From: Actinoalloteichus fjordicus
Lineage (GTDB): Bacteria; Actinomycetota; Actinomycetes; Mycobacteriales; Pseudonocardiaceae
Direction: 5' to 3'
Assembly (NCBI RefSeq): GCF_001941625.1
Contig: NZ_CP016076.1
Span: 2,170,001-2,234,000 of the forward strand
DNA: 64,000 nt
The translations under genes were made by a program, and so were the position numbers. The number at the start of each line of letters is the position of its first letter. Within the stretch, counting starts at the first letter, position 1. Shown piece after piece: positions 1 to 64,000 of the stretch. The notes beneath the pieces are model-generated. The model searched no databases. It saw only the letters and a list, made by a program, of their open reading frames with translations, and was not told the DNA's origin.

Positions 1-3000
1 GCCGACGACACCTTCGCGGCGAGCGTGCAAGCCCGCCCCTCCGGAGAGAACGGCTCCAACGAGTTCGTCTTCTACGACGGCCCCCCCTTCGCCAACGGTC
101 TTCCGCACTACGGGCACCTGCTCACCGGCTACGTCAAGGACGTCGTCCCCCGGTACCAGACCATGCGAGGCAGGCGTGTCGAACGCCGCTTCGGCTGGGA
201 CTGCCACGGCCTGCCCGCCGAGGTGGAGGCCGAACGACAGCTCGGGATCGACCACAAGTCCCAGATCGAGGCCATGGGCGTCGACGTCTTCAACGACGCC
301 TGCCGCACCTCGGTCCTGCGCTATACCGACCAGTGGCGCGACTACGTCACGCGCCAGGCCCGCTGGGTGGACTTCGACGACGACTACAAGACCCTCGACC
401 TGGACTACATGGAAAGCGTCATGTGGGCCTTCAAGTCGCTCTGGGACAAGGGCCTGGTCTACGAGGGCTTCCGGGTCCTCTGGTACTGCTGGCGCTGCGA
501 GACGCCGCTGTCCAATACCGAGACGAAGATGGACGACGTCTACCGGGACCGGCAGGACCCGGCGGTCACCGTCGCGATGCGGCTGGAGACCGGGGAGCGG
601 GCCCTGATCTGGACGACGACGCCGTGGACCCTGCCCAGCAACCTCGCCATGGCCGTCCACCCGGACGTCGAGTACGTGACCGTCGAGCACGAGGGCGAGC
701 GTTATCTCCTCGCCGAGGCCCGGCTGGCGCACTACGCCAGGGAGCTGGGCGAGGACGCCGCCGAGCGGATCGTGGCGCGCTGTACGGGCGCCGACCTGCT
801 CGGTCGTCGGTACTCGCCGCCCTTCGACTTCTTCGCGGGCTGGGAGAACGCGCACCGCATCCTGGCCGCCGACTACGTCACCACCGAGGACGGCACCGGG
901 ATCGTGCACATCGCCCCGGCCTTCGGTGAGGAGGACAAGGCGGTGACCGACGCGGCGGGCATCGACCCGGTCGTGCCGGTCGACTCGCGGGGGCGGTTCA
1001 CCAGCGAGGTCCCGCCGTACGAGGGGCAGCAGGTCTTCGAGGCGAACAAGGAGATCATCCGCGACCTCAAGGCGGCCGGGCTCCTGGTGCGCCACGAGAC
1101 CTATGACCACCCCTACCCGCACTGCTGGCGGTGCCGTAACCCGCTGATCCAGCGTGCGGTCTCCTCCTGGTTCGTCGCCGTGACCCGGTTCCGGGAGCGG
1201 ATGGTCGAGCTGAACCAGCAGATCGACTGGGTGCCGAGCCAGATCAGGGACGGGCAGTTCGGCAAGTGGTTGGAGGGCGCCAGGGACTGGTCGATCTCGC
1301 GGAACCGCTACTGGGGTTCGCCGATCCCGGTGTGGACCTCCGACGATCCGGCCTACCCGAGGGTCGACGTGTACGGCTCTCTCGACGAGCTGGAGCGGGA
1401 CTTCGGCGTGCGCCCGGAGGACCTGCACCGGCCGTACATCGACCGGCTGACCAGGCCTAACCCGGACGACCCGTCCGGGCGCTCCACCATGCGCCGGGTC
1501 CCCGAGGTGCTGGACTGCTGGTTCGAGTCGGGCTCGATGCCCTTCGCCCAGGTGCACTATCCCTTCGAGAACCGGGAGTGGTTCGAGCACCACTACCCCG
1601 GTGACTTCATCGTGGAGTACAACGGCCAGACCAGGGGGTGGTTCTACACGCTGCACGTGCTGGCCACCGCCCTGTTCGACCGGCCTGCGTTCCGCAACGT
1701 CGCCGCACACGGCATCGTGCTCGGCGACGACGGCCAGAAGATGTCGAAGTCGCTGCGCAACTATCCGGCCGTCGACGAGGTGTTCCAGCGGGACGGCTCG
1801 GACGCGATGCGCTGGTTCCTGATGGCCAGCCCGATCCTGCGCGGCGGCAACCTCATCGTCACCGAGCGCGGGGTGCGCGACGCGGTCCGACAGTCGGTTC
1901 TGCCGCTGTGGAACTCGTGGTACTTCCTCGCGCTCTACGCCAATGCGGAGTCGCTCGAGGGGGCCTCGCAGACCGATCCCGACTTCACCGAGCGGACGGG
2001 ACGGACCGTCTCCACCCATGTCCTGGACCGGTACGTGCTGGCCAAGACGCATGAGCTGGTCGTCGACGTGGGCGCCGCGTTCGACGTGCACGACCTGCCG
2101 GGCGCCTGCTCGCTGATCGAGGACTTCCTGGAGGTGCTGACCAACTGGTACGTCCGACGCTCCCGTGAGCGGTTCTGGGCGGGCGAACAGGCGGCGGTGG
2201 ACACTCTGCACACCGTGTTGGAGGTCGTCTGCCGGGTCGCGGCCCCGCTGCTGCCGCTGACCACGGAGGCGGTGTGGCGCGGCCTGACCGGGGGCAGGTC
2301 GGTGCACCTGGCCGACTGGCCGCTGGTGGACGAGCTGCCCGCCGACCCGGCCCTGGTCATCGCGATGGACCGGGTGCGGCAGGTCTGCTCCACCACCTCC
2401 GCGCTGCGCAAGGCCGCCAGGCTGCGGGTCCGGCTGCCGCTGCGCACGCTCGTGGTGGCGGCGCCGGACGCGGCGGCCCTGGAACCCTTCACCGGACTGA
2501 TCCGGGACGAGGTCAACGTCAAGAACGTCGAGCTGACCACGGAGGTGTCCGCCTACGGTCGGTTCGAGGTCGTGGTCAACGCCAGGGCCGCCGGACCGAG
2601 GCTCGGCAAGGCCGTGCAGCAGGTGATCCGCGCGGTCAAGGCGGGCGAATGGACTCAGGAGTCCGACGGCACCGTCTCGGCGGCGGGCGTCCGGCTGCTG
2701 CCCGGCGAGTTCGAGGAGCGGCTGGTGGCCGCCGACCCGTCGGCGACCTCGGCGCTGCCCGGCGGTACGGGCGTGGTGGTGCTCGACACCGAGGTGACCG
2801 AGGAGCTGGCGGCCGAGGGACTGGCCAAGGACGTGGTCCGGGTGGTGCAGCAGGCCCGCCGGGACGCGGACTTCGACGTGTCCGACCGCATCGAGCTGAC
2901 GGTTCAGGCCGGGGCCGAGGTCGTCGACTCGCTGCGGCCGAGGGAGGGCTTCCTCGCCCAGGAGACGCTCGCCGTGCGGGTCGTCTTCGGCCCGGTCGAC

Positions 3001-3063
3001 GGCGGCTTCGCGGGCACGGTCGGCGAGGGCGCGGAGATCGCCGTCGCCGTCACCAGGGCCTGA
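1..3063 (+). CDS. ileS: Isoleucyl-tRNA synthetase, 3' part
   Basis: Class I aminoacyl-tRNA synthetase charging tRNA-Ile in the cytosol. The gene enters the window already open: the frame reads [17 protein letters not shown] from base 1, so the true start lies upstream and the GTG at 25 is internal. The HIGH-type signature appears as LPHYGHL near the N-terminus, the editing (CP1) domain follows with TTPWTLPSN, and the KMSKS loop is [12 protein letters not shown] in the second half. An anticodon-binding domain and a C-terminal extension follow, giving just over 1,000 visible residues, as expected for the long actinobacterial/eukaryote-like IleS type. A strong hairpin follows the stop codon. Confidence 0.97.
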
Positions 3064-3114
3064 GAGGCACTGCCGGGCGGCGCCCGGCTGCGATGGCGGC
3101 CGAGTCGAACTGAC

Positions 3115-3159
3115 GGCCGCTCCGCCCGGCGGTGTGATCCGCCGCCGGGCGGAGCGGCC
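3115..3159 (+). terminator. Hairpin terminator after ileS
   Basis: Perfect 18-bp inverted repeat: GGCCGCTCCGCCCGGCGG at 3115-3132 and its complement at 3142-3159, with a 9-base loop. It starts about 50 bases after the ileS stop. The downstream side (GGCGGGTTCTTCGG) has no real T tract, which is common for actinomycete terminators. Confidence 0.7.
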
Positions 3160-3232
3160 GGCGGGTTCTTCGGGGTGCCGGGCGGGCCGGTCCGCACGGA
3201 TTCGCTGATCACGTCGAGCCGAGGGGACGCGG

Positions 3233-3871
3233 ATGGGCGCTGAAGTGGTGCTCGTGCGCCATGCGGAGTCGATCCCGCCCCGGCCGGGCGGTCCGGCCGA
3301 GTCGGTGCGGCCCCTGAGCGACGGGGGACTGGCCCAGGCGGCCGGGTTGGTGGCCGAGCTGTGCTTGCCGCCGCCCGACGTCGTCTACGCCAGCCCTTAT
3401 CGGCGTGCCGTCCAGACGGTGGCACCGTCGGCGGCCGAACTTGGCCTGCCCGTCCTGACCCGCACCGACCTGCGTGAGTGGGATTCCGGACTCGCTCCGA
3501 CGCCGGATTACGCCCGGCACTACGCGGCGAGCTGGGCCGATCCGAAGCACCGAAGGCCCGGCGGCGAGAGCCTCGTCGAGCTGACCGCTCGGGCCTCGGC
3601 CGCGCTGGTCGACCTCGTCGCACGGCATCCCGAGTCGAGGATCGTCGTCGGCACGCACGGCACCTTCCTGGCCAGGGCACTGGTCGGCCTCGGCGTGGCG
3701 GTCGACTGGCCGTTCTCCCGGGACATGGCCTCGCCCGCGGTGTTCCGGGTGCAAGGGCTCGGCACGCCCGACGTCCGCGTGTCGGGTCCGGGGCTGCCCG
3801 CGAGTCGTCCGGGCTTCTCGCGGGACGGCGACCCGCCTCGACGGTGCAGCCGGGCCGAACGCCGTGGGTGA
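3233..3871 (+). CDS. Histidine phosphatase family protein
   Basis: Phosphoglycerate-mutase-like phosphatase of 212 residues. The catalytic phosphohistidine motif is near the N-terminus (VLVRHAES, the RHG-type motif with A for G). The second active-site histidine lies in VVGTHGTF around residue 140. The substrate cannot be read from sequence; relatives dephosphorylate sugar phosphates, nucleotides or other small metabolites. ATG start at 3233, about 75 bases after the ileS hairpin, so it probably has its own promoter. The last 30 residues are Arg/Pro-rich and without recognised fold. Fold assignment is firm, function is open. Confidence 0.85.
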
Positions 3872-3927
3872 GGTCCGTCGCTGTGCGTCGGGTCGGTCGC
3901 CCTGTCTTCGTGCGGGACAATGGCCGA

Positions 3928-4728
3928 GTGAACACCGAGCATCCCGACTCCGACCCCGTCGACGGGGCGCGTGACCCGTCCCGCGCCGAGCCGTCCGCGC
4001 GGGGTGCCGACGTGCGCCGGGCCGCAGCAGCCAGCCCGACAGGCTCCGAGGGCGTCGAGGACTCCGCGCCCGCCGAGGCCGCAGGCTCGCCGGGGCAGGC
4101 CGAGGCGTCGCTGCCGCGTAGACGGGTGGGGCTGCTCGCACTCGCCGCCCTGCTCGTCCTCGCGCTCGACATCGTCACCAAGGTCGTCGCCGTCGCCACC
4201 CTGGAGCACCGTCCGCCGGTCGAGCTCTTCGGTGGAGGCCTCTACCTGGTCCTCTTCCGCAATCCCGGTGCGGCCTTCTCGATGGCCACCGGGATGACCT
4301 GGCTGCTGACCCTCATTGCGATCGGCGTCGTGATCGGCATCCTGTGGATCGCCCCTCGGCTGCGCTCGGTCGGCTGGGGCATCGGGCTCGGCCTGGTGCT
4401 CGGCGGCGCGCTCGGCAACCTCGTCGACCGTCTCTTCCGCGCGCCGGGGCCGCTGGAGGGACACGTGGTGGACTTCCTGTCGCTGTTCGCGCCGGACGGC
4501 AGTGTGTGGCCGGTGTTCAACGTCGCGGACTCCTCGCTGGTCAGCGGGGGTGTGCTGCTGGTGCTGCTCGCCTTCCTCGGCAAGGACTACGACGGCACGA
4601 CGATCAAGAACGAGAAGAAGTCCGCGAAGGACGCGGCGCAGGCGACCCCGCGTGACGCGGGCGCCGACTCCACCGATCACTCGGTGGCGACCGGGTCCGA
4701 TCGGACCCGACAGGAGGATTCCGCATGA
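3928..4728 (+). CDS. lspA: Signal peptidase II (prolipoprotein)
   Basis: Membrane aspartic protease that removes signal peptides from lipid-modified prolipoproteins. Four membrane segments lie in the middle of the protein. Family signatures are FRNPGAAF, then [12 protein letters not shown] with the first catalytic Asp and FNVADSS with the second. The GTG at 3928 gives 266 residues; the first ~65 are a polar Ala/Glu/Ser-rich cytoplasmic extension typical of actinobacterial LspA, and ~45 charged residues follow the last membrane helix. An in-frame GTG at 3910 is an alternative start. The stop codon overlaps the start of the pseudouridine synthase gene (ATGA), so the two are translationally coupled, as in mycobacteria. 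Confidence 0.95.
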
Positions 4729-5654
4729 GCGAGCAGCGCACCCTTCCGGTGCCGGACGGCCTGGACGGCCTTCGGGTGGACGCCGGGCTGGCCAAGCTGC
4801 TCGGCCTCTCCCGGACGGCGATCGTGGCGATGGCCGAGGCGGGCGACGTGCTCGTGGACGGCAGCCCGGCGGGCAAGAGCGATCGGCTGATCGCGGGGAG
4901 TCGACTGGAGGTCGTGCTTCCCGGCCCGGCGCACCCGCAGGTCATCGAGCCCAAGGAGGTCGACGGCCTCCGGGTGATCTACCAGGACGACGACATCGCG
5001 GTGGTGGACAAGCCCGTCGGCGTCGCGGTGCATCCCAGCCCCGGCTGGACGGGGCCGACGGTGGTGGCCGGGCTCGCCGCCATGGGGCTGCGGGTCGCGA
5101 CCTCGGGTGCCGCCGAGCGGCAGGGCGTCGTCCACCGGCTCGACGTGGGCACCACGGGGGTGATGGTGGTCGCCAAGAGCGAGACCGCCTACTCCTCGCT
5201 CAAGCGGGCGTTCAAGGAACGCACGGTGGACAAGATCTACCATGCCGTCGTCCAGGGACATCCGGACCCGATCCGGGGGACCATCGACGCGCCCATCGAT
5301 CGGCATCCTCGGCACGACTACAAGTTCGCCGTCATCGCCGAGGGCAGGCCCAGCGTGACCCATTACGAGGTGGTGGAGGCCTTCCGCCATGCCTCGCTGG
5401 CCGAGGTGCGGTTGGAGACGGGGCGTACCCACCAGATCCGGGTGCACTTCTCCGCCCTGCGACACCCGTGTGTCGGCGACCTGACCTACGGCGCCGATCC
5501 GAGCCTGGCCAAGGAACTGAACCTGACCCGGCAGTGGCTGCATGCCCGGCGTCTCGGCTTCGAGCATCCGGCCGACGGGCGGTACGTCGAGTTCGAGAGC
5601 GAGTACCCGGCGGACCTGGCCGCTGCCCTGGATCGCTTGCGAGAGCAGAGCTGA
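4725..5654 (+). CDS. RluA/RluD-family pseudouridine synthase
   Basis: Converts uridines in RNA, most likely 23S rRNA, to pseudouridine. An N-terminal S4 RNA-binding domain (about residues 10-70, [18 protein letters not shown]) precedes the catalytic domain, whose active-site Asp is in the signature [17 protein letters not shown]. The later motif [16 protein letters not shown] is also typical. At 309 residues it has the normal RluD length. ATG start overlaps the lspA stop by four bases. The lspA-rluD order is a conserved actinobacterial pair (Rv1539-Rv1540 in M. tuberculosis). Exact target uridines are unknown. Confidence 0.93.
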
Positions 5655-5727
5655 CGCCGCGCCCATTGCGCCGCCGTGGGATCTCGCGTTTCGCGAACAG
5701 AGGTCATCGGCGCGTAATAACATCGTG

Positions 5728-6267
5728 ATGCATGGTCTGGGAGCGCTGGGAGGCCTCGTGCAGGACAGAGACGAGTTCGGCAGGGCGGACCGGGGGCGGG
5801 TCGAACCCGTGACCCCGCCGATGGGCATCCGGCTGCCCGCAGGCGGGCCCGGTGCGCAGCAACAGGCGGCGCCCTCCGCCGCAGCGCACCCCGAGGATCT
5901 GCGACACGGCGCGCAGCAGTACGGCGCGGGCTGGGACGCCTCGGGGCAGGCGTCCGATCGTGGGGCCGCGCGGGCCGAGCCGGTCACGCCGCCGATGGGA
6001 ACGCCGCTTCCGCTCGGCGGTGCGGGCAACGGCGCGGCGCTCGGCGGTCCCGTTCTCGACGATGCGGGTGCGTCAGGGCTGATCGACGACGTCGGACACG
6101 CCGCACCGGCGGTCATCGGCGGGGCGGACCCGTTCGACGACGGGCGGGTGGAGCGGGACTGGCCCACGCTGGCGCGCAACCGGAACGAGCCGCCTGAGGA
6201 GCAGGTTCCGGACGGCGCGGGCGGCTCGTGGGTCGGCCGGATGTTCGGCAACCGGCGCGAGGACTGA
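5728..6267 (+). CDS. Hypothetical protein with two VTPPMG repeats
   Basis: About 179 residues, mostly Gly/Ala/Pro/Asp, with no recognised catalytic motif and no clear membrane segment. Two copies of a motif, EPVTPPMGIRLP and EPVTPPMGTPLP, lie about 65 residues apart, each followed by a Gly-rich stretch. The C-terminus is charged and Trp-containing (VERDWPTLARNRNEPPEEQ, then WVGRMFGNRRED). Pro-Pro-Met-Gly and Gly-rich segments occur in substrates and accessory proteins of type VII (ESX) secretion, but no WXG100 motif is seen, so this is only a loose analogy. A GTG at 5758 preceded by GGGAGG is an alternative start. High third-position GC supports coding. Confidence 0.65.
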   Translation: MHGLGALGGLVQDRDEFGRADRGRVEPVTPPMGIRLPAGGPGAQQQAAPSAAAHPEDLRHGAQQYGAGWDASGQASDRGAARAEPVTPPMGTPLPLGGAGNGAALGGPVLDDAGASGLIDDVGHAAPAVIGGADPFDDGRVERDWPTLARNRNEPPEEQVPDGAGGSWVGRMFGNRRED

Positions 6268-7408
6268 GCCCGTTCGCGACTCCACGGGAGCAGGGCGGCA
6301 GCACGCGGTCTCGGCGGGGTCGTCTCGTGCTTCGACGGCGGCGGGGCTCGGTCCGTGGGTGGCAGTCCGCCCGCCCGCCGCTCCGGTCGTGTGGTGACCG
6401 GCCCGGCCTGCGCGAGATCACCAGAGCGAGCCTGCTGCCCGGCCGCCTCCTGATCGATGCTCGACTCCGTGATCCGCGCTGATCGACCCCGTGTCTGGTG
6501 CGGAGCCGGTCCGCGCCGTCGGTTCGCGGCTCGCAGGCGACGGCGGAGTCTCTACGGACCGCCCATCACGGCGGCGTGCTCATGAGCACGTGACCACCGT
6601 GTCGCCACCCCGGAGCGGATCGGTAGCCGAACACCGTCGGCGGCCGTGCCGCTGCTCGGCGCCGCCCTCGCAGGCGGGGCCGGTCGGGAGGTGACGGCGG
6701 ACCGGGCGCCCATGACCGGCTGCGTGCCACCGTGACGGTCGCTTCTCGATCTGCCAGTCGCCGGGGCTGGTCGGGTGGCTCGCGGCGCGGCCGTGCCGAC
6801 TGCCCGCCCCGACCCCGACCGATCGTCGTGGCGGCGCCGCGCCTCCCGGCTTGTTCGTCCGGAGCCCATTCGATCGCTGATGCCTGCGCCGAGCCGCCTG
6901 CCGTACGGATGGGCGGACCGATACGCGGCTGACCGGGGGACCTCGCGACCTCGCACGCCGCCTCGGGTCGGCGACCTCGGGCGGCGACTCGTCAGCGGCC
7001 GATCGGAGCCGCATGGCGTCCTGCCCCGACACCAGCCCCGTCGTGCCCGGTGAGTCTGGATGCCGCAGACGCCCTGCGACGGGCTCGCGACCGCCGCCGA
7101 CTCGCGCGACATCGAGCGGGTCCGCCGCGTCGCCGCGCCGAGCGCCGCCGACGGATCTGCGCCGTGGGCGGATGGATCGTGCCCTGGGCGCATGATCGCG
7201 CTCGCGTGTCTGAGGACCTCCGCTGCCGGGGCGCCCGGCAGCGGAGACGGCGACGCGAGCGAGCGGGCGAGGCGGGGGACGGCGGACCCGGCGTCACGAG
7301 CCTGCCCAGGACGTCCGGAGCGACAGCACACCACCATCATCATCAGCGGGTGCTTCGACAGTCCGAGGGAACCTGACAGCCGCAGCATCGCCCTGACCAG
7401 GAGATTCG
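6268..7408. other. 1.1-kb stretch without recognisable gene
   Basis: Open frames exist on both strands, as expected at this GC content. Their translations are Arg/Ser/Pro-rich, overlap each other and show no domain. No repeat, RNA gene or terminator was recognised. It may be decayed coding sequence or a spacer before the TetR operon. Confidence 0.5.
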
Positions 7409-7439
7409 GTTAAAAACTGAACACGATGCTAGATTTTTG
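7409..7439 (+). promoter_or_regulatory. AT-rich promoter/operator before TetR gene
   Basis: The bases just before the TetR start are unusually AT-rich (GGTTAAAAACTGAAC, then GCTAGATTTTTGG). They form an imperfect inverted repeat, AAAAACT against AGATTTTT. This is the usual place for an autoregulatory TetR operator and a -10 element; the assignment is inference. Confidence 0.35.
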
Positions 7440-7442
7440 GTC

Positions 7443-8081
7443 ATGCAGTCAGGAATTGAGGGGGACGATCAGGAATCCCGCTCCTTCATCGAACGAGCGC
7501 GGCGGGAGCAGATCCTCCGCGCGGCGATCGAGACCATCGCCGAGCTCGGCTTGGCCAAGGCCTCTCTCGCCCGCATCGCCGCACACGCCGGGATCAGCAC
7601 CGGACTCATCTCGTATCACTTCGCCGGTCGAGACGATCTGATCGCGCACGTCGTCCGCAGCGTGAACGACGGAATGGGTCGCGTGCTCACCGAGCGGATG
7701 GAGGCGGCCGAGGACTACCAGGGCGCGCTCCGAGGCCTGATCACCGGGTTCGTCCGCTTCTGCGCGGACAACCGCGCCCCGATGTATGCGCTGCGCGAGA
7801 TCGCCGTGGCGGCGCGGAGCGAGCAGAGTCGGGGGCCGTCCTCGTCCGATCGTGAGGACCTTGCCTCGGGCGTCGCCGAGCTGCTCAGCGAGGGGCAACG
7901 GGACGGCGAGTTCCGCGACTTCTCGGTTCGCGTGCTGGCACTGACGCTGGGCGCCGCCCTGGAGGCCGTCCCACAAGAGCTGTACTCCCGACCCGACACC
8001 GACGTGGACGCCTACGCCGACGAGCTGGCCACGATCTTCGTGCTCGCCGTCCGACGTCCGCAGCCTGAGGAGACGACGTGA
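7443..8081 (+). CDS. TetR/AcrR-family transcriptional regulator
   Basis: One-component repressor of 212 residues. The N-terminal helix-turn-helix covers roughly residues 17-65 (ILRAAIETIAELGLAKASL, then AHAGISTGLISYHFAGRDDL). The C-terminal two-thirds is a helical ligand and dimerisation domain whose ligand cannot be inferred. ATG at 7443 was chosen; a TTG two codons upstream is possible. The stop overlaps the GTG of the PH-domain gene (GTGA), so the regulator is the first gene of a three-gene operon and probably regulates it and itself through the AT-rich sequence immediately upstream. Confidence 0.9.
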   Translation: MQSGIEGDDQESRSFIERARREQILRAAIETIAELGLAKASLARIAAHAGISTGLISYHFAGRDDLIAHVVRSVNDGMGRVLTERMEAAEDYQGALRGLITGFVRFCADNRAPMYALREIAVAARSEQSRGPSSSDREDLASGVAELLSEGQRDGEFRDFSVRVLALTLGAALEAVPQELYSRPDTDVDAYADELATIFVLAVRRPQPEETT

Positions 8082-8626
8082 CCGACCTGTCCGTGCCGAA
8101 CGGACTCGGTGCGACCCCCGTACCGCCGTCCAACCGGGACGAGCTCTGGCTTCAACCGCCTCGCCACCGAATCGAACGCCGGGCCGTCGGCTGGTGGCTG
8201 ATGCGCGGCGTCCTGGCCGTGGCGGTGATCGTCGGCGCGCTCGTCGCCGCCTACCTGCTGGCCGAGCCCGCCCGGCCCTGGGTGGGCCCGGTCCTGATCG
8301 GGGCCTCGGTGCTCGGCGTCGCCTACCTGGCCGTCGTCCCCGCCTGGCGGTACGCGGTCCATCGCTGGGAGGCGACCGAGGAGGCGGTCTACGTGCGGAC
8401 GGGCTGGTTCGTCCGCGAATGGCGGGTGGCGCCGATCTCGCGAATCCAGACCGTCGACACGGTGCGGGGCCCGCTGCAACAGGTGTTCGGCCTGGCCACC
8501 GTCACGGTGACCACCGCGTCCGCCCACGGCGCGATCTACCTCGTCGGGCTCGATCATCGGATCGCGGCCGACCTGACCACCGACCTGACCAGGATCACCC
8601 AGGCGACTCCGGGAGACGCGACGTGA
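8078..8626 (+). CDS. PH domain-containing membrane protein (YdbS-like)
   Basis: 182 residues. Two hydrophobic helices (about residues 38-62 and 68-90) are followed by a bacterial PH domain (bPH2, formerly DUF304) starting around RYAVHRWEATEEAVYVRTGW. PRDRIQ-like signature appears as APISRIQTVDTVRGPLQQVFGL. Such proteins pair with a longer multi-PH partner at the cytoplasmic membrane; B. subtilis YdbS/YdbT are the named relatives, with a role in resistance to other bacteria's antimicrobials reported there. Start GTG at 8078 overlaps the TetR stop; its own stop overlaps the next GTG. Molecular role here is unknown. Confidence 0.85.
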   Translation: MTDLSVPNGLGATPVPPSNRDELWLQPPRHRIERRAVGWWLMRGVLAVAVIVGALVAAYLLAEPARPWVGPVLIGASVLGVAYLAVVPAWRYAVHRWEATEEAVYVRTGWFVREWRVAPISRIQTVDTVRGPLQQVFGLATVTVTTASAHGAIYLVGLDHRIAADLTTDLTRITQATPGDAT

Positions 8627-10428
8627 CCACGCCGACTCAGGCCGACGAACTCGCAGGCGACCCGGCGGCCGAGTCCCGGGCGGCGGCCGCCGTGCCGGGC
8701 GACGACGTTCCCTGGCGCAGACTCGACCTCCGCATGGTCTGGATCGACCTGCTGATGATGGTGCTCTCCCTCGTCCCGTTCGTGCTGGCGACGGTGGTGT
8801 TCGACGTCGTGATCGACGAGTCGGCGATCTGGCCGACCGCGATCCTCGGCGTCGTCGGCGTCGGCTCCGCCCTCGCCGACCTGCTGCGCTGGGTGAAGAC
8901 CCGCTACCGGATCACCGACGAGCGGGTCGAGTACCGCTCCGGTCTCCTGGTGCGCACCTACCGTTCGGTGCGCCGCGACCGGATTCGCAGCATCGACACG
9001 ACCGCGAAGCTGCGACATCGAGTCTTCGGCCTGCGCGTGGTCGACGTCCGGGCCGGTGCCCAGGCCGCAGCCGGGGAGGCCGAACTGGTGCTCGACGCGG
9101 TCTCGCGGGCGGAGGCCGAGGCGCTCCGGCGCGAGCTGACGGGCGTGGGCACCCGCGAGCGGGCTGCGGACGCTGCCGGGGAGACGGGGCCCGGCCCGGC
9201 GGACGCCGTCCCGGCGACATCGCCGCCGAGGCTCGATGCGGAGCCCGGTGACGGCGTGCCGCTCGGCGCGCAGGCCGCCGACTCCGCAGGCCCCGAGACG
9301 CTGCTGTCGTCATTCCGGCCGCAGTGGCTCGTCCACAACGTGTTCAGTGTCTGGGGCTTCGTCGCGGCGGCGGGCCTGCTCTGGGGGGCGCACTGGCTGT
9401 CGGTGTCTTTCGGGCTCGACCTGACCGGCGACGTGGTGACCTTCGTCGACGGCCTGAACCTGCCGGTCGTCACTCTTGTCCTGCTCGGCATCGTGGCGGC
9501 GGGCGTCCTCGGCTCGATCGCGTTGACGGTCAACTTCTTCGCCGAGAACTGGCGGTTCCGACTCAGCCGGGTCCCCGGGGCGCAGAGCACGGTGCTGCAC
9601 ACCTCGCAGGGCCTGTTCAAGACTCGCGAGATCAACCGGGACGATCGGCGCCTTCGCGGTGTCGAGATCTCAGAGCCGTTGTTCCTGCGGTGGTTGCGCA
9701 CTGCGGACACGACCGTGATCTCCACCGGGCTGTCCGAGGGCAGCACCTCGGAGAACGCCGCCGCGGCCATCCTGCCGCGAGTCCCGGTGGCCGAGGCCCG
9801 CCGGGTGGCAGGCGCCGTGCTGGGCGACGACCGTCCCTTCGCGACGCGGCCGATCCGGCATCCGAGGGCCGCGCTGCGTCGCCGGGCAGGCTGGGCCGTG
9901 GTCGTGACGGCGCTGGTGGCCGGGCTCCTCGCCTGGCTCGGCGCGACCGTGCCCGTGATTCCCGACTGGGCCTGGCAGGCGGGGCTCGGCGTACTGCCGA
10001 TCGGGCTGCTGTGTGCCGTCGTGACCTATCGATCACTCGGTCACGCACTGGTCGGCGACCATCTCGTCACCAGGAGCGGGCTGACTCGCACGACGGCCGT
10101 CCTGCGTCGGGAGGCCGTGATCGGCTGGACCATCCGGCAGTCGGTCTTGCAACGTCGGCTCGGTCTGATGACCGTCGGCGCCACCACGGCCGCCGGGTAC
10201 GGGCTTTACGCCGCCGTCGATCTCGGCTCGCCGGAGGCGCTGCGGTTCGCCCGCTCGGCGACTCCCGAGCTGCTCCGGCCGTGTCTGGGCGGTACTGCGA
10301 CGCAGGACGGCGGGGTGACGCGGGACGGCGGGCCTGCGGATGGCGGCAGCGCGGCGGACGGCGGCGGGACGCACGGCGCTACCGCCGGAGCGGGAGCCGC
10401 CGTCGACGCGGGGGCCGTGCAGCGGTGA
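8623..10428 (+). CDS. Multi-PH-domain membrane protein (YdbT-like)
   Basis: 601 residues from GTG 8623, overlapping the previous stop. Two membrane helices near the N-terminus (WIDLLMMVLSLVPFVLAT and the next segment) lead into a first bPH2 domain (RYRITDERVEYRSGLLVRTY, then VRRDRIRSIDTTA). A linker of about 60 Ala/Pro/Asp-rich residues follows, then two more helices, a second PH-like unit (VLHTSQGLFKTREINRDDRR), two further helices and a third PH-like unit (LVGDHLVTRSGLTRTTAVL). The last ~45 residues are a low-complexity Gly/Asp/Ala tail (DGG repeats). It is the large partner of the preceding YdbS-like protein and likely forms a membrane complex with it. Confidence 0.85.
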   Translation: MTTPTQADELAGDPAAESRAAAAVPGDDVPWRRLDLRMVWIDLLMMVLSLVPFVLATVVFDVVIDESAIWPTAILGVVGVGSALADLLRWVKTRYRITDERVEYRSGLLVRTYRSVRRDRIRSIDTTAKLRHRVFGLRVVDVRAGAQAAAGEAELVLDAVSRAEAEALRRELTGVGTRERAADAAGETGPGPADAVPATSPPRLDAEPGDGVPLGAQAADSAGPETLLSSFRPQWLVHNVFSVWGFVAAAGLLWGAHWLSVSFGLDLTGDVVTFVDGLNLPVVTLVLLGIVAAGVLGSIALTVNFFAENWRFRLSRVPGAQSTVLHTSQGLFKTREINRDDRRLRGVEISEPLFLRWLRTADTTVISTGLSEGSTSENAAAAILPRVPVAEARRVAGAVLGDDRPFATRPIRHPRAALRRRAGWAVVVTALVAGLLAWLGATVPVIPDWAWQAGLGVLPIGLLCAVVTYRSLGHALVGDHLVTRSGLTRTTAVLRREAVIGWTIRQSVLQRRLGLMTVGATTAAGYGLYAAVDLGSPEALRFARSATPELLRPCLGGTATQDGGVTRDGGPADGGSAADGGGTHGATAGAGAAVDAGAVQR

Positions 10429-10743
10429 CGGACGCGGGCCCCCTGCGCACTCGGTCGTCGCCGGGACGTATGCCCCGACGTCCCGGCGCGGGACGTCGCG
10501 CGGCGGTCGGCACGCGGCGGGCCCATCGGCGACCGGCCTGGCAGCAGACGGCCTGACGGCGACCGGCCTGGCGGCGGCGGGCCCGCACGGGGAGTGTCTG
10601 GCAGCGCCGGGCCTGCCCGGACCGGGGCGGAGCCGCGAGGAGATCGACCCCGTCTGCCGCGAGGTGCACCCGCCGAGACGATGCCGAGGCACCGCCCCGC
10701 GTCCTGCCGCTGCACCAGGAGGGCACCCGGTCGAGCGCCGAGG
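10429..10743. other. 315-bp intergenic region with 30-bp direct repeat
   Basis: Lies between convergent genes. It holds a direct repeat with a 30-base period (GGCGACCGGCCTGGC at 10528 and again at 10558) and Gly/Ala-rich low-complexity sequence. No gene or clear hairpin terminator was recognised. Confidence 0.4.
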
Positions 10744-11856
10744 TCAGTCCTCGACCGTCCACGTCAGACTGAGCCGGTCCTCGCCCTGCTGGGGCGTCCA
10801 GCGCACCGAGGCAAGCCGGGTCGACTCTGGCAGCACGTAGACGGTGTGCCCGCCCGCCGTCTCGCCGGGCTGCACGCCGATCCGATACGGCGGCCGAGAG
10901 GACAGGGACACCGGCGCCTTGCCGATCTCCTGGCCGTCCTCACTGACCAGCATCAGGTAGAGGTCCGGCAGGGAGGCGAACGGGATCTGCCCTCGGTTGG
11001 TCAACTCGGTGTGCACGACCACCGCCCGCTCACCCTCCTGGAGCCGGTATCCCGCCGCCTCGAAGAGGAAGTTCGCCGGGTCCACCACTTCCAGGAGCTG
11101 GATGCGGAGCTGCTCGCCCTCCAACCCCTGGATGTCCAGGGCACTGCCCACCTCGCCGGTACGGCGGACGCTGGTCGCGGGGCCGGGCTGGGCGAGCACG
11201 TTGGTGGGCTGATCGCCCCTGGCCCACGAGGCAGACTGCGGCGGTCCCCAGGTGCTCATCGGGTCCTGCCCGCCCTGGGCGGGGAACGGCGTGCTGGGCG
11301 GGCCCGCGACCTGACCGGGCAGCGGGAAGGGCGTACTCGGCGGGCTGGGCTGCTGCGGGGCGGCGTGCGGGTGTGCCGCTGGTTGCTGCGGAGCGAACTG
11401 CTGCCCGTGGTGTGGTCCGGACTGGGCGCCGTGCATCGGGTAGGCGCCGCTGGGTGTCGCCTGCTGCATCGGATAGGGCCCGCTCTGGGCGGCCTGCGGG
11501 TAGACCCCGCTGGGGGTGCCCTGCGGGTACGGTCCGCTCACCGCGGCCGGGGGATACGGGCCGCTCGGGCCGCCGTGCATCGGATAGGCACCGCTCGGGG
11601 TGCCGGGCATCGGCGGGGCCTGCTGCTGGGGCGATCCTCCCCAGTAGCCGATCGCGGCCAACGCGCCGCGAATGCCCTGTGGATCGCATTCCACGCCGAC
11701 GATCAGGGGCAGGCCGCTGACCGACAACGCCGCCAGTCGCGCGGCCACCTCTCTGACGTCCATGCCGAGGTGGTTCGCCAGATCGGTCACGGAGGTACGG
11801 CCCGCCTCCGCGACCACGGCGAGCAGGCGAAGGTCCACGGGGTCCGGCGCTACCAC
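10744..11856 (-). CDS. Winged-helix protein with SGPYP-type repeats
   Basis: 370 residues in three parts. Residues 1-60 are a winged helix of AsnC/Lrp type (VDLRLLAVVAEAGRTSVTDL, then HLGMDVREVAARLAAL). Residues ~75-215 are a Pro/Gly/Gln/Tyr-rich disordered region with about eight imperfect five- to nine-residue repeats of the form SGxYP (SGAYPMHG, SGPYPPAA, SGPYPQG, SGVYPQA). Residues ~240-370 are a beta-rich domain resembling DUF4352-like immunoglobulin folds (VVVHTELTNRGQIPFASL, then YLMLVSEDGQEIGKAP). No signal peptide is visible, so it looks cytoplasmic. DNA binding and a sensing role for the beta domain are inference. Confidence 0.75.
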   Translation of the reverse strand: MVAPDPVDLRLLAVVAEAGRTSVTDLANHLGMDVREVAARLAALSVSGLPLIVGVECDPQGIRGALAAIGYWGGSPQQQAPPMPGTPSGAYPMHGGPSGPYPPAAVSGPYPQGTPSGVYPQAAQSGPYPMQQATPSGAYPMHGAQSGPHHGQQFAPQQPAAHPHAAPQQPSPPSTPFPLPGQVAGPPSTPFPAQGGQDPMSTWGPPQSASWARGDQPTNVLAQPGPATSVRRTGEVGSALDIQGLEGEQLRIQLLEVVDPANFLFEAAGYRLQEGERAVVVHTELTNRGQIPFASLPDLYLMLVSEDGQEIGKAPVSLSSRPPYRIGVQPGETAGGHTVYVLPESTRLASVRWTPQQGEDRLSLTWTVED

Positions 11857-12003
11857 GGTTGCGCACGCTACCCGGTCGGCCGGGGCCGATGACGCAGGGT
11901 TGTTGATCCGTCGGCTGCTCGGCGGGATTCCGCTGTGGACCGGACCGGCTCGGCGGCCGGGTCCGATCGTTGCTCATCCGATCGGACGGACCGGATTCCC
12001 GCC

Positions 12004-12792
12004 TCACCCGGCGGGCGCGTAGATCACGATCCAATGGTCCCGCTCGGCGTCGTGCAGCATCTCGCTCTGGAAGGTGAGCCATCCTCGGGTCGGGTGGCGC
12101 ACCTGTTTCACGGCGGACCGCCGGGCCCCGACCTCGCCTTGCGCCCAGTGGTTTCGGAAGGTGGCACTCGTCGCGGAGAGTTCCGCGAGCAGGGATCGGA
12201 GGTGCTCGTCGTCCGGGTACCGGCCCAGCGCCGAGCGAAGCTCCGCCGCAGCCCACCGGCCGTACTGGTGGGCTCCCTTGTCGCCGAGGACGTGGCGAGC
12301 CTCGGCGGTGAAGCCCTGGTGGATGATGTTGCGCCGGTACCGACCCACGCTGGGGATCGGGCCGAGGAGTTCGGTGGCGGCGGCATTGCGCGCCAGCACG
12401 TTCAGGCGCCCGTCGTGGACGGTGACGGGGACGGTGTCGTCCAGGCCGCGCAGCAGTCGGCGGAGCCCCGGTCGGATCTCGCTGTCCGGGGCGAGCGGCT
12501 CGGGCGGCAGCTCGCCCGCGAGCCGGAACAGGTGATCCCGCTCGGCGGCCGTGAGGCCGAGGGCCCGTGCCAGCGCGGTGAGGATCTCCCGTGAGGGACG
12601 CTGCGCTCGCCCCTGCTCGAGGCGGGTGTAGTACTCGACGGAGATCCCGGCGGCCTCGGCCAGCTCCTGCCGTCGCAGCCCCGGTACCTGCCTGCGCGAC
12701 GCCCGCCCGACGGCCCGCTGGGCTGGCGGCGCCATCATGGCCCGCCGACCACGCAGGTACTTCCCGAAGTCCGCCCTGTTCCCCGTCGACAT
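12004..12792 (-). CDS. XRE-family regulator with MmyB-type domain
   Basis: About 262 residues from MSTGNRADFGKYLRGRR; an ATG three codons upstream (12801) is an alternative start. The N-terminal helix-turn-helix reads VPGLRRQELAEAAGISVEYY then TRLEQGRAQRPS, the hallmark of the MmyB group. The C-terminal ligand-binding domain (MmyB_LBD) follows with VTVHDGRLNVLARNAAATEL and a conserved run of Trp/Arg residues. It is divergent from the SDR gene at 12985 with about 190 bp between starts. This regulator/SDR arrangement is common in actinomycetes and suggests the regulator controls the reductase. Confidence 0.9.
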   Translation of the reverse strand: MSTGNRADFGKYLRGRRAMMAPPAQRAVGRASRRQVPGLRRQELAEAAGISVEYYTRLEQGRAQRPSREILTALARALGLTAAERDHLFRLAGELPPEPLAPDSEIRPGLRRLLRGLDDTVPVTVHDGRLNVLARNAAATELLGPIPSVGRYRRNIIHQGFTAEARHVLGDKGAHQYGRWAAAELRSALGRYPDDEHLRSLLAELSATSATFRNHWAQGEVGARRSAVKQVRHPTRGWLTFQSEMLHDAERDHWIVIYAPAG

Positions 12793-12984
12793 GGACACCA
12801 TTCTGCCGCCGGCCGCCCGGTGGACTGGCCCTCCCAGTACCAGGCGTGCGGGAGTCTTCCCGGCCTGCGGGCGGTCCAGCACAGTCGTCGTAGAGCGCGA
12901 CCCGTGCCGGGCGGCACGAGCGCTCGTCCACCGCAGTCATCGGCAGCATCCACCTGAAGACATCAAGACAAGGGAGTGCCCCTC

Positions 12985-13734
12985 GTGCCCACGAACCGCA
13001 TCGCGCTCGTCACCGGAGCCAACCAGGGCATGGGAAAGCAGGTCGCGAAAGAGCTGGTCTCGGACGGGGTCGCCGTGTTCGTCGGGTCCCGTGATCTCGT
13101 CCGAGGCGAGGCGGCGGCCGCCGAGATCGGCGACGGCGCCACCGCGCTCGCGCTCGACGTGACCGACGCGGCGTCGATCGCCTCGGCCGCCGAGCGGATT
13201 CGCGCGGAGGCCGGTCGGCTCGACCTCCTCGTCAACAACGCCGCCATCGCCACCCGCACCGCCGTCGACCTGGCCGAGTTCCGTGCCATGGCGAAGGCGA
13301 GCATCGCCCCGCTCGACGAGGTGCGGGCTGTCTGGGAGGTGAACGTCTTCGGCCCGCTGGCGGTGTACCAGGCCATGCTGCCGCTGCTTCGCCGGTCGTC
13401 GGACGCGCGCATCGTGAACGTGACGAGCGCGCTGGGCTCGATGACGACCGTTGCAGACCCGATCTTCGCGTTCCACGCGGGCTTCGAGCCGATCTACGCC
13501 GCGTCGAAGACGGCGCTCAACGCCGTGACGCTGTCCATGATGGTCGAGTTGGCATCGACCGACATCAAGGTCAACCTCGTCTCGCCGGGGTTCGCGAACA
13601 CTGCGTTGGTCAACTTCGAGGGGACGGAGTCGGTCGAGGACGCCTCCCGCGAGGTGATGCGCGTCGCCCGTCTCGGCCCGACGGGCCCGACCGGGACCTT
13701 CACCCGTTGGGAGGGTGAGCACATCCCCTGGTGA
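12985..13734 (+). CDS. SDR-family NAD(P)-dependent oxidoreductase
   Basis: Classical short-chain dehydrogenase/reductase of 249 residues. The Rossmann cofactor motif is TGANQGMG at the N-terminus, the NNAG-type motif is NNAAIA, and the active site is Tyr-x-x-x-Lys in IYAASKTALNAVTLS, with the upstream catalytic Ser in VNVTSALGS. GTG at 12985 was chosen because AGGGAG lies eight bases upstream; a GTG at 12976 overlaps that ribosome-binding site. The substrate is unknown. It is divergent from an XRE/MmyB regulator that probably controls it. Confidence 0.9.
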   Translation: MPTNRIALVTGANQGMGKQVAKELVSDGVAVFVGSRDLVRGEAAAAEIGDGATALALDVTDAASIASAAERIRAEAGRLDLLVNNAAIATRTAVDLAEFRAMAKASIAPLDEVRAVWEVNVFGPLAVYQAMLPLLRRSSDARIVNVTSALGSMTTVADPIFAFHAGFEPIYAASKTALNAVTLSMMVELASTDIKVNLVSPGFANTALVNFEGTESVEDASREVMRVARLGPTGPTGTFTRWEGEHIPW

Positions 13735-14007
13735 CCCGCTTCCGGCAGCAGGGCCGGACACCGCCGACGCGCCGACGAGGACGGTCCTGGTCGTCCTCGT
13801 CGAGGGATCGGACGGGGTCGCGTCGAGCTATTCCACGATGCGGGTGCATCGGCACGGTGCCGCACTTCCCCGTGCCGCCTTCCCCGCGCTGCCACAGCCG
13901 TGGCGTGGGATCGTGCGGCGCTCAGCCGAGTTCGCCGGCGACCACCACGCAGGCCGCCGTCGCCCCGAGGCAACTCACCGGATCACCGGCGTCTTCGGTG
14001 ACACGGC

Positions 14008-14853
14008 TCAATCCCACCAGAAGGACCAAGAGTTTTTTCCGAGAATGTCCTCCGCGTAGTCGCGGAGGGTGCCGGGGCCCTGGTCGATGTTGTCCGGGCA
14101 GAAGGTCCAGTGCTCGGCGGCGACGTGCTCGGCGTGCTCCTGCGTGGTGGGCGGGGCCGCGATGCTCAGGTCGAGGGTGTCGAATCCGATGCGGACGACG
14201 CGGGCGCCGAACCGGTCCTCCCAGCTGCGGACGATCGCGGCCATCGGCGCGGTGCGATCCGAGTGGTTGGTGGGGCCCATCCAGCCGATGACCGCCAGGG
14301 CGTCGGCGCTGCGCGGCGCGGCGACCAGCCCGAGCCGTCCGGAGTCCGACGCCGTCAGGTCGGCGTACCAGTCGGCGACCTCTTCTGCGGTGCGCGGGGA
14401 CGTCCCCGCCGTCGCCAGGCCGGGGAAGGTCGAGTCGAAGGGCGTGAGATGTCCGGTGTCGGTGCTGCCGGAGGGCTCCAGCCAATCGGCCCAGATGTCG
14501 GCCATGACCCGTGCCGCGTCGTGACGGTCGACGTCGGCGACCGTCTCGGGGGCCAGTTCCCCGGTCTCCCAGGGCAGGCCGCCGTGCTCGGCGGTCTCCA
14601 GGATCAGCGGCCACAGTCCCGAGACGGCGTGTTCGGTGCGCAGCCGGGCCCAGAGTGCGCCGTCGGCGGCGTCATCGCCGAGCCAGAGTGCGGGCCTGGT
14701 CCGCGACGCCACGGTCCGCGCGAAGCTCTCGTCCGGCAGGATCAGCCGCCCGGGGGGCAGCGGCATCGACAGGGTGCGGCCCGCCCTCCCCTCGGGGAAG
14801 AGCGATCCCCAGTCGTCGAGCGGCTGGGCGGTGGTGCTGGGCTGGTCGATCAC
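14008..14853 (-). CDS. DUF4253 domain-containing protein
   Basis: 281 residues of unknown function. The DUF4253 domain fills the C-terminal half, ending in the typical Trp-rich tail (SWSFWWD) after motifs such as WEDRFGARVVRIGFDTLDLS and AAEHWTFCPDNIDQG. The GTG at 14853 was chosen because GGGAGG sits seven bases upstream; codons further upstream are Arg/Pro-rich and in non-coding-like sequence. It is divergent from the first P450 gene. A decayed second copy of its 5' half lies at 16565-16798, also divergent from a P450, so the gene pair was duplicated as a unit. Confidence 0.85.
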   Translation of the reverse strand: MIDQPSTTAQPLDDWGSLFPEGRAGRTLSMPLPPGRLILPDESFARTVASRTRPALWLGDDAADGALWARLRTEHAVSGLWPLILETAEHGGLPWETGELAPETVADVDRHDAARVMADIWADWLEPSGSTDTGHLTPFDSTFPGLATAGTSPRTAEEVADWYADLTASDSGRLGLVAAPRSADALAVIGWMGPTNHSDRTAPMAAIVRSWEDRFGARVVRIGFDTLDLSIAAPPTTQEHAEHVAAEHWTFCPDNIDQGPGTLRDYAEDILGKNSWSFWWD

Positions 14854-15203
14854 GTCGAGACCTCCCGGAGAGCGAGCCCGAAGTCGCGGCAGCGCCGATG
14901 CTCTCATGCCCGGCGGCGGGCCAAGCCGATCAACCGGGGAAGTTTGTTCTTGTTTTTGCTCGTTCGGCCGGTCTCGGCGGCGTGGCGGCGGTGCAGCGGT
15001 CACCGGGGCGTCTCGGCAGGTTCACCCACCGGAGTGGCGAGTGCGCGCTGATTGCCCGATCGTCGTGGGGATCGGGGGTGATCGGGCCGCGAATGGCAGG
15101 CCGCGTTAGTCCGATCAGGTGAATGTCGACGGTAGGTCGAATGGTGTGCAGTCGGGTTCAGCAGGCACATCGCGATCATCGCACCGTCTGGTGTGCCCTG
15201 GGT

Positions 15204-15234
15204 CACTCCGTTACGTGTGTTTACTGGAGTTGTC
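15204..15234 (+). promoter_or_regulatory. Conserved promoter block upstream of first P450
   Basis: A 31-base segment (CACTCCGTTACGTG, then TGTTTACTGGAGTTGTC) recurs at 17120-17150 before the second P450 with 26 of 31 bases identical. In both places exactly 35 bases separate it from the P450 ATG. Core promoter or regulator site is inferred from that conservation and spacing. Confidence 0.5.
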
Positions 15235-15269
15235 AGGTATTGCGCCAGTTCTCATCCTGTGGAGAGTCC

Positions 15270-16475
15270 ATGACCGGAGTGCCTTCGTCCGCTGAGCAGA
15301 CCGAGGATTTCGAGAAGGTGGTGCTGGGGGATCCGCACCCCGCTTACCGGGAATTACGCATCGAGGGCCCGGTTCGGCGGATGGTGATCCCGGAACGGGA
15401 GGCGGCCTGGATCGTGACCCGCTATGACGAGGCTCGTGCCGCGTTGGCCGACCCCGCATTGCAGAAGTCGCCGCCCGCCATCGCGAGCGGACGGTTCACC
15501 GAGGACGAGTACTTCAGTCAGGAACTCAGCGCCAACCTGCTGCAGGCGGATCAGCCCGAGCACACCAGGCTGCGCAAGCTGGTCACCAAGGCGTTCACCT
15601 CTCGTCGGGTCGCGGCGCTGCGCCCGCGTATCGAGCAGATCGCCGACGATCTGCTCGACGAGATGGAGGGCCACACCGAGCTGGACCTGCTCGATGCCTT
15701 CGCCTTTCCGCTGCCGATGACGGTCATCTGCGAGTTCCTCGGGGTTCCCGACGAGGACCGCGACGACTTCCGCCAGTGGTCGAACCTGCTACTCGACGTC
15801 GACTCGCCGGAGACCGCTCCCGCGTCCGCGAGCATGGCGGCCTACCTGATGAGGCTCATCGCGGCCAAGCGGGAGGCACCCGCCGACGACCTGTTGACCG
15901 CGTTGATCCAGGCCAAGGACGACGAGGACCGGCTCTCCGAGCGCGAGCTGGTGGGCATGGTCTTCGTCCTGCTGGTCGCGGGGCACGAGACGACCGTCAA
16001 CCTGATCGGCAACGGCGTGCACGCGCTGCTGCGCCACCCCGACCAGCTGGCCGCTCTGAAGGCCGACCCCGGCCTGCTCCCTGGTGCGGTCGAGGAGTTT
16101 CTGCGTTTCGACGGACCCGTCCATCTCGCGACGATGCGTTGGGCCTCCGCCGACATGACCTTGTACGGGGCGCAGGTGTCGGCAGGGGACCCGGTGCTGG
16201 TGTCGCTGCTGTCGGCCAACCGGGACCCGAGTCGCTTCGAGGAGCCCGACCGGCTCGACGTCACCAGGACTCCGGGGGGCCACCTCGCGTTCGGACACGG
16301 AATCCACTTCTGCCTCGGCGCACCGCTCGCCAGGATGGAGGGCGAGATCGCCTTCGGCAGGCTGCTCGCCCGCTTCCCCGAGCTGAGCCTTGCGGGTGAG
16401 CCGGAGACGCTGAGTTGGCGCTACAGCACGCTGATCCGCGGGCTGGAGACGCTGCCGGTGCGGCTCACCGCCTGA
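15270..16475 (+). CDS. Cytochrome P450, copy 1
   Basis: 401-residue class I bacterial cytochrome P450, a haem-thiolate monooxygenase that needs ferredoxin and ferredoxin reductase. The I-helix oxygen-activation motif is LLVAGHETT, the K-helix ExxR is in [11 protein letters not shown], and the haem-binding loop is FGHGIHFCLGAPLAR with the axial Cys. The start is the ATG at 15270 preceded by GGAGAG; it matches the start of the paralogue at 17186. Substrate unknown. It has no dedicated redox partner beside it; an FprA-like reductase lies 8 kb away. It belongs to a duplicated DUF4253/P450 unit. Confidence 0.93.
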   Translation: MTGVPSSAEQTEDFEKVVLGDPHPAYRELRIEGPVRRMVIPEREAAWIVTRYDEARAALADPALQKSPPAIASGRFTEDEYFSQELSANLLQADQPEHTRLRKLVTKAFTSRRVAALRPRIEQIADDLLDEMEGHTELDLLDAFAFPLPMTVICEFLGVPDEDRDDFRQWSNLLLDVDSPETAPASASMAAYLMRLIAAKREAPADDLLTALIQAKDDEDRLSERELVGMVFVLLVAGHETTVNLIGNGVHALLRHPDQLAALKADPGLLPGAVEEFLRFDGPVHLATMRWASADMTLYGAQVSAGDPVLVSLLSANRDPSRFEEPDRLDVTRTPGGHLAFGHGIHFCLGAPLARMEGEIAFGRLLARFPELSLAGEPETLSWRYSTLIRGLETLPVRLTA

Positions 16476-16564
16476 ACCGGCGGGCACCCGGCCCGTCGGT
16501 GCGGGAGTCGGGGACGACCTGCTCGACCGAGGTGCGGCCCGGGCCGCTGCGCGGCGTGCGAGTG

Positions 16565-16798
16565 CCGCCGCTGTGGGCGGGCCGCCTGCTCGGCGTTCGC
16601 CGGGATCGGCGGCCCGAGCCCGAGGCGGTGTGCGTGAAGCGCAGCCCGGTCGGAAGGAGCCGTCGGAGGTCTCGTCGCCGATCCCGAGCACCCGCCTGAT
16701 CCGCGACGCCACGGGCTGCGGCGAGGGCAGCCCTCGCCCGGGCGGCGGTGTTCGGGCGTCGTGGAGCGGTTCGGCGGTGGCGCCGGGCTGGTCGATCA
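16565..16798 (-). pseudogene. Decayed 5' half of a second DUF4253 gene
   Basis: On the minus strand this stretch reads LIDQPGATAEPLHDA, matching VIDQPSTTAQPLDDW at the start of the intact DUF4253 protein. Further in, VASRIRRVLGIGDETSDG matches VASRTRPALWLGDDAADG, after shifts of frame and internal deletions. Plus-strand DNA also aligns, for example GAGCGGTTCGGCGGTGGCGC against GAGCGGCTGGGCGGTGGTGC. The equivalent of the GTG start is now CTG. The DUF4253 domain itself is missing. It sits divergent to the second P450, mirroring the intact pair. Confidence 0.8.
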
Positions 16799-17119
16799 GG
16801 CGGAACCTTCTCCGAGCGCGAGTCCGAGCGCGGTCGCGCTGCGGCTCTCGTGCTCGGGGCACGTCGTTCGCCGGAGGTCCGCCTGCTCGTCGCTCGTTCG
16901 GCCGGTCTGGATGGGTCTCGGCGTAGCGGCGTCATCCCGTCGGCTCGCCGGGCCACCCGTTGCGAGGGAGCGGAGGCTGCCTGATCGTCACCCGAATCCC
17001 CGGTGTGATCGGGCAGCGAATGCCGACCTGAATGACTTCGATCCGGTGGATGCCGAGGAATGTCCGGCCTCGCTCACCAGGTACGTCGCCGCCCGTTCGG
17101 CTCAAGGCTTGTTTCTCGG

Positions 17120-17150
17120 CACTCTGTTACGCATGTTCACTGGAGTCGTC
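17120..17150 (+). promoter_or_regulatory. Conserved promoter block upstream of second P450
   Basis: Second copy of the 31-base block at 15204-15234 (CACTCTGTTACGCA, then TGTTCACTGGAGTCGTC), five mismatches apart, again 35 bases before the ATG. Its survival next to a pseudogene suggests it serves the P450 rather than the DUF4253 gene. Confidence 0.5.
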
Positions 17151-17185
17151 CGGAATTGCGCCGATTCCCCCGCCGTGGAGTGTTC

Positions 17186-18400
17186 ATGTCCCTGTCGCCG
17201 TCGTCTACTGAGCAGATCGATGATTTCGAGAAGGTGGTGCTGAGCGACCCGCATCAGGCTTACCGCGTACTCCGTGCCGACGGTCCGGTACGGAAGATGC
17301 AGATGCCCGATGGGATGAAGGCCTGGGTCATCACCCGTTATGACGAGGCTCGTGCCGCGCTGGCCGACCCGGCGCTCCAGAAGGCACCGCCCGCCGGCGG
17401 GATGGCCGAGCAGGGACTCCAGCAGCTCGACGACGACTTCTCCGACGACCTGGCGGCCAACCTGATCACGGTGGACCCCCCTGAGCACACCAGACTGCGC
17501 AAGCTCGTGACCAAGGCCTTCACCTCCCGTCGGGTCGAGGCGCTGCGTCCGCGTATCGAGCAGATCGCCGACGAGCTGCTGGACGAGATGGCGAACCACA
17601 CCGAGGTGGACCTGCTCGACGCGTTCGCCTTTCCGCTGCCGATGACGGTCATCTGCGAGTTCCTCGGGGTTCCCGACGAGGATCGTGACGACTTCCGCCA
17701 GTGGTCCAAGTACCTGCTCGACGTCGACTCCGCCGAGGCCGGTCCCGTGTCGGCGAGCATGGCCGCGTACCTGATGCGACTCATCGCGACCAAGCGAGAC
17801 GATCCCGGCGACGACCTGCTCACCGCGCTGATCCAGGCCAGGGACGACGACGACCGACTCTCCGAGCAGGAACTGGTGAGCATGGTCTTCGTCCTGCTGT
17901 TGGCGGGACACGAGACGACCGTGAGCCTGATCAGCAACGGCGTGCTCGCCCTGCTACGGCATCCCGAGCAGCTCGCCGCCCTGACGGCCGACCCCGGCCT
18001 GCTCCCGGGTGCGGTCGAGGAGTTCCTGCGTTTCGACGGGCCCATCCATCTCGCGACGCTGCGCTGGGCCACCACGGACCTGACTCTGCACGGTGCCTCG
18101 GTGGCGGCCGGGGAGCCGGTGCTCGTCTCACTGCTGTCGGCGAACCGCGACGCGAGCCGTTTCGACGACCCCGATCGGTTCGACATCACCAGGAAGCCCG
18201 AGAGTCACCTCGCATTCGGACACGGAATCCACTACTGCCTCGGTGCGGCGTTGGCGAGGCTGGAAGGCGAGATCGCCTTCGGCAGGCTGCTCGCTCGATT
18301 CCCGGACCTGAGCCTGGCAGGCGAGCCCGAGGCGCTGCAGTGGCGCCACAGCACGCTCATCCGAGGCGTGGAGCGGCTGCCGGTGCGGCTCGCGGCCTGA
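17186..18400 (+). CDS. Cytochrome P450, copy 2
   Basis: 404-residue paralogue of the P450 at 15270, very similar along its whole length (shared runs include [21 protein letters not shown]-like text, [12 protein letters not shown] and [14 protein letters not shown]). Motifs: I-helix [10 protein letters not shown]-helix [11 protein letters not shown], haem loop [16 protein letters not shown] three-residue-longer region after the N-terminal third ([18 protein letters not shown]) and a different set of substrate-recognition residues suggest diverged specificity. ATG start at 17186. The two genes arose by tandem duplication together with the upstream DUF4253 gene. Confidence 0.93.
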
Positions 18401-18713
18401 TCCGGTGGTGCCTGGCCTCTGGCCGTCCCCGGCGGCCTTCGCGTCCTCCTCGGCGACCGGACGAGCCCCGGCCGCCGAGGGGCGGGCCGCCGCCCGGCGG
18501 CGGCGGACCTCGGCCGCTCCGAGGTGCGCAGCACCGCCGCTGTCGGGTCCCGACCCCGGCGACGCCTCGACCGCCGGGCAGGCGCCGGACTCGGCCCGCA
18601 GATCCGCCTCGGTCGCGGGCTCCGGACCGTCGCGAGCGCCCGAGGCGGCCGCATCCCGTACGCCCGCTCGGGTCTTCGCCTGCACCGGCCGAACGGGCCT
18701 TAAGCTCCCGGAC
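18401..18713. other. 313-bp region upstream of bioA
   Basis: GC-rich spacer between the second P450 and bioA. Frames across it translate to Ala/Pro/Arg-rich sequence without a domain. It should hold the bioA promoter, but no convincing -35/-10 pair or operator was found. Confidence 0.35.
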
Positions 18714-20006
18714 GTGGATTCCGCCCGGCTGATCGAACTGGACCGTGCCCACGTCTGGCACCCCTACGGCCCGATGCCCGGTGTGGTCGATCCGCTCGTC
18801 GTGGAGTCGGCGTCCGGGGTCCGACTGCGGACCGCGGAGCCGATCGAGGGCCGGGACGAGCTGATCGACGGCATGTCCTCCTGGTGGTCGGCGATCCACG
18901 GCTACCGCAATCCCGTGCTCGACGCGGCGATCACCGACCAGCTCGGCCGGATGAGCCACGTCATGTTCGGCGGCCTCACCCATGAGCCGGCCGTCGCGCT
19001 GTGCGCCCGCCTCGTGGAGATCACCCCGGCTCCGCTGCGCCACGTCTTCCTCTCCGACTCCGGGTCGGTGTCGGTGGAGGTGGCGATCAAGATGTGCCTC
19101 CAGTACTGGCGTTCGGTCGGCAGGCCGGCGAAGCGTCGCCTGCTCACCTGGCGAGGCGGCTATCACGGTGACACCTTCCACCCGATGAGCGTCTGCGACC
19201 CCGACGGCGGCATGCATTCGCTGTGGCGAGGGGTGCTGCCGGAACAGGTCTTCGTCCCGGCGCCGCCGCCGGGCTTCGACGTCGGCGTCGACCACGACTA
19301 CGTCGCGCTGCTGGCCCGCGAGATCGAGGAGCACGCCGACGAACTCGCCGCGGTGATCGTCGAGCCGGTCGTGCAGAACGCGGGCGGGATGCGATTCCAC
19401 GACCCCCGGTATCTGCACGTCCTGCGGGAGCTGACCCTGGCCAACGACGTGCTGCTGATCTTCGACGAGATCGCCACCGGCTTCGGCCGCACCGGGGAGC
19501 TGTTCGCTGCGGACCATGCGGGGATCAGCCCCGACGTCATGTGCGTCGGCAAGGCCCTGACCGGCGGATACCTGTCCCTGGCCGCGACCCTGTGCACCGA
19601 GCGGGTGGCCGACGGCATCTCCAGGGGGGAGCAGCCGGTACTCGCCCACGGGCCGACGTTCATGGGCAATCCGCTGGCCTGCGCGGCGGCGGGGGCGTCT
19701 CTCGACCTGCTGGCGGGCGACGACTGGCGACGAGCGGTCCGACGTATCGAGAGCGGACTCGCCTGCGGCCTGGCCCCGGCCCGCGACCTGCCCTCGGTGC
19801 GCGGCGTGCGGGTCCTGGGCGCGATCGGCGCGATCCAGCTCGACCATCAGGTGGACATGGTCGCCGCGCGGACGGTCGCCGCCCGGCACGGTGTCTGGCT
19901 GCGCCCCTTCGGCGAGCTGGTCTACACGATGCCGCCCTACGTCATCGGTGACGACGACCTCGCCGCCGTCACCGCCGCGATGACCGAGATCGCCGCCACG
20001 CTCTGA
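18714..20006 (+). CDS. bioA: Adenosylmethionine-8-amino-7-oxononanoate aminotransferase
   Basis: PLP-dependent class III aminotransferase that makes 7,8-diaminopelargonate (DAPA) in biotin synthesis using S-adenosylmethionine as amino donor. 430 residues. Signatures: [11 protein letters not shown] near the N-terminus, [38 protein letters not shown], and the PLP lysine in [20 protein letters not shown] at 18714 was chosen because it gives the family N-terminus ([17 protein letters not shown]). bioD follows after 121 bp; bioF, often between them, is not here. Confidence 0.95.
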
Positions 20007-20016
20007 CCGGCGCGGA

Positions 20017-20035
20017 CGGCAGGCAGACCCTGCCG
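20017..20035 (+). terminator. Small hairpin after bioA
   Basis: Perfect 7-bp inverted repeat CGGCAGG-CAGAC-CCTGCCG starting 11 bases after the bioA stop. Short and without a T tract, so it may be a weak terminator or incidental. Confidence 0.3.
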
Positions 20036-20127
20036 GCAGCCTCCTAGGGTGCCTGCTGCGCCGTCGATCGCGACGCGGGCGAACCGCCTCGTCGAGAGGC
20101 GCACTCCGCTGCCTCTAGGCTCGGCAG

Positions 20128-20859
20128 ATGGGTGTCCTCGTGATCACCGGAACCGGAACCGGTGTGGGCAAGACCGTCGTCACTGCCGCAGTGGCCGCCT
20201 GCGCCCTCGGCGCGGGTCGCACCACGGCCGTCCTCAAACCCGCCCAGACCGGCGTGCGACGAGGAGAGTCGGGCGATGTCGACGACGTCCGCAGACTCGC
20301 AGGCCCCGTGACGACGAGAGAACTGGCCCGCTATCCCGATCCGCTCGCCCCGGCGACGGCGGCGGCGCGGGTGGGGCGGTCCGGCGTCGGCTCGGCGGAG
20401 ATCGCCGCTGCGGCGCGGGAGCTGAGTCGTGATCACGACCGGGTCCTGGTCGAGGGCGCGGGCGGGCTCCTGGTCCGGTTCGACGCGGCGGGCAGCACTC
20501 TCGCCTGCGCGGCCACGGCGTTGGACGCTCCGGTCCTGGTCGTCGTCCGGGCGGGACTGGGGACCCTCAACGACACGGCCCTGACCGTCGAGGCCCTGCG
20601 CGCCAGAGGCCTCACCTGTCTCGGCGTGGTGATCGGCGAGTGGCCGGACCTCCCGGATCTGGCGGCCGAGCACAATCTCCTCGATCTTCCCGAGGTCGCA
20701 GGCGCTCCGCTGCTGGGTGTGCTGCCCGCGGGCATCGGTCGTCTCTCGTCGGAGGAGTTCCGCGCCAGAGCACCCGGCTGGCTGAGTCCCGAACTGGGCG
20801 GGCTGGCCGACGATCCGGCGGTGACGATCCGCACTGACAGTGTGGGAGCCACGCGATGA
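20128..20859 (+). CDS. bioD: Dethiobiotin synthase
   Basis: ATP-dependent carboxylase closing the ureido ring of DAPA to give dethiobiotin. 243 residues. The P-loop is at the extreme N-terminus (ITGTGTGVGKT), followed by KPAQTG and the acidic motif VLVEGAGGLLVRFD. ATG at 20128. The stop overlaps the start of a membrane-protein gene by four bases. With bioA upstream and bioB downstream it covers the last three steps of biotin synthesis; the preceding step (bioF) must be encoded elsewhere. Confidence 0.95.
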   Translation: MGVLVITGTGTGVGKTVVTAAVAACALGAGRTTAVLKPAQTGVRRGESGDVDDVRRLAGPVTTRELARYPDPLAPATAAARVGRSGVGSAEIAAAARELSRDHDRVLVEGAGGLLVRFDAAGSTLACAATALDAPVLVVVRAGLGTLNDTALTVEALRARGLTCLGVVIGEWPDLPDLAAEHNLLDLPEVAGAPLLGVLPAGIGRLSSEEFRARAPGWLSPELGGLADDPAVTIRTDSVGATR

Positions 20860-21512
20860 GCGCGGGGAACTCGCGAGGGCAGCGCGGAGCGGGCCGAGCC
20901 GGGCCCGCAGGCCGAGGGAATCAGACCGGCTGCGGGCTGTGGCTCACCGCCGTCTTCGTCACGGTCGCCTCGCTGCTGCTCTGGCAGGCCGTCACCGCCG
21001 AGGGATTCGGACGCCTCGTGTCCGCCTGCGGCGCCGCGCTGCTGTTTGTCGCCGCCTTCGCCACGGCGGGCACCTCGCTGAATCTCGGGTCCGGCCGGAC
21101 GAAGGCGGGCTGTGCCCTCACCGCCGCTCTGCTGCTCCTGGCGCCGGGCCTGCTGCTCCTCGGCGGTGCCTATGCGGGCGAGGGAACCGGGGTGATCCGC
21201 GTGCTGGTGGAGGTCGTCGGCTGGCTGCTTGTGCTGAGCTGGCTGTTGGTGACGATCATCGCCTTCGGACTCGGCAAGGCGCACCGCTTCGTCGCCTCGG
21301 TGCGCGGCGGGCTGGACGAGAACTCGCCCGACTCTCCCGCCGGGTCGGCGGCGCAGGCACCGGCACGTCCTGGGACGGACGGCGGCGCGGGTGCGATGAT
21401 CGTCGACGGAGATCCGGCGAGCCCCGGCGGACCGGCGATGCCGCGTCCGTCGCCGCCTTCTGACGGCCCGGCACCCCGCGATCAACCGGACGGCGACCGT
21501 CCGGCGCACTGA
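20856..21512 (+). CDS. Hypothetical four-helix membrane protein
   Basis: 218 residues. A polar Gly/Arg-rich N-terminus (~28 residues) precedes four predicted membrane helices ([76 protein letters not shown]). The last ~75 residues are Pro/Ala/Gly/Asp-rich and probably disordered. The ATG overlaps the bioD stop (ATGA), so it is co-translated with biotin genes. No transport or enzyme motif is visible; a link to biotin metabolism rests only on position. Confidence 0.75.
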
Positions 21513-21657
21513 TCTCGCGGAGGACGAACGGACCTGTGACGATCTTCTGGCGGTCGTCGACAGTGTCGCGCTGCGGATTCGGGCGCACCGTGACAATGCG
21601 TCGATCGCCCGCCTGCCGGCATCGTGGCTCGGCATACCTGAATCAAGGGAGTCCACT

Positions 21658-22680
21658 GTGACAGTGACGTCCGATCAGACCGACATCCTCACCATGGCCA
21701 GGGAGCAGGTCCTCGTGCAGGGCCGAGGGCTGGACCAGGCCCAGATCGAGGCCGTGCTGCGGCTGCCGGACGACCGGATCGAGAAGCTGCTCGAACTCGC
21801 CCACGAGGTGCGGATGAAGTGGTGCGGTCCCGAGGTGGAGGTCGAGGGCATCGTCAGCCTCAAGACCGGCGGCTGCCCGGAGGACTGTCACTTCTGCTCG
21901 CAGTCGGGTCGTTTCCTCTCGCCGGTCCGTGCCGTGCAGCTCGACATTCCGGGTCTGGTGGCGGCCGCCCGCCAGACGGTGGTCACCGGAGCGACCGAGT
22001 TCTGCATCGTCGCCGCCGTGCGCGGGCCGGACGACCGGCTGCTCGCCCAGGTGCAGGCGGGCATCGAGGCCATCCGCGCGGAGCCCGACACGGCCGAGAT
22101 CAACATCGCCTGTTCGCTGGGCATGCTCACCCAGGAACAGGTGGACCGGCTGGTCGAGATGGGTGTGCACCGGTACAACCACAACCTGGAGACCGCCCGG
22201 TCCCACTTCCCCGAGGTCGTCACCACGCACACCTGGGAGGAGCGGTGGGAGACGCTGCGGATGGTCGGTGCGGCCGGGATGGAGGTCTGCTGCGGCGGGA
22301 TCATCGGCATGGGCGAGACCGTGGCGCAGCGGGCCGAGTTCGCCGCCCAGCTCGGCGAGCTGGACCCCGACGAGGTGCCGCTGAACTTCCTCATCCCCAA
22401 CCCCGGCACCCCCTTCGAGGACTACCCGGTGGTCGAGGGCGCCGAGGCGCTGCGCACGGTGGCGGCCTTCCGGCTGGCCCTGCCGCGCACGATCCTGCGT
22501 TTCGCGGGCGGGCGGGAGCTGACCTTCGGCGATCTCGGCGCCAAGCAGGGGATGCTCGGCGGGATCAACGCGATCATCGTCGGCAACTACCTGACCAATC
22601 TCGGCAGGCCCGCCGAGCAGGATCTGGAGATGCTCGACGAGCTGCGCATGCCGGTCAAGGCACTGAACCGGACGTTGTGA
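21658..22680 (+). CDS. bioB: Biotin synthase (radical SAM)
   Basis: Inserts sulphur into dethiobiotin to form biotin. 340 residues, TIM barrel. The radical-SAM cysteines are in [13 protein letters not shown] (CxxxCxxC). Other cluster residues appear in [12 protein letters not shown] and [10 protein letters not shown], and the barrel motif [13 protein letters not shown] is typical. GTG at 21658 follows AAGGGA at a proper distance. The small cysteine-rich bsaP gene starts 12 bases after the stop, as in mycobacteria, where the product is needed for BioB activity. Confidence 0.97.
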
Positions 22681-22692
22681 GCGGAGCGGGTG

Positions 22693-22905
22693 ATGGCTGA
22701 AGACGACTTCTGCGGCTGGTGCGGGGCGGCTCGATCGACTCCGCACGCGAACGGCTGCGCCCGGCGTCGGATCGTTGATCCACCGCGATTCTGCGCACAC
22801 TGCGCCCGCCGTATGGTTGTGCAGGTGACCCCGGCGGGGTGGAGCGCCCGGTGCAGTGTGCACGGCGAGCTGCACGCCCCGAGCCGGGACGCCGGCGTCG
22901 GCTGA
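22693..22905 (+). CDS. bsaP: Biotin synthase auxiliary protein BsaP
   Basis: Small protein of 70 residues with six cysteines: FCGWCG at the start, NGCARRR, then [14 protein letters not shown] and [10 protein letters not shown]. This matches the Rv1590-type protein, described as an iron-sulphur protein supporting biotin synthase turnover in mycobacteria. ATG at 22693 was preferred to the GTG at 22690 because GGAG lies six bases before it. It sits directly after bioB and before a DUF2567 gene, the same order as Rv1589-Rv1590-Rv1591. Confidence 0.9.
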
Positions 22906-22924
22906 GACGGCGTTCGGCGCGGAC

Positions 22925-23722
22925 ATGAGTGGCATGGAGGCCGATGTGGGGCAGGAGCCGATGGGCGCGGCGGGGATGCCCGCCGGGAGCATCCCCACCG
23001 GGGGAGTGCCCGCCTCGCAACCGCCGGGTGCCGTCCCGACGAGGGACGGCTCCGGCGTGGCGGCGGCGACCAGGGCCGACGGGTTCCGGACCGACGAGTC
23101 CGGTGCAGGGGGCTTCGACACCGGCGGGTTCGACACGGGCGAGTTCGGCTCCGATGGGGCCGACGAGCACTCGGCGGGAGAGTTCGGCGCCCCGGCGGTC
23201 GGTCGTCGAGTCCCGCCCGCCTTCGCCGCCGCCGACGTGCTGCCCGCGTTGAGCACACTGTCCGTCATCGGGCTTCTCGGACTGCCGCTCGGCTGGCTGT
23301 GGTCGGTGCTGGCGCCGCCGATGCAGGTGCGGGTGCTCTCCGACGGCGCACTGATCCCGCTCTCGATGGAGAGCTACCACCGGTTCGACGCCATCGCGGT
23401 GTTCGTGCTGCTCGGCGCGGCACTGGGCGTCCTGACCGGCATGGCGTGCTGGCTGCTTCGGCAGCGACGCGGGCCCCTGACCGCACTCGCCGTCGTGGGC
23501 GGCTCGGTGCTGGCCGCCTGGCTCGCGATGCGCACCGGACTGTCCTTCGCGGCCTCGGCTCATCCGCTCGGTGATCAGATCAGCGCCGGGATGACGCTGG
23601 TCCGCGCGCCCGGTCTCGACTCGCCGTGGGCGATGGTCGCCCAGCCGCTCGGCGCGGCGCTGGCCTATGGGCTGGCCACGGCCTGGAACGGCGAGGACGA
23701 TCTGGGCCGCAGGCTCTCCTGA
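22925..23722 (+). CDS. DUF2567 membrane protein
   Basis: 265 residues. The first ~95 are Gly/Ala/Asp-rich and disordered, with short repeats (GGFDTGGFDTGEFGSD). The rest contains four membrane helices (VLPALSTLSVIGLLGLPLGW; AIAVFVLLGAALGVLTGMAC; TALAVVGGSVLAAWLAM; a last segment near GAALAYGLATAW). Matches the Rv1591-type DUF2567 family by sequence style and by position after bioB-bsaP. Function unknown. ATG at 22925 was chosen. A perfect 32-bp palindrome downstream separates it from the convergent ferredoxin reductase gene. Confidence 0.8.
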   Translation: MSGMEADVGQEPMGAAGMPAGSIPTGGVPASQPPGAVPTRDGSGVAAATRADGFRTDESGAGGFDTGGFDTGEFGSDGADEHSAGEFGAPAVGRRVPPAFAAADVLPALSTLSVIGLLGLPLGWLWSVLAPPMQVRVLSDGALIPLSMESYHRFDAIAVFVLLGAALGVLTGMACWLLRQRRGPLTALAVVGGSVLAAWLAMRTGLSFAASAHPLGDQISAGMTLVRAPGLDSPWAMVAQPLGAALAYGLATAWNGEDDLGRRLS

Positions 23723-23768
23723 GCGAAGGATCGATCGGGGCGCCGCCTGCGAGACTGGACAGACGAGG

Positions 23769-23800
23769 AAGGCCGGGCCCCCGATCGGGGGCCCGGCCTT
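23769..23800. terminator. Bidirectional hairpin terminator
   Basis: Perfect 32-bp palindrome: AAGGCCGGGCCCCC at 23769-23782, centre GATC, complement GGGGGCCCGGCCTT at 23787-23800. It stands between the convergent DUF2567 and fprA-like genes and can serve both strands. Confidence 0.85.
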
Positions 23801-23818
23801 CGTTCGTTCTCGTCCGAG

Positions 23819-25165
23819 TCAGTCGCTGCGGCTGACCGACAGCATCTCGGTGCGATCGACGACCTTGATCCGTTCCCGGCCGCCCGCGACACCGAGGCCG
23901 ATCTCATGCTCGTCCAGCCTGGTCCAGCCGGTCCAGTCGGTGAAGGGCACGCCGCGATCGGCCAGGAACCGCAGGATCGCCTCGGGCTCGGGGCGATCGC
24001 CCAGCTCCGCGCCGTCGACGTCGGCGAGCAGGCTGTTGATCGTCTCCAGCGCGTCGCCCTTGGTGTGGCCGATCAGGCCGACCGGGCCGCGCTTGATCCA
24101 GCCGGTGACGTAGACGCCGGGGATGTGCTCCTCGTCGAGGTCGAGCACCCGACCGGCCTGGTGCGGCACGGTGCCGGTGGCGTGATCGAAGGGCACCTCG
24201 GGCAGCGGCGAGCTGAGGTAGCCGACCGCCCGGTACACCGCCTGCACGTCCCAGTCGTGGAACTCGCCGGTGCCCGTGACGTTGCCGGTGCCGTCGAGCT
24301 CCATCCGCTCGGTGCGCAGGCCCTCGACCTCCGTCGTGCCGGTGACCTCGACGGGGCGGTGCAGGAAGTGCAGGTGCAGTCGGCGCGGCCTGCTGCCGGG
24401 CTCACGCATCGCCCAGTCCTGGAGGACCTTGACGATCGTCTTGACCTGGTTGCTCTCCCGGATCGCCGCCATGCTGCCCTCGTCGAACTCGATGTCCTCG
24501 GGGTAGACGATGACCTCGACGTTCGGGGAGTGGTCCAGCTCGCGTAGTTCGAGCGGGGTGAACTTGGCCTGGGCGGGGCCGCGCCTGCCGAAGACGTGGA
24601 CGTCGGTGACCGGGCTGGCGGCCAGGCCCTGATAGACGTTGTCCGGGATCTCGGTGGTGAGCAGCTCGTCCGCGGTCTTGGCGAGCACCCGTGCCACGTC
24701 CAGCGCGACGTTGCCTGCGCCGATCACGGCGACGCTGCGCGCCGTCAGGGGCCACTCGCGCGGGACGTCGGGGTGCCCGTCGTACCAGGAGACGAAGTCG
24801 GCGGCGCCGTGGCAGCCGGTCTTCTCGACGCCGGGGATGTCCAGGGCGCGGTCCGCCGTGGCACCCGTGGAGAAGATCACCGCGTCGTAGTGCTCCCGCA
24901 GTTCGTCGAGCTTGACGTCCACGCCGTAGTCGACGTTGCCGATGAACCGCACTTCGGGCTTCTCCAGCACGCGGCGCAGTGCGTGGATGATCTGCTTGAT
25001 CCGGGGGTGATCCGGGGCGACGCCGTAGCGGACCAGGCCGTAGGGGGCGGGCAGACGCTCGAAGATGTCGATGCTCACCGGCTGCTCGGACTTGGTCAGG
25101 ATGTCGGCCGCGTAGATTCCGGCCGGACCCGCGCCGATCACCGCTACCCGCAGCGGGCGACTCAT
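23819..25165 (-). CDS. fprA: Ferredoxin-NADP+ reductase, FprA type
   Basis: FAD flavoenzyme of the adrenodoxin-reductase family; passes electrons between NADPH and ferredoxins, for example to P450s. 448 residues. FAD site: VAVIGAGPAGIYAADIL; adjacent APYGLVRYGVAPDHP is diagnostic of FprA. NADP site: VAVIGAGNVALDVARVL. The C-terminal motif GWIKRGPVGLIGHTKGDA is also characteristic. A candidate IdeR/DtxR iron box lies about 75 bp upstream of the start. It could supply the two P450s at 15-18 kb, which lack a reductase beside them; that link is inference. Confidence 0.93.
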   Translation of the reverse strand: MSRPLRVAVIGAGPAGIYAADILTKSEQPVSIDIFERLPAPYGLVRYGVAPDHPRIKQIIHALRRVLEKPEVRFIGNVDYGVDVKLDELREHYDAVIFSTGATADRALDIPGVEKTGCHGAADFVSWYDGHPDVPREWPLTARSVAVIGAGNVALDVARVLAKTADELLTTEIPDNVYQGLAASPVTDVHVFGRRGPAQAKFTPLELRELDHSPNVEVIVYPEDIEFDEGSMAAIRESNQVKTIVKVLQDWAMREPGSRPRRLHLHFLHRPVEVTGTTEVEGLRTERMELDGTGNVTGTGEFHDWDVQAVYRAVGYLSSPLPEVPFDHATGTVPHQAGRVLDLDEEHIPGVYVTGWIKRGPVGLIGHTKGDALETINSLLADVDGAELGDRPEPEAILRFLADRGVPFTDWTGWTRLDEHEIGLGVAGGRERIKVVDRTEMLSVSRSD

Positions 25166-25239
25166 GGACTCTCCTCAGTGGTCATCACGCTTGGATTGGC
25201 GATACGTCCACGTCCAGGGGGTGCACCCTGTCGTTAGGT

Positions 25240-25258
25240 AGAGGTTAGCCCGGCCTAA
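25240..25258 (-). promoter_or_regulatory. Candidate IdeR/DtxR iron box
   Basis: AGAGGTTAGCCCGGCCTAA matches the 19-bp consensus TTAGGTTAGSCTAACCTAA at 14 of 19 positions. It lies inside a wider symmetric run starting TTAGG at 25234. It is about 75-95 bp upstream of the fprA start, where iron-dependent repression would be plausible. Confidence 0.5.
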
Positions 25259-25292
25259 GCGGTCCCTTCCGCCCGGGGGACTGTGGCTCTGA

Positions 25293-25997
25293 TCACCTGC
25301 GCGGTGCCGTGCCCGGCGGCGGCGGCCGGAGCACCGCGAACGGGTCCGTGACTTGGATGCCGTGGCCGGTGAACCGGAAGAGCGCTGCGGGCCTGCCGCC
25401 TGCGGGTCCGGAGGGCGAGGTGTGCCCGGTGGGCTCCAACAGGCCGCGCCGGGTGAGGACCCGCTGGAGGTTGGTGGGCGAGACCCGATAGCCGAGCGCC
25501 ACGGAGTAGATCCCGCACAGTGTCGAGATGCTGAACTCCGGCGGGGCGAGGGCGAACCCGAGGTTGGTGTAGGACAGCTTCGCCCGCAGCCGGTTGCGGG
25601 CCCGCAGCACGATCGCCTCGTGGTCGAAGGCGGTGTCGGGGAGCTGGTCGACGGGATACCAGCGGGTGTCCTCGGGGACCTCGGGGTCGACGTCACAGGG
25701 CGCGAGCCCGAGGAAGGCGGTGGCCACCGTCCGAGGGCCGGGGACACGGTCCGGCGCGCTGAAGACCGCGAGCTGTTCGACGTGGGAGAGCCTGCGGACG
25801 TCGACCTTCTCGGCGAGCTGACGGCGGATCGAGGCCTCGACGTCCTCGTCGGGGCCGAGCCGCCCGCCGGGCAGGGACCAGCGGCCCGCCTGGGGTGCCA
25901 TGCCGCGCTGCCACAGCAGCACCTGAAGTGATCTGTCCGGCCCGAGACCTCGCACTCCGAGTACTGCCGCCAATACCTCGTGCCCGGTAGTGCTCAC
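25293..25997 (-). CDS. nrtR: NrtR-type Nudix transcriptional regulator of NAD synthesis
   Basis: About 234 residues from GTG 25997. The N-terminal Nudix fold contains [20 protein letters not shown], but the Nudix box is degenerate (RRQLAEKV where active enzymes have RELxEE), so hydrolysis is unlikely. The C-terminal half is a winged helix ([20 protein letters not shown], then [19 protein letters not shown]). This is the NrtR architecture, a repressor released by ADP-ribose-type NAD metabolites. It is divergent from nadABC, matching Rv1593c and nadABC in M. tuberculosis. The start is uncertain because no clear ribosome-binding site precedes it. Confidence 0.88.
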
Positions 25998-26006
25998 CCG
26001 GCTGAT

Positions 26007-26051
26007 ACTATCCGGGTGGTTTTCGCTCGCTGGGCGAAAACTCTGGGTAGT
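26007..26051. promoter_or_regulatory. Candidate NrtR operator, nested palindrome
   Basis: Between the divergent nrtR and nadA starts. An inner perfect inverted repeat TTTTCGC-N7-GCGAAAA (26020-26040) is nested in an outer near-perfect pair ACTATCC (26007) and GGGTAGT (26045), both centred near 26029-26030. Position and symmetry suggest the operator; not compared with a measured NrtR motif. Confidence 0.55.
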
Positions 26052-26091
26052 CAAACCGACCCCGATCCGTGGTCGGGTCAGGAGGATCAGG

Positions 26092-27135
26092 ATGACTGCG
26101 AGCAGCACGGCCGCCCGACAGGACGTGGCGGCAGAACCCGGCATCGACCTCACGCCCTTCGACGGGGTCGCGGCCGATCAGGCCTGGCGGGAGGAGGTCC
26201 TGCGACTGGCAGCCGAGCAGGACGCCGTGGTGCTGGCGCACAACTACCAGCTTCCCGAGATCCAGGACGTCGCCCACCACACCGGCGACTCGCTGGCGCT
26301 GAGCAGGATCGCCGCCGAGAGCACCGCCGCCACCATCATCTTCTGCGGCGTCCACTTCATGGCCGAGACCGCCAAGATCCTCAGCCCGGAGAAGCGGGTC
26401 CTGATCCCCGACGCGCGCGCGGGCTGCTCGCTGGCGGACTCGATCACCGCCGAGCAGCTTCGCGAGTGGAAGGCCGAGCACCCCGGCGCGGTCGTCGTCT
26501 CCTACGTCAACACCACCGCCGCGGTGAAGGCCGAGACCGACATCTGCTGCACGTCGTCCAACGCCGTCGACGTGGTCCGCTCCATCCCGGCCGACCGGGA
26601 GGTCCTGTTCCTGCCGGACCAGTTCCTCGGCGCCCACGTGCAGCGCGAGACCGGCCGGAAGAACCTGCACATCTGGGCGGGCGAATGCCACGTCCACGCG
26701 GGCATCAACGGTGCCGAGCTGGCCGAACGGGCCGCTGCCGCCCCCGAGGCCGAGTTGTTCATCCACCCGGAGTGCGGCTGCGCGACCTCCGCGCTCTACC
26801 TGGCGGGCGAGGGCGCGGTGCCCGCCGAGAAGGTCAGAATCCTCTCCACCGGCGGCATGCTCGACGCCGCGCGGGCGACCTCGGCCGCCTCGGTCCTGGT
26901 GGCCACCGAGGTCGGGATGCTGCACCAGTTACGGCAGGCCGCACCGGACGTCGACTTCCGAGCCGTCAACGACCGGGCGTCCTGCCGCTACATGAAGATG
27001 ATCACGCCCGCCGCGTTGCTGCGGTGCCTGCGGGAAGGGCTCGACGAAGTCCATGTCGATCCCGACACCGCGAGTCAGGCACGCAGCGCCGTGCGTCGGA
27101 TGATCGAGATCGGCAGGCCGGGCGGCGGCGAATGA
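26092..27135 (+). CDS. nadA: Quinolinate synthase
   Basis: Iron-sulphur enzyme condensing iminoaspartate with dihydroxyacetone phosphate to quinolinate, first shared step of de novo NAD synthesis with NadB. 347 residues. Three conserved cluster cysteines occur in [21 protein letters not shown] and [10 protein letters not shown]; the N-terminal motif is [17 protein letters not shown] at 26092 follows a strong GGAGG. Stop overlaps nadB ATG by four bases. Probably repressed by NrtR through the palindrome just upstream. Confidence 0.96.
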
Positions 27136-28769
27136 CCATCCGATGGGAAGCCGACGCGGATGTGCTCGTGGTCGGCACCGGGGTGGCCGGGCTGACCGCC
27201 GCGCTGCACGCCCAGCGGCTGGGCCTGCGGGTCCTGGTGGTCACCAAGGGGGCGGCCGAGGACGGCAACACCCGGTGGGCGCAGGGCGGCGTGGCCGTCG
27301 TGCTCGACGACCGGACGTCGGAGGCGGCGGCCGTCGACTCGGTGGACCGGCACGTCACCGACACCACGGCGGCGGGGGCAGGCCTCTGTGACGAGTCCGC
27401 GGTGCGCGGCGTCATCGGCGCGGGCCCCGCTGCCGTGACCGATCTGATCGCGCTGGGGGCGCGCTTCGACGCGGCGGCGGACGGCAGCGGGCTCGCCAGG
27501 ACCAGGGAAGGCGGGCACAGCGCCTTCCGGGTGATCCACGCGGGCGGTGACGCGACCGGCGCCGAGGTCTCCCGCGCGCTGCTCGCCGCAGGCCGCGACG
27601 GCGGGCTCGCCATCCTGGAACACCACGTCGCAGTGGAGACGCTGCGCACCCCGACCGGGGCGGTGGCGGGCCTGCTCGTGCTCGACCCCGACGGGGCGAT
27701 CGGTCTGCTGCGGGCCCCGGCGGTGGTGCTCGCGACCGGCGGAGTGGGCCAGCTGTACCAGGCCACCTCCAACCCCGACGGCGCCACCGGCGACGGCCTG
27801 GCACTGGCCCTGCGGGCGGGCGCGGTGGTGTCGGATCTGGAGTTCGTCCAGTTCCACCCCACCGTCCTCTACACCGGCCCGGCCGCCCGAGGACGGCGAC
27901 CGCTGATCACCGAGGCCGTCCGGGGCGAGGGCGCCGTGCTGATCGACGCCTCGGGCAGCCGGGTGATGACCGGAGTGCATCCGATGGCCGACCTCGCACC
28001 CCGCGACGTCGTGTCGGCCGCGATCACCCGCAGGCTCGCCGAGGCCCCCGGCGGCGTCGACGACCACGTCTTCCTCGACGCGACCCACCTGGCCGGTCCG
28101 GCCTTCCGACGACGATTCCCCACGGTGTTCGCGGCCGCTCAGGCGGCGGGCGTCGATCCGGCGGTCGACCCGATACCGGTCGCGCCCGCCGCGCACTTCG
28201 CCTGTGGCGGCATCGTGGCCTCGACGGCAGGCCGTACCGGAGTCGTCGGCCTCTACGCGGTCGGCGAGGTGGCCAGGACCGGCCTGCACGGGGCGAATCG
28301 ACTGGCGTCGAACAGCCTGTTGGAAGGCCTGGTGACCGGGCGGACGGTGGCCGAGGCGGTGGCCGCTGATCTGGCGGCCTGCCTGCTGGGCGGCCCTACC
28401 GGCTCGGTCGACGCCGTGCTGCCCGCCGAGGCGGTGGCCGACCGGCCGGTGCTCCAGCGGGCCATGAGCAGACATGCCGCCATCGGCCGCGACGACGCCG
28501 GGCTGGTCGAGGCGGCGGCCACGCTGGACGCCTGTTCCGTCGTGCGCCCGTTGCGGACGCCGGAGCTGGTGGCCGATGCGGCGCTCGCCCTGGTGGCTCG
28601 GCTGCTGCTGCTCGCCGCGACCCGCCGCACGGAGTCGCGAGGCTGCCACGTGCGCCATGATCATCCCGAACGCGACGATCGGCGCTGGCTGCGGAGCCTG
28701 CCCGCCCGCCTGGACGTGGCAGGCCTGCCGATCCTCGTCGATCCGATCAGCCTGAAGGGTGTCGCATGA
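27132..28769 (+). CDS. nadB: L-aspartate oxidase
   Basis: FAD enzyme oxidising L-aspartate to iminoaspartate for NadA. 545 residues. FAD-binding [20 protein letters not shown] at the N-terminus, then [17 protein letters not shown], the substrate-side FQFHPT-type motif ([11 protein letters not shown]), [12 protein letters not shown] and [11 protein letters not shown]. The C-terminal helical domain is complete. It overlaps nadA and nadC by four bases on each side, so the three enzymes are translationally coupled. Confidence 0.96.
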
Positions 28770-29686
28770 GTTCGCGTTTCGCAGAGTTCGTCCCGGCCGA
28801 GTTCTCCTCGACCGTGCTCGGGGAACTGGAGGCCGCCTCGCTCGACCCGGCAGAGGTGCGGCGGGTGGTGCTCACCGCCTTGGAGGAGGACCTCAGATAC
28901 GGGCCGGACGTGACCACCTCGGCCACTGTCCCCGCCGACGCGGTCGCGGTCGCCGACGTGGCGGCGCGGCGGGCGGGCACCGTCGCGGGCATTCCGGTCT
29001 TCCTCGCTGTGCTGGACACCGTGCTGGGACCCGATCGCGTCGAGGTGCAGACGGAACTCTCCGACGGAGACCGGGTGGTGCCCGGCCAGGCCGCGCTGCG
29101 GGTCAAGGCGTCGGTGCGCGGACTGTTGACCGCCGAGCGCACGGCGTTGAACCTTCTCTGCCATCTCTCCGGCGTCGCCACCCTCACCTCGGCCTGGGTG
29201 GCCGAGGTCGCAGGCACCAACTGCGTCATCCGGGACAGCCGCAAGACCACGCCGGGGCTGCGGCACCTGGAGAAGTACGCGGTGCGCTGCGGAGACGGGG
29301 CCAACCATCGGATGGGTCTCGGAGACGCCGCCCTGATCAAGGACAACCACGTGGTCGCGGCGGGCTCGGTCACCTCGGCCCTGGCCGCCGTCCGTGCCCA
29401 CGCCCCGGACCTGCCCTACGAGGTCGAGGTGACCACGCTGACGGAACTCGACGCCGTCCTGGCCGACCGCGCGGAACTGGTGCTGCTGGACAACTTCAGC
29501 CCGCAGCAGTGCGCCGAGGCCGTCCGGCGCCGGGACGCGGCAGGCACCGGCACCCGGCTGGAGGCCTCCGGCGGGCTCACCCTGGACGTCGCCAGGGAGT
29601 ACGCCGTCACCGGGGTGGACTACCTGGCGGTGGGCGGGCTCACCCACTCGGCGCCCGCGCTGGACCTCGGGCTGGATCTGATCTGA
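28766..29686 (+). CDS. nadC: Nicotinate-nucleotide pyrophosphorylase (QPRTase)
   Basis: Converts quinolinate and PRPP to nicotinate mononucleotide, with loss of CO2. 306 residues. Signatures: the substrate-binding run RDSRKTTPGLRHLEKYAV, then GLGDAALIKDNHV, and the C-terminal barrel motif LEASGGLTLD followed by GVDYLAVGGLTHSAPALD. ATG overlaps the nadB stop. It ends the nad operon; no strong hairpin follows. Confidence 0.96.
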   Translation: MSSRFAEFVPAEFSSTVLGELEAASLDPAEVRRVVLTALEEDLRYGPDVTTSATVPADAVAVADVAARRAGTVAGIPVFLAVLDTVLGPDRVEVQTELSDGDRVVPGQAALRVKASVRGLLTAERTALNLLCHLSGVATLTSAWVAEVAGTNCVIRDSRKTTPGLRHLEKYAVRCGDGANHRMGLGDAALIKDNHVVAAGSVTSALAAVRAHAPDLPYEVEVTTLTELDAVLADRAELVLLDNFSPQQCAEAVRRRDAAGTGTRLEASGGLTLDVAREYAVTGVDYLAVGGLTHSAPALDLGLDLI

Positions 29687-30006
29687 TCGACACGGCGTCG
29701 GGCGTCCAGCGCCTGGCGACGGGTGCCGGACGCCGTCGTGACCGGCGTCGTCCGGCGCCAGGACGTTCGTCGGTGCGCGGGGCCTGTGCGGGCGGGGCGT
29801 CGTCGCCGGTCCCTCGGTCACCGGCGGTGCGCCGATCGGGCGGCTCAACGCGGTTCTCGCCGTGCCGGGGCGCCGACCGGGGCCGACGTGGTCTCGGGCA
29901 GTCGCGGCGTCCGCGCCGGCACCGTTCGTGCCCCGGCCGGGGCGACGGGGCAAGCACGGAACCAGGCCCGGTTGCCCGACGATCACCGTGCTTTCTAGGG
30001 TGATCT
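29687..30006. other. 320-bp spacer after nadC
   Basis: GC-rich sequence with an 8-bp inverted pair (ACGGCGTC near 29692, GACGCCGT near 29730) that could form a weak hairpin. No gene seen. The promoter of the following lipoprotein gene must lie in its right half. Confidence 0.35.
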
Positions 30007-31617
30007 GTGCCCACTCCCCGCCATCGGCTGTCGGTCTGCGTGCTGACCGTCGCGTTGTTCTCCGCCGCCTGTACCAGCCCGCTGTCGCCGAATCGGAACT
30101 CCGCCGACGCGACCGCCCCGCTGGTTCTGTCCACTGTGGACGAGCCCGAGACCCTGCATCCGTTGGCAGGATTCGGCAGCGGCGGCGCCGCCAAGTTCTA
30201 TGACGGACTCCTCGCCCCCGACGCACGGCTGGAGCTGCGGCCCGCGCTGGCGACCGAGATGCCCGAGCCCGACGAGGACGGGCTCGCCTGGACGGTGCGG
30301 CTCCGGCCGGGGGTGACCTTCCACGACGGCAGCGACTTCGGCCCGGAGGACGTCGTCGCGACCTATCAGGCGGTGCTCGACCCGGCGGTCGAATCGCCGA
30401 TCGCGGAGGAGTACTCGGTGATCGACGCGGTGACCGCCGTCGACGAGGAGACCGTCCGCTTCGAGCTGGACCAGCCCTACACCCCGTTCGCCGCGCTGCT
30501 CACTCTCGGCGTCCTGCCGAGCGAGTCGCTGGCGGACCCGCAGCCGGTCGGGGACTCACCGCTGGCCACCGAGCCGATCGGGACCGGGCCCTACCGGCTG
30601 ACCGACTGGACGCGGGGCGAGGAGATGACCTGGACGGCCGACGAAGACCACTGGCGGGGCACGCCGGAGGTCGAGCAGGTCCGCGTCGTCTTCGCCGCCG
30701 ACGCCGCCGAACAGGCCGAGTTCCTCGCCTCGGGCGGACCAGACGGCGTGGTGCTCCCCGCAGGTGATCCCGAACGACTGCGCGACCCGGCGGTCACCCC
30801 GGCAGCCGAGGACTACGACCTCCTGCGACACGAGAGCGTCGACCATCGAGCGGTGAGCCTGCCGTCCGACGGCCCGGTCACCGGCGACCCCTCGATCCGC
30901 ATGGCACTCAACCTCGCGGTGGACCGGGAACAGCTGGTCGAGGACGTGCTCGGCGGTCTCGGCGCCCCGGCCTCGACCCCGGCGAGCCCCGCGCTGCCGG
31001 GTCTTCGCGAGCCAGCGGCCGAGTTCACCGTCGACCGGCTCCAGGCCGGGCGACTACTCACCACCGGCGGCTGGGCGCCCGGTGAGGACGGCGTCCGGGA
31101 GCGCGACGACCAGCCCGCGCGATTCACGCTGCTCTACGCCGAGCAGAACACCCTGGACGCCAGGCTTGCCGAGGTCTTCGCCGCCGACGCGGCCGAGGTG
31201 GGCATCGAGGTCGAGACGCTCGGGCTCGCCGAGGCCGACCTCGCCGACCAGGCCGCCGAACACGCCGTCGTGATCAGCGGTGGTCGCCAGCTGGACCCCG
31301 ACCTCCACTTCTACGACGCCCTGCACTCCACGGCGTCCGCCGAGATGACGGCCAACCCCGGCCGCTACCACAACCCGAGGGTCGACACGGTGCTCGACGC
31401 GGCGCGCGAGGTCGCCGACCCGGCGCGTCGGACCGTCTACTACTGGGAGGCTCAGCGCGCCTATCTGGACGACCCCGGCCTGGTCTACCTGGCGTTCCTG
31501 GACCACGCCTATCTCCAGCGCGCGGGCTGGGAGGGATACGAGGCCGTCATCGAGCCCGAGGAGCACGGGCTCACCTGGGGACCCTGGTGGAACCTGCACC
31601 GCTGGACGGTGGACTGA
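30007..31617 (+). CDS. ABC transporter substrate-binding lipoprotein (family 5)
   Basis: Extracytoplasmic solute-binding protein of the oligopeptide/dipeptide class, 536 residues. The signal peptide ends in a lipobox (ALFSAAC) with Cys near residue 22. Family 5 signatures include DEPETLHPLAGF, LAWTVRLRPGVTFHDGSDF and a late NPGRYHNPRVDTVLDAA. GTG start at 30007. No permease or ATPase genes follow, so the transporter partners are elsewhere or it is an orphan binding protein. Maturation would need LspA, encoded in this window. Confidence 0.9.
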   Translation: MPTPRHRLSVCVLTVALFSAACTSPLSPNRNSADATAPLVLSTVDEPETLHPLAGFGSGGAAKFYDGLLAPDARLELRPALATEMPEPDEDGLAWTVRLRPGVTFHDGSDFGPEDVVATYQAVLDPAVESPIAEEYSVIDAVTAVDEETVRFELDQPYTPFAALLTLGVLPSESLADPQPVGDSPLATEPIGTGPYRLTDWTRGEEMTWTADEDHWRGTPEVEQVRVVFAADAAEQAEFLASGGPDGVVLPAGDPERLRDPAVTPAAEDYDLLRHESVDHRAVSLPSDGPVTGDPSIRMALNLAVDREQLVEDVLGGLGAPASTPASPALPGLREPAAEFTVDRLQAGRLLTTGGWAPGEDGVRERDDQPARFTLLYAEQNTLDARLAEVFAADAAEVGIEVETLGLAEADLADQAAEHAVVISGGRQLDPDLHFYDALHSTASAEMTANPGRYHNPRVDTVLDAAREVADPARRTVYYWEAQRAYLDDPGLVYLAFLDHAYLQRAGWEGYEAVIEPEEHGLTWGPWWNLHRWTVD

Positions 31618-31775
31618 GGCGCGGGGCACCGCTGCCGGATGGTGCTGGTCTGTGACCTCGACATCGGGTGTCGTCGGCAGGCGGGCCGCCCGCAGTCGTC
31701 CCGCGCGGTGCGTCGGGTGCGCCGTGCACAGGGCTGCCGGGGTGTGTCGCACCGTCGGCACCAGGGCCGGGCACG

Positions 31776-31818
31776 GACTGCGGCGTCCCCGCCAGGGAGC
31801 AACGGGGACGCCGCAGTC
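31776..31818. terminator. Hairpin between convergent genes
   Basis: Perfect 16-bp stem: GACTGCGGCGTCCCCG at 31776-31791 and CGGGGACGCCGCAGTC at 31803-31818, 11-base loop. It separates the lipoprotein gene from the convergent carboxypeptidase gene and can act on both strands. Confidence 0.75.
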
Positions 31819-31874
31819 GGTCACGTATCCGATCGGTGCCGATTCGTCGCGGTCGCTACGCCACGACGACGGTC

Positions 31875-33179
31875 TTAGACCCCGCAGCTTGCGCCGATCA
31901 CGCGAGGCACGCAGTCGGCATAGGACAGCAGTAGATCGACCGCCGCGTCGTTGCGGGCCGTCTCCCGGCCGATGACGTCGTCGATCGGGTAGAAGCCGTT
32001 CAGGCCGCCGCTGCGGGGATACATCTCGAAGGTGTAGCTGTAGATCCCGTGCGCGGCCCACATCCAGTCGTTGATGCTCCCGTCGGTGATGTAGAGATCA
32101 CTGGACTGCTGCGGCGTGTACCCGTTGGTCTGGGCCATCTGCGTGCCCAGTGCGCGGAACGCCGCCGCGTCCTGGGCGCTCAGGCCGGGCCCGGTGTCGG
32201 AGTAGGTGTAGCCGTACGGCCAGAGGATCAGCTCCGAGTAGGTGTGAAAGTCGATGTGGGCGGTGATCCGCTGCTCGCCCCCGACGACGCGGGAGGCCAC
32301 GTAGTTCCGGACGCGCTGGGTCTCGATCGCCGAGAAGGCGCCGGTTCCCCGGTAGGTGTCGCTGCTCGGCGAACTGCTGGAGCCGCCGCAGCAGCCCCAC
32401 TGGTGTCCCCAGTTGCGGTTGAGGTCGGTGCCCTGTCCCTGCCGGTTCTTCCGCCAGCCCCGGAAGCTGCCTGTCGCGTGGTCGTACTCGGCGCCGTCGG
32501 GATTCACCGACGGGATCACCCGGATGATCCGGGAGTCCACCAGCCGGGTCACTGCGGGGTCGCTGCCGTAACCATCGGTGAAGCGGTTCACGATGCGCAG
32601 GCACATCTCGCGGGTGAGGTGTTCCCGGGCGTGCTGCTGACAGGTGAACAGCACCTCGGGCGATCCGGCAGGTGCTCGGGTGATGCTCATCAGCCAGAGG
32701 TTCCGGCCCTCTACGGAGGTGCCGATGGTGCTGAGCGCGGCCAGTCCGGGATGGTCGTCCGCCGCCCGCTGCAGGGCCGACGTCAGCTCGGCGAAGTCGT
32801 GATAGTCCTGGTAGCCGTTGGGGAAGGCGTTGATCGACGGGCCGTCGGGGGCCTCCTCGGGGGCGCCGCCGAAGTACGCCTCGCGCTCCGCGAGGAAGGT
32901 CAGCGGACGCCCGGTGGCCCGCAGGCCCGTGAGCTGCTCGGCGGCGGCGACGACGGTCATACTCGTGTCGTCGGCGGTCAGGACGTCCACGCCGAGGTTG
33001 GCGACCTGGGTCCGCAGTGCACGGGTGTCGGTGTCCTCGACGAGATACACGCCTGCCGGGGTGGCCTGCTCGACGTGATTCGTGCTGCGCTGATCAGTGC
33101 CCGCCGCCGGTGAGGCGAGCGAGACGGCGAGGCAGATGCCGACGGCGAGGGCCGTGGGCACGCGTCTGAAGCGGGACAT
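31875..33179 (-). CDS. Secreted zinc carboxypeptidase (M14)
   Basis: 434-residue secreted metallocarboxypeptidase. Signal peptide at the start (RVPTALAVGICLAVSLASPAAG), then a ~100-residue propeptide-like region, then the M14 domain from about INAFPNGYQDYHDF. Zinc ligands: His and Glu of QHAREHLTREM and His of ITAHIDFHTYSE. Substrate motif: RIIRVIPSVNPDGAEYD with TDLNRNW. The catalytic Glu is in IYSYTFEMYPRSGG. Carboxypeptidase T-like; it would trim C-terminal residues from extracellular peptides. It faces the peptide-binding lipoprotein across a shared terminator, a possible peptide-use pairing (inference). Confidence 0.92.
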   Translation of the reverse strand: MSRFRRVPTALAVGICLAVSLASPAAGTDQRSTNHVEQATPAGVYLVEDTDTRALRTQVANLGVDVLTADDTSMTVVAAAEQLTGLRATGRPLTFLAEREAYFGGAPEEAPDGPSINAFPNGYQDYHDFAELTSALQRAADDHPGLAALSTIGTSVEGRNLWLMSITRAPAGSPEVLFTCQQHAREHLTREMCLRIVNRFTDGYGSDPAVTRLVDSRIIRVIPSVNPDGAEYDHATGSFRGWRKNRQGQGTDLNRNWGHQWGCCGGSSSSPSSDTYRGTGAFSAIETQRVRNYVASRVVGGEQRITAHIDFHTYSELILWPYGYTYSDTGPGLSAQDAAAFRALGTQMAQTNGYTPQQSSDLYITDGSINDWMWAAHGIYSYTFEMYPRSGGLNGFYPIDDVIGRETARNDAAVDLLLSYADCVPRVIGASCGV

Positions 33180-33874
33180 GGGGCCTCCGGTTCACAGGGG
33201 GTGTCGTCAGCGGAGAACCCCGCGCGGCGGGTGGGCGCGGGGCGGCTGTTCGCGGTGGTGGCAGGCTCGGACGAGGGGGCCTCGTCGGCTGGTCGGGAGC
33301 GGATCGCGGCGATGGCGGTCGCAGGCGTCACGGCGCGACGGAGTCGGGTCGATGGTCACGGCGACGGAGTCGCCAATGGGTACGGCGACGAGTCACCACG
33401 GGCACGGACGGTGTTCGAGAGAGCACGGTGGGAGACGGCTTCTCGATCGTGTTCCGCGCGGAGATTCCTGACAAGGTCGATGGACACAACACGTAGCCGT
33501 GACAACCGGTCTGCCCGACTCCGGTGTCCGATGTGGGCGTTTCTCGAGTCCGGCCCGCATCGTCGCCGGGTGACCGGGCCGTGTCGGCCCCCGGAGCACG
33601 CCGTGGCTCGGCGGGTCCGTGCCTGTCGGAGCCGTCCGGAGGGAGTCCTCGGCGTCCGGGGCGGCACGTTCTCACGGGATGCGGCCCACGATGGCGGCCT
33701 GCCGGCGCTCACTGCCCGCCTGCGTCGCGATACGGAGTCCCGACGTCCTGAACCGCATAGGTGACGGGTGCAGCAGAGCGGAGCGTCTCGCGCCGAGGGC
33801 GAAGGCGCCGCAGGCGCTGCTGATCGGGCTGCGTGCGCGCAGGCGCGGGCCGCTCCTTGCGGCTGTGTCGCAAT
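33180..33874. other. 0.7-kb region without recognisable gene
   Basis: Frames on both strands give Arg/Ser/Gly-rich text with no domain and they contradict each other. The left edge should carry the carboxypeptidase promoter. No repeats or RNA genes recognised. Confidence 0.4.
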
Positions 33875-33895
33875 CTGGTTTACGATACAAACCAG
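33875..33895 (+). promoter_or_regulatory. 21-bp palindromic operator
   Basis: Perfect inverted repeat CTGGTTT-ACGATAC-AAACCAG in an AT-rich patch, ending 25 bases before the membrane-protein ATG at 33921. Its position over the likely core promoter and a winged-helix regulator encoded second in the operon suggest autoregulation. Confidence 0.55.
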
Positions 33896-33920
33896 TTGAT
33901 GATCTGGAAGGTATGCGGGA

Positions 33921-34604
33921 ATGTCGAGTCAGGCGGATCGCGCCGGAATCGCGGAACGAGCGCGGCTGGTGACGAGGGAGTTCCAGGGCTTACAGGGCTA
34001 TCGGATGTTGCCCTGGGTCGCGCCGCTGCTGGTGTGGTGGGCGTGGGAGGCAGGCGTGGCGGGGGTGAACCGGTGGATGTGGTCGGCGTCGGTCGTGGCG
34101 GCGACGGTCGGGACGTGGTGGATCGGACGCTGGTACGGCCGGACATACGGGACCCTGCGTCATAGCGGACAATTCGCTCGTTTCGCCCGTTCAGCAGCAG
34201 TGTTCGGGCTTGGGCTGCTCGGCGTCTACGGGTTGATCGCGATCCTGTCGGTGACCGGAAACTGGCCGCTCGACTCCGGCGCTCACGTGGTGTCCTGGTT
34301 CGGGGTGATCCTGGGCGTCGCGACGGTGATCACGGGCAGGCGTATCCGCGCGTTGTCCCGCTTTCTCGTGTGGTTCGGCGTCGCGGTGGTGGTGCTGAGT
34401 CTGCTCCCGTTCGGTCTGCTCGTCGGCGGCGACGGCCGTCATCCGTTCTCCGTCGACGGCGCCGGAGTGGGAGTGCTCACCGCACTGCTGATCGTCATCG
34501 GCATCGCCACGCATCGGACACTGCATCGCTCTCTCGTCGGACCGCCCGCGTCCACAGTCGCGCGCAGGCAGGCGGCCGGGCCTGGCGGATCGGATGCGAC
34601 GTGA
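33921..34604 (+). CDS. Hypothetical membrane protein upstream of winged-helix gene
   Basis: 227 residues with about six membrane helices (visible ones include LPWVAPLLVWWAWEAGVAGV, VFGLGLLGVYGLIAILSVT, WFGVILGVATVITG, FLVWFGVAVVVLSLLPFGLL, VGVLTALLIVIGIAT). No catalytic or transport motif recognised. ATG at 33921 follows GGAAGG nine bases upstream. The stop overlaps the GTG of a small winged-helix regulator (GTGA). Membrane protein plus such a regulator is a common actinomycete two-gene unit, often linked to efflux or stress, but the role here is unknown. Confidence 0.8.
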   Translation: MSSQADRAGIAERARLVTREFQGLQGYRMLPWVAPLLVWWAWEAGVAGVNRWMWSASVVAATVGTWWIGRWYGRTYGTLRHSGQFARFARSAAVFGLGLLGVYGLIAILSVTGNWPLDSGAHVVSWFGVILGVATVITGRRIRALSRFLVWFGVAVVVLSLLPFGLLVGGDGRHPFSVDGAGVGVLTALLIVIGIATHRTLHRSLVGPPASTVARRQAAGPGGSDAT

Positions 34605-34933
34605 CCGAGCCGTTCGAGGAGATCGCCGGCCTGGATCGGCTGTTGCACGAACCCGCGCGGCTCGCCATCGCCACTGCGCTGTCGGCCTGTGCGGCTGCGG
34701 ACTTCCGCTATCTTCAGCGGCTTACGGGGCTGTCCAAGGGCAACCTCTCCGCGCATCTGGCGAAGCTGGAGGCGGCGGGGGTCGTCGAGATCGACAAGCG
34801 GTTCCTCGGCAAGAAGGCCCATACCAGCGCGCGGCTGACCGAGACCGGCCTCGACGCCGTCACCGAGTACTGGCGTCGACTGGACAGACTGCGTGACGAG
34901 GTCCGGGACTGGAAGCCGGCCGAAGAGCCGTGA
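34601..34933 (+). CDS. Small winged-helix transcriptional regulator
   Basis: 110 residues, almost entirely a winged helix of the ArsR/MarR-like HTH_27 kind: DRLLHEPARLAIATALSACA, FRYLQRLTGLSKGNLSAHL, KLEAAGVVEIDKRFLGKKA, then a short dimerisation helix (TEYWRRLDRLRDEVRDW). No metal-binding cysteines. GTG at 34601 overlaps the membrane-protein stop. Likely binds the palindrome at 33875-33895 and controls both genes. Confidence 0.88.
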   Translation: MTEPFEEIAGLDRLLHEPARLAIATALSACAAADFRYLQRLTGLSKGNLSAHLAKLEAAGVVEIDKRFLGKKAHTSARLTETGLDAVTEYWRRLDRLRDEVRDWKPAEEP

Positions 34934-35243
34934 ACCGGTACCCCAGATGCTTGCCGCAGGGTCGGTGAGGGGCCGGGTTCGCACCCGTGTCGCAGCCTGG
35001 CGCCCTGCTAGTCGGCTGCCAGACAGCCGTGCGGGATGCGGGCGTGCTGTGCCGATCATGTTCGGGCAGTGGAACGGTCTCGACTGTTTGTGATCTTCTG
35101 ACTACTCTCGGTTCAGGCGTCCGCAGAGGTGCGGTCCGGTGTGCTGTGCCGGAGTTCTCGTCATCACGTCGGGAAGTGCACGGCGTGACGGTTCCGCCCC
35201 CGACCGCTCCTGTCGCGCTGGTCCAGTGATTCCTGCACTGAGC
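34934..35243. other. 310-bp region upstream of RiPP locus
   Basis: Somewhat lower GC than its surroundings, with TTGTGATCTTCTGACTACTC around 35088. No gene seen. It should carry the promoter of the ATP-grasp RiPP operon. Confidence 0.35.
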
Positions 35244-35256
35244 AAGGAGCCTGCTG

Positions 35257-35591
35257 ATGCTCATTGGCCCCTCCAACACCATTTCCGTCACCGACGCGGT
35301 GCTGGCGGCCGAGGACACGCCGTTGTCGTCGGCTGGTCTGCGATATCTGGTGCGCCGCCCGGCGACGGCCGACCGACCGGGACCGGTCGACACCCGCCCG
35401 CTGGGTTGCGCCATCTCCGCCCGGTGCCGCCCCCGGTGCAGCCGGATTCGCGCTACAGCGCCGACTTGCAAATCGCCGTCGACCTGCACGGCAGGCCGTT
35501 GATCGAGACGATGGGCAAGGACTGGAAGACCAAGGCGTCCAGCGACGGAGACGAAGGACCGGAGGAGCATTACGACTGGGAGGAGGAGTGA
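35257..35591 (+). CDS. Graspetide-type RiPP precursor, frame interrupted
   Basis: Candidate substrate of the downstream ATP-grasp ligase. ATG 35257 has an ideal ribosome-binding site (AAGGAG, seven bases). Its frame reads MLIGPSNTISVTDAVLAAED and on to VDTRPLG, then loses sense (CAISARCRP). The next frame continues with GLRHLRPVPPPVQPDSRYS, then LQIAVDLHGRPLIETM and the acidic end SSDGDEGPEEHYDWEEE, up to the stop at 35589. Joining the frames at about 35401-35408 with one added base gives RPLGLRHLRPV, the family motif RP[WF]GLxxxRP, and a ~110-residue precursor. So a one-base deletion, or a sequencing error, splits it. Lys/Thr/Ser plus many Asp/Glu residues suit omega-ester/amide crosslinks; Asp-Gly suits aspartimide formation. 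The stop overlaps the ligase start. Confidence 0.7.
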
Positions 35592-36601
35592 CCTCCCAGA
35601 CAACCGCCCCGACAGTGGTGGTGTTTGCCCAAGAGACCGACGCCCCGGTCGACGCGGTCGTCTGTGAGTTGACCGAACGGGGTGTGGCGGTGTTCCGTGC
35701 TGACACGAGCTGGTTTCCCAACAGGCTTGTGCTCGACGCCGGTCTTGACGCCACCGGACGGTGGACTGGTGCGCTGGTCACCGAACACCGCCGCGTCGAT
35801 CTGGAAGCGATCACCGCGGTCTGGTACCGCGACCCGGCTGCGTTCCGGTTTCCCGACTCACTCACCGACGTCGAACGCGCCTATGCCCATCGCGAGGCCC
35901 GCCTCGGGTTCGGCGGAGTGCTTGCAGCCCTGCCCGGCGTGCTGTGGGTGAACAACCCGAACCGGGCGGTGGATGCGATGTTCAAGCCGGTGCAACTCGC
36001 CACCGCCGCCGCGGGTGGACTGCGCGTGCCTGCGACCCTGGTCACCAACGACCCGGCCGCCGTGACCGCCTTTGCCGCCGCCAACACTGACGACGGCGCA
36101 GAAAGCAGTAAGTCCGGAGTGGTGTGTAAGTCGTTCGGGTCCAACGCGGTGACCGAGGGCGGCCGACTCAAGGTCGCCTACACCCACCGTCTCACGGACG
36201 CTGACTTGGCCGACCTGCGATCGGTCGCCTCTACGGCGACACAGGTCCAACGTTGGGTGGACAAGAGCCACGAGGCTCGCGTGATCGTGATCGGCCGACG
36301 GATGTTCACCATCCTGATCCACGCCCACTCCGCCGCGGCACGGGTGGACTGGCGGGCCGATTACGGCGCGCTCACCTACGAACTGGTGGACACCCCGTTG
36401 GACATCGAGCGGGGCTTGCGCGCCTACATGGACATCCTCGGACTGGCCTACGCGGCAGTCGATTTCGCGTTCGACACCGACGGCCGCGCCTGGTTCCTGG
36501 AATCCAACGGCTCCGGGCAGTATGGCTGGCTGGAATCGCGAACCGGGGCGCCGATCAGTGCCGCCCTGGCCGACCTGCTCACCGAGGGAACGTCCTGGTG
36601 A
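35588..36601 (+). CDS. ATP-grasp RiPP maturase (graspetide ligase)
   Basis: 337 residues. ATP-grasp ligase of the MvdC/D and TgmB type that links side-chain carboxylates to Ser/Thr/Lys side chains of a precursor peptide. Motifs: an N-terminal domain with VVFAQETDAPVDAVVCEL and VWYRDPAAFRFP, then VCKSFGSNAV (nucleotide-binding Lys), QRWVDKSHEARVIVIG and the metal-binding end AAVDFAFDTDGRAWFLESNG. GTG at 35588 overlaps the precursor stop (GTGA) and has GGAGGAG just upstream; its own stop overlaps the methyltransferase GTG. The three genes are one coupled operon. Confidence 0.9.
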   Translation: MTSQTTAPTVVVFAQETDAPVDAVVCELTERGVAVFRADTSWFPNRLVLDAGLDATGRWTGALVTEHRRVDLEAITAVWYRDPAAFRFPDSLTDVERAYAHREARLGFGGVLAALPGVLWVNNPNRAVDAMFKPVQLATAAAGGLRVPATLVTNDPAAVTAFAAANTDDGAESSKSGVVCKSFGSNAVTEGGRLKVAYTHRLTDADLADLRSVASTATQVQRWVDKSHEARVIVIGRRMFTILIHAHSAAARVDWRADYGALTYELVDTPLDIERGLRAYMDILGLAYAAVDFAFDTDGRAWFLESNGSGQYGWLESRTGAPISAALADLLTEGTSW

Positions 36602-37767
36602 CCAGCCGCGTCAGCTCCGAAGTCGTGGACTGGCAGCCGCATGCGGCGCGGCTTGCCGACGAACTGAAGGCCGCAGGCAAACTCACCGCGCCCGAGTGGC
36701 GAGCTGCGGTCGCCGCCGTGCCCCGCCACCACCTCGTGCCCGCCTATTACCAGCACACTCCCGACGGGTGGGTGCGCATCGACACTGCCTGCGAGACCGG
36801 GCTGGCCGCTGTCTACTCCAACACCGTGCTGTTGACAGCGGTCGAGAACATCGGCGCAGGCACCGTGATCCGCTCCTCGGCCACCCAGCCGGGCCTGATG
36901 GTCCGCATGCTGGAATCGCTGAATCTGCGCGATGGACAGCGAGTCCTGGAGATCGGCACCGGCACGGGTTACAACGCCGCCCTGATGTCGCACCGGCTCG
37001 GCGACGACCGCGTGTTCTCCGTCGACGTCGAGCCCGATCTCGTCGAACTGGCTCGCGATCGTCTGGCCGAACTGGGCTGCCACCCGACGCTGGTCGCAGG
37101 CGACGGCACGGCAGGGCTGCCCGAGCACGCCCCGTTCGACGCGATCATCGCCACCTGCGCGGTCTCTGCTGTGCCCTGGGCCTGGGTGGAGCAGACCCGC
37201 GTCGGCGGCGTGATCCTCATCGACCTGAAGACCGCTGTCGGCGCGGGCAGCCTCGTCCGGCTCACCCGCATCGCTTCGGAGCGCGCTGAAGGGCGCTTCG
37301 ATCCTGTCTACGCGGCGTTCATGGACCTGCGCCACCAGGCAGGTGCCGCCCCCGACCAGGTACGCGTGCGCCGGGACCACTCCGATGCCCGACAGCGCGC
37401 CGCCCGGCTCGATCCCCGCGTCCCGTGGAACAACCTGGTCGTGTGGTTCCTCGCCTCGTTCGTCCTCGGCCCCGGCATCGCCCATGGTTACACCGGCCCG
37501 GACACCACCCGGCCGCCCACTGCGGTCTGGATCGCCACCTCGGACGGCTCCTGGGCCGAGATCACCCTCACCGCCACCGACCACGGGCACGCCGTCGCCG
37601 AAGGCGGCCCCCGCAGGCTGTGGTCCATCCTCGAAGACAGCCACCGGCAATGGCTTGACCTCGGTGAACCCGGCTGGGGACGATTCGGACTCACCGTCAC
37701 CCCTGACCGGCAGACCCTCTGGCTCGACCAGCCCGACAGCGAGCACACCTGGCCGGTGCGTTCGTGA
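36598..37767 (+). CDS. PIMT-like methyltransferase of ATP-grasp RiPP system
   Basis: 389 residues. The N-terminal ~220 residues are a protein-L-isoaspartate O-methyltransferase fold: SSATQPGLMVRMLESL, the SAM motif VLEIGTGTGYNAALMSHRL, VFSVDVEPDLVELARDRL and FDAIIATCAVSAVPWAW. A ~150-residue C-terminal extension is specific to the RiPP-associated group. In the fuscimiditide and amycolimiditide pathways this enzyme class methylates an Asp that then closes to an aspartimide. GTG 36598 overlaps the ligase stop. Gene order precursor, ligase, methyltransferase is the same as in those loci. Substrate residue here is inferred. Confidence 0.88.
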   Translation: MTSRVSSEVVDWQPHAARLADELKAAGKLTAPEWRAAVAAVPRHHLVPAYYQHTPDGWVRIDTACETGLAAVYSNTVLLTAVENIGAGTVIRSSATQPGLMVRMLESLNLRDGQRVLEIGTGTGYNAALMSHRLGDDRVFSVDVEPDLVELARDRLAELGCHPTLVAGDGTAGLPEHAPFDAIIATCAVSAVPWAWVEQTRVGGVILIDLKTAVGAGSLVRLTRIASERAEGRFDPVYAAFMDLRHQAGAAPDQVRVRRDHSDARQRAARLDPRVPWNNLVVWFLASFVLGPGIAHGYTGPDTTRPPTAVWIATSDGSWAEITLTATDHGHAVAEGGPRRLWSILEDSHRQWLDLGEPGWGRFGLTVTPDRQTLWLDQPDSEHTWPVRS

Positions 37768-37826
37768 CCGGAGGAAGTCAGATCACCTCTGCGTTGCCGA
37801 GCAGTGCGTGGGAGGCGCGGACTTCC

Positions 37827-38006
37827 TCAGCGGACCCGGGCGGCCTGCTGGTTGATCCGATGAACCTCCGGCTGCGTCGGGCCGTGGGCGTCGGCGGTGA
37901 AGACGCCTGCGCCGTCCGCGATGGCGGCGTCGGCCTGGATGGTGGGCCCGCGTGCTTGGGTGAGCAGGGCGTTGGCTCGGTGGAATCGGGCCACGACGTC
38001 GATCAC
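37827..38006 (-). pseudogene. Possible 59-codon gene fragment
   Basis: Minus-strand frame from GTG 38006 to the stop at 37827. It reads [20 protein letters not shown] and later [18 protein letters not shown], with nearly every codon ending in G or C, unlike the overlapping plus-strand frame. The frame stays open further upstream, and a neighbouring frame there also looks protein-like ([13 protein letters not shown]), hinting at a frameshifted larger gene. No family recognised. The rest of 37768-38265 shows no other gene. Confidence 0.3.
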
Positions 38007-38265
38007 CGATCCTGCGCGACCCCCGGCTGCCGCGGTCGATCGTGGTGACGCGGCGTCGTCCGGGTGCGAGCGAGTGCCGCGCGGGTGGAGGACCAGGCGG
38101 GTACGGGGTGGTCCCGTCGTGCTGCCAGGTCTGGTGATCCGGCGCGGTGATCAGCCCTCCCGCCGGTTCGCCGCGGCTCACGGCGGGTCTGGCGTCGCGC
38201 AGGCTGCCCGCCGGCTACGCTGGGTCCGGCCGATTCGTGCCTCGTCGAGGAATCAGAGGAGCCTG

Positions 38266-40715
<2,450 letters not shown>

Positions 40716-40721
40716 GCGGCC

Positions 40722-40786
40722 GCCGCACCCGGATCACCGCTCCAGACCGCCGAGGCTCGGCGATCTCGGGTGCGGTGATCTGCGGC
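40722..40786 (+). terminator. Hairpin after hisC
   Basis: GCCGCA and GATCACCGC (40732-40740) pair with GCGGTGATC (40772-40780) and TGCGGC (40781-40786), with a small bulge. It lies between convergent hisC and the DinB gene, consistent with termination of the hisDC transcript. Confidence 0.45.
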
Positions 40787-40860
40787 GGGATGGGTTCACG
40801 GCCTGCGCGGCCAAGCGGGGCGGCGGACGGCTCCGGCCCGTCCCGCCTGCCGCACGCCGA

Positions 40861-41442
40861 TCACTGACCCAGCCGTCCGTCGATGCGCTCGCGCAACAGG
40901 TCGACGTGACCCATGTGCCGGGCGTACTCCTCGATCATCCCGACCAGCACCTCCCGCAGCGACATCGCCCCGCCGCCGCTGCCGTGCTGATTCAAGGGGT
41001 CGTCGCCGGTGACGTCGAGACTCGGCGCCTCGGCGACCAGCCGCACGGCGAAGTCCACTTCGCTCCGCCAGGCGTCCCACGCCTCCGCGACGACCTGCGG
41101 ATCGGCCACGGCGCCGTTGAAATCACCGTCGCGATCGGTCTCGGTGCAGAACAGCCGGGGAGCGTCCTGCCCGGCCAGCATCTTCCGGAACGTCGCCCGC
41201 TCGATCTCCGCCAGATGTCGCACCAGCCCGAGGAGCGACATCGTCGACGGTTCGACGGCGCGGCGTGCCATGGCCTCGGCATCGAGACCAGCGCATTTCA
41301 TCTCCAGCGTGAGTCGCTGAGCGCGCAGGGACTCGACCAGCGTGGTGCGCTCATCGCCCAGCCTCGGACGGTGCTCCCGAGGGTCGTCGTCAGACGGCCT
41401 GCCGTCGGCGGTGAACATGTCGGCGCGTCGGGTCGCGGTCAT
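40861..41442 (-). CDS. DinB family protein (DUF664)
   Basis: About 193 residues; four-helix DinB-like metal-binding fold. DUF664 signatures: TTLVESLRAQRLTLEMKCAG, STMSLLGLVRHLAEIERATF with a metal His, VDFAVRLVAEAPSLD and VGMIEEYARHMGHVDLLRE with two more His/Asp ligands. Members act in mycothiol- or bacillithiol-linked chemistry or as unknown hydrolases; no role can be assigned. ATG 41442 chosen; an ATG at 41418 is possible. Confidence 0.88.
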   Translation of the reverse strand: MTATRRADMFTADGRPSDDDPREHRPRLGDERTTLVESLRAQRLTLEMKCAGLDAEAMARRAVEPSTMSLLGLVRHLAEIERATFRKMLAGQDAPRLFCTETDRDGDFNGAVADPQVVAEAWDAWRSEVDFAVRLVAEAPSLDVTGDDPLNQHGSGGGAMSLREVLVGMIEEYARHMGHVDLLRERIDGRLGQ

Positions 41443-41574
41443 GGCCGCCATCCTCGGCACAGCGCGGGGCGACGGCAACGGATTTTCGACGCCTCGGCCG
41501 ACGAGACGGGACGGGAAGCCCTCGACGCCGATCACAAACCGGTTCTACCCCTGGCACCTGCCTGGTTTTTCGCT

Positions 41575-41603
41575 TTCGAGCGTGACCCTCCTGCCGGTAT
41601 CGT
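41575..41603 (+). promoter_or_regulatory. Candidate promoter of toxin cassette
   Basis: TTCGAG (41575-41580), 17-base spacer, TATCGT (41598-41603) in a locally AT-rich patch, 34 bases before the ATG at 41638. Fits a vegetative sigma-70-type promoter; assigned by eye. Confidence 0.3.
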
Positions 41604-41637
41604 CACTCTTCGAGTTCACGCGATGACGGAGGGCGTC

Positions 41638-41889
41638 ATGTCGGTGCCTGCGTTGCAGGGAGAGCTACTCGGATTGACCCGGCGCCTGGCGATGTTCCCG
41701 TCCGGGCCGCTGACCGAGGCCGGCACGCGGGCCGTGGGGGCGCTGGCTCGTGTTCTCGCGAACAGCGACGCGAGCGCGGCAGCCGACGCGCTGCGGCGGC
41801 TGCGACTGGCGGGGATCGGCGTGGAGGAGTGCGCGGCAGGTGTTCGGGAGACCGCCCATGCCCTGACCGCTTATCGGGGAATGGTGTAG
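41638..41889 (+). CDS. Small helical protein of toxin cassette
   Basis: 83 residues, all-helical by eye: LQGELLGLTRRLAMFPSG, TEAGTRAVGALARVLANSDA, DALRRLRLAGIGVEECA, then VRETAHALTAYRG. No WXG motif, but the size and helical hairpin look resemble carrier or chaperone proteins that accompany type VII or polymorphic toxins. Start chosen at ATG 41638 after GGAGGG; ATG 41623 is an alternative. The next ATG follows its stop directly. Not recognised as a named family. Confidence 0.6.
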   Translation: MSVPALQGELLGLTRRLAMFPSGPLTEAGTRAVGALARVLANSDASAAADALRRLRLAGIGVEECAAGVRETAHALTAYRGMV

Positions 41890-42552
41890 ATGTCCGAGCT
41901 GGCGGCCGCGTTGGCCGCCGTGCAGGCCGAGTTGCCGGTGGCCGAGGCCCTGGCGGAGGCCGACCGGTTGGACGAGATCCTTCGCGAGGTCGCCGTGCTG
42001 GCGGGCGAGTCCCGTAATCCCCTGGTGACCGAGGCTCGCGATCGACTCCGACACGCCCGCGACACGCTGCGCCGCACGGCGGGCCATTGGGGCGCGGCAG
42101 GCAGCCACCTCGATGAGTACGTGATCGACGTCCTCGGGCTGGTCCCGCTCGGCTCGGCGGCTCCTGCCGGGCCCCCGGTCGATCCGACCACCGTGGACCG
42201 GGCCACACCGCCGGGCTGGCCCGACGAGCCGACCAGGGTCAGCACGCAGAAGCAGGCCCGGCACGTGCTGGGGACCCGGGAGTATGCGTCGCGGAAGAAC
42301 GGACCGAAGGGCGAGTCGGCGTTCTTCGACGTCGATTCCGCTCATCGACTCAGCCGAGAAGCCTGGGACAGGGGTCATCCGATCGATAAGGACCGGACTT
42401 ATGTGCGTGAGCACGACTTCGGTCACCCCGTGGGCGTGGACGGGTATGGGCGCTTTCAGAACCGAGTGCGCTCCCACCTTGACCACAAGGGGCGGCTGCA
42501 CGGACATCCCTGTGGCCCCGGAACTAGTCGACGACCTGAGGACCTGACATGA
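41890..42552 (+). CDS. Putative polymorphic toxin, RNase-like C-terminus
   Basis: 220 residues in two parts. Residues 1-80 are helical (AAVQAELPVAEALAEADRLD and on through RDTLRRTAGHWGAAGSH) and would be the delivery or pairing region. After a Pro-rich linker, the last ~95 residues hold KQARHVLGTREYASRKNGPK, REHDFGHPVGVDGYGRFQNR and RVRSHLDHKGRLHGHPCGP. The spacing K-x-x-H-x-x-G-T, then FGxxxG, then H..KG..HG.P resembles BECR-fold RNase toxins (polymorphic toxin type 50-like). The stop overlaps the next gene (ATGA). Function is inferred from architecture; no signal peptide is seen. Confidence 0.65.
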   Translation: MSELAAALAAVQAELPVAEALAEADRLDEILREVAVLAGESRNPLVTEARDRLRHARDTLRRTAGHWGAAGSHLDEYVIDVLGLVPLGSAAPAGPPVDPTTVDRATPPGWPDEPTRVSTQKQARHVLGTREYASRKNGPKGESAFFDVDSAHRLSREAWDRGHPIDKDRTYVREHDFGHPVGVDGYGRFQNRVRSHLDHKGRLHGHPCGPGTSRRPEDLT

Positions 42553-43064
42553 CCGAGCCCGACATCGTCGCCTTCATCACCGAGGCCTATGGCGGCGACC
42601 TCGCTGATCCCGATTACGTCTTCGTCGATCGGCAGCTGGAACGGCGGCCCTACGATGCGGTCTTTCAGCAGATCCGGGAGCTCGATTCCGTACTGGTCAA
42701 GGAATCATGGACTGACCCCAACTATCAGGTCTCCTTCGGATGCAGGATCACTGTCGAGGAGCGGTCCTGGGCTCTGGAGCTCTCGATGCTGGGCCCCCTC
42801 GCCGTATTCGCGCGGACGGGAAACCGTCGATGGGAACGGCTGCTCTACCCGGATGAGGACGATCTTCAGCCCGTCGAGCGGCAGATATTCGACATCCTCG
42901 GCAAGCACGGCATCACGTTTCCGAGCCGGGAGACCCTGGAACACCACCTGGACATGACCCTGTGGATCACCGACCCCGAGAACGTCCGCGTCTATCACGC
43001 GCTGTTCTCCGATGAGGATTTCGTCCCGTGGCAGTTCTCGCCGCTGTACCAAGGAGATTTCTGA
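42549..43064 (+). CDS. Putative immunity protein
   Basis: 171 residues, acidic, no membrane segment and no signal peptide. Text such as YDAVFQQIRELDSVLVKESW, VSFGCRITVEERSWALELSM, GPLAVFARTGNRRWERLL and VYHALFSDEDFVPWQFSPL is soluble alpha/beta. The ATG overlaps the stop of the putative toxin, and acidic partners in this position are normally the cognate immunity protein. Codon use is less GC-biased than in the flanking his genes, fitting horizontal transfer. No named immunity family was recognised. Confidence 0.65.
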   Translation: MTEPDIVAFITEAYGGDLADPDYVFVDRQLERRPYDAVFQQIRELDSVLVKESWTDPNYQVSFGCRITVEERSWALELSMLGPLAVFARTGNRRWERLLYPDEDDLQPVERQIFDILGKHGITFPSRETLEHHLDMTLWITDPENVRVYHALFSDEDFVPWQFSPLYQGDF

Positions 43065-43121
43065 TCGTGCCTGCCCGGCCAACGGCGGAGCCGTCGGTGA
43101 ACGGCCCCGCCGCGCTGCCGT

Positions 43122-44288
43122 TCAGCCCCGCGTGCTGCCTGCCGTCTCCCGACCGCTCACCCGCCGCCGAGGCAGATACGGGCCCGCCTGGTAGGAGCTT
43201 CGCAGCGCGTAGCGGACGACGAACTCCTTGAACCGGGCGGCGGTGCGCCCGGTGAGCACCCGTTCCTTCGGGCCGTCCACGGCGTCGACGAACTGGACCA
43301 GTCCGTCGGCGCGGCCCAGGCTGATGCACTGGATGAGGTACCGGAACCGGAACGGCCGGGGCGTGCGGCCCGCCAGCCGGGCGGCGATGGAGTCCGCCGC
43401 GTGCTGGCCGATCGGCTTGGCGGTCGCGCAGGCCATCCGCAGTTCCCGACCGCCGGGGAGGCGGACCGTCGCGGCGTCGCCGACGGCGTAGACCTCCGGG
43501 TGCGAGGTCGAGCGCATCGTGTCGTCGACGAGGACCCGCCCCGTCGCGTCGACGGCCAGCCCGGCCCGCGCGGCGAGGTCCGGGACGCCGAATCCCGTGG
43601 CCCACACCGTGCTGTCGGTGTCGACGGTCTCGCCGTCGGCCAGCACGAGCGAGGACGCCCGCACCTCGGCGACCCTGGCACCGGTCCGCACCTCGATGCC
43701 GAGCCGGTCGAACACCCGTCGCAGATGCGCCCGACCCTTGTCGGACAGCCTCGGGCCCACCATCGTCCCGACGAGCAGCCGCACCCGGAGACCCGGATGA
43801 GTCTCGGCCAGCTCGGTCGCCGCCTCGATCCCGGTCAGACCGCCGCCGACCACCGTGACCGTGCCGCGTCGGTCGGCGAGGTCGAGCACCCTCGAGTGCA
43901 GCCCGCGTGCCTCGGTCAGCGCCGCGACGCTCTCGGCGTGTTCGGCGACGCCGGGAACGCCGGCGCCGGAGTCGGCGACGCTGCCCAGGGCGTACACCAG
44001 GGTGTCGTAGCCGAGTGTCTCGTCATCGATCCGAAGCTCGCGGCGCTGCGGGTCGATCGACTCCACCCGCCCGATCTTGAGGTCGATGCCGCTGCCGCGC
44101 ATCAGGTCCGCCAGCGCGTGCTCGCCGACCGCCGCCCCGGAGGCCACCTGGTGCAGTCGCACGCGTTCCACGAAGTTCGGCCTCGCGTTGACCAGCACCA
44201 CCTCGACGTCGCGCACCTGCCGCGCCACCCGCGCCGCCGCCGTGAGCCCCGCATAGCCCGCACCGATGATCACGATTCGCTGAGTCAT
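43122..44288 (-). CDS. NAD(P)/FAD-dependent oxidoreductase (NDH-2-like)
   Basis: 388 residues, two-dinucleotide-binding-domain flavoprotein related to type II NADH dehydrogenases. FAD motif IVIIGAGYAGLTAAARVA at the N-terminus, NAD motif VTVVGGGLTGIEAATELA in the middle, and the second FAD motif EVYAVGDAATVRLPGG. Motif ACATAKPIGQHAADSIA follows. No C-terminal membrane helix is evident. ATG 44288 with AAGGGGA upstream. Downstream of the ECF41 sigma gene on the same strand, a typical pairing in which the sigma factor controls an oxidoreductase. Confidence 0.88.
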   Translation of the reverse strand: MTQRIVIIGAGYAGLTAAARVARQVRDVEVVLVNARPNFVERVRLHQVASGAAVGEHALADLMRGSGIDLKIGRVESIDPQRRELRIDDETLGYDTLVYALGSVADSGAGVPGVAEHAESVAALTEARGLHSRVLDLADRRGTVTVVGGGLTGIEAATELAETHPGLRVRLLVGTMVGPRLSDKGRAHLRRVFDRLGIEVRTGARVAEVRASSLVLADGETVDTDSTVWATGFGVPDLAARAGLAVDATGRVLVDDTMRSTSHPEVYAVGDAATVRLPGGRELRMACATAKPIGQHAADSIAARLAGRTPRPFRFRYLIQCISLGRADGLVQFVDAVDGPKERVLTGRTAARFKEFVVRYALRSSYQAGPYLPRRRVSGRETAGSTRG

Positions 44289-44370
44289 CGTCGTCCCCTT
44301 CCACCGTGGTCCGTCGACTCCTGAACCAGGCGGTCGGGTCATTGCTGACAGCTCGGGGCCGTGACGGTGG

Positions 44371-45270
44371 TCACGCCAGCTGGGCGGAGAGAAAGGCCAG
44401 CTTGTCGGGGTTGACGACCGTGTGGAGGGCCTCGACGCGACCGTCCACGACGTGCAGCACGACGGCCATGACGAGCTGCTCGGCGATGGAGCCGAGGATG
44501 GCGGGCTGCCCGTTGATCTCGGCCACGACGGTCCTGGTGCCCGGGCCGCCCTTGCGCATCCAGCCCACGAGCAGCCGGGCAACGCGGTCGGACCCGAGAA
44601 CGGGCCTGCGGGCCGCATTGGCCTTGCCGCCGCCGTCGGACCAGGACACGACGTCGGCGGCCAGCATGCTCGCCAGCCCGGCGACGTCCTGGCCTTGCGC
44701 GGCCTCGAGGAAGCGCTGGGCGATCCGACGTCCCTCCTCGGGCGCGGCCTCGAACCGAGGTCGATCGCGCGCCACCCGTTCGCGGGCCCGGTGGTAGAGC
44801 TGCTGACAGTTCGCCTCGGTGACGCCGAGGACGCCTGCGATCTCGCGGTGGCCGTACTGGAAGGCCTCTCGGAGCACGAACACCGCCCGTTCCGGCGGGG
44901 TGAGCCGTTCCAGCAGCACGAGGAAGGCCATCGACACCGACTCGCGCTGCTCCACGGTGTCCAGCGGTCCCAGCGCGGAGTCCTCGGTGATCACGGGTTC
45001 CGGGAGCCACGGCCCGACGTAGCTCTCGCGGCGGGCGCGGGCCGAGGTGAGGCGATTGAGACAGAGGTTGGTCAGCACCGTCGTCAGCCAGGCGGCCGGT
45101 TCGCGGACGGCGCCGCGCTCGGCGTCGTTCCAGCGGAGGAACGCGTCCTGCACGGCGTCCTCGGCCTCGCCCGCCGAGCCGAGCATCCGATAGGCGATGC
45201 CGAACAGCCGAGTGCGGTGCGTCTCGAACTCGTGCAGCTCCTCGGAGGTGACCGGCACACCGACGATCAT
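44371..45270 (-). CDS. ECF41-type RNA polymerase sigma factor (SigJ-like)
   Basis: 299 residues. Sigma region 2 (FETHRTRLFGIAYRMLGSAG, EAEDAVQDAFLRW) and region 4 (PPERAVFVLREAFQYGHREI, GVLGVTEANCQQLYHRARERV) are followed by a ~100-residue SnoaL-like C-terminal domain that replaces an anti-sigma factor. The two ECF41 hallmarks are present: DGGGK in VVSWSDGGGKANAA and NPDKL in VVNPDKLAFL near the C-terminus. ATG 45270 chosen. ECF41 factors usually transcribe a neighbouring oxidoreductase; here the NDH-2-like gene lies 82 bases downstream. Confidence 0.92.
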   Translation of the reverse strand: MIVGVPVTSEELHEFETHRTRLFGIAYRMLGSAGEAEDAVQDAFLRWNDAERGAVREPAAWLTTVLTNLCLNRLTSARARRESYVGPWLPEPVITEDSALGPLDTVEQRESVSMAFLVLLERLTPPERAVFVLREAFQYGHREIAGVLGVTEANCQQLYHRARERVARDRPRFEAAPEEGRRIAQRFLEAAQGQDVAGLASMLAADVVSWSDGGGKANAARRPVLGSDRVARLLVGWMRKGGPGTRTVVAEINGQPAILGSIAEQLVMAVVLHVVDGRVEALHTVVNPDKLAFLSAQLA

Positions 45271-45472
45271 ACGGTCCGGAACCCGGCTCGGGACGAGGTG
45301 ATTCGTGGGCCGTTCGCTGCTCACGGGCCCGCGGCGCCCGGCAGTCGCACCCGGTGCGTCGTCGATCGTCCACGACCGCCGACCTGCCGGGATCGTCGTT
45401 CGTTTACGCTGGTGGGAGGTGTGAACGGGCGGCCTGGCCGTCCTGGTGAGACGAGCAGCGAGGAGACGGCCG

Positions 45473-46072
45473 ATGAGCCGGTCGGCAAGGGTGGAACGCA
45501 TCACCAGGGAGTCCTCGGTGACCGTCGAGATCGATCTCGACGGAACCGGGCAGGTCGAGATCGACACCGGGGTCCCGTTCTACGACCACATGCTCACGGC
45601 GTTGGGCAGCCACGGGTCCTTCGACCTGAGCGTGGCGGCGCGCGGCGACGTGGAGATCGACGCCCACCACACGGTGGAGGACGTCGCGATCGTCCTCGGG
45701 CAGACGCTGCGACAGGCCCTGGGCGACAAGGCAGGCATCCGCCGCTTCGGGGACTCCTGGATTCCGATGGACGAGACGCTGGCCCACGCCGCCGTCGACC
45801 TGTCGGGGCGGCCCTACTGCGTGCACGTCGGCGAGCCGGAGGCGTTCAACACCTTCACGATCGGCGGCAACTACCCCTTCGTGCTCAATCGGCACGTCTT
45901 CGACTCCCTGGCCTTCCACGCCCAGATCGCCCTGCACGTGCGGGTGATCCACGGCCGCGACCCGCACCACATCACCGAGGCCCAGTTCAAGGCGGTCGCC
46001 AGGGCGCTGCGGGCCGCCGCCGAGCCGGACCCGAGGGTCACCGGCGTGCCGTCCACGAAGGGCACCCTCTGA
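45473..46072 (+). CDS. hisB: Imidazoleglycerol-phosphate dehydratase
   Basis: Manganese enzyme that dehydrates imidazoleglycerol phosphate to imidazoleacetol phosphate. 199 residues, monofunctional (no phosphatase domain). Metal-binding repeats: [42 protein letters not shown]-like [14 protein letters not shown], and [20 protein letters not shown] 45473 with AGGAG seven bases upstream. Separated from hisC by 4.7 kb; a short membrane-protein gene follows. Confidence 0.96.
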
Positions 46073-46147
46073 CCAGGCGATGTGCTCTGGGTAGCCTCGT
46101 CCGGCCAGGTGAGGACGGCGGCGAGGCCGCACGACGAGAGGTGTCCG

Positions 46148-46303
46148 GTGGACGGTGACTGGGTGTGGCTGCTCCTGCTCGGAGTGACCGGCTTCCTGCT
46201 GGGCGGGGTGATCTCGCTCTGGAAGACCGCGAAGACGTTCGCGATCCTGCTGCTGGTCGCCGCGCTCCTCGCGGGCACGGCGACGGTCCTCTGGCTGATC
46301 TGA
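46148..46303 (+). CDS. Small two-helix membrane protein
   Basis: 51 residues from GTG 46148: VDGDWVWLLLLGVTGFLLGG, a short polar turn (WKTAKT), then FAILLLVAALLAGTATVLW. A tiny integral membrane protein between hisB and hisH is frequent in actinobacteria; function unknown. It lies 75 bases after hisB on the same strand. Confidence 0.6.
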   Translation: MDGDWVWLLLLGVTGFLLGGVISLWKTAKTFAILLLVAALLAGTATVLWLI

Positions 46304-46546
46304 TCCGCACCGCGCCCGGCGGCGACCCGCTGCCGCCCGAGGCCGTCACGGTCTCGGCGGCGGGCGACTGATCTCGGTGTCGGCTGCTCGGGAGGTGCTC
46401 GTTTCGCTCGGGCCGTCGACTGTTGAGTCACGCGGCCGGACGTCCGCCTGCGAACGACGGCCTTCTCGGCGCAGTGGCCGACCCGATCGCGGGCTCAGCG
46501 CTCCCGGCGGACGATCCCGACCTGCCGAGGTGCTCGGCGCGCGTCG

Positions 46547-47008
46547 TCAGCGACCGCCCTCCGACGTCGGCTGCAGGCCGGTGGCGCCCGAGCCGAGATC
46601 GGCCAGCTGGTCGTCGGTGTTGTGCAGCGAACAGGACCTCAGCGACAGACAGCCGCAGCCGATGCAGGAGGCCAGTCGGTCCCGAAGCCGTTGCATCCCG
46701 TCGATCCTGGCCTCCAGCTCCTCCTGCCAGGACGAGGACAACCGGGCCCAGTGCGCCTTCGTCGGGCTGGTGTCGGCCGGGAGCGTGGCCAGGGCGTCGG
46801 CGATGCGGTCCAGGCTCATGCCGACGCGCTGCGCCGCGCGAATGAAGGCCAGTCGTCGGAGGACGGTGCGAGGATAACGTCGCTGGTTGCCGCCGGTCCG
46901 CTCCGAGGAGATCAGCCCGCGCTGCTCGTAGAACCGCAGCGCCGTGTGGGGAACCCCGCTTCGCGTCGCGACCTCGCCGATGGTCAACTGATCGCGGAGT
47001 CGGGACAT
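46547..47008 (-). CDS. soxR: Redox-sensitive activator SoxR
   Basis: MerR-family regulator of 153 residues. N-terminal winged HTH: LTIGEVATRSGVPHTALRFY, EQRGLISSERTGGNQRRYPR. A dimerisation helix leads to the [2Fe-2S] cluster motif CIGCGCLSLRSC, diagnostic of SoxR, followed by a short tail. In actinomycetes SoxR responds to redox-active metabolites and activates oxidoreductase or efflux genes. No soxS is expected. It is on the minus strand within the his region, divergent from hisH. Confidence 0.94.
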   Translation of the reverse strand: MSRLRDQLTIGEVATRSGVPHTALRFYEQRGLISSERTGGNQRRYPRTVLRRLAFIRAAQRVGMSLDRIADALATLPADTSPTKAHWARLSSSWQEELEARIDGMQRLRDRLASCIGCGCLSLRSCSLHNTDDQLADLGSGATGLQPTSEGGR

Positions 47009-47306
47009 GAGCCAAGCATAGCCAAAGCTCTACCTACGTCGAAGTATCGACGATCACTGCGCGTCGTGTCCTCGGTCTGCCGCCCCGCGGGCCGCCCCAC
47101 TCGTCGGGGGTCGATGGCCGCCGGGCTGCCGGGTGCCGTTCCTCTCCGAGGGTCGGTCGTCGCTCTGGTGCGGCTGTCGTGATCCGCTCGAGCCACCCTC
47201 GCCCGGCCGGGCGTTGCTCGGCCCCGGCCGCACTCCGGAGTGCTGTGGACCAGAGGACGCGGGGGAGCGCGGAACCGAGGTGGACGCCCTCGGTAGCCTG
47301 GGTTTC

Positions 47307-47939
47307 GTGGCAGACGTCGTCGTGCTCGACTACGGGTCGGGAAACCTGCGGTCCGCTGAGCGGGCCTTGCAACGGGTCGGCGCCACCGTCGAGGTGACCT
47401 CGGACCCGGACGCGGCCCTGGCGGCCGACGGGCTGGTGGTGCCCGGTGTCGGCGCGTTCGCGGCCTGCATGGCGGGCCTGCGTGCGGTGCGCGGCGACAA
47501 GATCATCGACGATCGGCTGGCAGGCGGACGCCCGGTGCTGGGAATCTGCGTCGGGATGCAGGTGCTCTTCGAGCGTGGCGTGGAGCACGGCGAGGAGGCG
47601 CAGGGCTGTGGGCAGTGGCCGGGCACGGTCGACCGCCTGGAGGCCGACGTGCTCCCGCACATGGGCTGGAACACCGTCCGGCCGCCCGCGCAGAGCAGAC
47701 TGTTCGCCGGCCTGGACGCCGACGCCCGCTTCTACTTCGTGCACTCCTACGCAGCGAGGTCCTGGACGCTGGAGCCGACCCCGCCGTTCCTGCCGCCTCA
47801 GGTGACCTGGGCCGTGCACGGCAAGGAGTTCGTGGCGGCCGTGGAGAACGGCCCGTTGTGGGCGACGCAGTTCCACCCGGAGAAGTCGGGCGACGCGGGC
47901 GCCGCGCTGCTGTCGAACTGGTTGGAGACGTTGCGGTGA
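47307..47939 (+). CDS. hisH: Imidazole glycerol phosphate synthase, HisH subunit
   Basis: Glutamine amidotransferase subunit that feeds ammonia to HisF. 210 residues. Oxyanion and nucleophile: [15 protein letters not shown] with the catalytic Cys; the catalytic His/Glu pair is in [14 protein letters not shown]-terminal [18 protein letters not shown] is typical. GTG 47307 chosen. Stop overlaps a small membrane-protein gene (GTGA). Its partner hisF is 4 kb downstream rather than adjacent. Confidence 0.95.
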
Positions 47940-48145
47940 GCAGGCCTCGGCGGTACGGCATGGTGCGACGCGGCGGCGGCACCCGGCTGATCGCGGTGCT
48001 GGTGATCATCGCGCTCGTGGGCGGGGCCGGACAGTCGGTGCTCGTCGGCTTCGGACTCTCCGGCTGGACGGCGCTGGCAGTGCTGGTCGCCGTGCTCGGC
48101 ATCCCCGCCGTGGTGATCCTGCGCGGGGATCAGGGGGAGCGCTGA
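47936..48145 (+). CDS. Small membrane protein coupled to hisH
   Basis: 69 residues. Basic N-terminus ([16 protein letters not shown]) then two helices, [20 protein letters not shown] and [19 protein letters not shown], ending RGDQGER. The GTG overlaps the hisH stop. No family recognised. The CRISPR array begins 376 bases downstream. Confidence 0.65.
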
Positions 48146-48521
48146 GGGGCGGCCGGCGTCTCTCTCTGCGCCCGTGCGCTGTGAGGTTCGCTGACTGACC
48201 GCTTCCGCGCCACCGCCGCACGCTCGTCGCCGCCCGCGCGTCGCACCGCAGGAGACCGGCTGCCGCTGTCCCGTCGCCGGGTGGTCCGTGGGCCGCCGAA
48301 CCCGGCACGCCATCGCGCCGGGCAGGGCTGCCCGGCAGGCCAGCTCAGACGTCGTGCGCGGCCGAATACTCGCGGCCCAGATCCCATCCGATGTCGGCCA
48401 CACGGCTGCCTCGGCGGAGGGCTACGCAACGCTGAAGTATGGTGACCCCATGTGCTCGTCCCCTGCCGCAGAAGTGCATCACAAAGGGATAACGCGCTTC
48501 TAAAGGCCCAGTTCGCGAAGG

Positions 48522-48791
48522 GTCCTCCCCGCGCAGGCGGGGGTGAGCCGTTTGTCCAGCGTGCGCTGCCGGCTGAGCGCGAGTCCTCCCCGCGCAGGCG
48601 GGGGTGAGCCGCTGACTGACCTACCTGTCAGCGAATTGATTCCGTCCTCCCCGCGCAGGCGGGGGTGAGCCGGACGTGCCGGGGGACGTGCCGTTTCCCC
48701 AGGGTCCGCCCTGCGCAAGCGGGGTGAGCCAGTGCGCCGTCGTCGGTTTCGACGACGTGGACGTCCTCCCTGCGCAAGCGGGGGTGAGCCG
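48522..48791 (+). CRISPR. Orphan type I-E CRISPR array, five repeats
   Basis: Five direct repeats at 48522-48550, 48583-48611, 48644-48672, 48704-48731 and 48763-48791. Repeats 1-3 are identical 29-mers beginning GTCCTCCCCGCGCAGG and ending GGTGAGCCG, the type I-E actinobacterial form with a GC-rich hairpin. Repeat 4 is 28 bases with several changes, repeat 5 carries CTGCGCAAG instead of CCGCGCAGG. The four spacers are 32, 32, 31 and 31 bases and all different. Decay at the right end puts the leader on the left, where an AT-richer stretch (48470-48515) precedes repeat 1. No cas gene is in the window. The last repeat ends 75 bases before hisA. Confidence 0.93.
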
Positions 48792-48866
48792 GTGATCTCA
48801 CCCGCCCCATCCCACACCCCTCGGCAGCCCGCCGCCCGGCGGACGTGCCCCGATACAGTGCACCCC

Positions 48867-49598
48867 GTGACTTTCACCCTGCTTCCCGCCGTCGACGTCG
48901 CAGCCGGTCAGGCAGTCCGCCTGGTCCAGGGCGAGGCGGGCACCGAGACCATGTACGGCTCGCCGCTGGACGCGGCCCTTGCCTGGCAGCGCGACGGTGC
49001 CGAGTGGGTCCATCTGGTCGACCTCGACGCCGCGTTCGGTCGGGGCACCAATCGGGAGCTGCTCGCGGAGGTCGTCGGCCGCCTGGATGTGAAGGTCGAG
49101 CTGTCGGGGGGCATCCGCGACGACGAGTCGTTGGCGGCGGCCCTGGCCACCGGATGCAGCCGGGTGAACCTGGGCACGGCGGCGCTGGAGGACCCCGTCT
49201 GGTGCGCGAAGGTCGTCGCGGAGCACGGGGACGCGGTCGCCGTCGGGCTCGACGTCCGCATCACCGAGCAGGGGCATCGCCTCGCCGCGCGGGGCTGGAC
49301 CAGCGACGGCGGCGATCTCTGGGAGGTCCTCACCCGCCTGGACGCGGACGGCTGCGCGCGTTATGTCGTGACCGACGTCGGCAAGGACGGCACGCTGCGC
49401 GGGCCGAATCTCGATCTGCTGCGCGCGGTCTGTGCCCGCACCGAGGCACCGGTCATCGCCTCCGGCGGCGTGTCGAGCATCGCCGACCTCCAGGCGCTCG
49501 CCGAGCTGGCCCCCGCCGGGCTGGAAGGCTCCATCGTCGGCAAGGCGCTGTACGCGGGCGCCTTCACCCTGCCCGACGCACTGGCCGCCGTGCGCTGA
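48867..49598 (+). CDS. hisA: Phosphoribosyl isomerase HisA/PriA
   Basis: TIM-barrel isomerase of 243 residues. N-terminal [19 protein letters not shown] with the catalytic base Asp; the second catalytic Asp is in [16 protein letters not shown]; phosphate motifs are [12 protein letters not shown] and [11 protein letters not shown]. In actinobacteria this protein is usually PriA, which also does the TrpF step. No trpF lies in the trp cluster at the window's end, supporting that. GTG 48867 chosen. A CRISPR array sits directly upstream. Confidence 0.93.
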
Positions 49599-49915
49599 CG
49601 CCGGAGACCGCGTCGAGGCCCACCACGGTCAGTTCGCGGCCGTGGATGAATTGGATGGTGCAGGACGTCACCCGATGCGGTTCGGTCTGCGGGGTCTCGG
49701 CTGGCAGGACACCGAGCGTCCTGGAGACCGAATCAGGGCCGCCGACGTGCCTGTCTCGGCCCGATCTCGTCATCGGCCCACCACAACGTGTCTGCCGAGG
49801 GCTAGGTGACCTGCGCGGCCCGGTCACCGAGCTCGGGCGCGTCGTCGTGGGCGTTTTCTGGGACAGCGCCGCCGTGCCGCCTCGCCGGAACCGCTGCCGC
49901 GAGCCCCAGGCCTCC
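49599..49915. other. 317-bp spacer between hisA and CPBP gene
   Basis: Convergent intergenic region. A weak pairing of CCACGGT with CCGTGG near 49625-49645 could form a small hairpin. No gene or clear terminator seen. Confidence 0.35.
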
Positions 49916-50686
49916 TCAGCCCCGAGCCCGCCGCCGCGCGGCCCGCTGGACGAGCCAGGAGACGAGATAGCCGCCCGAGTTCGTCGCCAGGTGCACCAGT
50001 GCGGGCGCCAGGACGCCACGGCCCCGGACCCGCAAGGCGTGCAGGGCGAGCCCGACGAGGAATGTGCTCGACACGCCTAGCAGGACGGTCGGCAGCCTGC
50101 CGCGCCCGACGGTGGCCTCCACGGCCCGGTTGTCGCCCGCCAGGCTCATGGCGGGCAGCACGTGCCAGAGACCGAACATCCCCGCCGAGACGATCATGGC
50201 TCGGCCGGGGCTCCCCGTGCCGGAGCCGGTCAGCGCGGGCAGCACGCCCCGGAAGGCGACCTCCTCCGCGAGGACGGTGCCCACCGGAATCCGGATCAAC
50301 ACGGTCCACAGCAGCTCGCCGACGCCCGCCTCAGCCGCCCGGTCGTCCTCGAACGCCCGACGCAGCGCAGGCACGGCCAGGGCGGCGAGCCCGAGACCGC
50401 TCACCACGGCGGTGGCCGCTCCGCCGACTCGCAGCCCCGAGGGCACCGACGCGGACCCCAAGCCGATGTCATCTCGTGACAGTCCGCAACGCCTCGCGAC
50501 GCAGAGTGCGGCTACTGTGATCGACAGGCCTCCGACGGGGTAGGCCTTCGGTGGCAGGATCACATTGGTGCTCACGGTTCCCGCAGCGAGCAGCGCGGCC
50601 ATGGCGGCGAACCCGGCTCCCTCGGGCCACCGGGTTCGTGTCAGGCCGGATCGTCGTCGAGGCATCCCGCCGCCATGGTGCCGCAT
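49916..50686 (-). CDS. CPBP-family intramembrane metalloprotease
   Basis: 256 residues, about seven membrane helices. CPBP/Abi motifs in order: LAEEVAFRGVLPAL (EExxxR), FGLWHVLPAM (FxxxH) and LVHLATNSGGYLVSWL (H/N motif). Relatives cleave CAAX-type or other membrane substrates and can be bacteriocin self-immunity proteins. ATG 50686, with an ATG at 50665 possible. Divergent from the acyltransferase gene. Specific substrate unknown. Confidence 0.88.
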   Translation of the reverse strand: MRHHGGGMPRRRSGLTRTRWPEGAGFAAMAALLAAGTVSTNVILPPKAYPVGGLSITVAALCVARRCGLSRDDIGLGSASVPSGLRVGGAATAVVSGLGLAALAVPALRRAFEDDRAAEAGVGELLWTVLIRIPVGTVLAEEVAFRGVLPALTGSGTGSPGRAMIVSAGMFGLWHVLPAMSLAGDNRAVEATVGRGRLPTVLLGVSSTFLVGLALHALRVRGRGVLAPALVHLATNSGGYLVSWLVQRAARRRARG

Positions 50687-50709
50687 GGTGGGCCGAGAAG
50701 GGAATCACC

Positions 50710-52062
50710 GTGTCGAGATCGACCCCCTCGGAGCAGCCCGATCCGCCCGAGGTCACCTCGACGGCGCAGCCCGCCGCCCTCGAAGGCCCGGCCCTTGCGG
50801 ACTCGGGCCCCACGGAACAGGCCCTCGGGGACTCGGCGTCACCGGAGCAGGCTCGCCTGGAGCAGGCCCCCACGACCCAGGCCCCGACGACCCAGGCCCT
50901 CACGACGCAGGCCCCCACGACCCAGGCCCGTACGAAACCAGCCCCCACGCCGGAGCCCGACCGCCGCCGTGACCGCTACGTCGACCTGCTGCGGGCGATG
51001 AGTCTGCTGGTGGTGGTCCTGTGGCACTGGGCGTTCACGATCCTGGTGTGGAGCCCGGAGGGGCCGGAGGCCACCAGCCCGCTCGGCTTCACCTCGGGCC
51101 TGTGGATCGCCACCTGGCTGCTTCAGGTGCTGCCGGTGTTCTTCTACATCGGCGGCTACGTGCACATGGTCTCCTGGCAGCGCGCCCACGCCAGGGGTAC
51201 CAGCCTCGCCGCGTTCGTCGGCTCCCGGCTGAGTCAGCTCGCCGTGCCCGGCGGCGCGCTCCTGCTCACCTGGGTGGTGCTCGGCGGTGTGCTGAGCACC
51301 ATCTTCAACCTGCGCTGGATGGGCCAGGTGGTGCTGCTGGTGATCAGCCCGCTGTGGTTCCTCGCGGTGTACCTGGTGTTGATCGCGCTGCTGCCGTTCA
51401 GTCTGTGGCTGCACCGACGGTTCGACCTGCTCGCCCTGATCTGGATGGGCGGCGCCGCGATGCTGGTGGACGTCCTGCGCTTCCGCTACGGCCTGGAGCT
51501 GCTCGGCTGGCTGAACATGCTCCTGGTGTGGGGCCTGGCGCATCAGGCGGGCTTCTTCTACCAGCGACTGGCCAGGGTCGGTCGCCGCTTCGGGCCCGTG
51601 GTGCTGTGGGTCGGTCTCTTCGCGCTGGCCGGGCTCGTGTTCTCCGGGCTCTATCCGGGCTCGATGGTCGGCGTGCCCGGCGACCGGCTCTCCAACATGG
51701 CGCCGCCCACCTTCGTCATCGTCGCCCTGCTGGCCTTCCAGATGGGTGCCGTCGAGGTGCTCCGACCGCGGATGCAGGTCCTGCTGCAACGGGCGAGCTG
51801 GCAGCGGTTCAACGACGTGATCAACCGGTTCGCGCTGCCGCTGTTCCTCTTCCACACCACCGGGATGGCCCTGTCGCAGGTGGTGACCTGGCTGATCCAG
51901 GGCAGCCCGATGAACGACACCACCGTGCCGGACGTCGGCTGGTGGCTGGAACGGCCGATCGCGGTGATCGGGCCCCTGCTGTTCACTCTGCCGGTGATCG
52001 CGCTCTTCGGTCGGTACTGGATGCGCCACCGCACGGAGAAGGAGACCTCGCCGCCGCCGTAG
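50710..52062 (+). CDS. Acyltransferase family 3 membrane protein
   Basis: 450 residues. A disordered N-terminal ~90 residues with APTTQ-type repeats precedes ten or so membrane helices. Acyltransferase-3 signature: [20 protein letters not shown] at the first helix with the active-site His. Further helices include [18 protein letters not shown] and [18 protein letters not shown]. The family O-acetylates cell-surface carbohydrates or antibiotics. GTG 50710 has AAGGGA upstream. Ten bases separate it from hisF, so read-through to hisF is likely. Confidence 0.88.
50866..50940 (+). repeat. 15-bp tandem repeat in acyltransferase gene
   Basis: Five in-frame units, the first and fourth identical (GCCCCCACGACCCAG), encoding [25 protein letters not shown] in the disordered N-terminus. 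Confidence 0.85.
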
Positions 52063-52072
52063 GCTGGTCGCC

Positions 52073-52846
52073 ATGTCCGTATCACTCCGGGTGATCCCCT
52101 GCCTCGACGTGGATCGGGGCCGGGTGGTCAAGGGCGTCAACTTCACCGACCTCGTCGACGCGGGCGATCCCGTCGAGCTGGCCGCCGCCTACGACGCCGA
52201 GGGCGCGGACGAGCTGACGTTCCTCGACGTCACGGCCTCCTCCGCCGACCGCGAGACCACCTTCGACGTGGTCCGACGCACCGCAGAGCAGGTGTTCATC
52301 CCGCTCACCGTGGGCGGCGGCGTGCGCGCCGTCGACGACGTCGACAAGCTCTTGCGGGCGGGCGCCGACAAGGTGAGCCTCAACACCGCCGCCGTCGCCA
52401 GGCCCGAGCTGCTCCGCGAGGCGTCCCGCCGCTACGGGGCCCAGTGCATCGTGCTGTCGATGGACACCCGGCGAGTCCCGCCGGGGCAGCCGCCGACGCC
52501 CTCGGGCTTCGAGGTGACCACGCACGGCGGTCGCCGGGGCACCGGCCTGGACGCCGTCGAGTGGGCCGAGCGCGGCCAGGAGCTGGGGGTCGGCGAGATC
52601 CTGCTCAACTCGATGGACGCCGACGGGACGAAGGCGGGCTTCGACCTGGACATGATCCGGGCGATCCGGCGGGTCGTCGGCGTGCCGCTGATCGCCAGCG
52701 GCGGCGCGGGCGCCGTCGAGCACTTCCCCCCGGCGGTGGACGCGGGCGCCGACGCGGTGCTGGCCGCGAGCGTCTTCCACTTCGGTGAGCTGCGCATCAG
52801 TCAGGTCAAGGACGGGCTGCGCGAGGCCGGGGTGGTCGTCCGATGA
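52073..52846 (+). CDS. hisF: Imidazole glycerol phosphate synthase, HisF subunit
   Basis: Cyclase subunit working with HisH. 257 residues, TIM barrel. [19 protein letters not shown] carries the first catalytic Asp, [20 protein letters not shown] is the phosphate site, VLSMDTRR and [15 protein letters not shown] carry the second Asp. ATG 52073. Stop overlaps the next membrane-protein gene. Encoded away from hisH but in the same orientation. Confidence 0.96.
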
Positions 52847-53238
52847 GCGACACCTCCACCAGCTCCTCCCGCACGCCCGTCGAAGTACGGGTCGCCGCGC
52901 TGGCGCTGGCGGGCGGTGCCCTGGCGTTCCTGCTGGTCGGGATCGTCCGCTGGCTGACCGAGGGCGGCTTCGACGTCGTCGGCCTGCCGCTGGTGATCTT
53001 CCTCGCGGTGGGCTCGGCGGGTGCGGGCCTGTTCACCGGCAGGCCGGGACTCCGGATGTTCGCCATGGTCATCGCCGTGCTGGTCGCGCTGTTGTACCTC
53101 CAGTTCGTGCTGAACGACGGATTCTGGTGGGTGCGCGTCCTCGGGGGAATCGCCGCCGCAGGCACCGTCTACGCGGTGGTGCTGCTCAACACCGGGCCCG
53201 CCCGGAGCTTCTTCGGACTGGAAGGCCCCGGCCGCTGA
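52843..53238 (+). CDS. Small membrane protein between hisF and hisI
   Basis: 131 residues with four helices: [77 protein letters not shown] overlaps hisF by four bases and the stop shares one base with the hisI start (TGATG). Position in the his operon is conserved in some actinobacteria; function unknown. Confidence 0.75.
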
Positions 53239-53621
53239 TGACTGACGAGACGCTCGATCCCACGATCGCCGCCCTGCTCAAGCGCAACGCCGACGGCCTG
53301 GTGTGCGCGGTCGCCCAGCAGCACGGCAGCGGCGAGGTGCTGATGGTCGGCTGGATGGACGACGAGGCGCTGCGCCGCACGCTGGCGACCCGCCGGGCCA
53401 CCTACTTCTCCCGCAGCAGGCAGGAGTACTGGGTCAAGGGCGAGACCTCGGGACATGCCCAGCACGTCCGGGAGGTCCGGCTGGACTGTGACGGCGACAC
53501 CGTGCTGCTGATCGTCGACCAGGTCGGCGCCGCCTGTCACACCGGGGATCGCACCTGTTTCGACGCCCGCGTGCTGCTGGCCGAGGCGAGCAGTCCGAGC
53601 GATCCTGCCCCACGGCCATAG
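53238..53621 (+). CDS. hisI: Phosphoribosyl-AMP cyclohydrolase
   Basis: Zinc hydrolase opening the adenine ring of PR-AMP. 127 residues, the HisI domain only, no fused HisE. Signatures: [55 protein letters not shown] and the zinc cysteines in [15 protein letters not shown] 53238. hisG and hisE are not in the window. Confidence 0.95.
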
Positions 53622-53850
53622 GCTCGCCGTCGGGGAGCCCGGAGCGAACACACCTGCCGAGGTCCCCGGAGACGCCATCCCATGACGAGTATTCCACCCG
53701 CCCCGTCATCACTCTCGTCGCGGACGCGGAACTGCACGTCGTCCCCGACCCCGATGACGCCGCAGTTCGGCGAGGATGACGACCCGGCCGCATCGTCGGC
53801 GACGACCAAGACCGAGCTCCCGTGCCCGGGTTCGCATCGCCACCCCGCCG

Positions 53851-54462
53851 TCACGTTCGAGGGCGCAGCCTTCCCGCGTGGGCGCGCCGCCGGGTCGCGA
53901 TGATGCCGATGAGCAGTACGCAGAGGGCGACCTGGTACAGAGCGAAGGCCCAGGCCTGCGGCTCCCACGAGGAGATCGTCATGAGGGTGATCGTCGCGCC
54001 GACACCGACAAAGACGTAGAAGAAGACGTTCTCGGAGTCGGGGTGGCGCCACGCCTTGACGATCGTCGGCGGTGCGGCGACGGCATCGGCGGCCACGGCG
54101 AAGAGCACGGCCAGTGGTGCCGCGCCGAGCCCCAGCCAGATGCACAGTGCGAGCGCGGCGGTCCCCGCGCAGGCGAGATCGAGGACTCCCAGGCGGGTGT
54201 AGTGGCGTCTGGCGATCACGCTCGTCAGAATCACGATCAACGGTCCCACCCCTGCGGCGAGCGTCATCACGGCGGGAAGACCGACATCGGAGTCCAACTG
54301 GGCGAAGAACCCGATCAAGGGAGCGGCGGCCCATAAGGACCAGGTGACGAGGTTGGGGCGTACCCGTCCTCGCGTGATCGCGAACGCATAGCGAACGCTG
54401 CCGACCAGACCGAGCACCGCTCCTGCGAACACCCAGTGCGGGTCGAGCATCCTTGCCTCCAT
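53851..54462 (-). CDS. SWEET/PQ-loop-like membrane protein
   Basis: 203 residues, six to seven helices. The run YAFAITRGRVRPNLVTWSLW near the N-terminus resembles a PQ-loop (Pro followed by x-x-W), and a second comparable segment (APPTIVKAWRHPDSENVFFY) appears half-way, giving a two-repeat layout like SWEET/PQ-loop transporters. No substrate can be inferred. ATG 54462, with an in-frame ATG four codons later. Minus strand, downstream of the DUF397 gene. Confidence 0.6.
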   Translation of the reverse strand: MEARMLDPHWVFAGAVLGLVGSVRYAFAITRGRVRPNLVTWSLWAAAPLIGFFAQLDSDVGLPAVMTLAAGVGPLIVILTSVIARRHYTRLGVLDLACAGTAALALCIWLGLGAAPLAVLFAVAADAVAAPPTIVKAWRHPDSENVFFYVFVGVGATITLMTISSWEPQAWAFALYQVALCVLLIGIIATRRRAHAGRLRPRT

Positions 54463-54647
54463 CCGGAGCGCGGTGAGCAGACGTCGCCGGTCAGCGTGCT
54501 CCGCATGACGCGACGGCAGCCCCGGCCTCGGCCAGGTGGCGGGCGTTGTGCGCCTGCTTGTTCCCGGCTGATGTGGCGAGCGGATCGACAGTGCGGCCCT
54601 GCCGCCGATTGTCTGGTGACAGGGCCGTTCGTCGTCTGGTGGCCTGG

Positions 54648-54845
54648 TCAGCCGAGTCGGTCGGCGCGTAGGGCGTTGAGGAACGTGGTGAAGGTCGTGT
54701 GGTCGACGATGAGGGTGCCGCCGTCGCGGTTCTTGGTGTCGCGGATGCCGATGAAGCCGGGGGCCTGGCCGATCTCGACGCAGTTGGTCTTATGGGCGGA
54801 CCGGCTCGACTTACGCCACCGTCGAAGTTCGAGAGGTTCGGTCAT
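54648..54845 (-). CDS. DUF397 domain protein
   Basis: 65 residues: LELRRWRKSSRSAHKTNCVE, IGQAPGFIGIRDTKNRDGGT, then LIVDHTTFTTFLNALRADRL. The W-x-K-S-S-x-S and IxxRDTKxxDGGxL motifs are the DUF397 signature. ATG 54845 was chosen because AAGGAG lies nine bases upstream, inside the partner gene. DUF397 proteins pair with XRE-DUF5753 regulators, as in the WhiJ-type loci of Streptomyces, where they counter the repressor. Overlaps the partner by 35 bases. Confidence 0.93.
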   Translation of the reverse strand: MTEPLELRRWRKSSRSAHKTNCVEIGQAPGFIGIRDTKNRDGGTLIVDHTTFTTFLNALRADRLG

Positions 54846-55701
54846 AGAGGTCATCTCCTTGGCGGTGGTGAGCAGCGTGCGTCGCGATGAGCCGGACCGA
54901 GTCCTCCGCACTCATCGCGACGGACAGCAGGCTATCCTTGGCCTCTAGGAACGATCGTGTCGTCCGTCGCGTGTGGGCGAAGGTCCCGGAGTCGACGTGT
55001 TCCAAGTGGACGACAGGCGGGGCATCGTCGAACTCCAGCAGGAACCAGCCGCCCATCAGTGCCGCGTGGTATCCCGCAGCGATCGGGAGTACCCGGACCG
55101 AGATGTTCGAGGACTTGGCCCGATCGACTACGTGGTCGAGTTGATCAGCCATGATCATTCGGCTCCCGATGCGCTGGATCAGGGCCGACTCGGCGAGGAT
55201 CGCGGTGAACTTGGGCGCGGTGGGTCCAGAAAGGGCGGACTGGCGTCCGAGTCGGTGCAGCACGGCCTTGGTGGCGACGGTCTCGGGAGTGTCGCCGAAC
55301 CGCATGATCGCGTACGCATAGTCGCGGGTCTGGAGCAGGCCGGGAACCAGCAGCGGGTTCACGTCGGTGATGGTCTGAGCCTCGTTCTCGTATTTCACGA
55401 GCGTGTCGAGTTGCGTCGGGGCGACGCTACTGCCGACGGCGGCCCAGTTTTCCCGGTCGACGTCGCGGGCCATCGTCATAATCCGTTCGCGTGAACCTGA
55501 GTCCGCCCCGATCGCGCCGAGGAGAGTGGCGACCTCGTCGGGTTTCGGGATTCGTGCACCACTCTCGTTGCGGCTGATCGGTGCGTGGTTGACGTCGAGA
55601 CGACGGGCCACTTCCCGGACTGTCAGGCCCTTTTCGAGGCGGGCCTGCCTCAATGCATCGCCGAGGGCTCGGGCCAAGGGTGAGCGATTTGTGCCAGACA
55701 T
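54811..55701 (-). CDS. XRE regulator with DUF5753 domain
   Basis: 296 residues. HTH: ALRQARLEKGLTVREVARRL, DVNHAPISRNESGARIPKPD. The C-terminal DUF5753 domain follows with LDTLVKYENEAQTITDVNPL, LVPGLLQTRDYAYAIM and VRVLPIAAGYHAALMGGWFL. ATG 55701 chosen. WhiJ-like architecture: a DNA-binding repressor whose activity is modulated by the DUF397 partner. It is divergent from a run of six small coupled ORFs, which are its likely targets; a palindrome lies between. Confidence 0.93.
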   Translation of the reverse strand: MSGTNRSPLARALGDALRQARLEKGLTVREVARRLDVNHAPISRNESGARIPKPDEVATLLGAIGADSGSRERIMTMARDVDRENWAAVGSSVAPTQLDTLVKYENEAQTITDVNPLLVPGLLQTRDYAYAIMRFGDTPETVATKAVLHRLGRQSALSGPTAPKFTAILAESALIQRIGSRMIMADQLDHVVDRAKSSNISVRVLPIAAGYHAALMGGWFLLEFDDAPPVVHLEHVDSGTFAHTRRTTRSFLEAKDSLLSVAMSAEDSVRLIATHAAHHRQGDDLYDRTSRTSTVA

Positions 55702-55757
55702 GCACCAGAGAGTACCGATTGAAATTAGGTCTAGTGCAACATAATTGCCCTCACTCG

Positions 55758-55787
55758 GCTTGACATGAATGTTTCGGCAGGTCAAGC
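55758..55787. promoter_or_regulatory. Candidate operator in XRE/small-ORF intergenic region
   Basis: GCTTGAC (55758-55764) and GTCAAGC (55781-55787) form a perfect 7-bp inverted repeat with a 16-base spacer, between the XRE start (55701) and the 26-codon ORF (55836). The surrounding sequence is AT-rich for this genome. Confidence 0.4.
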
Positions 55788-55835
55788 ATGGTGCAGTACC
55801 ACTCATTCGGGTGGACTCATCACGGGGGTGAGCGA

Positions 55836-55916
55836 ATGTCCGTCGTCCTGCTGATCTTGTCCATGTTCGGCGCCTGGTACGCCGTGTTGCATATCTATTG
55901 GGCGGTGTCGCGGTGA
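55836..55916 (+). CDS. 26-residue membrane microprotein
   Basis: MSVVLLILSMFGAWYAVLHI then YWAVSR: one hydrophobic helix with a short basic end. ATG 55836 preceded by GGGGGTGAGC. The stop overlaps the next GTG (GTGA), the start of a chain of coupled genes. Very short, so supported mainly by the coupling and the clean helix. Confidence 0.45.
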   Translation: MSVVLLILSMFGAWYAVLHIYWAVSR

Positions 55917-56101
55917 CCGTCCTCGCAACGAACGTCACCGCCGCGCCGATCTGGGCCGGTCTTCTCCAGCCGGGATACGCGCACGTTCACGACCCCGACT
56001 ACACGTCGGTCGACGTCGCGCGCTGCGGTGCCGTGCTTCGGCCCGCCGACGACGGCGAGCGGCTCCAGCCCTGCCCCGCGTGCCACGGAGACCTCCGGTG
56101 A
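55913..56101 (+). CDS. Small CxxC protein 1 of coupled run
   Basis: 62 residues: a hydrophobic/neutral start (TVLATNVTAAPIWAGLL), then YAHVHDPDYTSVDVARCGAV and PCPACHGDLR. The pattern H...C-G...C-P-x-C is a small zinc-finger style common in actinomycete ORFs near XRE/DUF397 pairs. GTG 55913 overlaps the microprotein stop and its own stop overlaps the next GTG. Function unknown. Confidence 0.6.
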   Translation: MTVLATNVTAAPIWAGLLQPGYAHVHDPDYTSVDVARCGAVLRPADDGERLQPCPACHGDLR

Positions 56102-56301
56102 AGCCGTGGATGCGCAAGGGCCCCGACGAGACCGAGCGGGAGTGGAGCAGGCGGCTGACGCGCACCTGCTGTTGGTGCGGCCGCCAGGACGAGGACTTCC
56201 CCGCATCCGATGCCCACGAGATGAACTGTGCCCGCAGGCCCGAGCAGGGGCGCAGGCCCGCTGCCTCGGAAACCGACGACGACCGAGACGAGGTGCGATG
56301 A
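56098..56301 (+). CDS. Small CxxC protein 2 of coupled run
   Basis: 67 residues: basic start (KPWMRKGPDETEREWSRRL), TRTCCWCGRQDEDF, then DAHEMNCARRPEQG and an acidic end (ETDDDRDEVR). Cys-Cys-x-x-Cys plus a later His and Cys could bind zinc. GTG 56098 and stop both overlap neighbours. No family recognised. Confidence 0.6.
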   Translation: MKPWMRKGPDETEREWSRRLTRTCCWCGRQDEDFPASDAHEMNCARRPEQGRRPAASETDDDRDEVR

Positions 56302-56387
56302 CGAAGGCCGCGATGACGAAGGCTCCGACGACGAAGGCTCCGACGACGGGGGCTCCGATGACAGGGGCTCCGATGGCGAAGATGCCG
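56298..56387 (+). repeat. 15-bp tandem repeat at gene start
   Basis: Six units of 15 bases such as ATGACGAAGGCTCCG, in frame from the start codon of the 131-residue ORF. Units 2-5 end in GCTCCG. Confidence 0.8.
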
Positions 56388-56693
56388 CCTGCCGCGCCTG
56401 CCGACCCCGGATTCGCCGGGCAGTCCGGGGCGGGGCCGTTGCTCGATCGACTTCTGCGGTGGTGGCGGACCCGCCGTCTGCTCGTCGCCGTGGGGCCGCG
56501 AGGCGGTCGACCGCTCATGCCCCCTGCGCCTGTGCCCCAGGTGTCTGCACCCGCTGTGCCCGTGCCCCGGGTGCCCGCGCTCGATCTGCTGGTCTGCCGC
56601 GAACCGGCTCGCGAGCGGGCTCCTCGTGTGGGGGCCGCCGCGCGGGTCCGGCCGTTCGTCCTCATCGGTCGACTCCGGGCGGTGGACGCGTGA
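56298..56693 (+). CDS. Low-complexity protein of coupled run
   Basis: 131 residues. Starts with six imperfect five-residue repeats (MTKAA, MTKAP, TTKAP, TTGAP, MTGAP, MAKMP), then a basic amphipathic stretch (LLDRLLRWWRTRRLLVAVGP) and a Pro/Ala/Val-rich end. Only one cysteine. ATG 56298 overlaps the previous stop (ATGA); its stop overlaps the next GTG. Function unknown. Confidence 0.55.
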   Translation: MTKAAMTKAPTTKAPTTGAPMTGAPMAKMPPAAPADPGFAGQSGAGPLLDRLLRWWRTRRLLVAVGPRGGRPLMPPAPVPQVSAPAVPVPRVPALDLLVCREPARERAPRVGAAARVRPFVLIGRLRAVDA

Positions 56694-56998
56694 GCATCGC
56701 CGCCGGGACGAACGGTGCGGTCGTGTTGCTGCGTGAGTGCGGGCCTGGTGATGGTGATCCGTTCTCGGGGAGTTGGGGTCGGTTGCCGGTGCCGGCTTCT
56801 CCGCAGCGGTGGGCGGGTCGGTTTCGTCGGTTGGAGCACCGTCGGGATGAGACATACCGGTCGGTGTACTTGGCGGAGTGTGGGGCGGTGTTGGTGTCGG
56901 TGCAGGAGTGGGTGCGGTTGTTGCGCTGCTCGGTCTGTTTTCCGGTGGAAGCCGTGCCGCCGTCCGACGGCGTCGATCCGACGGTGGTGGGTTCGTGA
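56690..56998 (+). CDS. Small CxxC protein 3 of coupled run
   Basis: 102 residues: VVLLRECGPGDGDPFSGSWG, WAGRFRRLEHRRDETYRSVY, LAECGAVLVSVQEWVRLLRC and SVCFPVEAVPP. It repeats the Y-x-x-x-Y-L-A-E-C-G...C-x-x-C layout seen in the other small ORFs. Base use shifts here: codons end in T or G much more than in the his and trp genes. GTG 56690; the next ATG overlaps its stop by one base. Confidence 0.6.
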   Translation: MSIAAGTNGAVVLLRECGPGDGDPFSGSWGRLPVPASPQRWAGRFRRLEHRRDETYRSVYLAECGAVLVSVQEWVRLLRCSVCFPVEAVPPSDGVDPTVVGS

Positions 56999-57234
56999 TG
57001 ACGTTGGCCTGGTTTGTGCGGACGGTGCGTACCGGTGATTCCCACCTCGCTGATGCCGGGTGGAACGGCTCCGACCTGATCCGGCCGGTCTGTGCGCCGG
57101 AGGTGGAGTTCCGTCCGATGAATCGACGTCCGTTGCGGGTGTGCTTCTACGACGAGCAGCGTTGCCCGCTGTGCCTGGGACACACTGCCGCCCGGCCGAC
57201 GCCCCCGACCCTGCTGACAGCGGTGTCTTCCTGA
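56998..57234 (+). CDS. Small CxxC protein 4 of coupled run
   Basis: 78 residues: LAWFVRTVRTGDSHLADAGW, RPVCAPEVEFRPMNRRPLRV, CFYDEQRCPLCLGHTA. Three cysteines close to the end form a C...C-P-L-C knuckle. ATG 56998 (TGATG overlap with the previous stop). Last of the six coupled genes. The 238 bp after it hold only a short repeat. Confidence 0.6.
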   Translation: MTLAWFVRTVRTGDSHLADAGWNGSDLIRPVCAPEVEFRPMNRRPLRVCFYDEQRCPLCLGHTAARPTPPTLLTAVSS

Positions 57235-57269
57235 ACTCCGGGTCTTCCCGACTCGGCAGCCTGCCCGAC

Positions 57270-57314
57270 GCCGCTCACCTCGACATCACTCACCTCGACG
57301 CCGCTCACCTCGAC
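57270..57314 (+). repeat. 15-bp tandem repeat, three units
   Basis: GCCGCTCACCTCGAC, ATCACTCACCTCGAC, GCCGCTCACCTCGAC. Intergenic unless a Ser/Pro-rich frame across it is expressed, where it would encode AHLDI-THLDA-type pentapeptides. Confidence 0.75.
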
Positions 57315-57472
57315 ACCGGTCTCCGCCGCCTGCCCGATCCGACGGTGCACCCCGTCGAGCGGGCCGAGGACGAGACGCTCCGCCAGATCCGCACCTGCCG
57401 ATCCTTACCTGGCTTCTCACCTGCCCCGAGACGGCCATCCCTCAGCCGGCCTTCCCTAGGAGAGGACGACGA

Positions 57473-58069
57473 ATGTCCGACACCAGCCCGCATGTCACCA
57501 CCTCCGCCCCGGCATCGCCGCGTCCCCGGCCGGGCGAGCCGCCCTCTCCGGCGGCTCCGCCGGTGGGAGTCTCTTCATCCCCGGTCGATGTGAGTGGTCG
57601 GCCGGTGACTGTCGGTCCGGTGCCTCTTGATGTGGCGGTGGGGGCGCGGGCAGTGTCGGCGGAGCCGTGGGTGATGTGGGAGACGTTGATCGCCGCAGTC
57701 CAACGGTGGACGGTGCAGCCTGCGGATGCCTTGCGGAATTGTCATGGGATCTCGGTGTATGACTATCGGCTGTTGCGGTTGTTGGCGCGGGCGCCGCAGC
57801 CGATGCGGAAGGCCATTGCGAACACGGCGTTGGATCTGCCGCCCCGGAGCCTGGATCACAGCGTGGTCCGGCTGGCGGATCGGGGCTATCTGACGGTCAC
57901 GGGTCGGGGCAGCGGGAAGCGGTTGGCGCTGACGGATCTCGGTATCGAGTTTCTGGAGGCGGTGGTGGAGACCCTGCGTTCGGCCACCGCCGATTCGCTG
58001 GCGGGGACCTCGTTGGCGCCTGGCGACCGGGCCGTCCTGATCAGCCTGCTCAACCGACTCCGCCGCTGA
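57473..58069 (+). CDS. MarR-like winged-helix regulator
   Basis: 198 residues. The first ~70 are Pro/Ser/Val-rich and disordered. Then helices (WVMWETLIAAVQRWTVQPAD) and a winged helix: YDYRLLRLLARAPQPMRKAI, ANTALDLPPRSLDHSVVRLA, DRGYLTVTGRGSGKRLALTD, closing with a dimerisation helix. ATG 57473 follows AGGAGAGG. It is on the same strand as the six small ORFs and may control them; convergent with the TetR gene. Confidence 0.8.
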   Translation: MSDTSPHVTTSAPASPRPRPGEPPSPAAPPVGVSSSPVDVSGRPVTVGPVPLDVAVGARAVSAEPWVMWETLIAAVQRWTVQPADALRNCHGISVYDYRLLRLLARAPQPMRKAIANTALDLPPRSLDHSVVRLADRGYLTVTGRGSGKRLALTDLGIEFLEAVVETLRSATADSLAGTSLAPGDRAVLISLLNRLRR

Positions 58070-58076
58070 CCCGCCG

Positions 58077-58712
58077 TCAGCTCTCCGCAGGCGGCAGCGC
58101 CAGGTCCTCGAAGAGATAACGCCGCAGCGTCGGGGCCAGCGCGGCCACCACCCACGCCGGATCGGCCGTGCTCATCGGTTCGAGACGCAGCATGTACCGG
58201 GTGATGCCCAGGCCGACGATCTGGCTGGCGACCAGCGCGCCGCGCACCCGGGGCTGGTCAACGCCGAGCCTGCCGAGTGCCTCGCCGATGACGAAGCGGC
58301 TCAGCGCCGTGCGCAGCATCTCGGCGGCACTCGCCGTCGAGCTGAAGCTGCGGACCAGCGCGGCGAAGCCGTCGGCGTGGTCGTCCCAGATCGAGACGAA
58401 GGCGGTGAGGAGCCGTTCCGGTGCCGACTCGCGCTCCCCGTCCAGCACGATGTCGACCAGTATCGACGGGTCGAACGGCAGCTCGACGGCCGCCGTGAAC
58501 AGCTTCTCCTTGCCGCCGAACCAGTGGTTGACCATCGCGGCGTCGACGCCCGCGCGCTCCGCGATGGCCCGGACGGTCGCCTGCTCGTAGCCGCGTTCGG
58601 CGAAGACCTCCTTCGCGGAGCGCAGCAGGACCGCACGGGTGTCGCCGCCGGTTCGCCGTCCTCGGCGGCGGGTGCCGCCCGGTTCGTCCAGTGGGTCAGT
58701 CGGGCCGTTCAC
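58077..58712 (-). CDS. TetR/AcrR-family regulator near trpE
   Basis: 211 residues. HTH: LRSAKEVFAERGYEQATVRA, IAERAGVDAAMVNHWFGGKE, then KLFTAAVELPFDPS and a helical C-terminal domain of the TetR_C_17-like kind. GTG 58712, 54 bases divergent from trpE, so a shared control region is possible, though no trp link is known for this family. Ligand unknown. Confidence 0.9.
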   Translation of the reverse strand: MNGPTDPLDEPGGTRRRGRRTGGDTRAVLLRSAKEVFAERGYEQATVRAIAERAGVDAAMVNHWFGGKEKLFTAAVELPFDPSILVDIVLDGERESAPERLLTAFVSIWDDHADGFAALVRSFSSTASAAEMLRTALSRFVIGEALGRLGVDQPRVRGALVASQIVGLGITRYMLRLEPMSTADPAWVVAALAPTLRRYLFEDLALPPAES

Positions 58713-58765
58713 CGCCTCATCATGTCCCCTGACGGCGGGAGAACGCCCACCGGCACAATGACGTC

Positions 58766-60388
58766 ATGGTGGACGCAACTGGTGGCGGAATCGGCGCGGT
58801 CAGCCCGACGCTGGAGGAGTTCCGTGCCCTGGCGGCCGAGCGGCGGGTGATCCCGGTCGTGCGCAAGCTCCTCGCCGACGACGAGACCCCGCTGGGCGTG
58901 TATCGCAAACTCGCCGACGACCGACCGGGCACCTTCCTCTTCGAGTCGGCGCAGAACGGACGTTCCTGGTCGCGCTGGTCGTTCATCGGTGTGCACAGTC
59001 CGGCCGCCCTGACCGTGCGTGACGGCGAGGCCGTCTGGACCGGCACTCCACCGGTCGGGCTGCCCACCGGCGGCGACCCCCTCACCGCGCTGCGGGACAC
59101 GCTGCGGGTGCTGCACACCGACCCGTTGCCCGGCCTGCCGCCGCTGCACGGCGGGATGGTGGGCTACCTCGGCTACGACACCGTCCGCAGACTGGAACGC
59201 CTGCCGGAGCTGGCCGAGGACGATCTGCACCTCCCCGAACTGGTGATGCTGCTCGCCACCGACCTCGCCGCGCTGGACCACCACGAAGGCACCATCACCC
59301 TGATCGCCAACGCGGTGAACTGGGACGACAGCCCGGAACGGCTCGACGCCGCCTATCGGGACGCGCTGGCCAGGCTCGACGAGATGACGGTCCGGCTCGG
59401 CGCACCCGCCCCGGCCAGCGTCGCCGTCTACGACCGGCCGAAGCCGGACTTCGTCCGCAGGCGCAGCGAGGCGGAGCACCACGCCGCTGTGCGGGCGGCC
59501 CAGGAGGCCATCCGCGCAGGTGAGGCGTTCCAGGTGGTGGTGTCTCAGCGGTTCGAGATGACCACCGACGCCGATGCGCTCGACGTCTACCGGGTACTTC
59601 GGGCGACCAATCCGAGTCCGTACATGTACCTGCTGCGCCTGGAGTCGCCGGGGGCGGACGGCCGAGCGGTGCCCTTCGACATCGTCGGCTCCAGCCCCGA
59701 ATCCCTGGTGACTGTGCGTGATGGCGTGGCGACCACGCACCCCATCGCGGGCACGCGGTGGCGTGGCGCCGACCCGGAGGAGGACGCGCTGCTGGAGAAG
59801 GACCTGCTGGCCGACGAGAAGGAGCGGGCCGAGCACCTGATGCTCGTCGACCTCGGCCGCAACGACCTGGGCCGGGTCTGCGCGCCGGGCTCGGTGTCGG
59901 TGGTCGAGTTCTTCACCGTGGAGCGCTACAGCCACGTCATGCACATCGTCTCGACGGTCACCGGGCGCCTCGCCGAGGGCCGCACGGCCTTCGACGCGAT
60001 TGCGGCCTGCTTCCCTGCGGGCACCCTCTCCGGGGCGCCGAAGCCGAGGGCGATGGAGCTGATCGAGGAGCTGGAGCCGACCCGACGCGGGGTCTACGGC
60101 GGCGTGGTCGGCTACCTGGACTTCGCGGGCGACGCCGACACCGCGATCGCGATCCGCACCGCGCTGATGCGCGAGGGGACCGCCTACGTGCAGGCGGGCG
60201 GCGGGATCGTGGCCGACTCCGACCCGGTCGCCGAGGACCAGGAGACGCTGAACAAGGCAGGCGCGGTGCTGGCGGCGATCGCGACGGCCGAGACGCTGGC
60301 GGCGCCCGCCCCGGCGGGCGACGGGGCGCGGTCTGCGGGGCTGCCCGGCGACGTCGCGAGCCTCGCGGTGCGGAGTTCCGGTGCCTGA
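58766..60388 (+). CDS. trpE: Anthranilate synthase component I
   Basis: Converts chorismate and ammonia to anthranilate. 540 residues. N-terminal feedback site: [19 protein letters not shown] (LLES-type). Chorismate-binding core: [58 protein letters not shown] and [18 protein letters not shown] 58766. No trpG or trpD lies in the window. Next gene overlaps its stop. Confidence 0.96.
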
Positions 60389-61127
60389 GCACGGTCCGGA
60401 CCCCCGAGAAGTCCCGGACTCCTCGGGGCCGCCGGACGACTCCCCGGACACCGCCTCCCCGGCCCCCGACCGCCAGGCTCCCGTCACGCAGCCTGAGGCG
60501 GCCCGGGACGAGTCCGACCCGACCGCGGCGGACGCGGTGCCGGGCAGCCCCGCTGCGGCGGGCAGGCGGCTGCTCACGGGGTTGGCGCTTCTCCTGGCGG
60601 TCTCGGCCGGACTGCTCTGGTCGGCGACGCTGCTGCCGTGGCTGGTGATCCTTCCCGGCGAGGAGAACCTGACCTCGACGGTCGTCCTGACCGGTGCCGA
60701 CGCGGCGGGCTGGCTCACCCCGACGGCCCTGCTGGCCCTGGCCGCCGTGGCGGCGCTGGTCGCGCTCGGCGGGCTGCCGCGTCGGATCGTCGGCGGGCTG
60801 CTGGTCGTCGCGGGCGCGGCGGTGGTGTGGGCGGCGGTGGTCGGCGGTGACGCCGGGCCCGCCGACGAGATGTCGATCTTCCTCGGGCCGCTCGTCGACC
60901 AGACCGTCGACGAGCCGCCCGCGATCCTGCTGGGTCGAGTGGCGGCGGGCGCGGGCGGTCTGACGCTGGCCGTCGCGGGCCTGTGGACCGCGCTGCGGGG
61001 CGGCGTGCTGCCGACCCTGGGCAGCCGGTACACCGCGAGAAGAACCGAGCGGACCCCGGTCGAGCCGGACCGTCGGATGTGGGACACGCTGAACGAGGGG
61101 ACCGACCCGACCGAGGAGGATCGTTGA
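60381..61127 (+). CDS. Trp-operon-associated membrane protein (TIGR02234)
   Basis: 248 residues. Disordered acidic N-terminus of ~60, then four membrane helices ([75 protein letters not shown]) and a charged C-terminus. A conserved membrane protein between trpE and trpC in actinobacteria (Rv1610-like). GTG 60381 overlaps trpE by eight bases. Function unknown. Confidence 0.88.
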
Positions 61128-61302
61128 TCCTGCAAACGACCATGCAGGTCGGAGCGCCTGACGGCCTTCCTGCGCTGCGGAATTGTCGGACCCGGTGGCC
61201 CGAGCGAAGGGCGAATGGGGTTAGCATCCTGGGAACCCGGCGGCGCGCGAGGGGAGTGGGCGTGATCGAGCGCACGGACGGGCACGTCAACGAGGTGATC
61301 TC

Positions 61303-62115
61303 GTGAACAGTGTCCTGGAGTCAATCCTCGACGGAGTGCGTGCCGACCTCGCGGATCGCGAGGCGGCAGTGCCGTTCGATGAGATCAAGCGGCTGGCCGA
61401 TCAGGCCAAGCCACCGAAGGACGTCAGAACGGCGCTGTTGGCGCCGGGCATCGGCGTCATCGCGGAGGTGAAGCGGCGCAGCCCGTCCAAGGGGCATCTG
61501 GCCGACATCGCCGATCCGGCTGAACTGGCGGCCTCCTATGCGGCGGCGGGTGCGCGGGCGATCAGCGTGCTCACCGAACAGCGACGCTTCGGCGGGTCGC
61601 TGGCGGACTTCGACGCGGTTCGCGCCGCCGTCGACGTTCCGTTGCTGCGCAAGGACTTCATCGTCGGCACCTATCAGGTGCACGAGGCGCGAGCGCACGG
61701 CGCCGACATCGTGCTGCTGATCGTCGCCGCCCTGGAGCAGAACGCCCTGGAGTCCTTGTTGGACCGGGTGGAGTCTCTCGGGATGACGGCCCTGGTGGAG
61801 GTGCACACCGCCGAGGACGCCGACCGCGCCCTGCAGGCGGGTGCCAGCCTGATCGGCATCAACGCTCGTGATCTGCACACCCTGGAGGTGCACCGCGAGG
61901 TCTTCGGGCGGATCGCGCCCGGCCTGCCCGCCGAGGTCCTCAAGATCGCGGAGTCCGGGGTCAGAGGGCCGAGTGACCTGATGGCCTATGCCGGCGCCGG
62001 GGCGGACGCCGTCCTGGTCGGCGAGGGCCTGGTGGCCAGCGGCGACCCGAAGGCGGCGGTGACGCAGCTCGTCACCGCGGGCTCGCACCCGGCCTGTCCG
62101 AGGCCGAGCCGATGA
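61303..62115 (+). CDS. trpC: Indole-3-glycerol phosphate synthase
   Basis: 270 residues, TIM barrel; decarboxylating ring closure of CdRP. Signatures: [19 protein letters not shown] with the catalytic Lys/Glu, [32 protein letters not shown] and [13 protein letters not shown]. No fused TrpF domain. GTG 61303 after a 175-bp gap that lacks a Trp-rich leader peptide. Stop overlaps trpB (ATGA). Confidence 0.96.
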
Positions 62116-63365
62116 GCGGTGCCGGTGAGGGCACGAAGCCCACGTCGGAAGAGCGGTCCATCGAGCACGAACCGGACGAGAGCGGCCACTTCGGCCCCTA
62201 CGGCGGCCGGTTCGTGCCCGAGGCGCTGATGTCGGCGTTGGAGGAACTGGCCACGGCCTACGACAAGGCCAGGGTCGACCCGGAGTTCACCGACGAGCTG
62301 GCCCGGCTGCTGCGGGACTACACGGGCAGGCCGTCGCCGCTGACCGAGGTGACCCGCTTCGCCGAGCACGCGGGCGGCGGCCGGGTGTTCCTCAAGCGTG
62401 AGGACCTCAACCACACCGGCTCACACAAGATCAACAACGTCCTGGGTCAGGCGCTGCTCACCAAGCGGATGGGCAAGTCCAGGGTGATCGCCGAGACCGG
62501 AGCGGGGCAGCACGGGGTGGCCACGGCCACCGCCTGCGCCCTGCTCGGGCTCGACTGCGTCGTCTACATGGGCGAGGTCGACACCAGAAGGCAGGCGCTC
62601 AACGTCGCCAGGATGCGGCTGCTCGGCGCCGAGGTCATCCCGGTGACGACCGGCTCCCGCACCCTCAAGGACGCCATCAACGAGGCGCTGCGCGACTGGG
62701 TCGCCAACGTCGACGACACGCACTACCTGCTGGGCACCGTCGCGGGTCCGCACCCGTTCCCGGTGATGGTCCGCGACTTCCATCGGGTGATCGGCATCGA
62801 GGCGCGGGCCCAGATGCTCGACCAGGCGGGCACGCTGCCCGACGCGGTGATCGCCTGCGTCGGCGGCGGATCGAACGCCATCGGCATCTTCCACCCCTTC
62901 CTCGGCGACAAGGACGTCGCGCTGATCGGCTTCGAGCCCGCAGGCGAGGGGCTCGACACCGGACGGCACGGCGCCACCCTCACCGCCGGGCTGCCGGGGA
63001 TGCTGCACGGCGCGCGCTCCTACCTGCTTCAGGACGAGGACGGGCAGACCGTCGAGACGCACTCGATCTCGGCGGGCCTGGACTATCCCGGCGTCGGCCC
63101 GGAGCACTCCTGGCTCAAGGACACCGGCCGGGCGGAGTATCGGGCGGTGACCGATGCGGAGGCGATGGACGCCTTCGAGCTGCTGTGTCGCACCGAGGGC
63201 ATCATCCCGGCCATCGAGTCCGCCCATGCCCTGGCGGGCGCCCTGAAGGTCGGGCGCGAACGGGGCGAGAACGCCGTGCTGCTGGTGAGCCTCTCCGGTC
63301 GCGGCGACAAGGACGTGGACACGGCGGCCTCGTGGTTCGGCCTGCTCGGGGAGAAGGAAGCCTGA
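62112..63365 (+). CDS. trpB: Tryptophan synthase beta chain
   Basis: PLP enzyme making tryptophan from indole and serine. 417 residues. PLP lysine in [17 protein letters not shown]; phosphate loop [43 protein letters not shown] and [13 protein letters not shown] are typical TrpB1 motifs. Overlaps trpC by four bases and shares one base with trpA. Confidence 0.97.
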
Positions 63366-64000
63366 TGAGTCGTCTCGCGCCGATGTTCGCCCAGTGCCGC
63401 GCCGAAGGGCGGGCCGCGCTGATCGGCTACCTGCCCGCCGGTTATCCGACGGTGGCGGGCTCCTCGGCGTTGTTCCGGACGATGCTGGACTCCGGCGTCG
63501 ACCTGGTCGAGATCGGCGTGCCCTACTCCGATCCGGTCATGGACGGTCCCGTGATCCAGCGGGCGGCCGAGTCGGCCCTGCACGGTGGCTTCCGGCTTCG
63601 CAACGTCTTCGAGGTCGTGGAGTCGGTGGCCTCGGCGGGCGGGCGGGCCGTGGTGATGACCTACTGGAACCCCGTGCACCGCTACGGGGTGGACGCCTTC
63701 GCCAGGGACCTCGCCTCGGCGGGCGGGCTCGGCATGATCACGCCGGACCTCATCCCCGACGAGGCCGACGACTGGATCTCGGCCGCCGACACGCACCGGC
63801 TGGACCGCATCTTCCTGATCGCGCCGTCCTCCAGCGAGGAGCGGATCTCGCTGACCGCCGAGGCCTCCAGCGGCTTCGTCTACGCCACCGCCGTGATGGG
63901 CGTCACCGGCGCCCGCGACGCGGTGGGCTCCGAGGCCTGGAGCACGGTCCGGCGAGCTCGCGCGCACACCACTCTGCCCATCGGCGTCGGTCTCGGGGTG
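63365..64000 (+). CDS. trpA: Tryptophan synthase alpha chain, 5' part
   Basis: Cut by the window edge: 212 residues visible and no stop. Splits indole-3-glycerol phosphate and passes indole to TrpB. Start ATG 63365 overlaps the trpB stop (TGATG). Catalytic Glu in VDLVEIGVPYSDPVMDGPV with the Asp of the same motif, then GGLGMITPDLIPDEADDW and FVYATAVMGVTGAR. Normal trpB-trpA coupling. Confidence 0.96.
   Translation, partial: MSRLAPMFAQCRAEGRAALIGYLPAGYPTVAGSSALFRTMLDSGVDLVEIGVPYSDPVMDGPVIQRAAESALHGGFRLRNVFEVVESVASAGGRAVVMTYWNPVHRYGVDAFARDLASAGGLGMITPDLIPDEADDWISAADTHRLDRIFLIAPSSSEERISLTAEASSGFVYATAVMGVTGARDAVGSEAWSTVRRARAHTTLPIGVGLGV

Follow-up and report, generated by a model that had tools for sequence, protein, structure and literature searches.

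A graspimiditide operon of Actinoalloteichus fjordicus with a probably split precursor gene, and the conserved, glutamate-rich core of its relatives

Imiditides are a class whose defining feature is the aspartimide (PMC13001092), and those that arise from clusters of two genes, with no further primary RiPP enzyme, are the type I pamtides, whose precursors are described as about 45 residues long and rich in Gly and Pro (PMC10787088). When an ATP-grasp ligase is also encoded, the name is graspimiditide; surveys have predicted from 962 to 1432 graspimiditide clusters, and the four characterised products carry Thr-Asp esters and a methylated Asp in the loop (PMC13001092). In the fuscimiditide system (ThfA/ThfB/ThfM), ThfB tolerates Thr-to-Ser but not Asp-to-Glu exchanges (PMC12291112) and is inactive without the leader, in which RPFG is, by its authors' inference, the key recognition element (PMC13003496). 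Amycolimiditide, albusimiditide and SsfA are likewise actinobacterial graspimiditides, described with Thr-Asp esters in a stem-loop and with a Gly after the loop Asp (PMC13001092); the last 12 residues of SsfA comprise four Asp and no Glu (PMC10787088).

The window analysed here, a stretch of 64,000 nucleotides (positions 2170001-2234000 of the 7.12-Mb single-contig genome of Actinoalloteichus fjordicus), holds a trio of coding units on the forward strand between 35257 and 37767 (Table 1). A sequence-only reading had described three overlapping genes, for a precursor, an ATP-grasp ligase and a PIMT-like methyltransferase, as a graspetide or imiditide locus. The two enzymes and an acidic Asp-Gly core are indeed present, and 4-base GTGA overlaps join the coding units at both junctions (core unit/ligase and ligase/methyltransferase), but no single gene encodes the precursor here. 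The profile search which that reading had proposed bore it out for TIGR04186 (29.3 bits, cut-off 25) and for TIGR04187 (383 bits, cut-off 350), and the methyltransferase scored 374.5 bits against TIGR04188, 5.5 bits under the curated cut-off of 380. The ligase aligned over its full length with solved graspetide ligases in the PDB, such as CdnC and AMdnB (5ig9, 9bou, 7mgv (CdnC), 5ig8, 7m4s (AMdnB) and 7drm), and falls inside the RiPP ATP-grasp families, in keeping with the aspartimide-type graspetide family that had been named. An AGGAGG lies one base 5' of its GTG start, within Glu codons of the core.

Table 1. Features of the precursor, ligase and methyltransferase units (positions in the window)
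Feature	Position	Strand	Remarks
Ribosome-binding-like AAGGAG	35244..35249	+	7 bases 5' of ATG; read from sequence
Precursor leader half, 50 codons	35257..35406	+	RPLG end at 35395-35406
Precursor second half (leader end and core)	35406..35591	+	other frame; TIGR04186; G001 similarity
Core KDWKTKASSDGDEGPEEHYDWEEE	35517..35588	+	Asp-Gly at 35544-35549
ATP-grasp graspetide ligase	35588..36601	+	GTG start overlaps core stop codon; TIGR04187, PF21068
PIMT-like O-methyltransferase, 389 aa	36598..37767	+	GTG start; TIGR04188, PF01135

The methyltransferase matched PF01135 with 104.5 bits, and this match ends at residue 212 of 389, leaving a C-terminal extension such as the PIMT-like enzyme of the fuscimiditide system also has (PMC13001092). 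Its motifs include GTGTG at residue 120 and WLDLGEP (WXXXGXP) at residue 352, the latter pattern being found in 9 of 18 methyltransferases of the clade, the window copy counted. The best PDB match was the Thermotoga maritima PIMT 1dl5, a PIMT described as sharing part of the extra C-terminal domain (PMC13001092). Sub-cut-off matches to TIGR04188 also occurred in all 14 control genomes, and none of 12 long matches in the organism's own genome reached the cut-off; the assignment of the methyltransferase thus rests on its score, its place and its partner genes together. For TIGR04186, no match was found in the same number of control genomes (14). Type I pamtide clusters share the PIMT-like methyltransferase with this locus but are described as two-gene clusters without an ATP-grasp ligase (PMC10787088). 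Here the ligase is present, and the methyltransferase is not the sole primary RiPP enzyme. The locus is therefore a group 13 graspetide (graspimiditide) and not an imiditide, and the latter label has to be dropped.

It had also been supposed that the precursor gene runs from 35257 to the core. The ATG at 35257 instead opens a frame of 81 residues that is closed by a stop codon at 35500-35502 and has a C-terminus different from the core. The core is in the frame of an ORF at 35139-35591, and only this second frame is matched by TIGR04186. The frame changes at 35406, immediately 3' of RPLG and beside three G, and beyond this point the frame of the ATG is out of register. RPLG is the counterpart of the RPFG recognition motif in the fuscimiditide precursor; the motif and the acidic core are thus both found, in different frames. 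In the congener G001 both halves of the precursor form one ORF, and a DNA alignment shows one base fewer in the window at the junction. A query with the intact precursor of G001 recovered two pieces in two frames from the window genome (2205257-2205412 and 2205391-2205588), the leader half being 62% identical to residues 1-52 and the second half 85% identical to residues 46-111. The last 28 codons (ETMG and the core) differ from those of G001 by six synonymous and no nonsynonymous changes. Against G001, the leader half of the precursor has a dN/dS of 0.56 and the second half one of 0.118; the values for the two enzymes, both with open frames, are 0.155 (ligase) and 0.201 (methyltransferase). 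Leaders are variable among the intact relatives too. Judged by this comparison, the ATG at 35257 and the core derive from a single ancestral gene but do not share a reading frame.

Relatives of the precursor were sought in a family sample of 390 genomes with the intact G001 precursor as query (E 0.001). Matches came from 83 of these genomes; 30 loci among them were read, weaker matches being left out, and 19 of the 30 carry a whole precursor with a core of this type. Together with the window this makes 20 genomes, from nine of 46 genera. Nine further aligned loci carry related but different cores, and L052 was read and stands outside the alignment. Searching the same 390 genomes from the ligase side, with a threshold of at least 60% identity, gave 21 other ligases with 61-85% identity to that of the window. 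Upstream of 19 of them a whole precursor is found, in agreement with the expectation of the sequence-only reading that close ligase relatives would have one, and the result that was to refute it is absent; one has the core only, and for one no precursor was found. The predicted co-occurrence of the three genes held as well, with a precursor followed by ligase and methyltransferase in 17 of 17 regions examined, out of 19 loci (the methyltransferases of G194 and G197 were left out). A profile of the 19 sequences, run against 394 genomes of the class (E 1e-5), matched only the window genome and G623, where the match covers leader positions 13-76 alone. At L108 (G353, contig C47, about 279960-280200), beside an open ligase, just the end of the core region, with TKASSDGDEGPEEHYDWEEL, is kept behind unrelated sequence, with no recognisable leader. 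At L113 (G342) the ligase match, 71% identical to that of the window, starts only from residue 62, and the search upstream gave no precursor.

The core of the 19 intact relatives follows the consensus [TS]K..[ST]DGDEG.EE, three or four residues, then WEE. Invariant columns include two Lys, Asp-Gly-Asp-Glu-Gly, Glu-Glu and Trp-Glu-Glu; Asp-Gly itself is present in 19/19, and outside the DGDEG loop every invariant acid is a Glu. In each of the 19, two positions four residues apart are Thr or Ser, the first preceding the second Lys and the other preceding Asp-Gly. After DGDEG, 11 of the 19 cores have no Asp, and in the remaining 8 it occurs at varying places. A text search of the literature for DGDEG together with graspetide, with figures, supplements and two large surveys outside its scope, returned no paper. 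When the PDB was searched by sequence, neither leader plus core nor the cores of two relatives retrieved a graspetide.

The gene trio, the RPFG/RPLG leader motif and a loop Asp followed by Gly are common to this locus, to fuscimiditide and to group 13, as described in the sections cited (PMC12291112, PMC13003496, PMC13001092). Donor spacing is also equal, with TMRVT in ThfA (PMC12291112) and TKASS in the window. The window differs from fuscimiditide in its split precursor and in its C-terminal stem (EE and WEE here, DVEKD there); moreover, the conserved acceptors would be Glu here, whereas ThfB is reported to tolerate no Asp-to-Glu exchange (PMC12291112). Amycolimiditide, albusimiditide and SsfA differ in that their esters are described as Thr-Asp (PMC13001092).

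The ester and aspartimide chemistry of the intact relatives is inferred. Their ligase would bind the RPFG/RPLG part of the leader, phosphorylate acidic side chains of the core and join them in nested esters to the side chains of Thr/Ser; methylation of the Asp in the loop Asp-Gly by the PIMT-like enzyme would follow, and the methylated Asp would close to the aspartimide. Ring closure in the 11 cores that lack an Asp after DGDEG must use Glu, unless one of the loop Asp residues serves. Since the characterised products have Thr-Asp esters and ThfB rejects Glu, while the invariant acids of this clade outside the DGDEG loop are Glu, the clade predicts Glu-accepting rings: on the core alignment, we expect Glu to accept two esters, perhaps with a third link, and an aspartimide to form at Asp-Gly. 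It seems possible, and we put it forward tentatively, that graspimiditides of this clade have Glu rather than Asp cross-links and that the invariant Lys beside the first Thr/Ser donor forms an amide (a mixed ester/amide product), the core being strongly conserved across nine Pseudonocardiaceae genera.

In the window itself, the leader and the core lie in different frames, which the sequence-only reading had overlooked, and activity is unlikely as sequenced. A peptide with RPLG would lack the core, and peptides with the core would lack RPLG; the operon would accordingly yield no product in this strain. Translation of the ligase may fall as well, since its start overlaps the stop codon of the core, and ribosomes that begin at the ATG would terminate about 86 bases before that point.

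The account that we favour is a graspimiditide operon in which a frame change of one base at 35406 divides the precursor gene, and the change itself is likely to be a real mutation. The core has not decayed and the frames of the ligase and methyltransferase are open and constrained; this state fits a recent mutation or a single assembly error, and does not fit an old dead gene. An assembly or sequencing error, with the precursor intact in the strain and the operon live, seems to us rather unlikely, even though a core identical in protein to that of G001 with synonymous changes only, the open frames of both enzymes, the AAGGAG 5' of the ATG and the three G adjoining the break all speak for it. 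Against it, the assembly shows no visible excess of frame breaks. Over 224 kb around the site, genes were compared with those of G001 both ways: 119 of 146 G001 genes with a homologue were full-length, 4 were split candidates (the precursor included) and 19 had an internal stop, and the reverse comparison of 152 genes gave 126, 5 and 18, the internal-stop rows in both directions possibly mixing wrong calls with real breaks. An error also sits poorly with the loss of leader, precursor or ligase parts in two of the 21 ligase relatives and in other clusters of the same genome, where another graspetide ligase is split over two frames (L015/L016, 6532636-6533585) and a further one is reduced to its last part beside a long methyltransferase (L018, 5435305-5435484). 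A real mutation remains the likely cause, and the locus as sequenced is probably inactive if the assembly is correct at the break. An earlier comparison of mechanically called ORFs, in which 37/79 and 30/61 of those chosen were full length, suffered from too much noise at this high GC content, and the 224-kb control took its place. The same genome also holds a C-terminal piece of a graspetide ligase at 5494444-5494698 (L017), and a 403-residue gene of G001 matches it in two adjoining pieces in different frames (2250202-2251406, outside the window).

A usable product could still be made if the second half were translated alone or reached by ribosome slippage; this is very improbable. Eight in-frame start codons do lie at 35139-35511, and CAGAGG, a 4-of-6 match to AGGAGG, stands 9 bases upstream of GTG 35139. 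A start at this GTG would place the core behind an unrelated N-terminus, however, and neither there nor at GTG 35226, TTG 35406 or any later start would a peptide join RPLG to the core; a core without leader is reported not to be modified by ThfB (PMC13003496). Within 35371-35430 we found no heptamer of the form XXXYYYZ, and the 19 intact relatives use one frame; a programmed frameshift was rejected on these two grounds.

The trio had been placed between nadC and hisD. hisD does follow it, but nadC ends at 29686 and is separated from the trio by four genes, for a solute-binding protein, an M14 carboxypeptidase, a protein without Pfam match and a winged-helix regulator. The window is largely collinear with G001, but the position of the trio differs: in the window its neighbours are the winged-helix gene and hisD, in G001 the M14 carboxypeptidase and a gene matching window 33921-34604. 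The G001 trio is flanked by a 130-base direct repeat with 97.7% identity (L054, 14613-14742 and 17842-17971), of which the window has a single copy (33431-33537) two genes away from the trio. The position of the trio could be explained if a tandem duplication had lost different parts in the two genomes. The stretch at 37798-38009, 3' of the methyltransferase, has 75% identity to DNA beyond the carboxypeptidase of G001 (L054, about 12236-12446) and is perhaps a gene remnant; two ORFs within it have no Pfam match. Neither the nad/his neighbours nor the M14 carboxypeptidase of the window had a match in the regions retrieved from outside the genus. As regards protease or exporter neighbours, no gene outside the trio occurred in more than 5 of 18 regions, on the calls of a simple gene finder to which some genes of the trio were lost. 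A gene for what looks, from its sequence, like an XRE-type regulator (471 residues in L057) lies beside the trio in 5 of these 18 regions (L057, L058, L059, L060 and L061); XRE-type regulators have been noted with group 13 (PMC13097080).

Mining based on enzymes alone also counts clusters that lack a whole precursor, here 3 of 22 loci with the window included. The kind of locus is already known, and the whole copies in its relatives carry an unusual, glutamate-rich core. A clade with a nearly fixed core that offers Glu, and with ligases that are 61-85% identical to that of the window, could show how the ligase sets the choice between Asp and Glu as acceptor.
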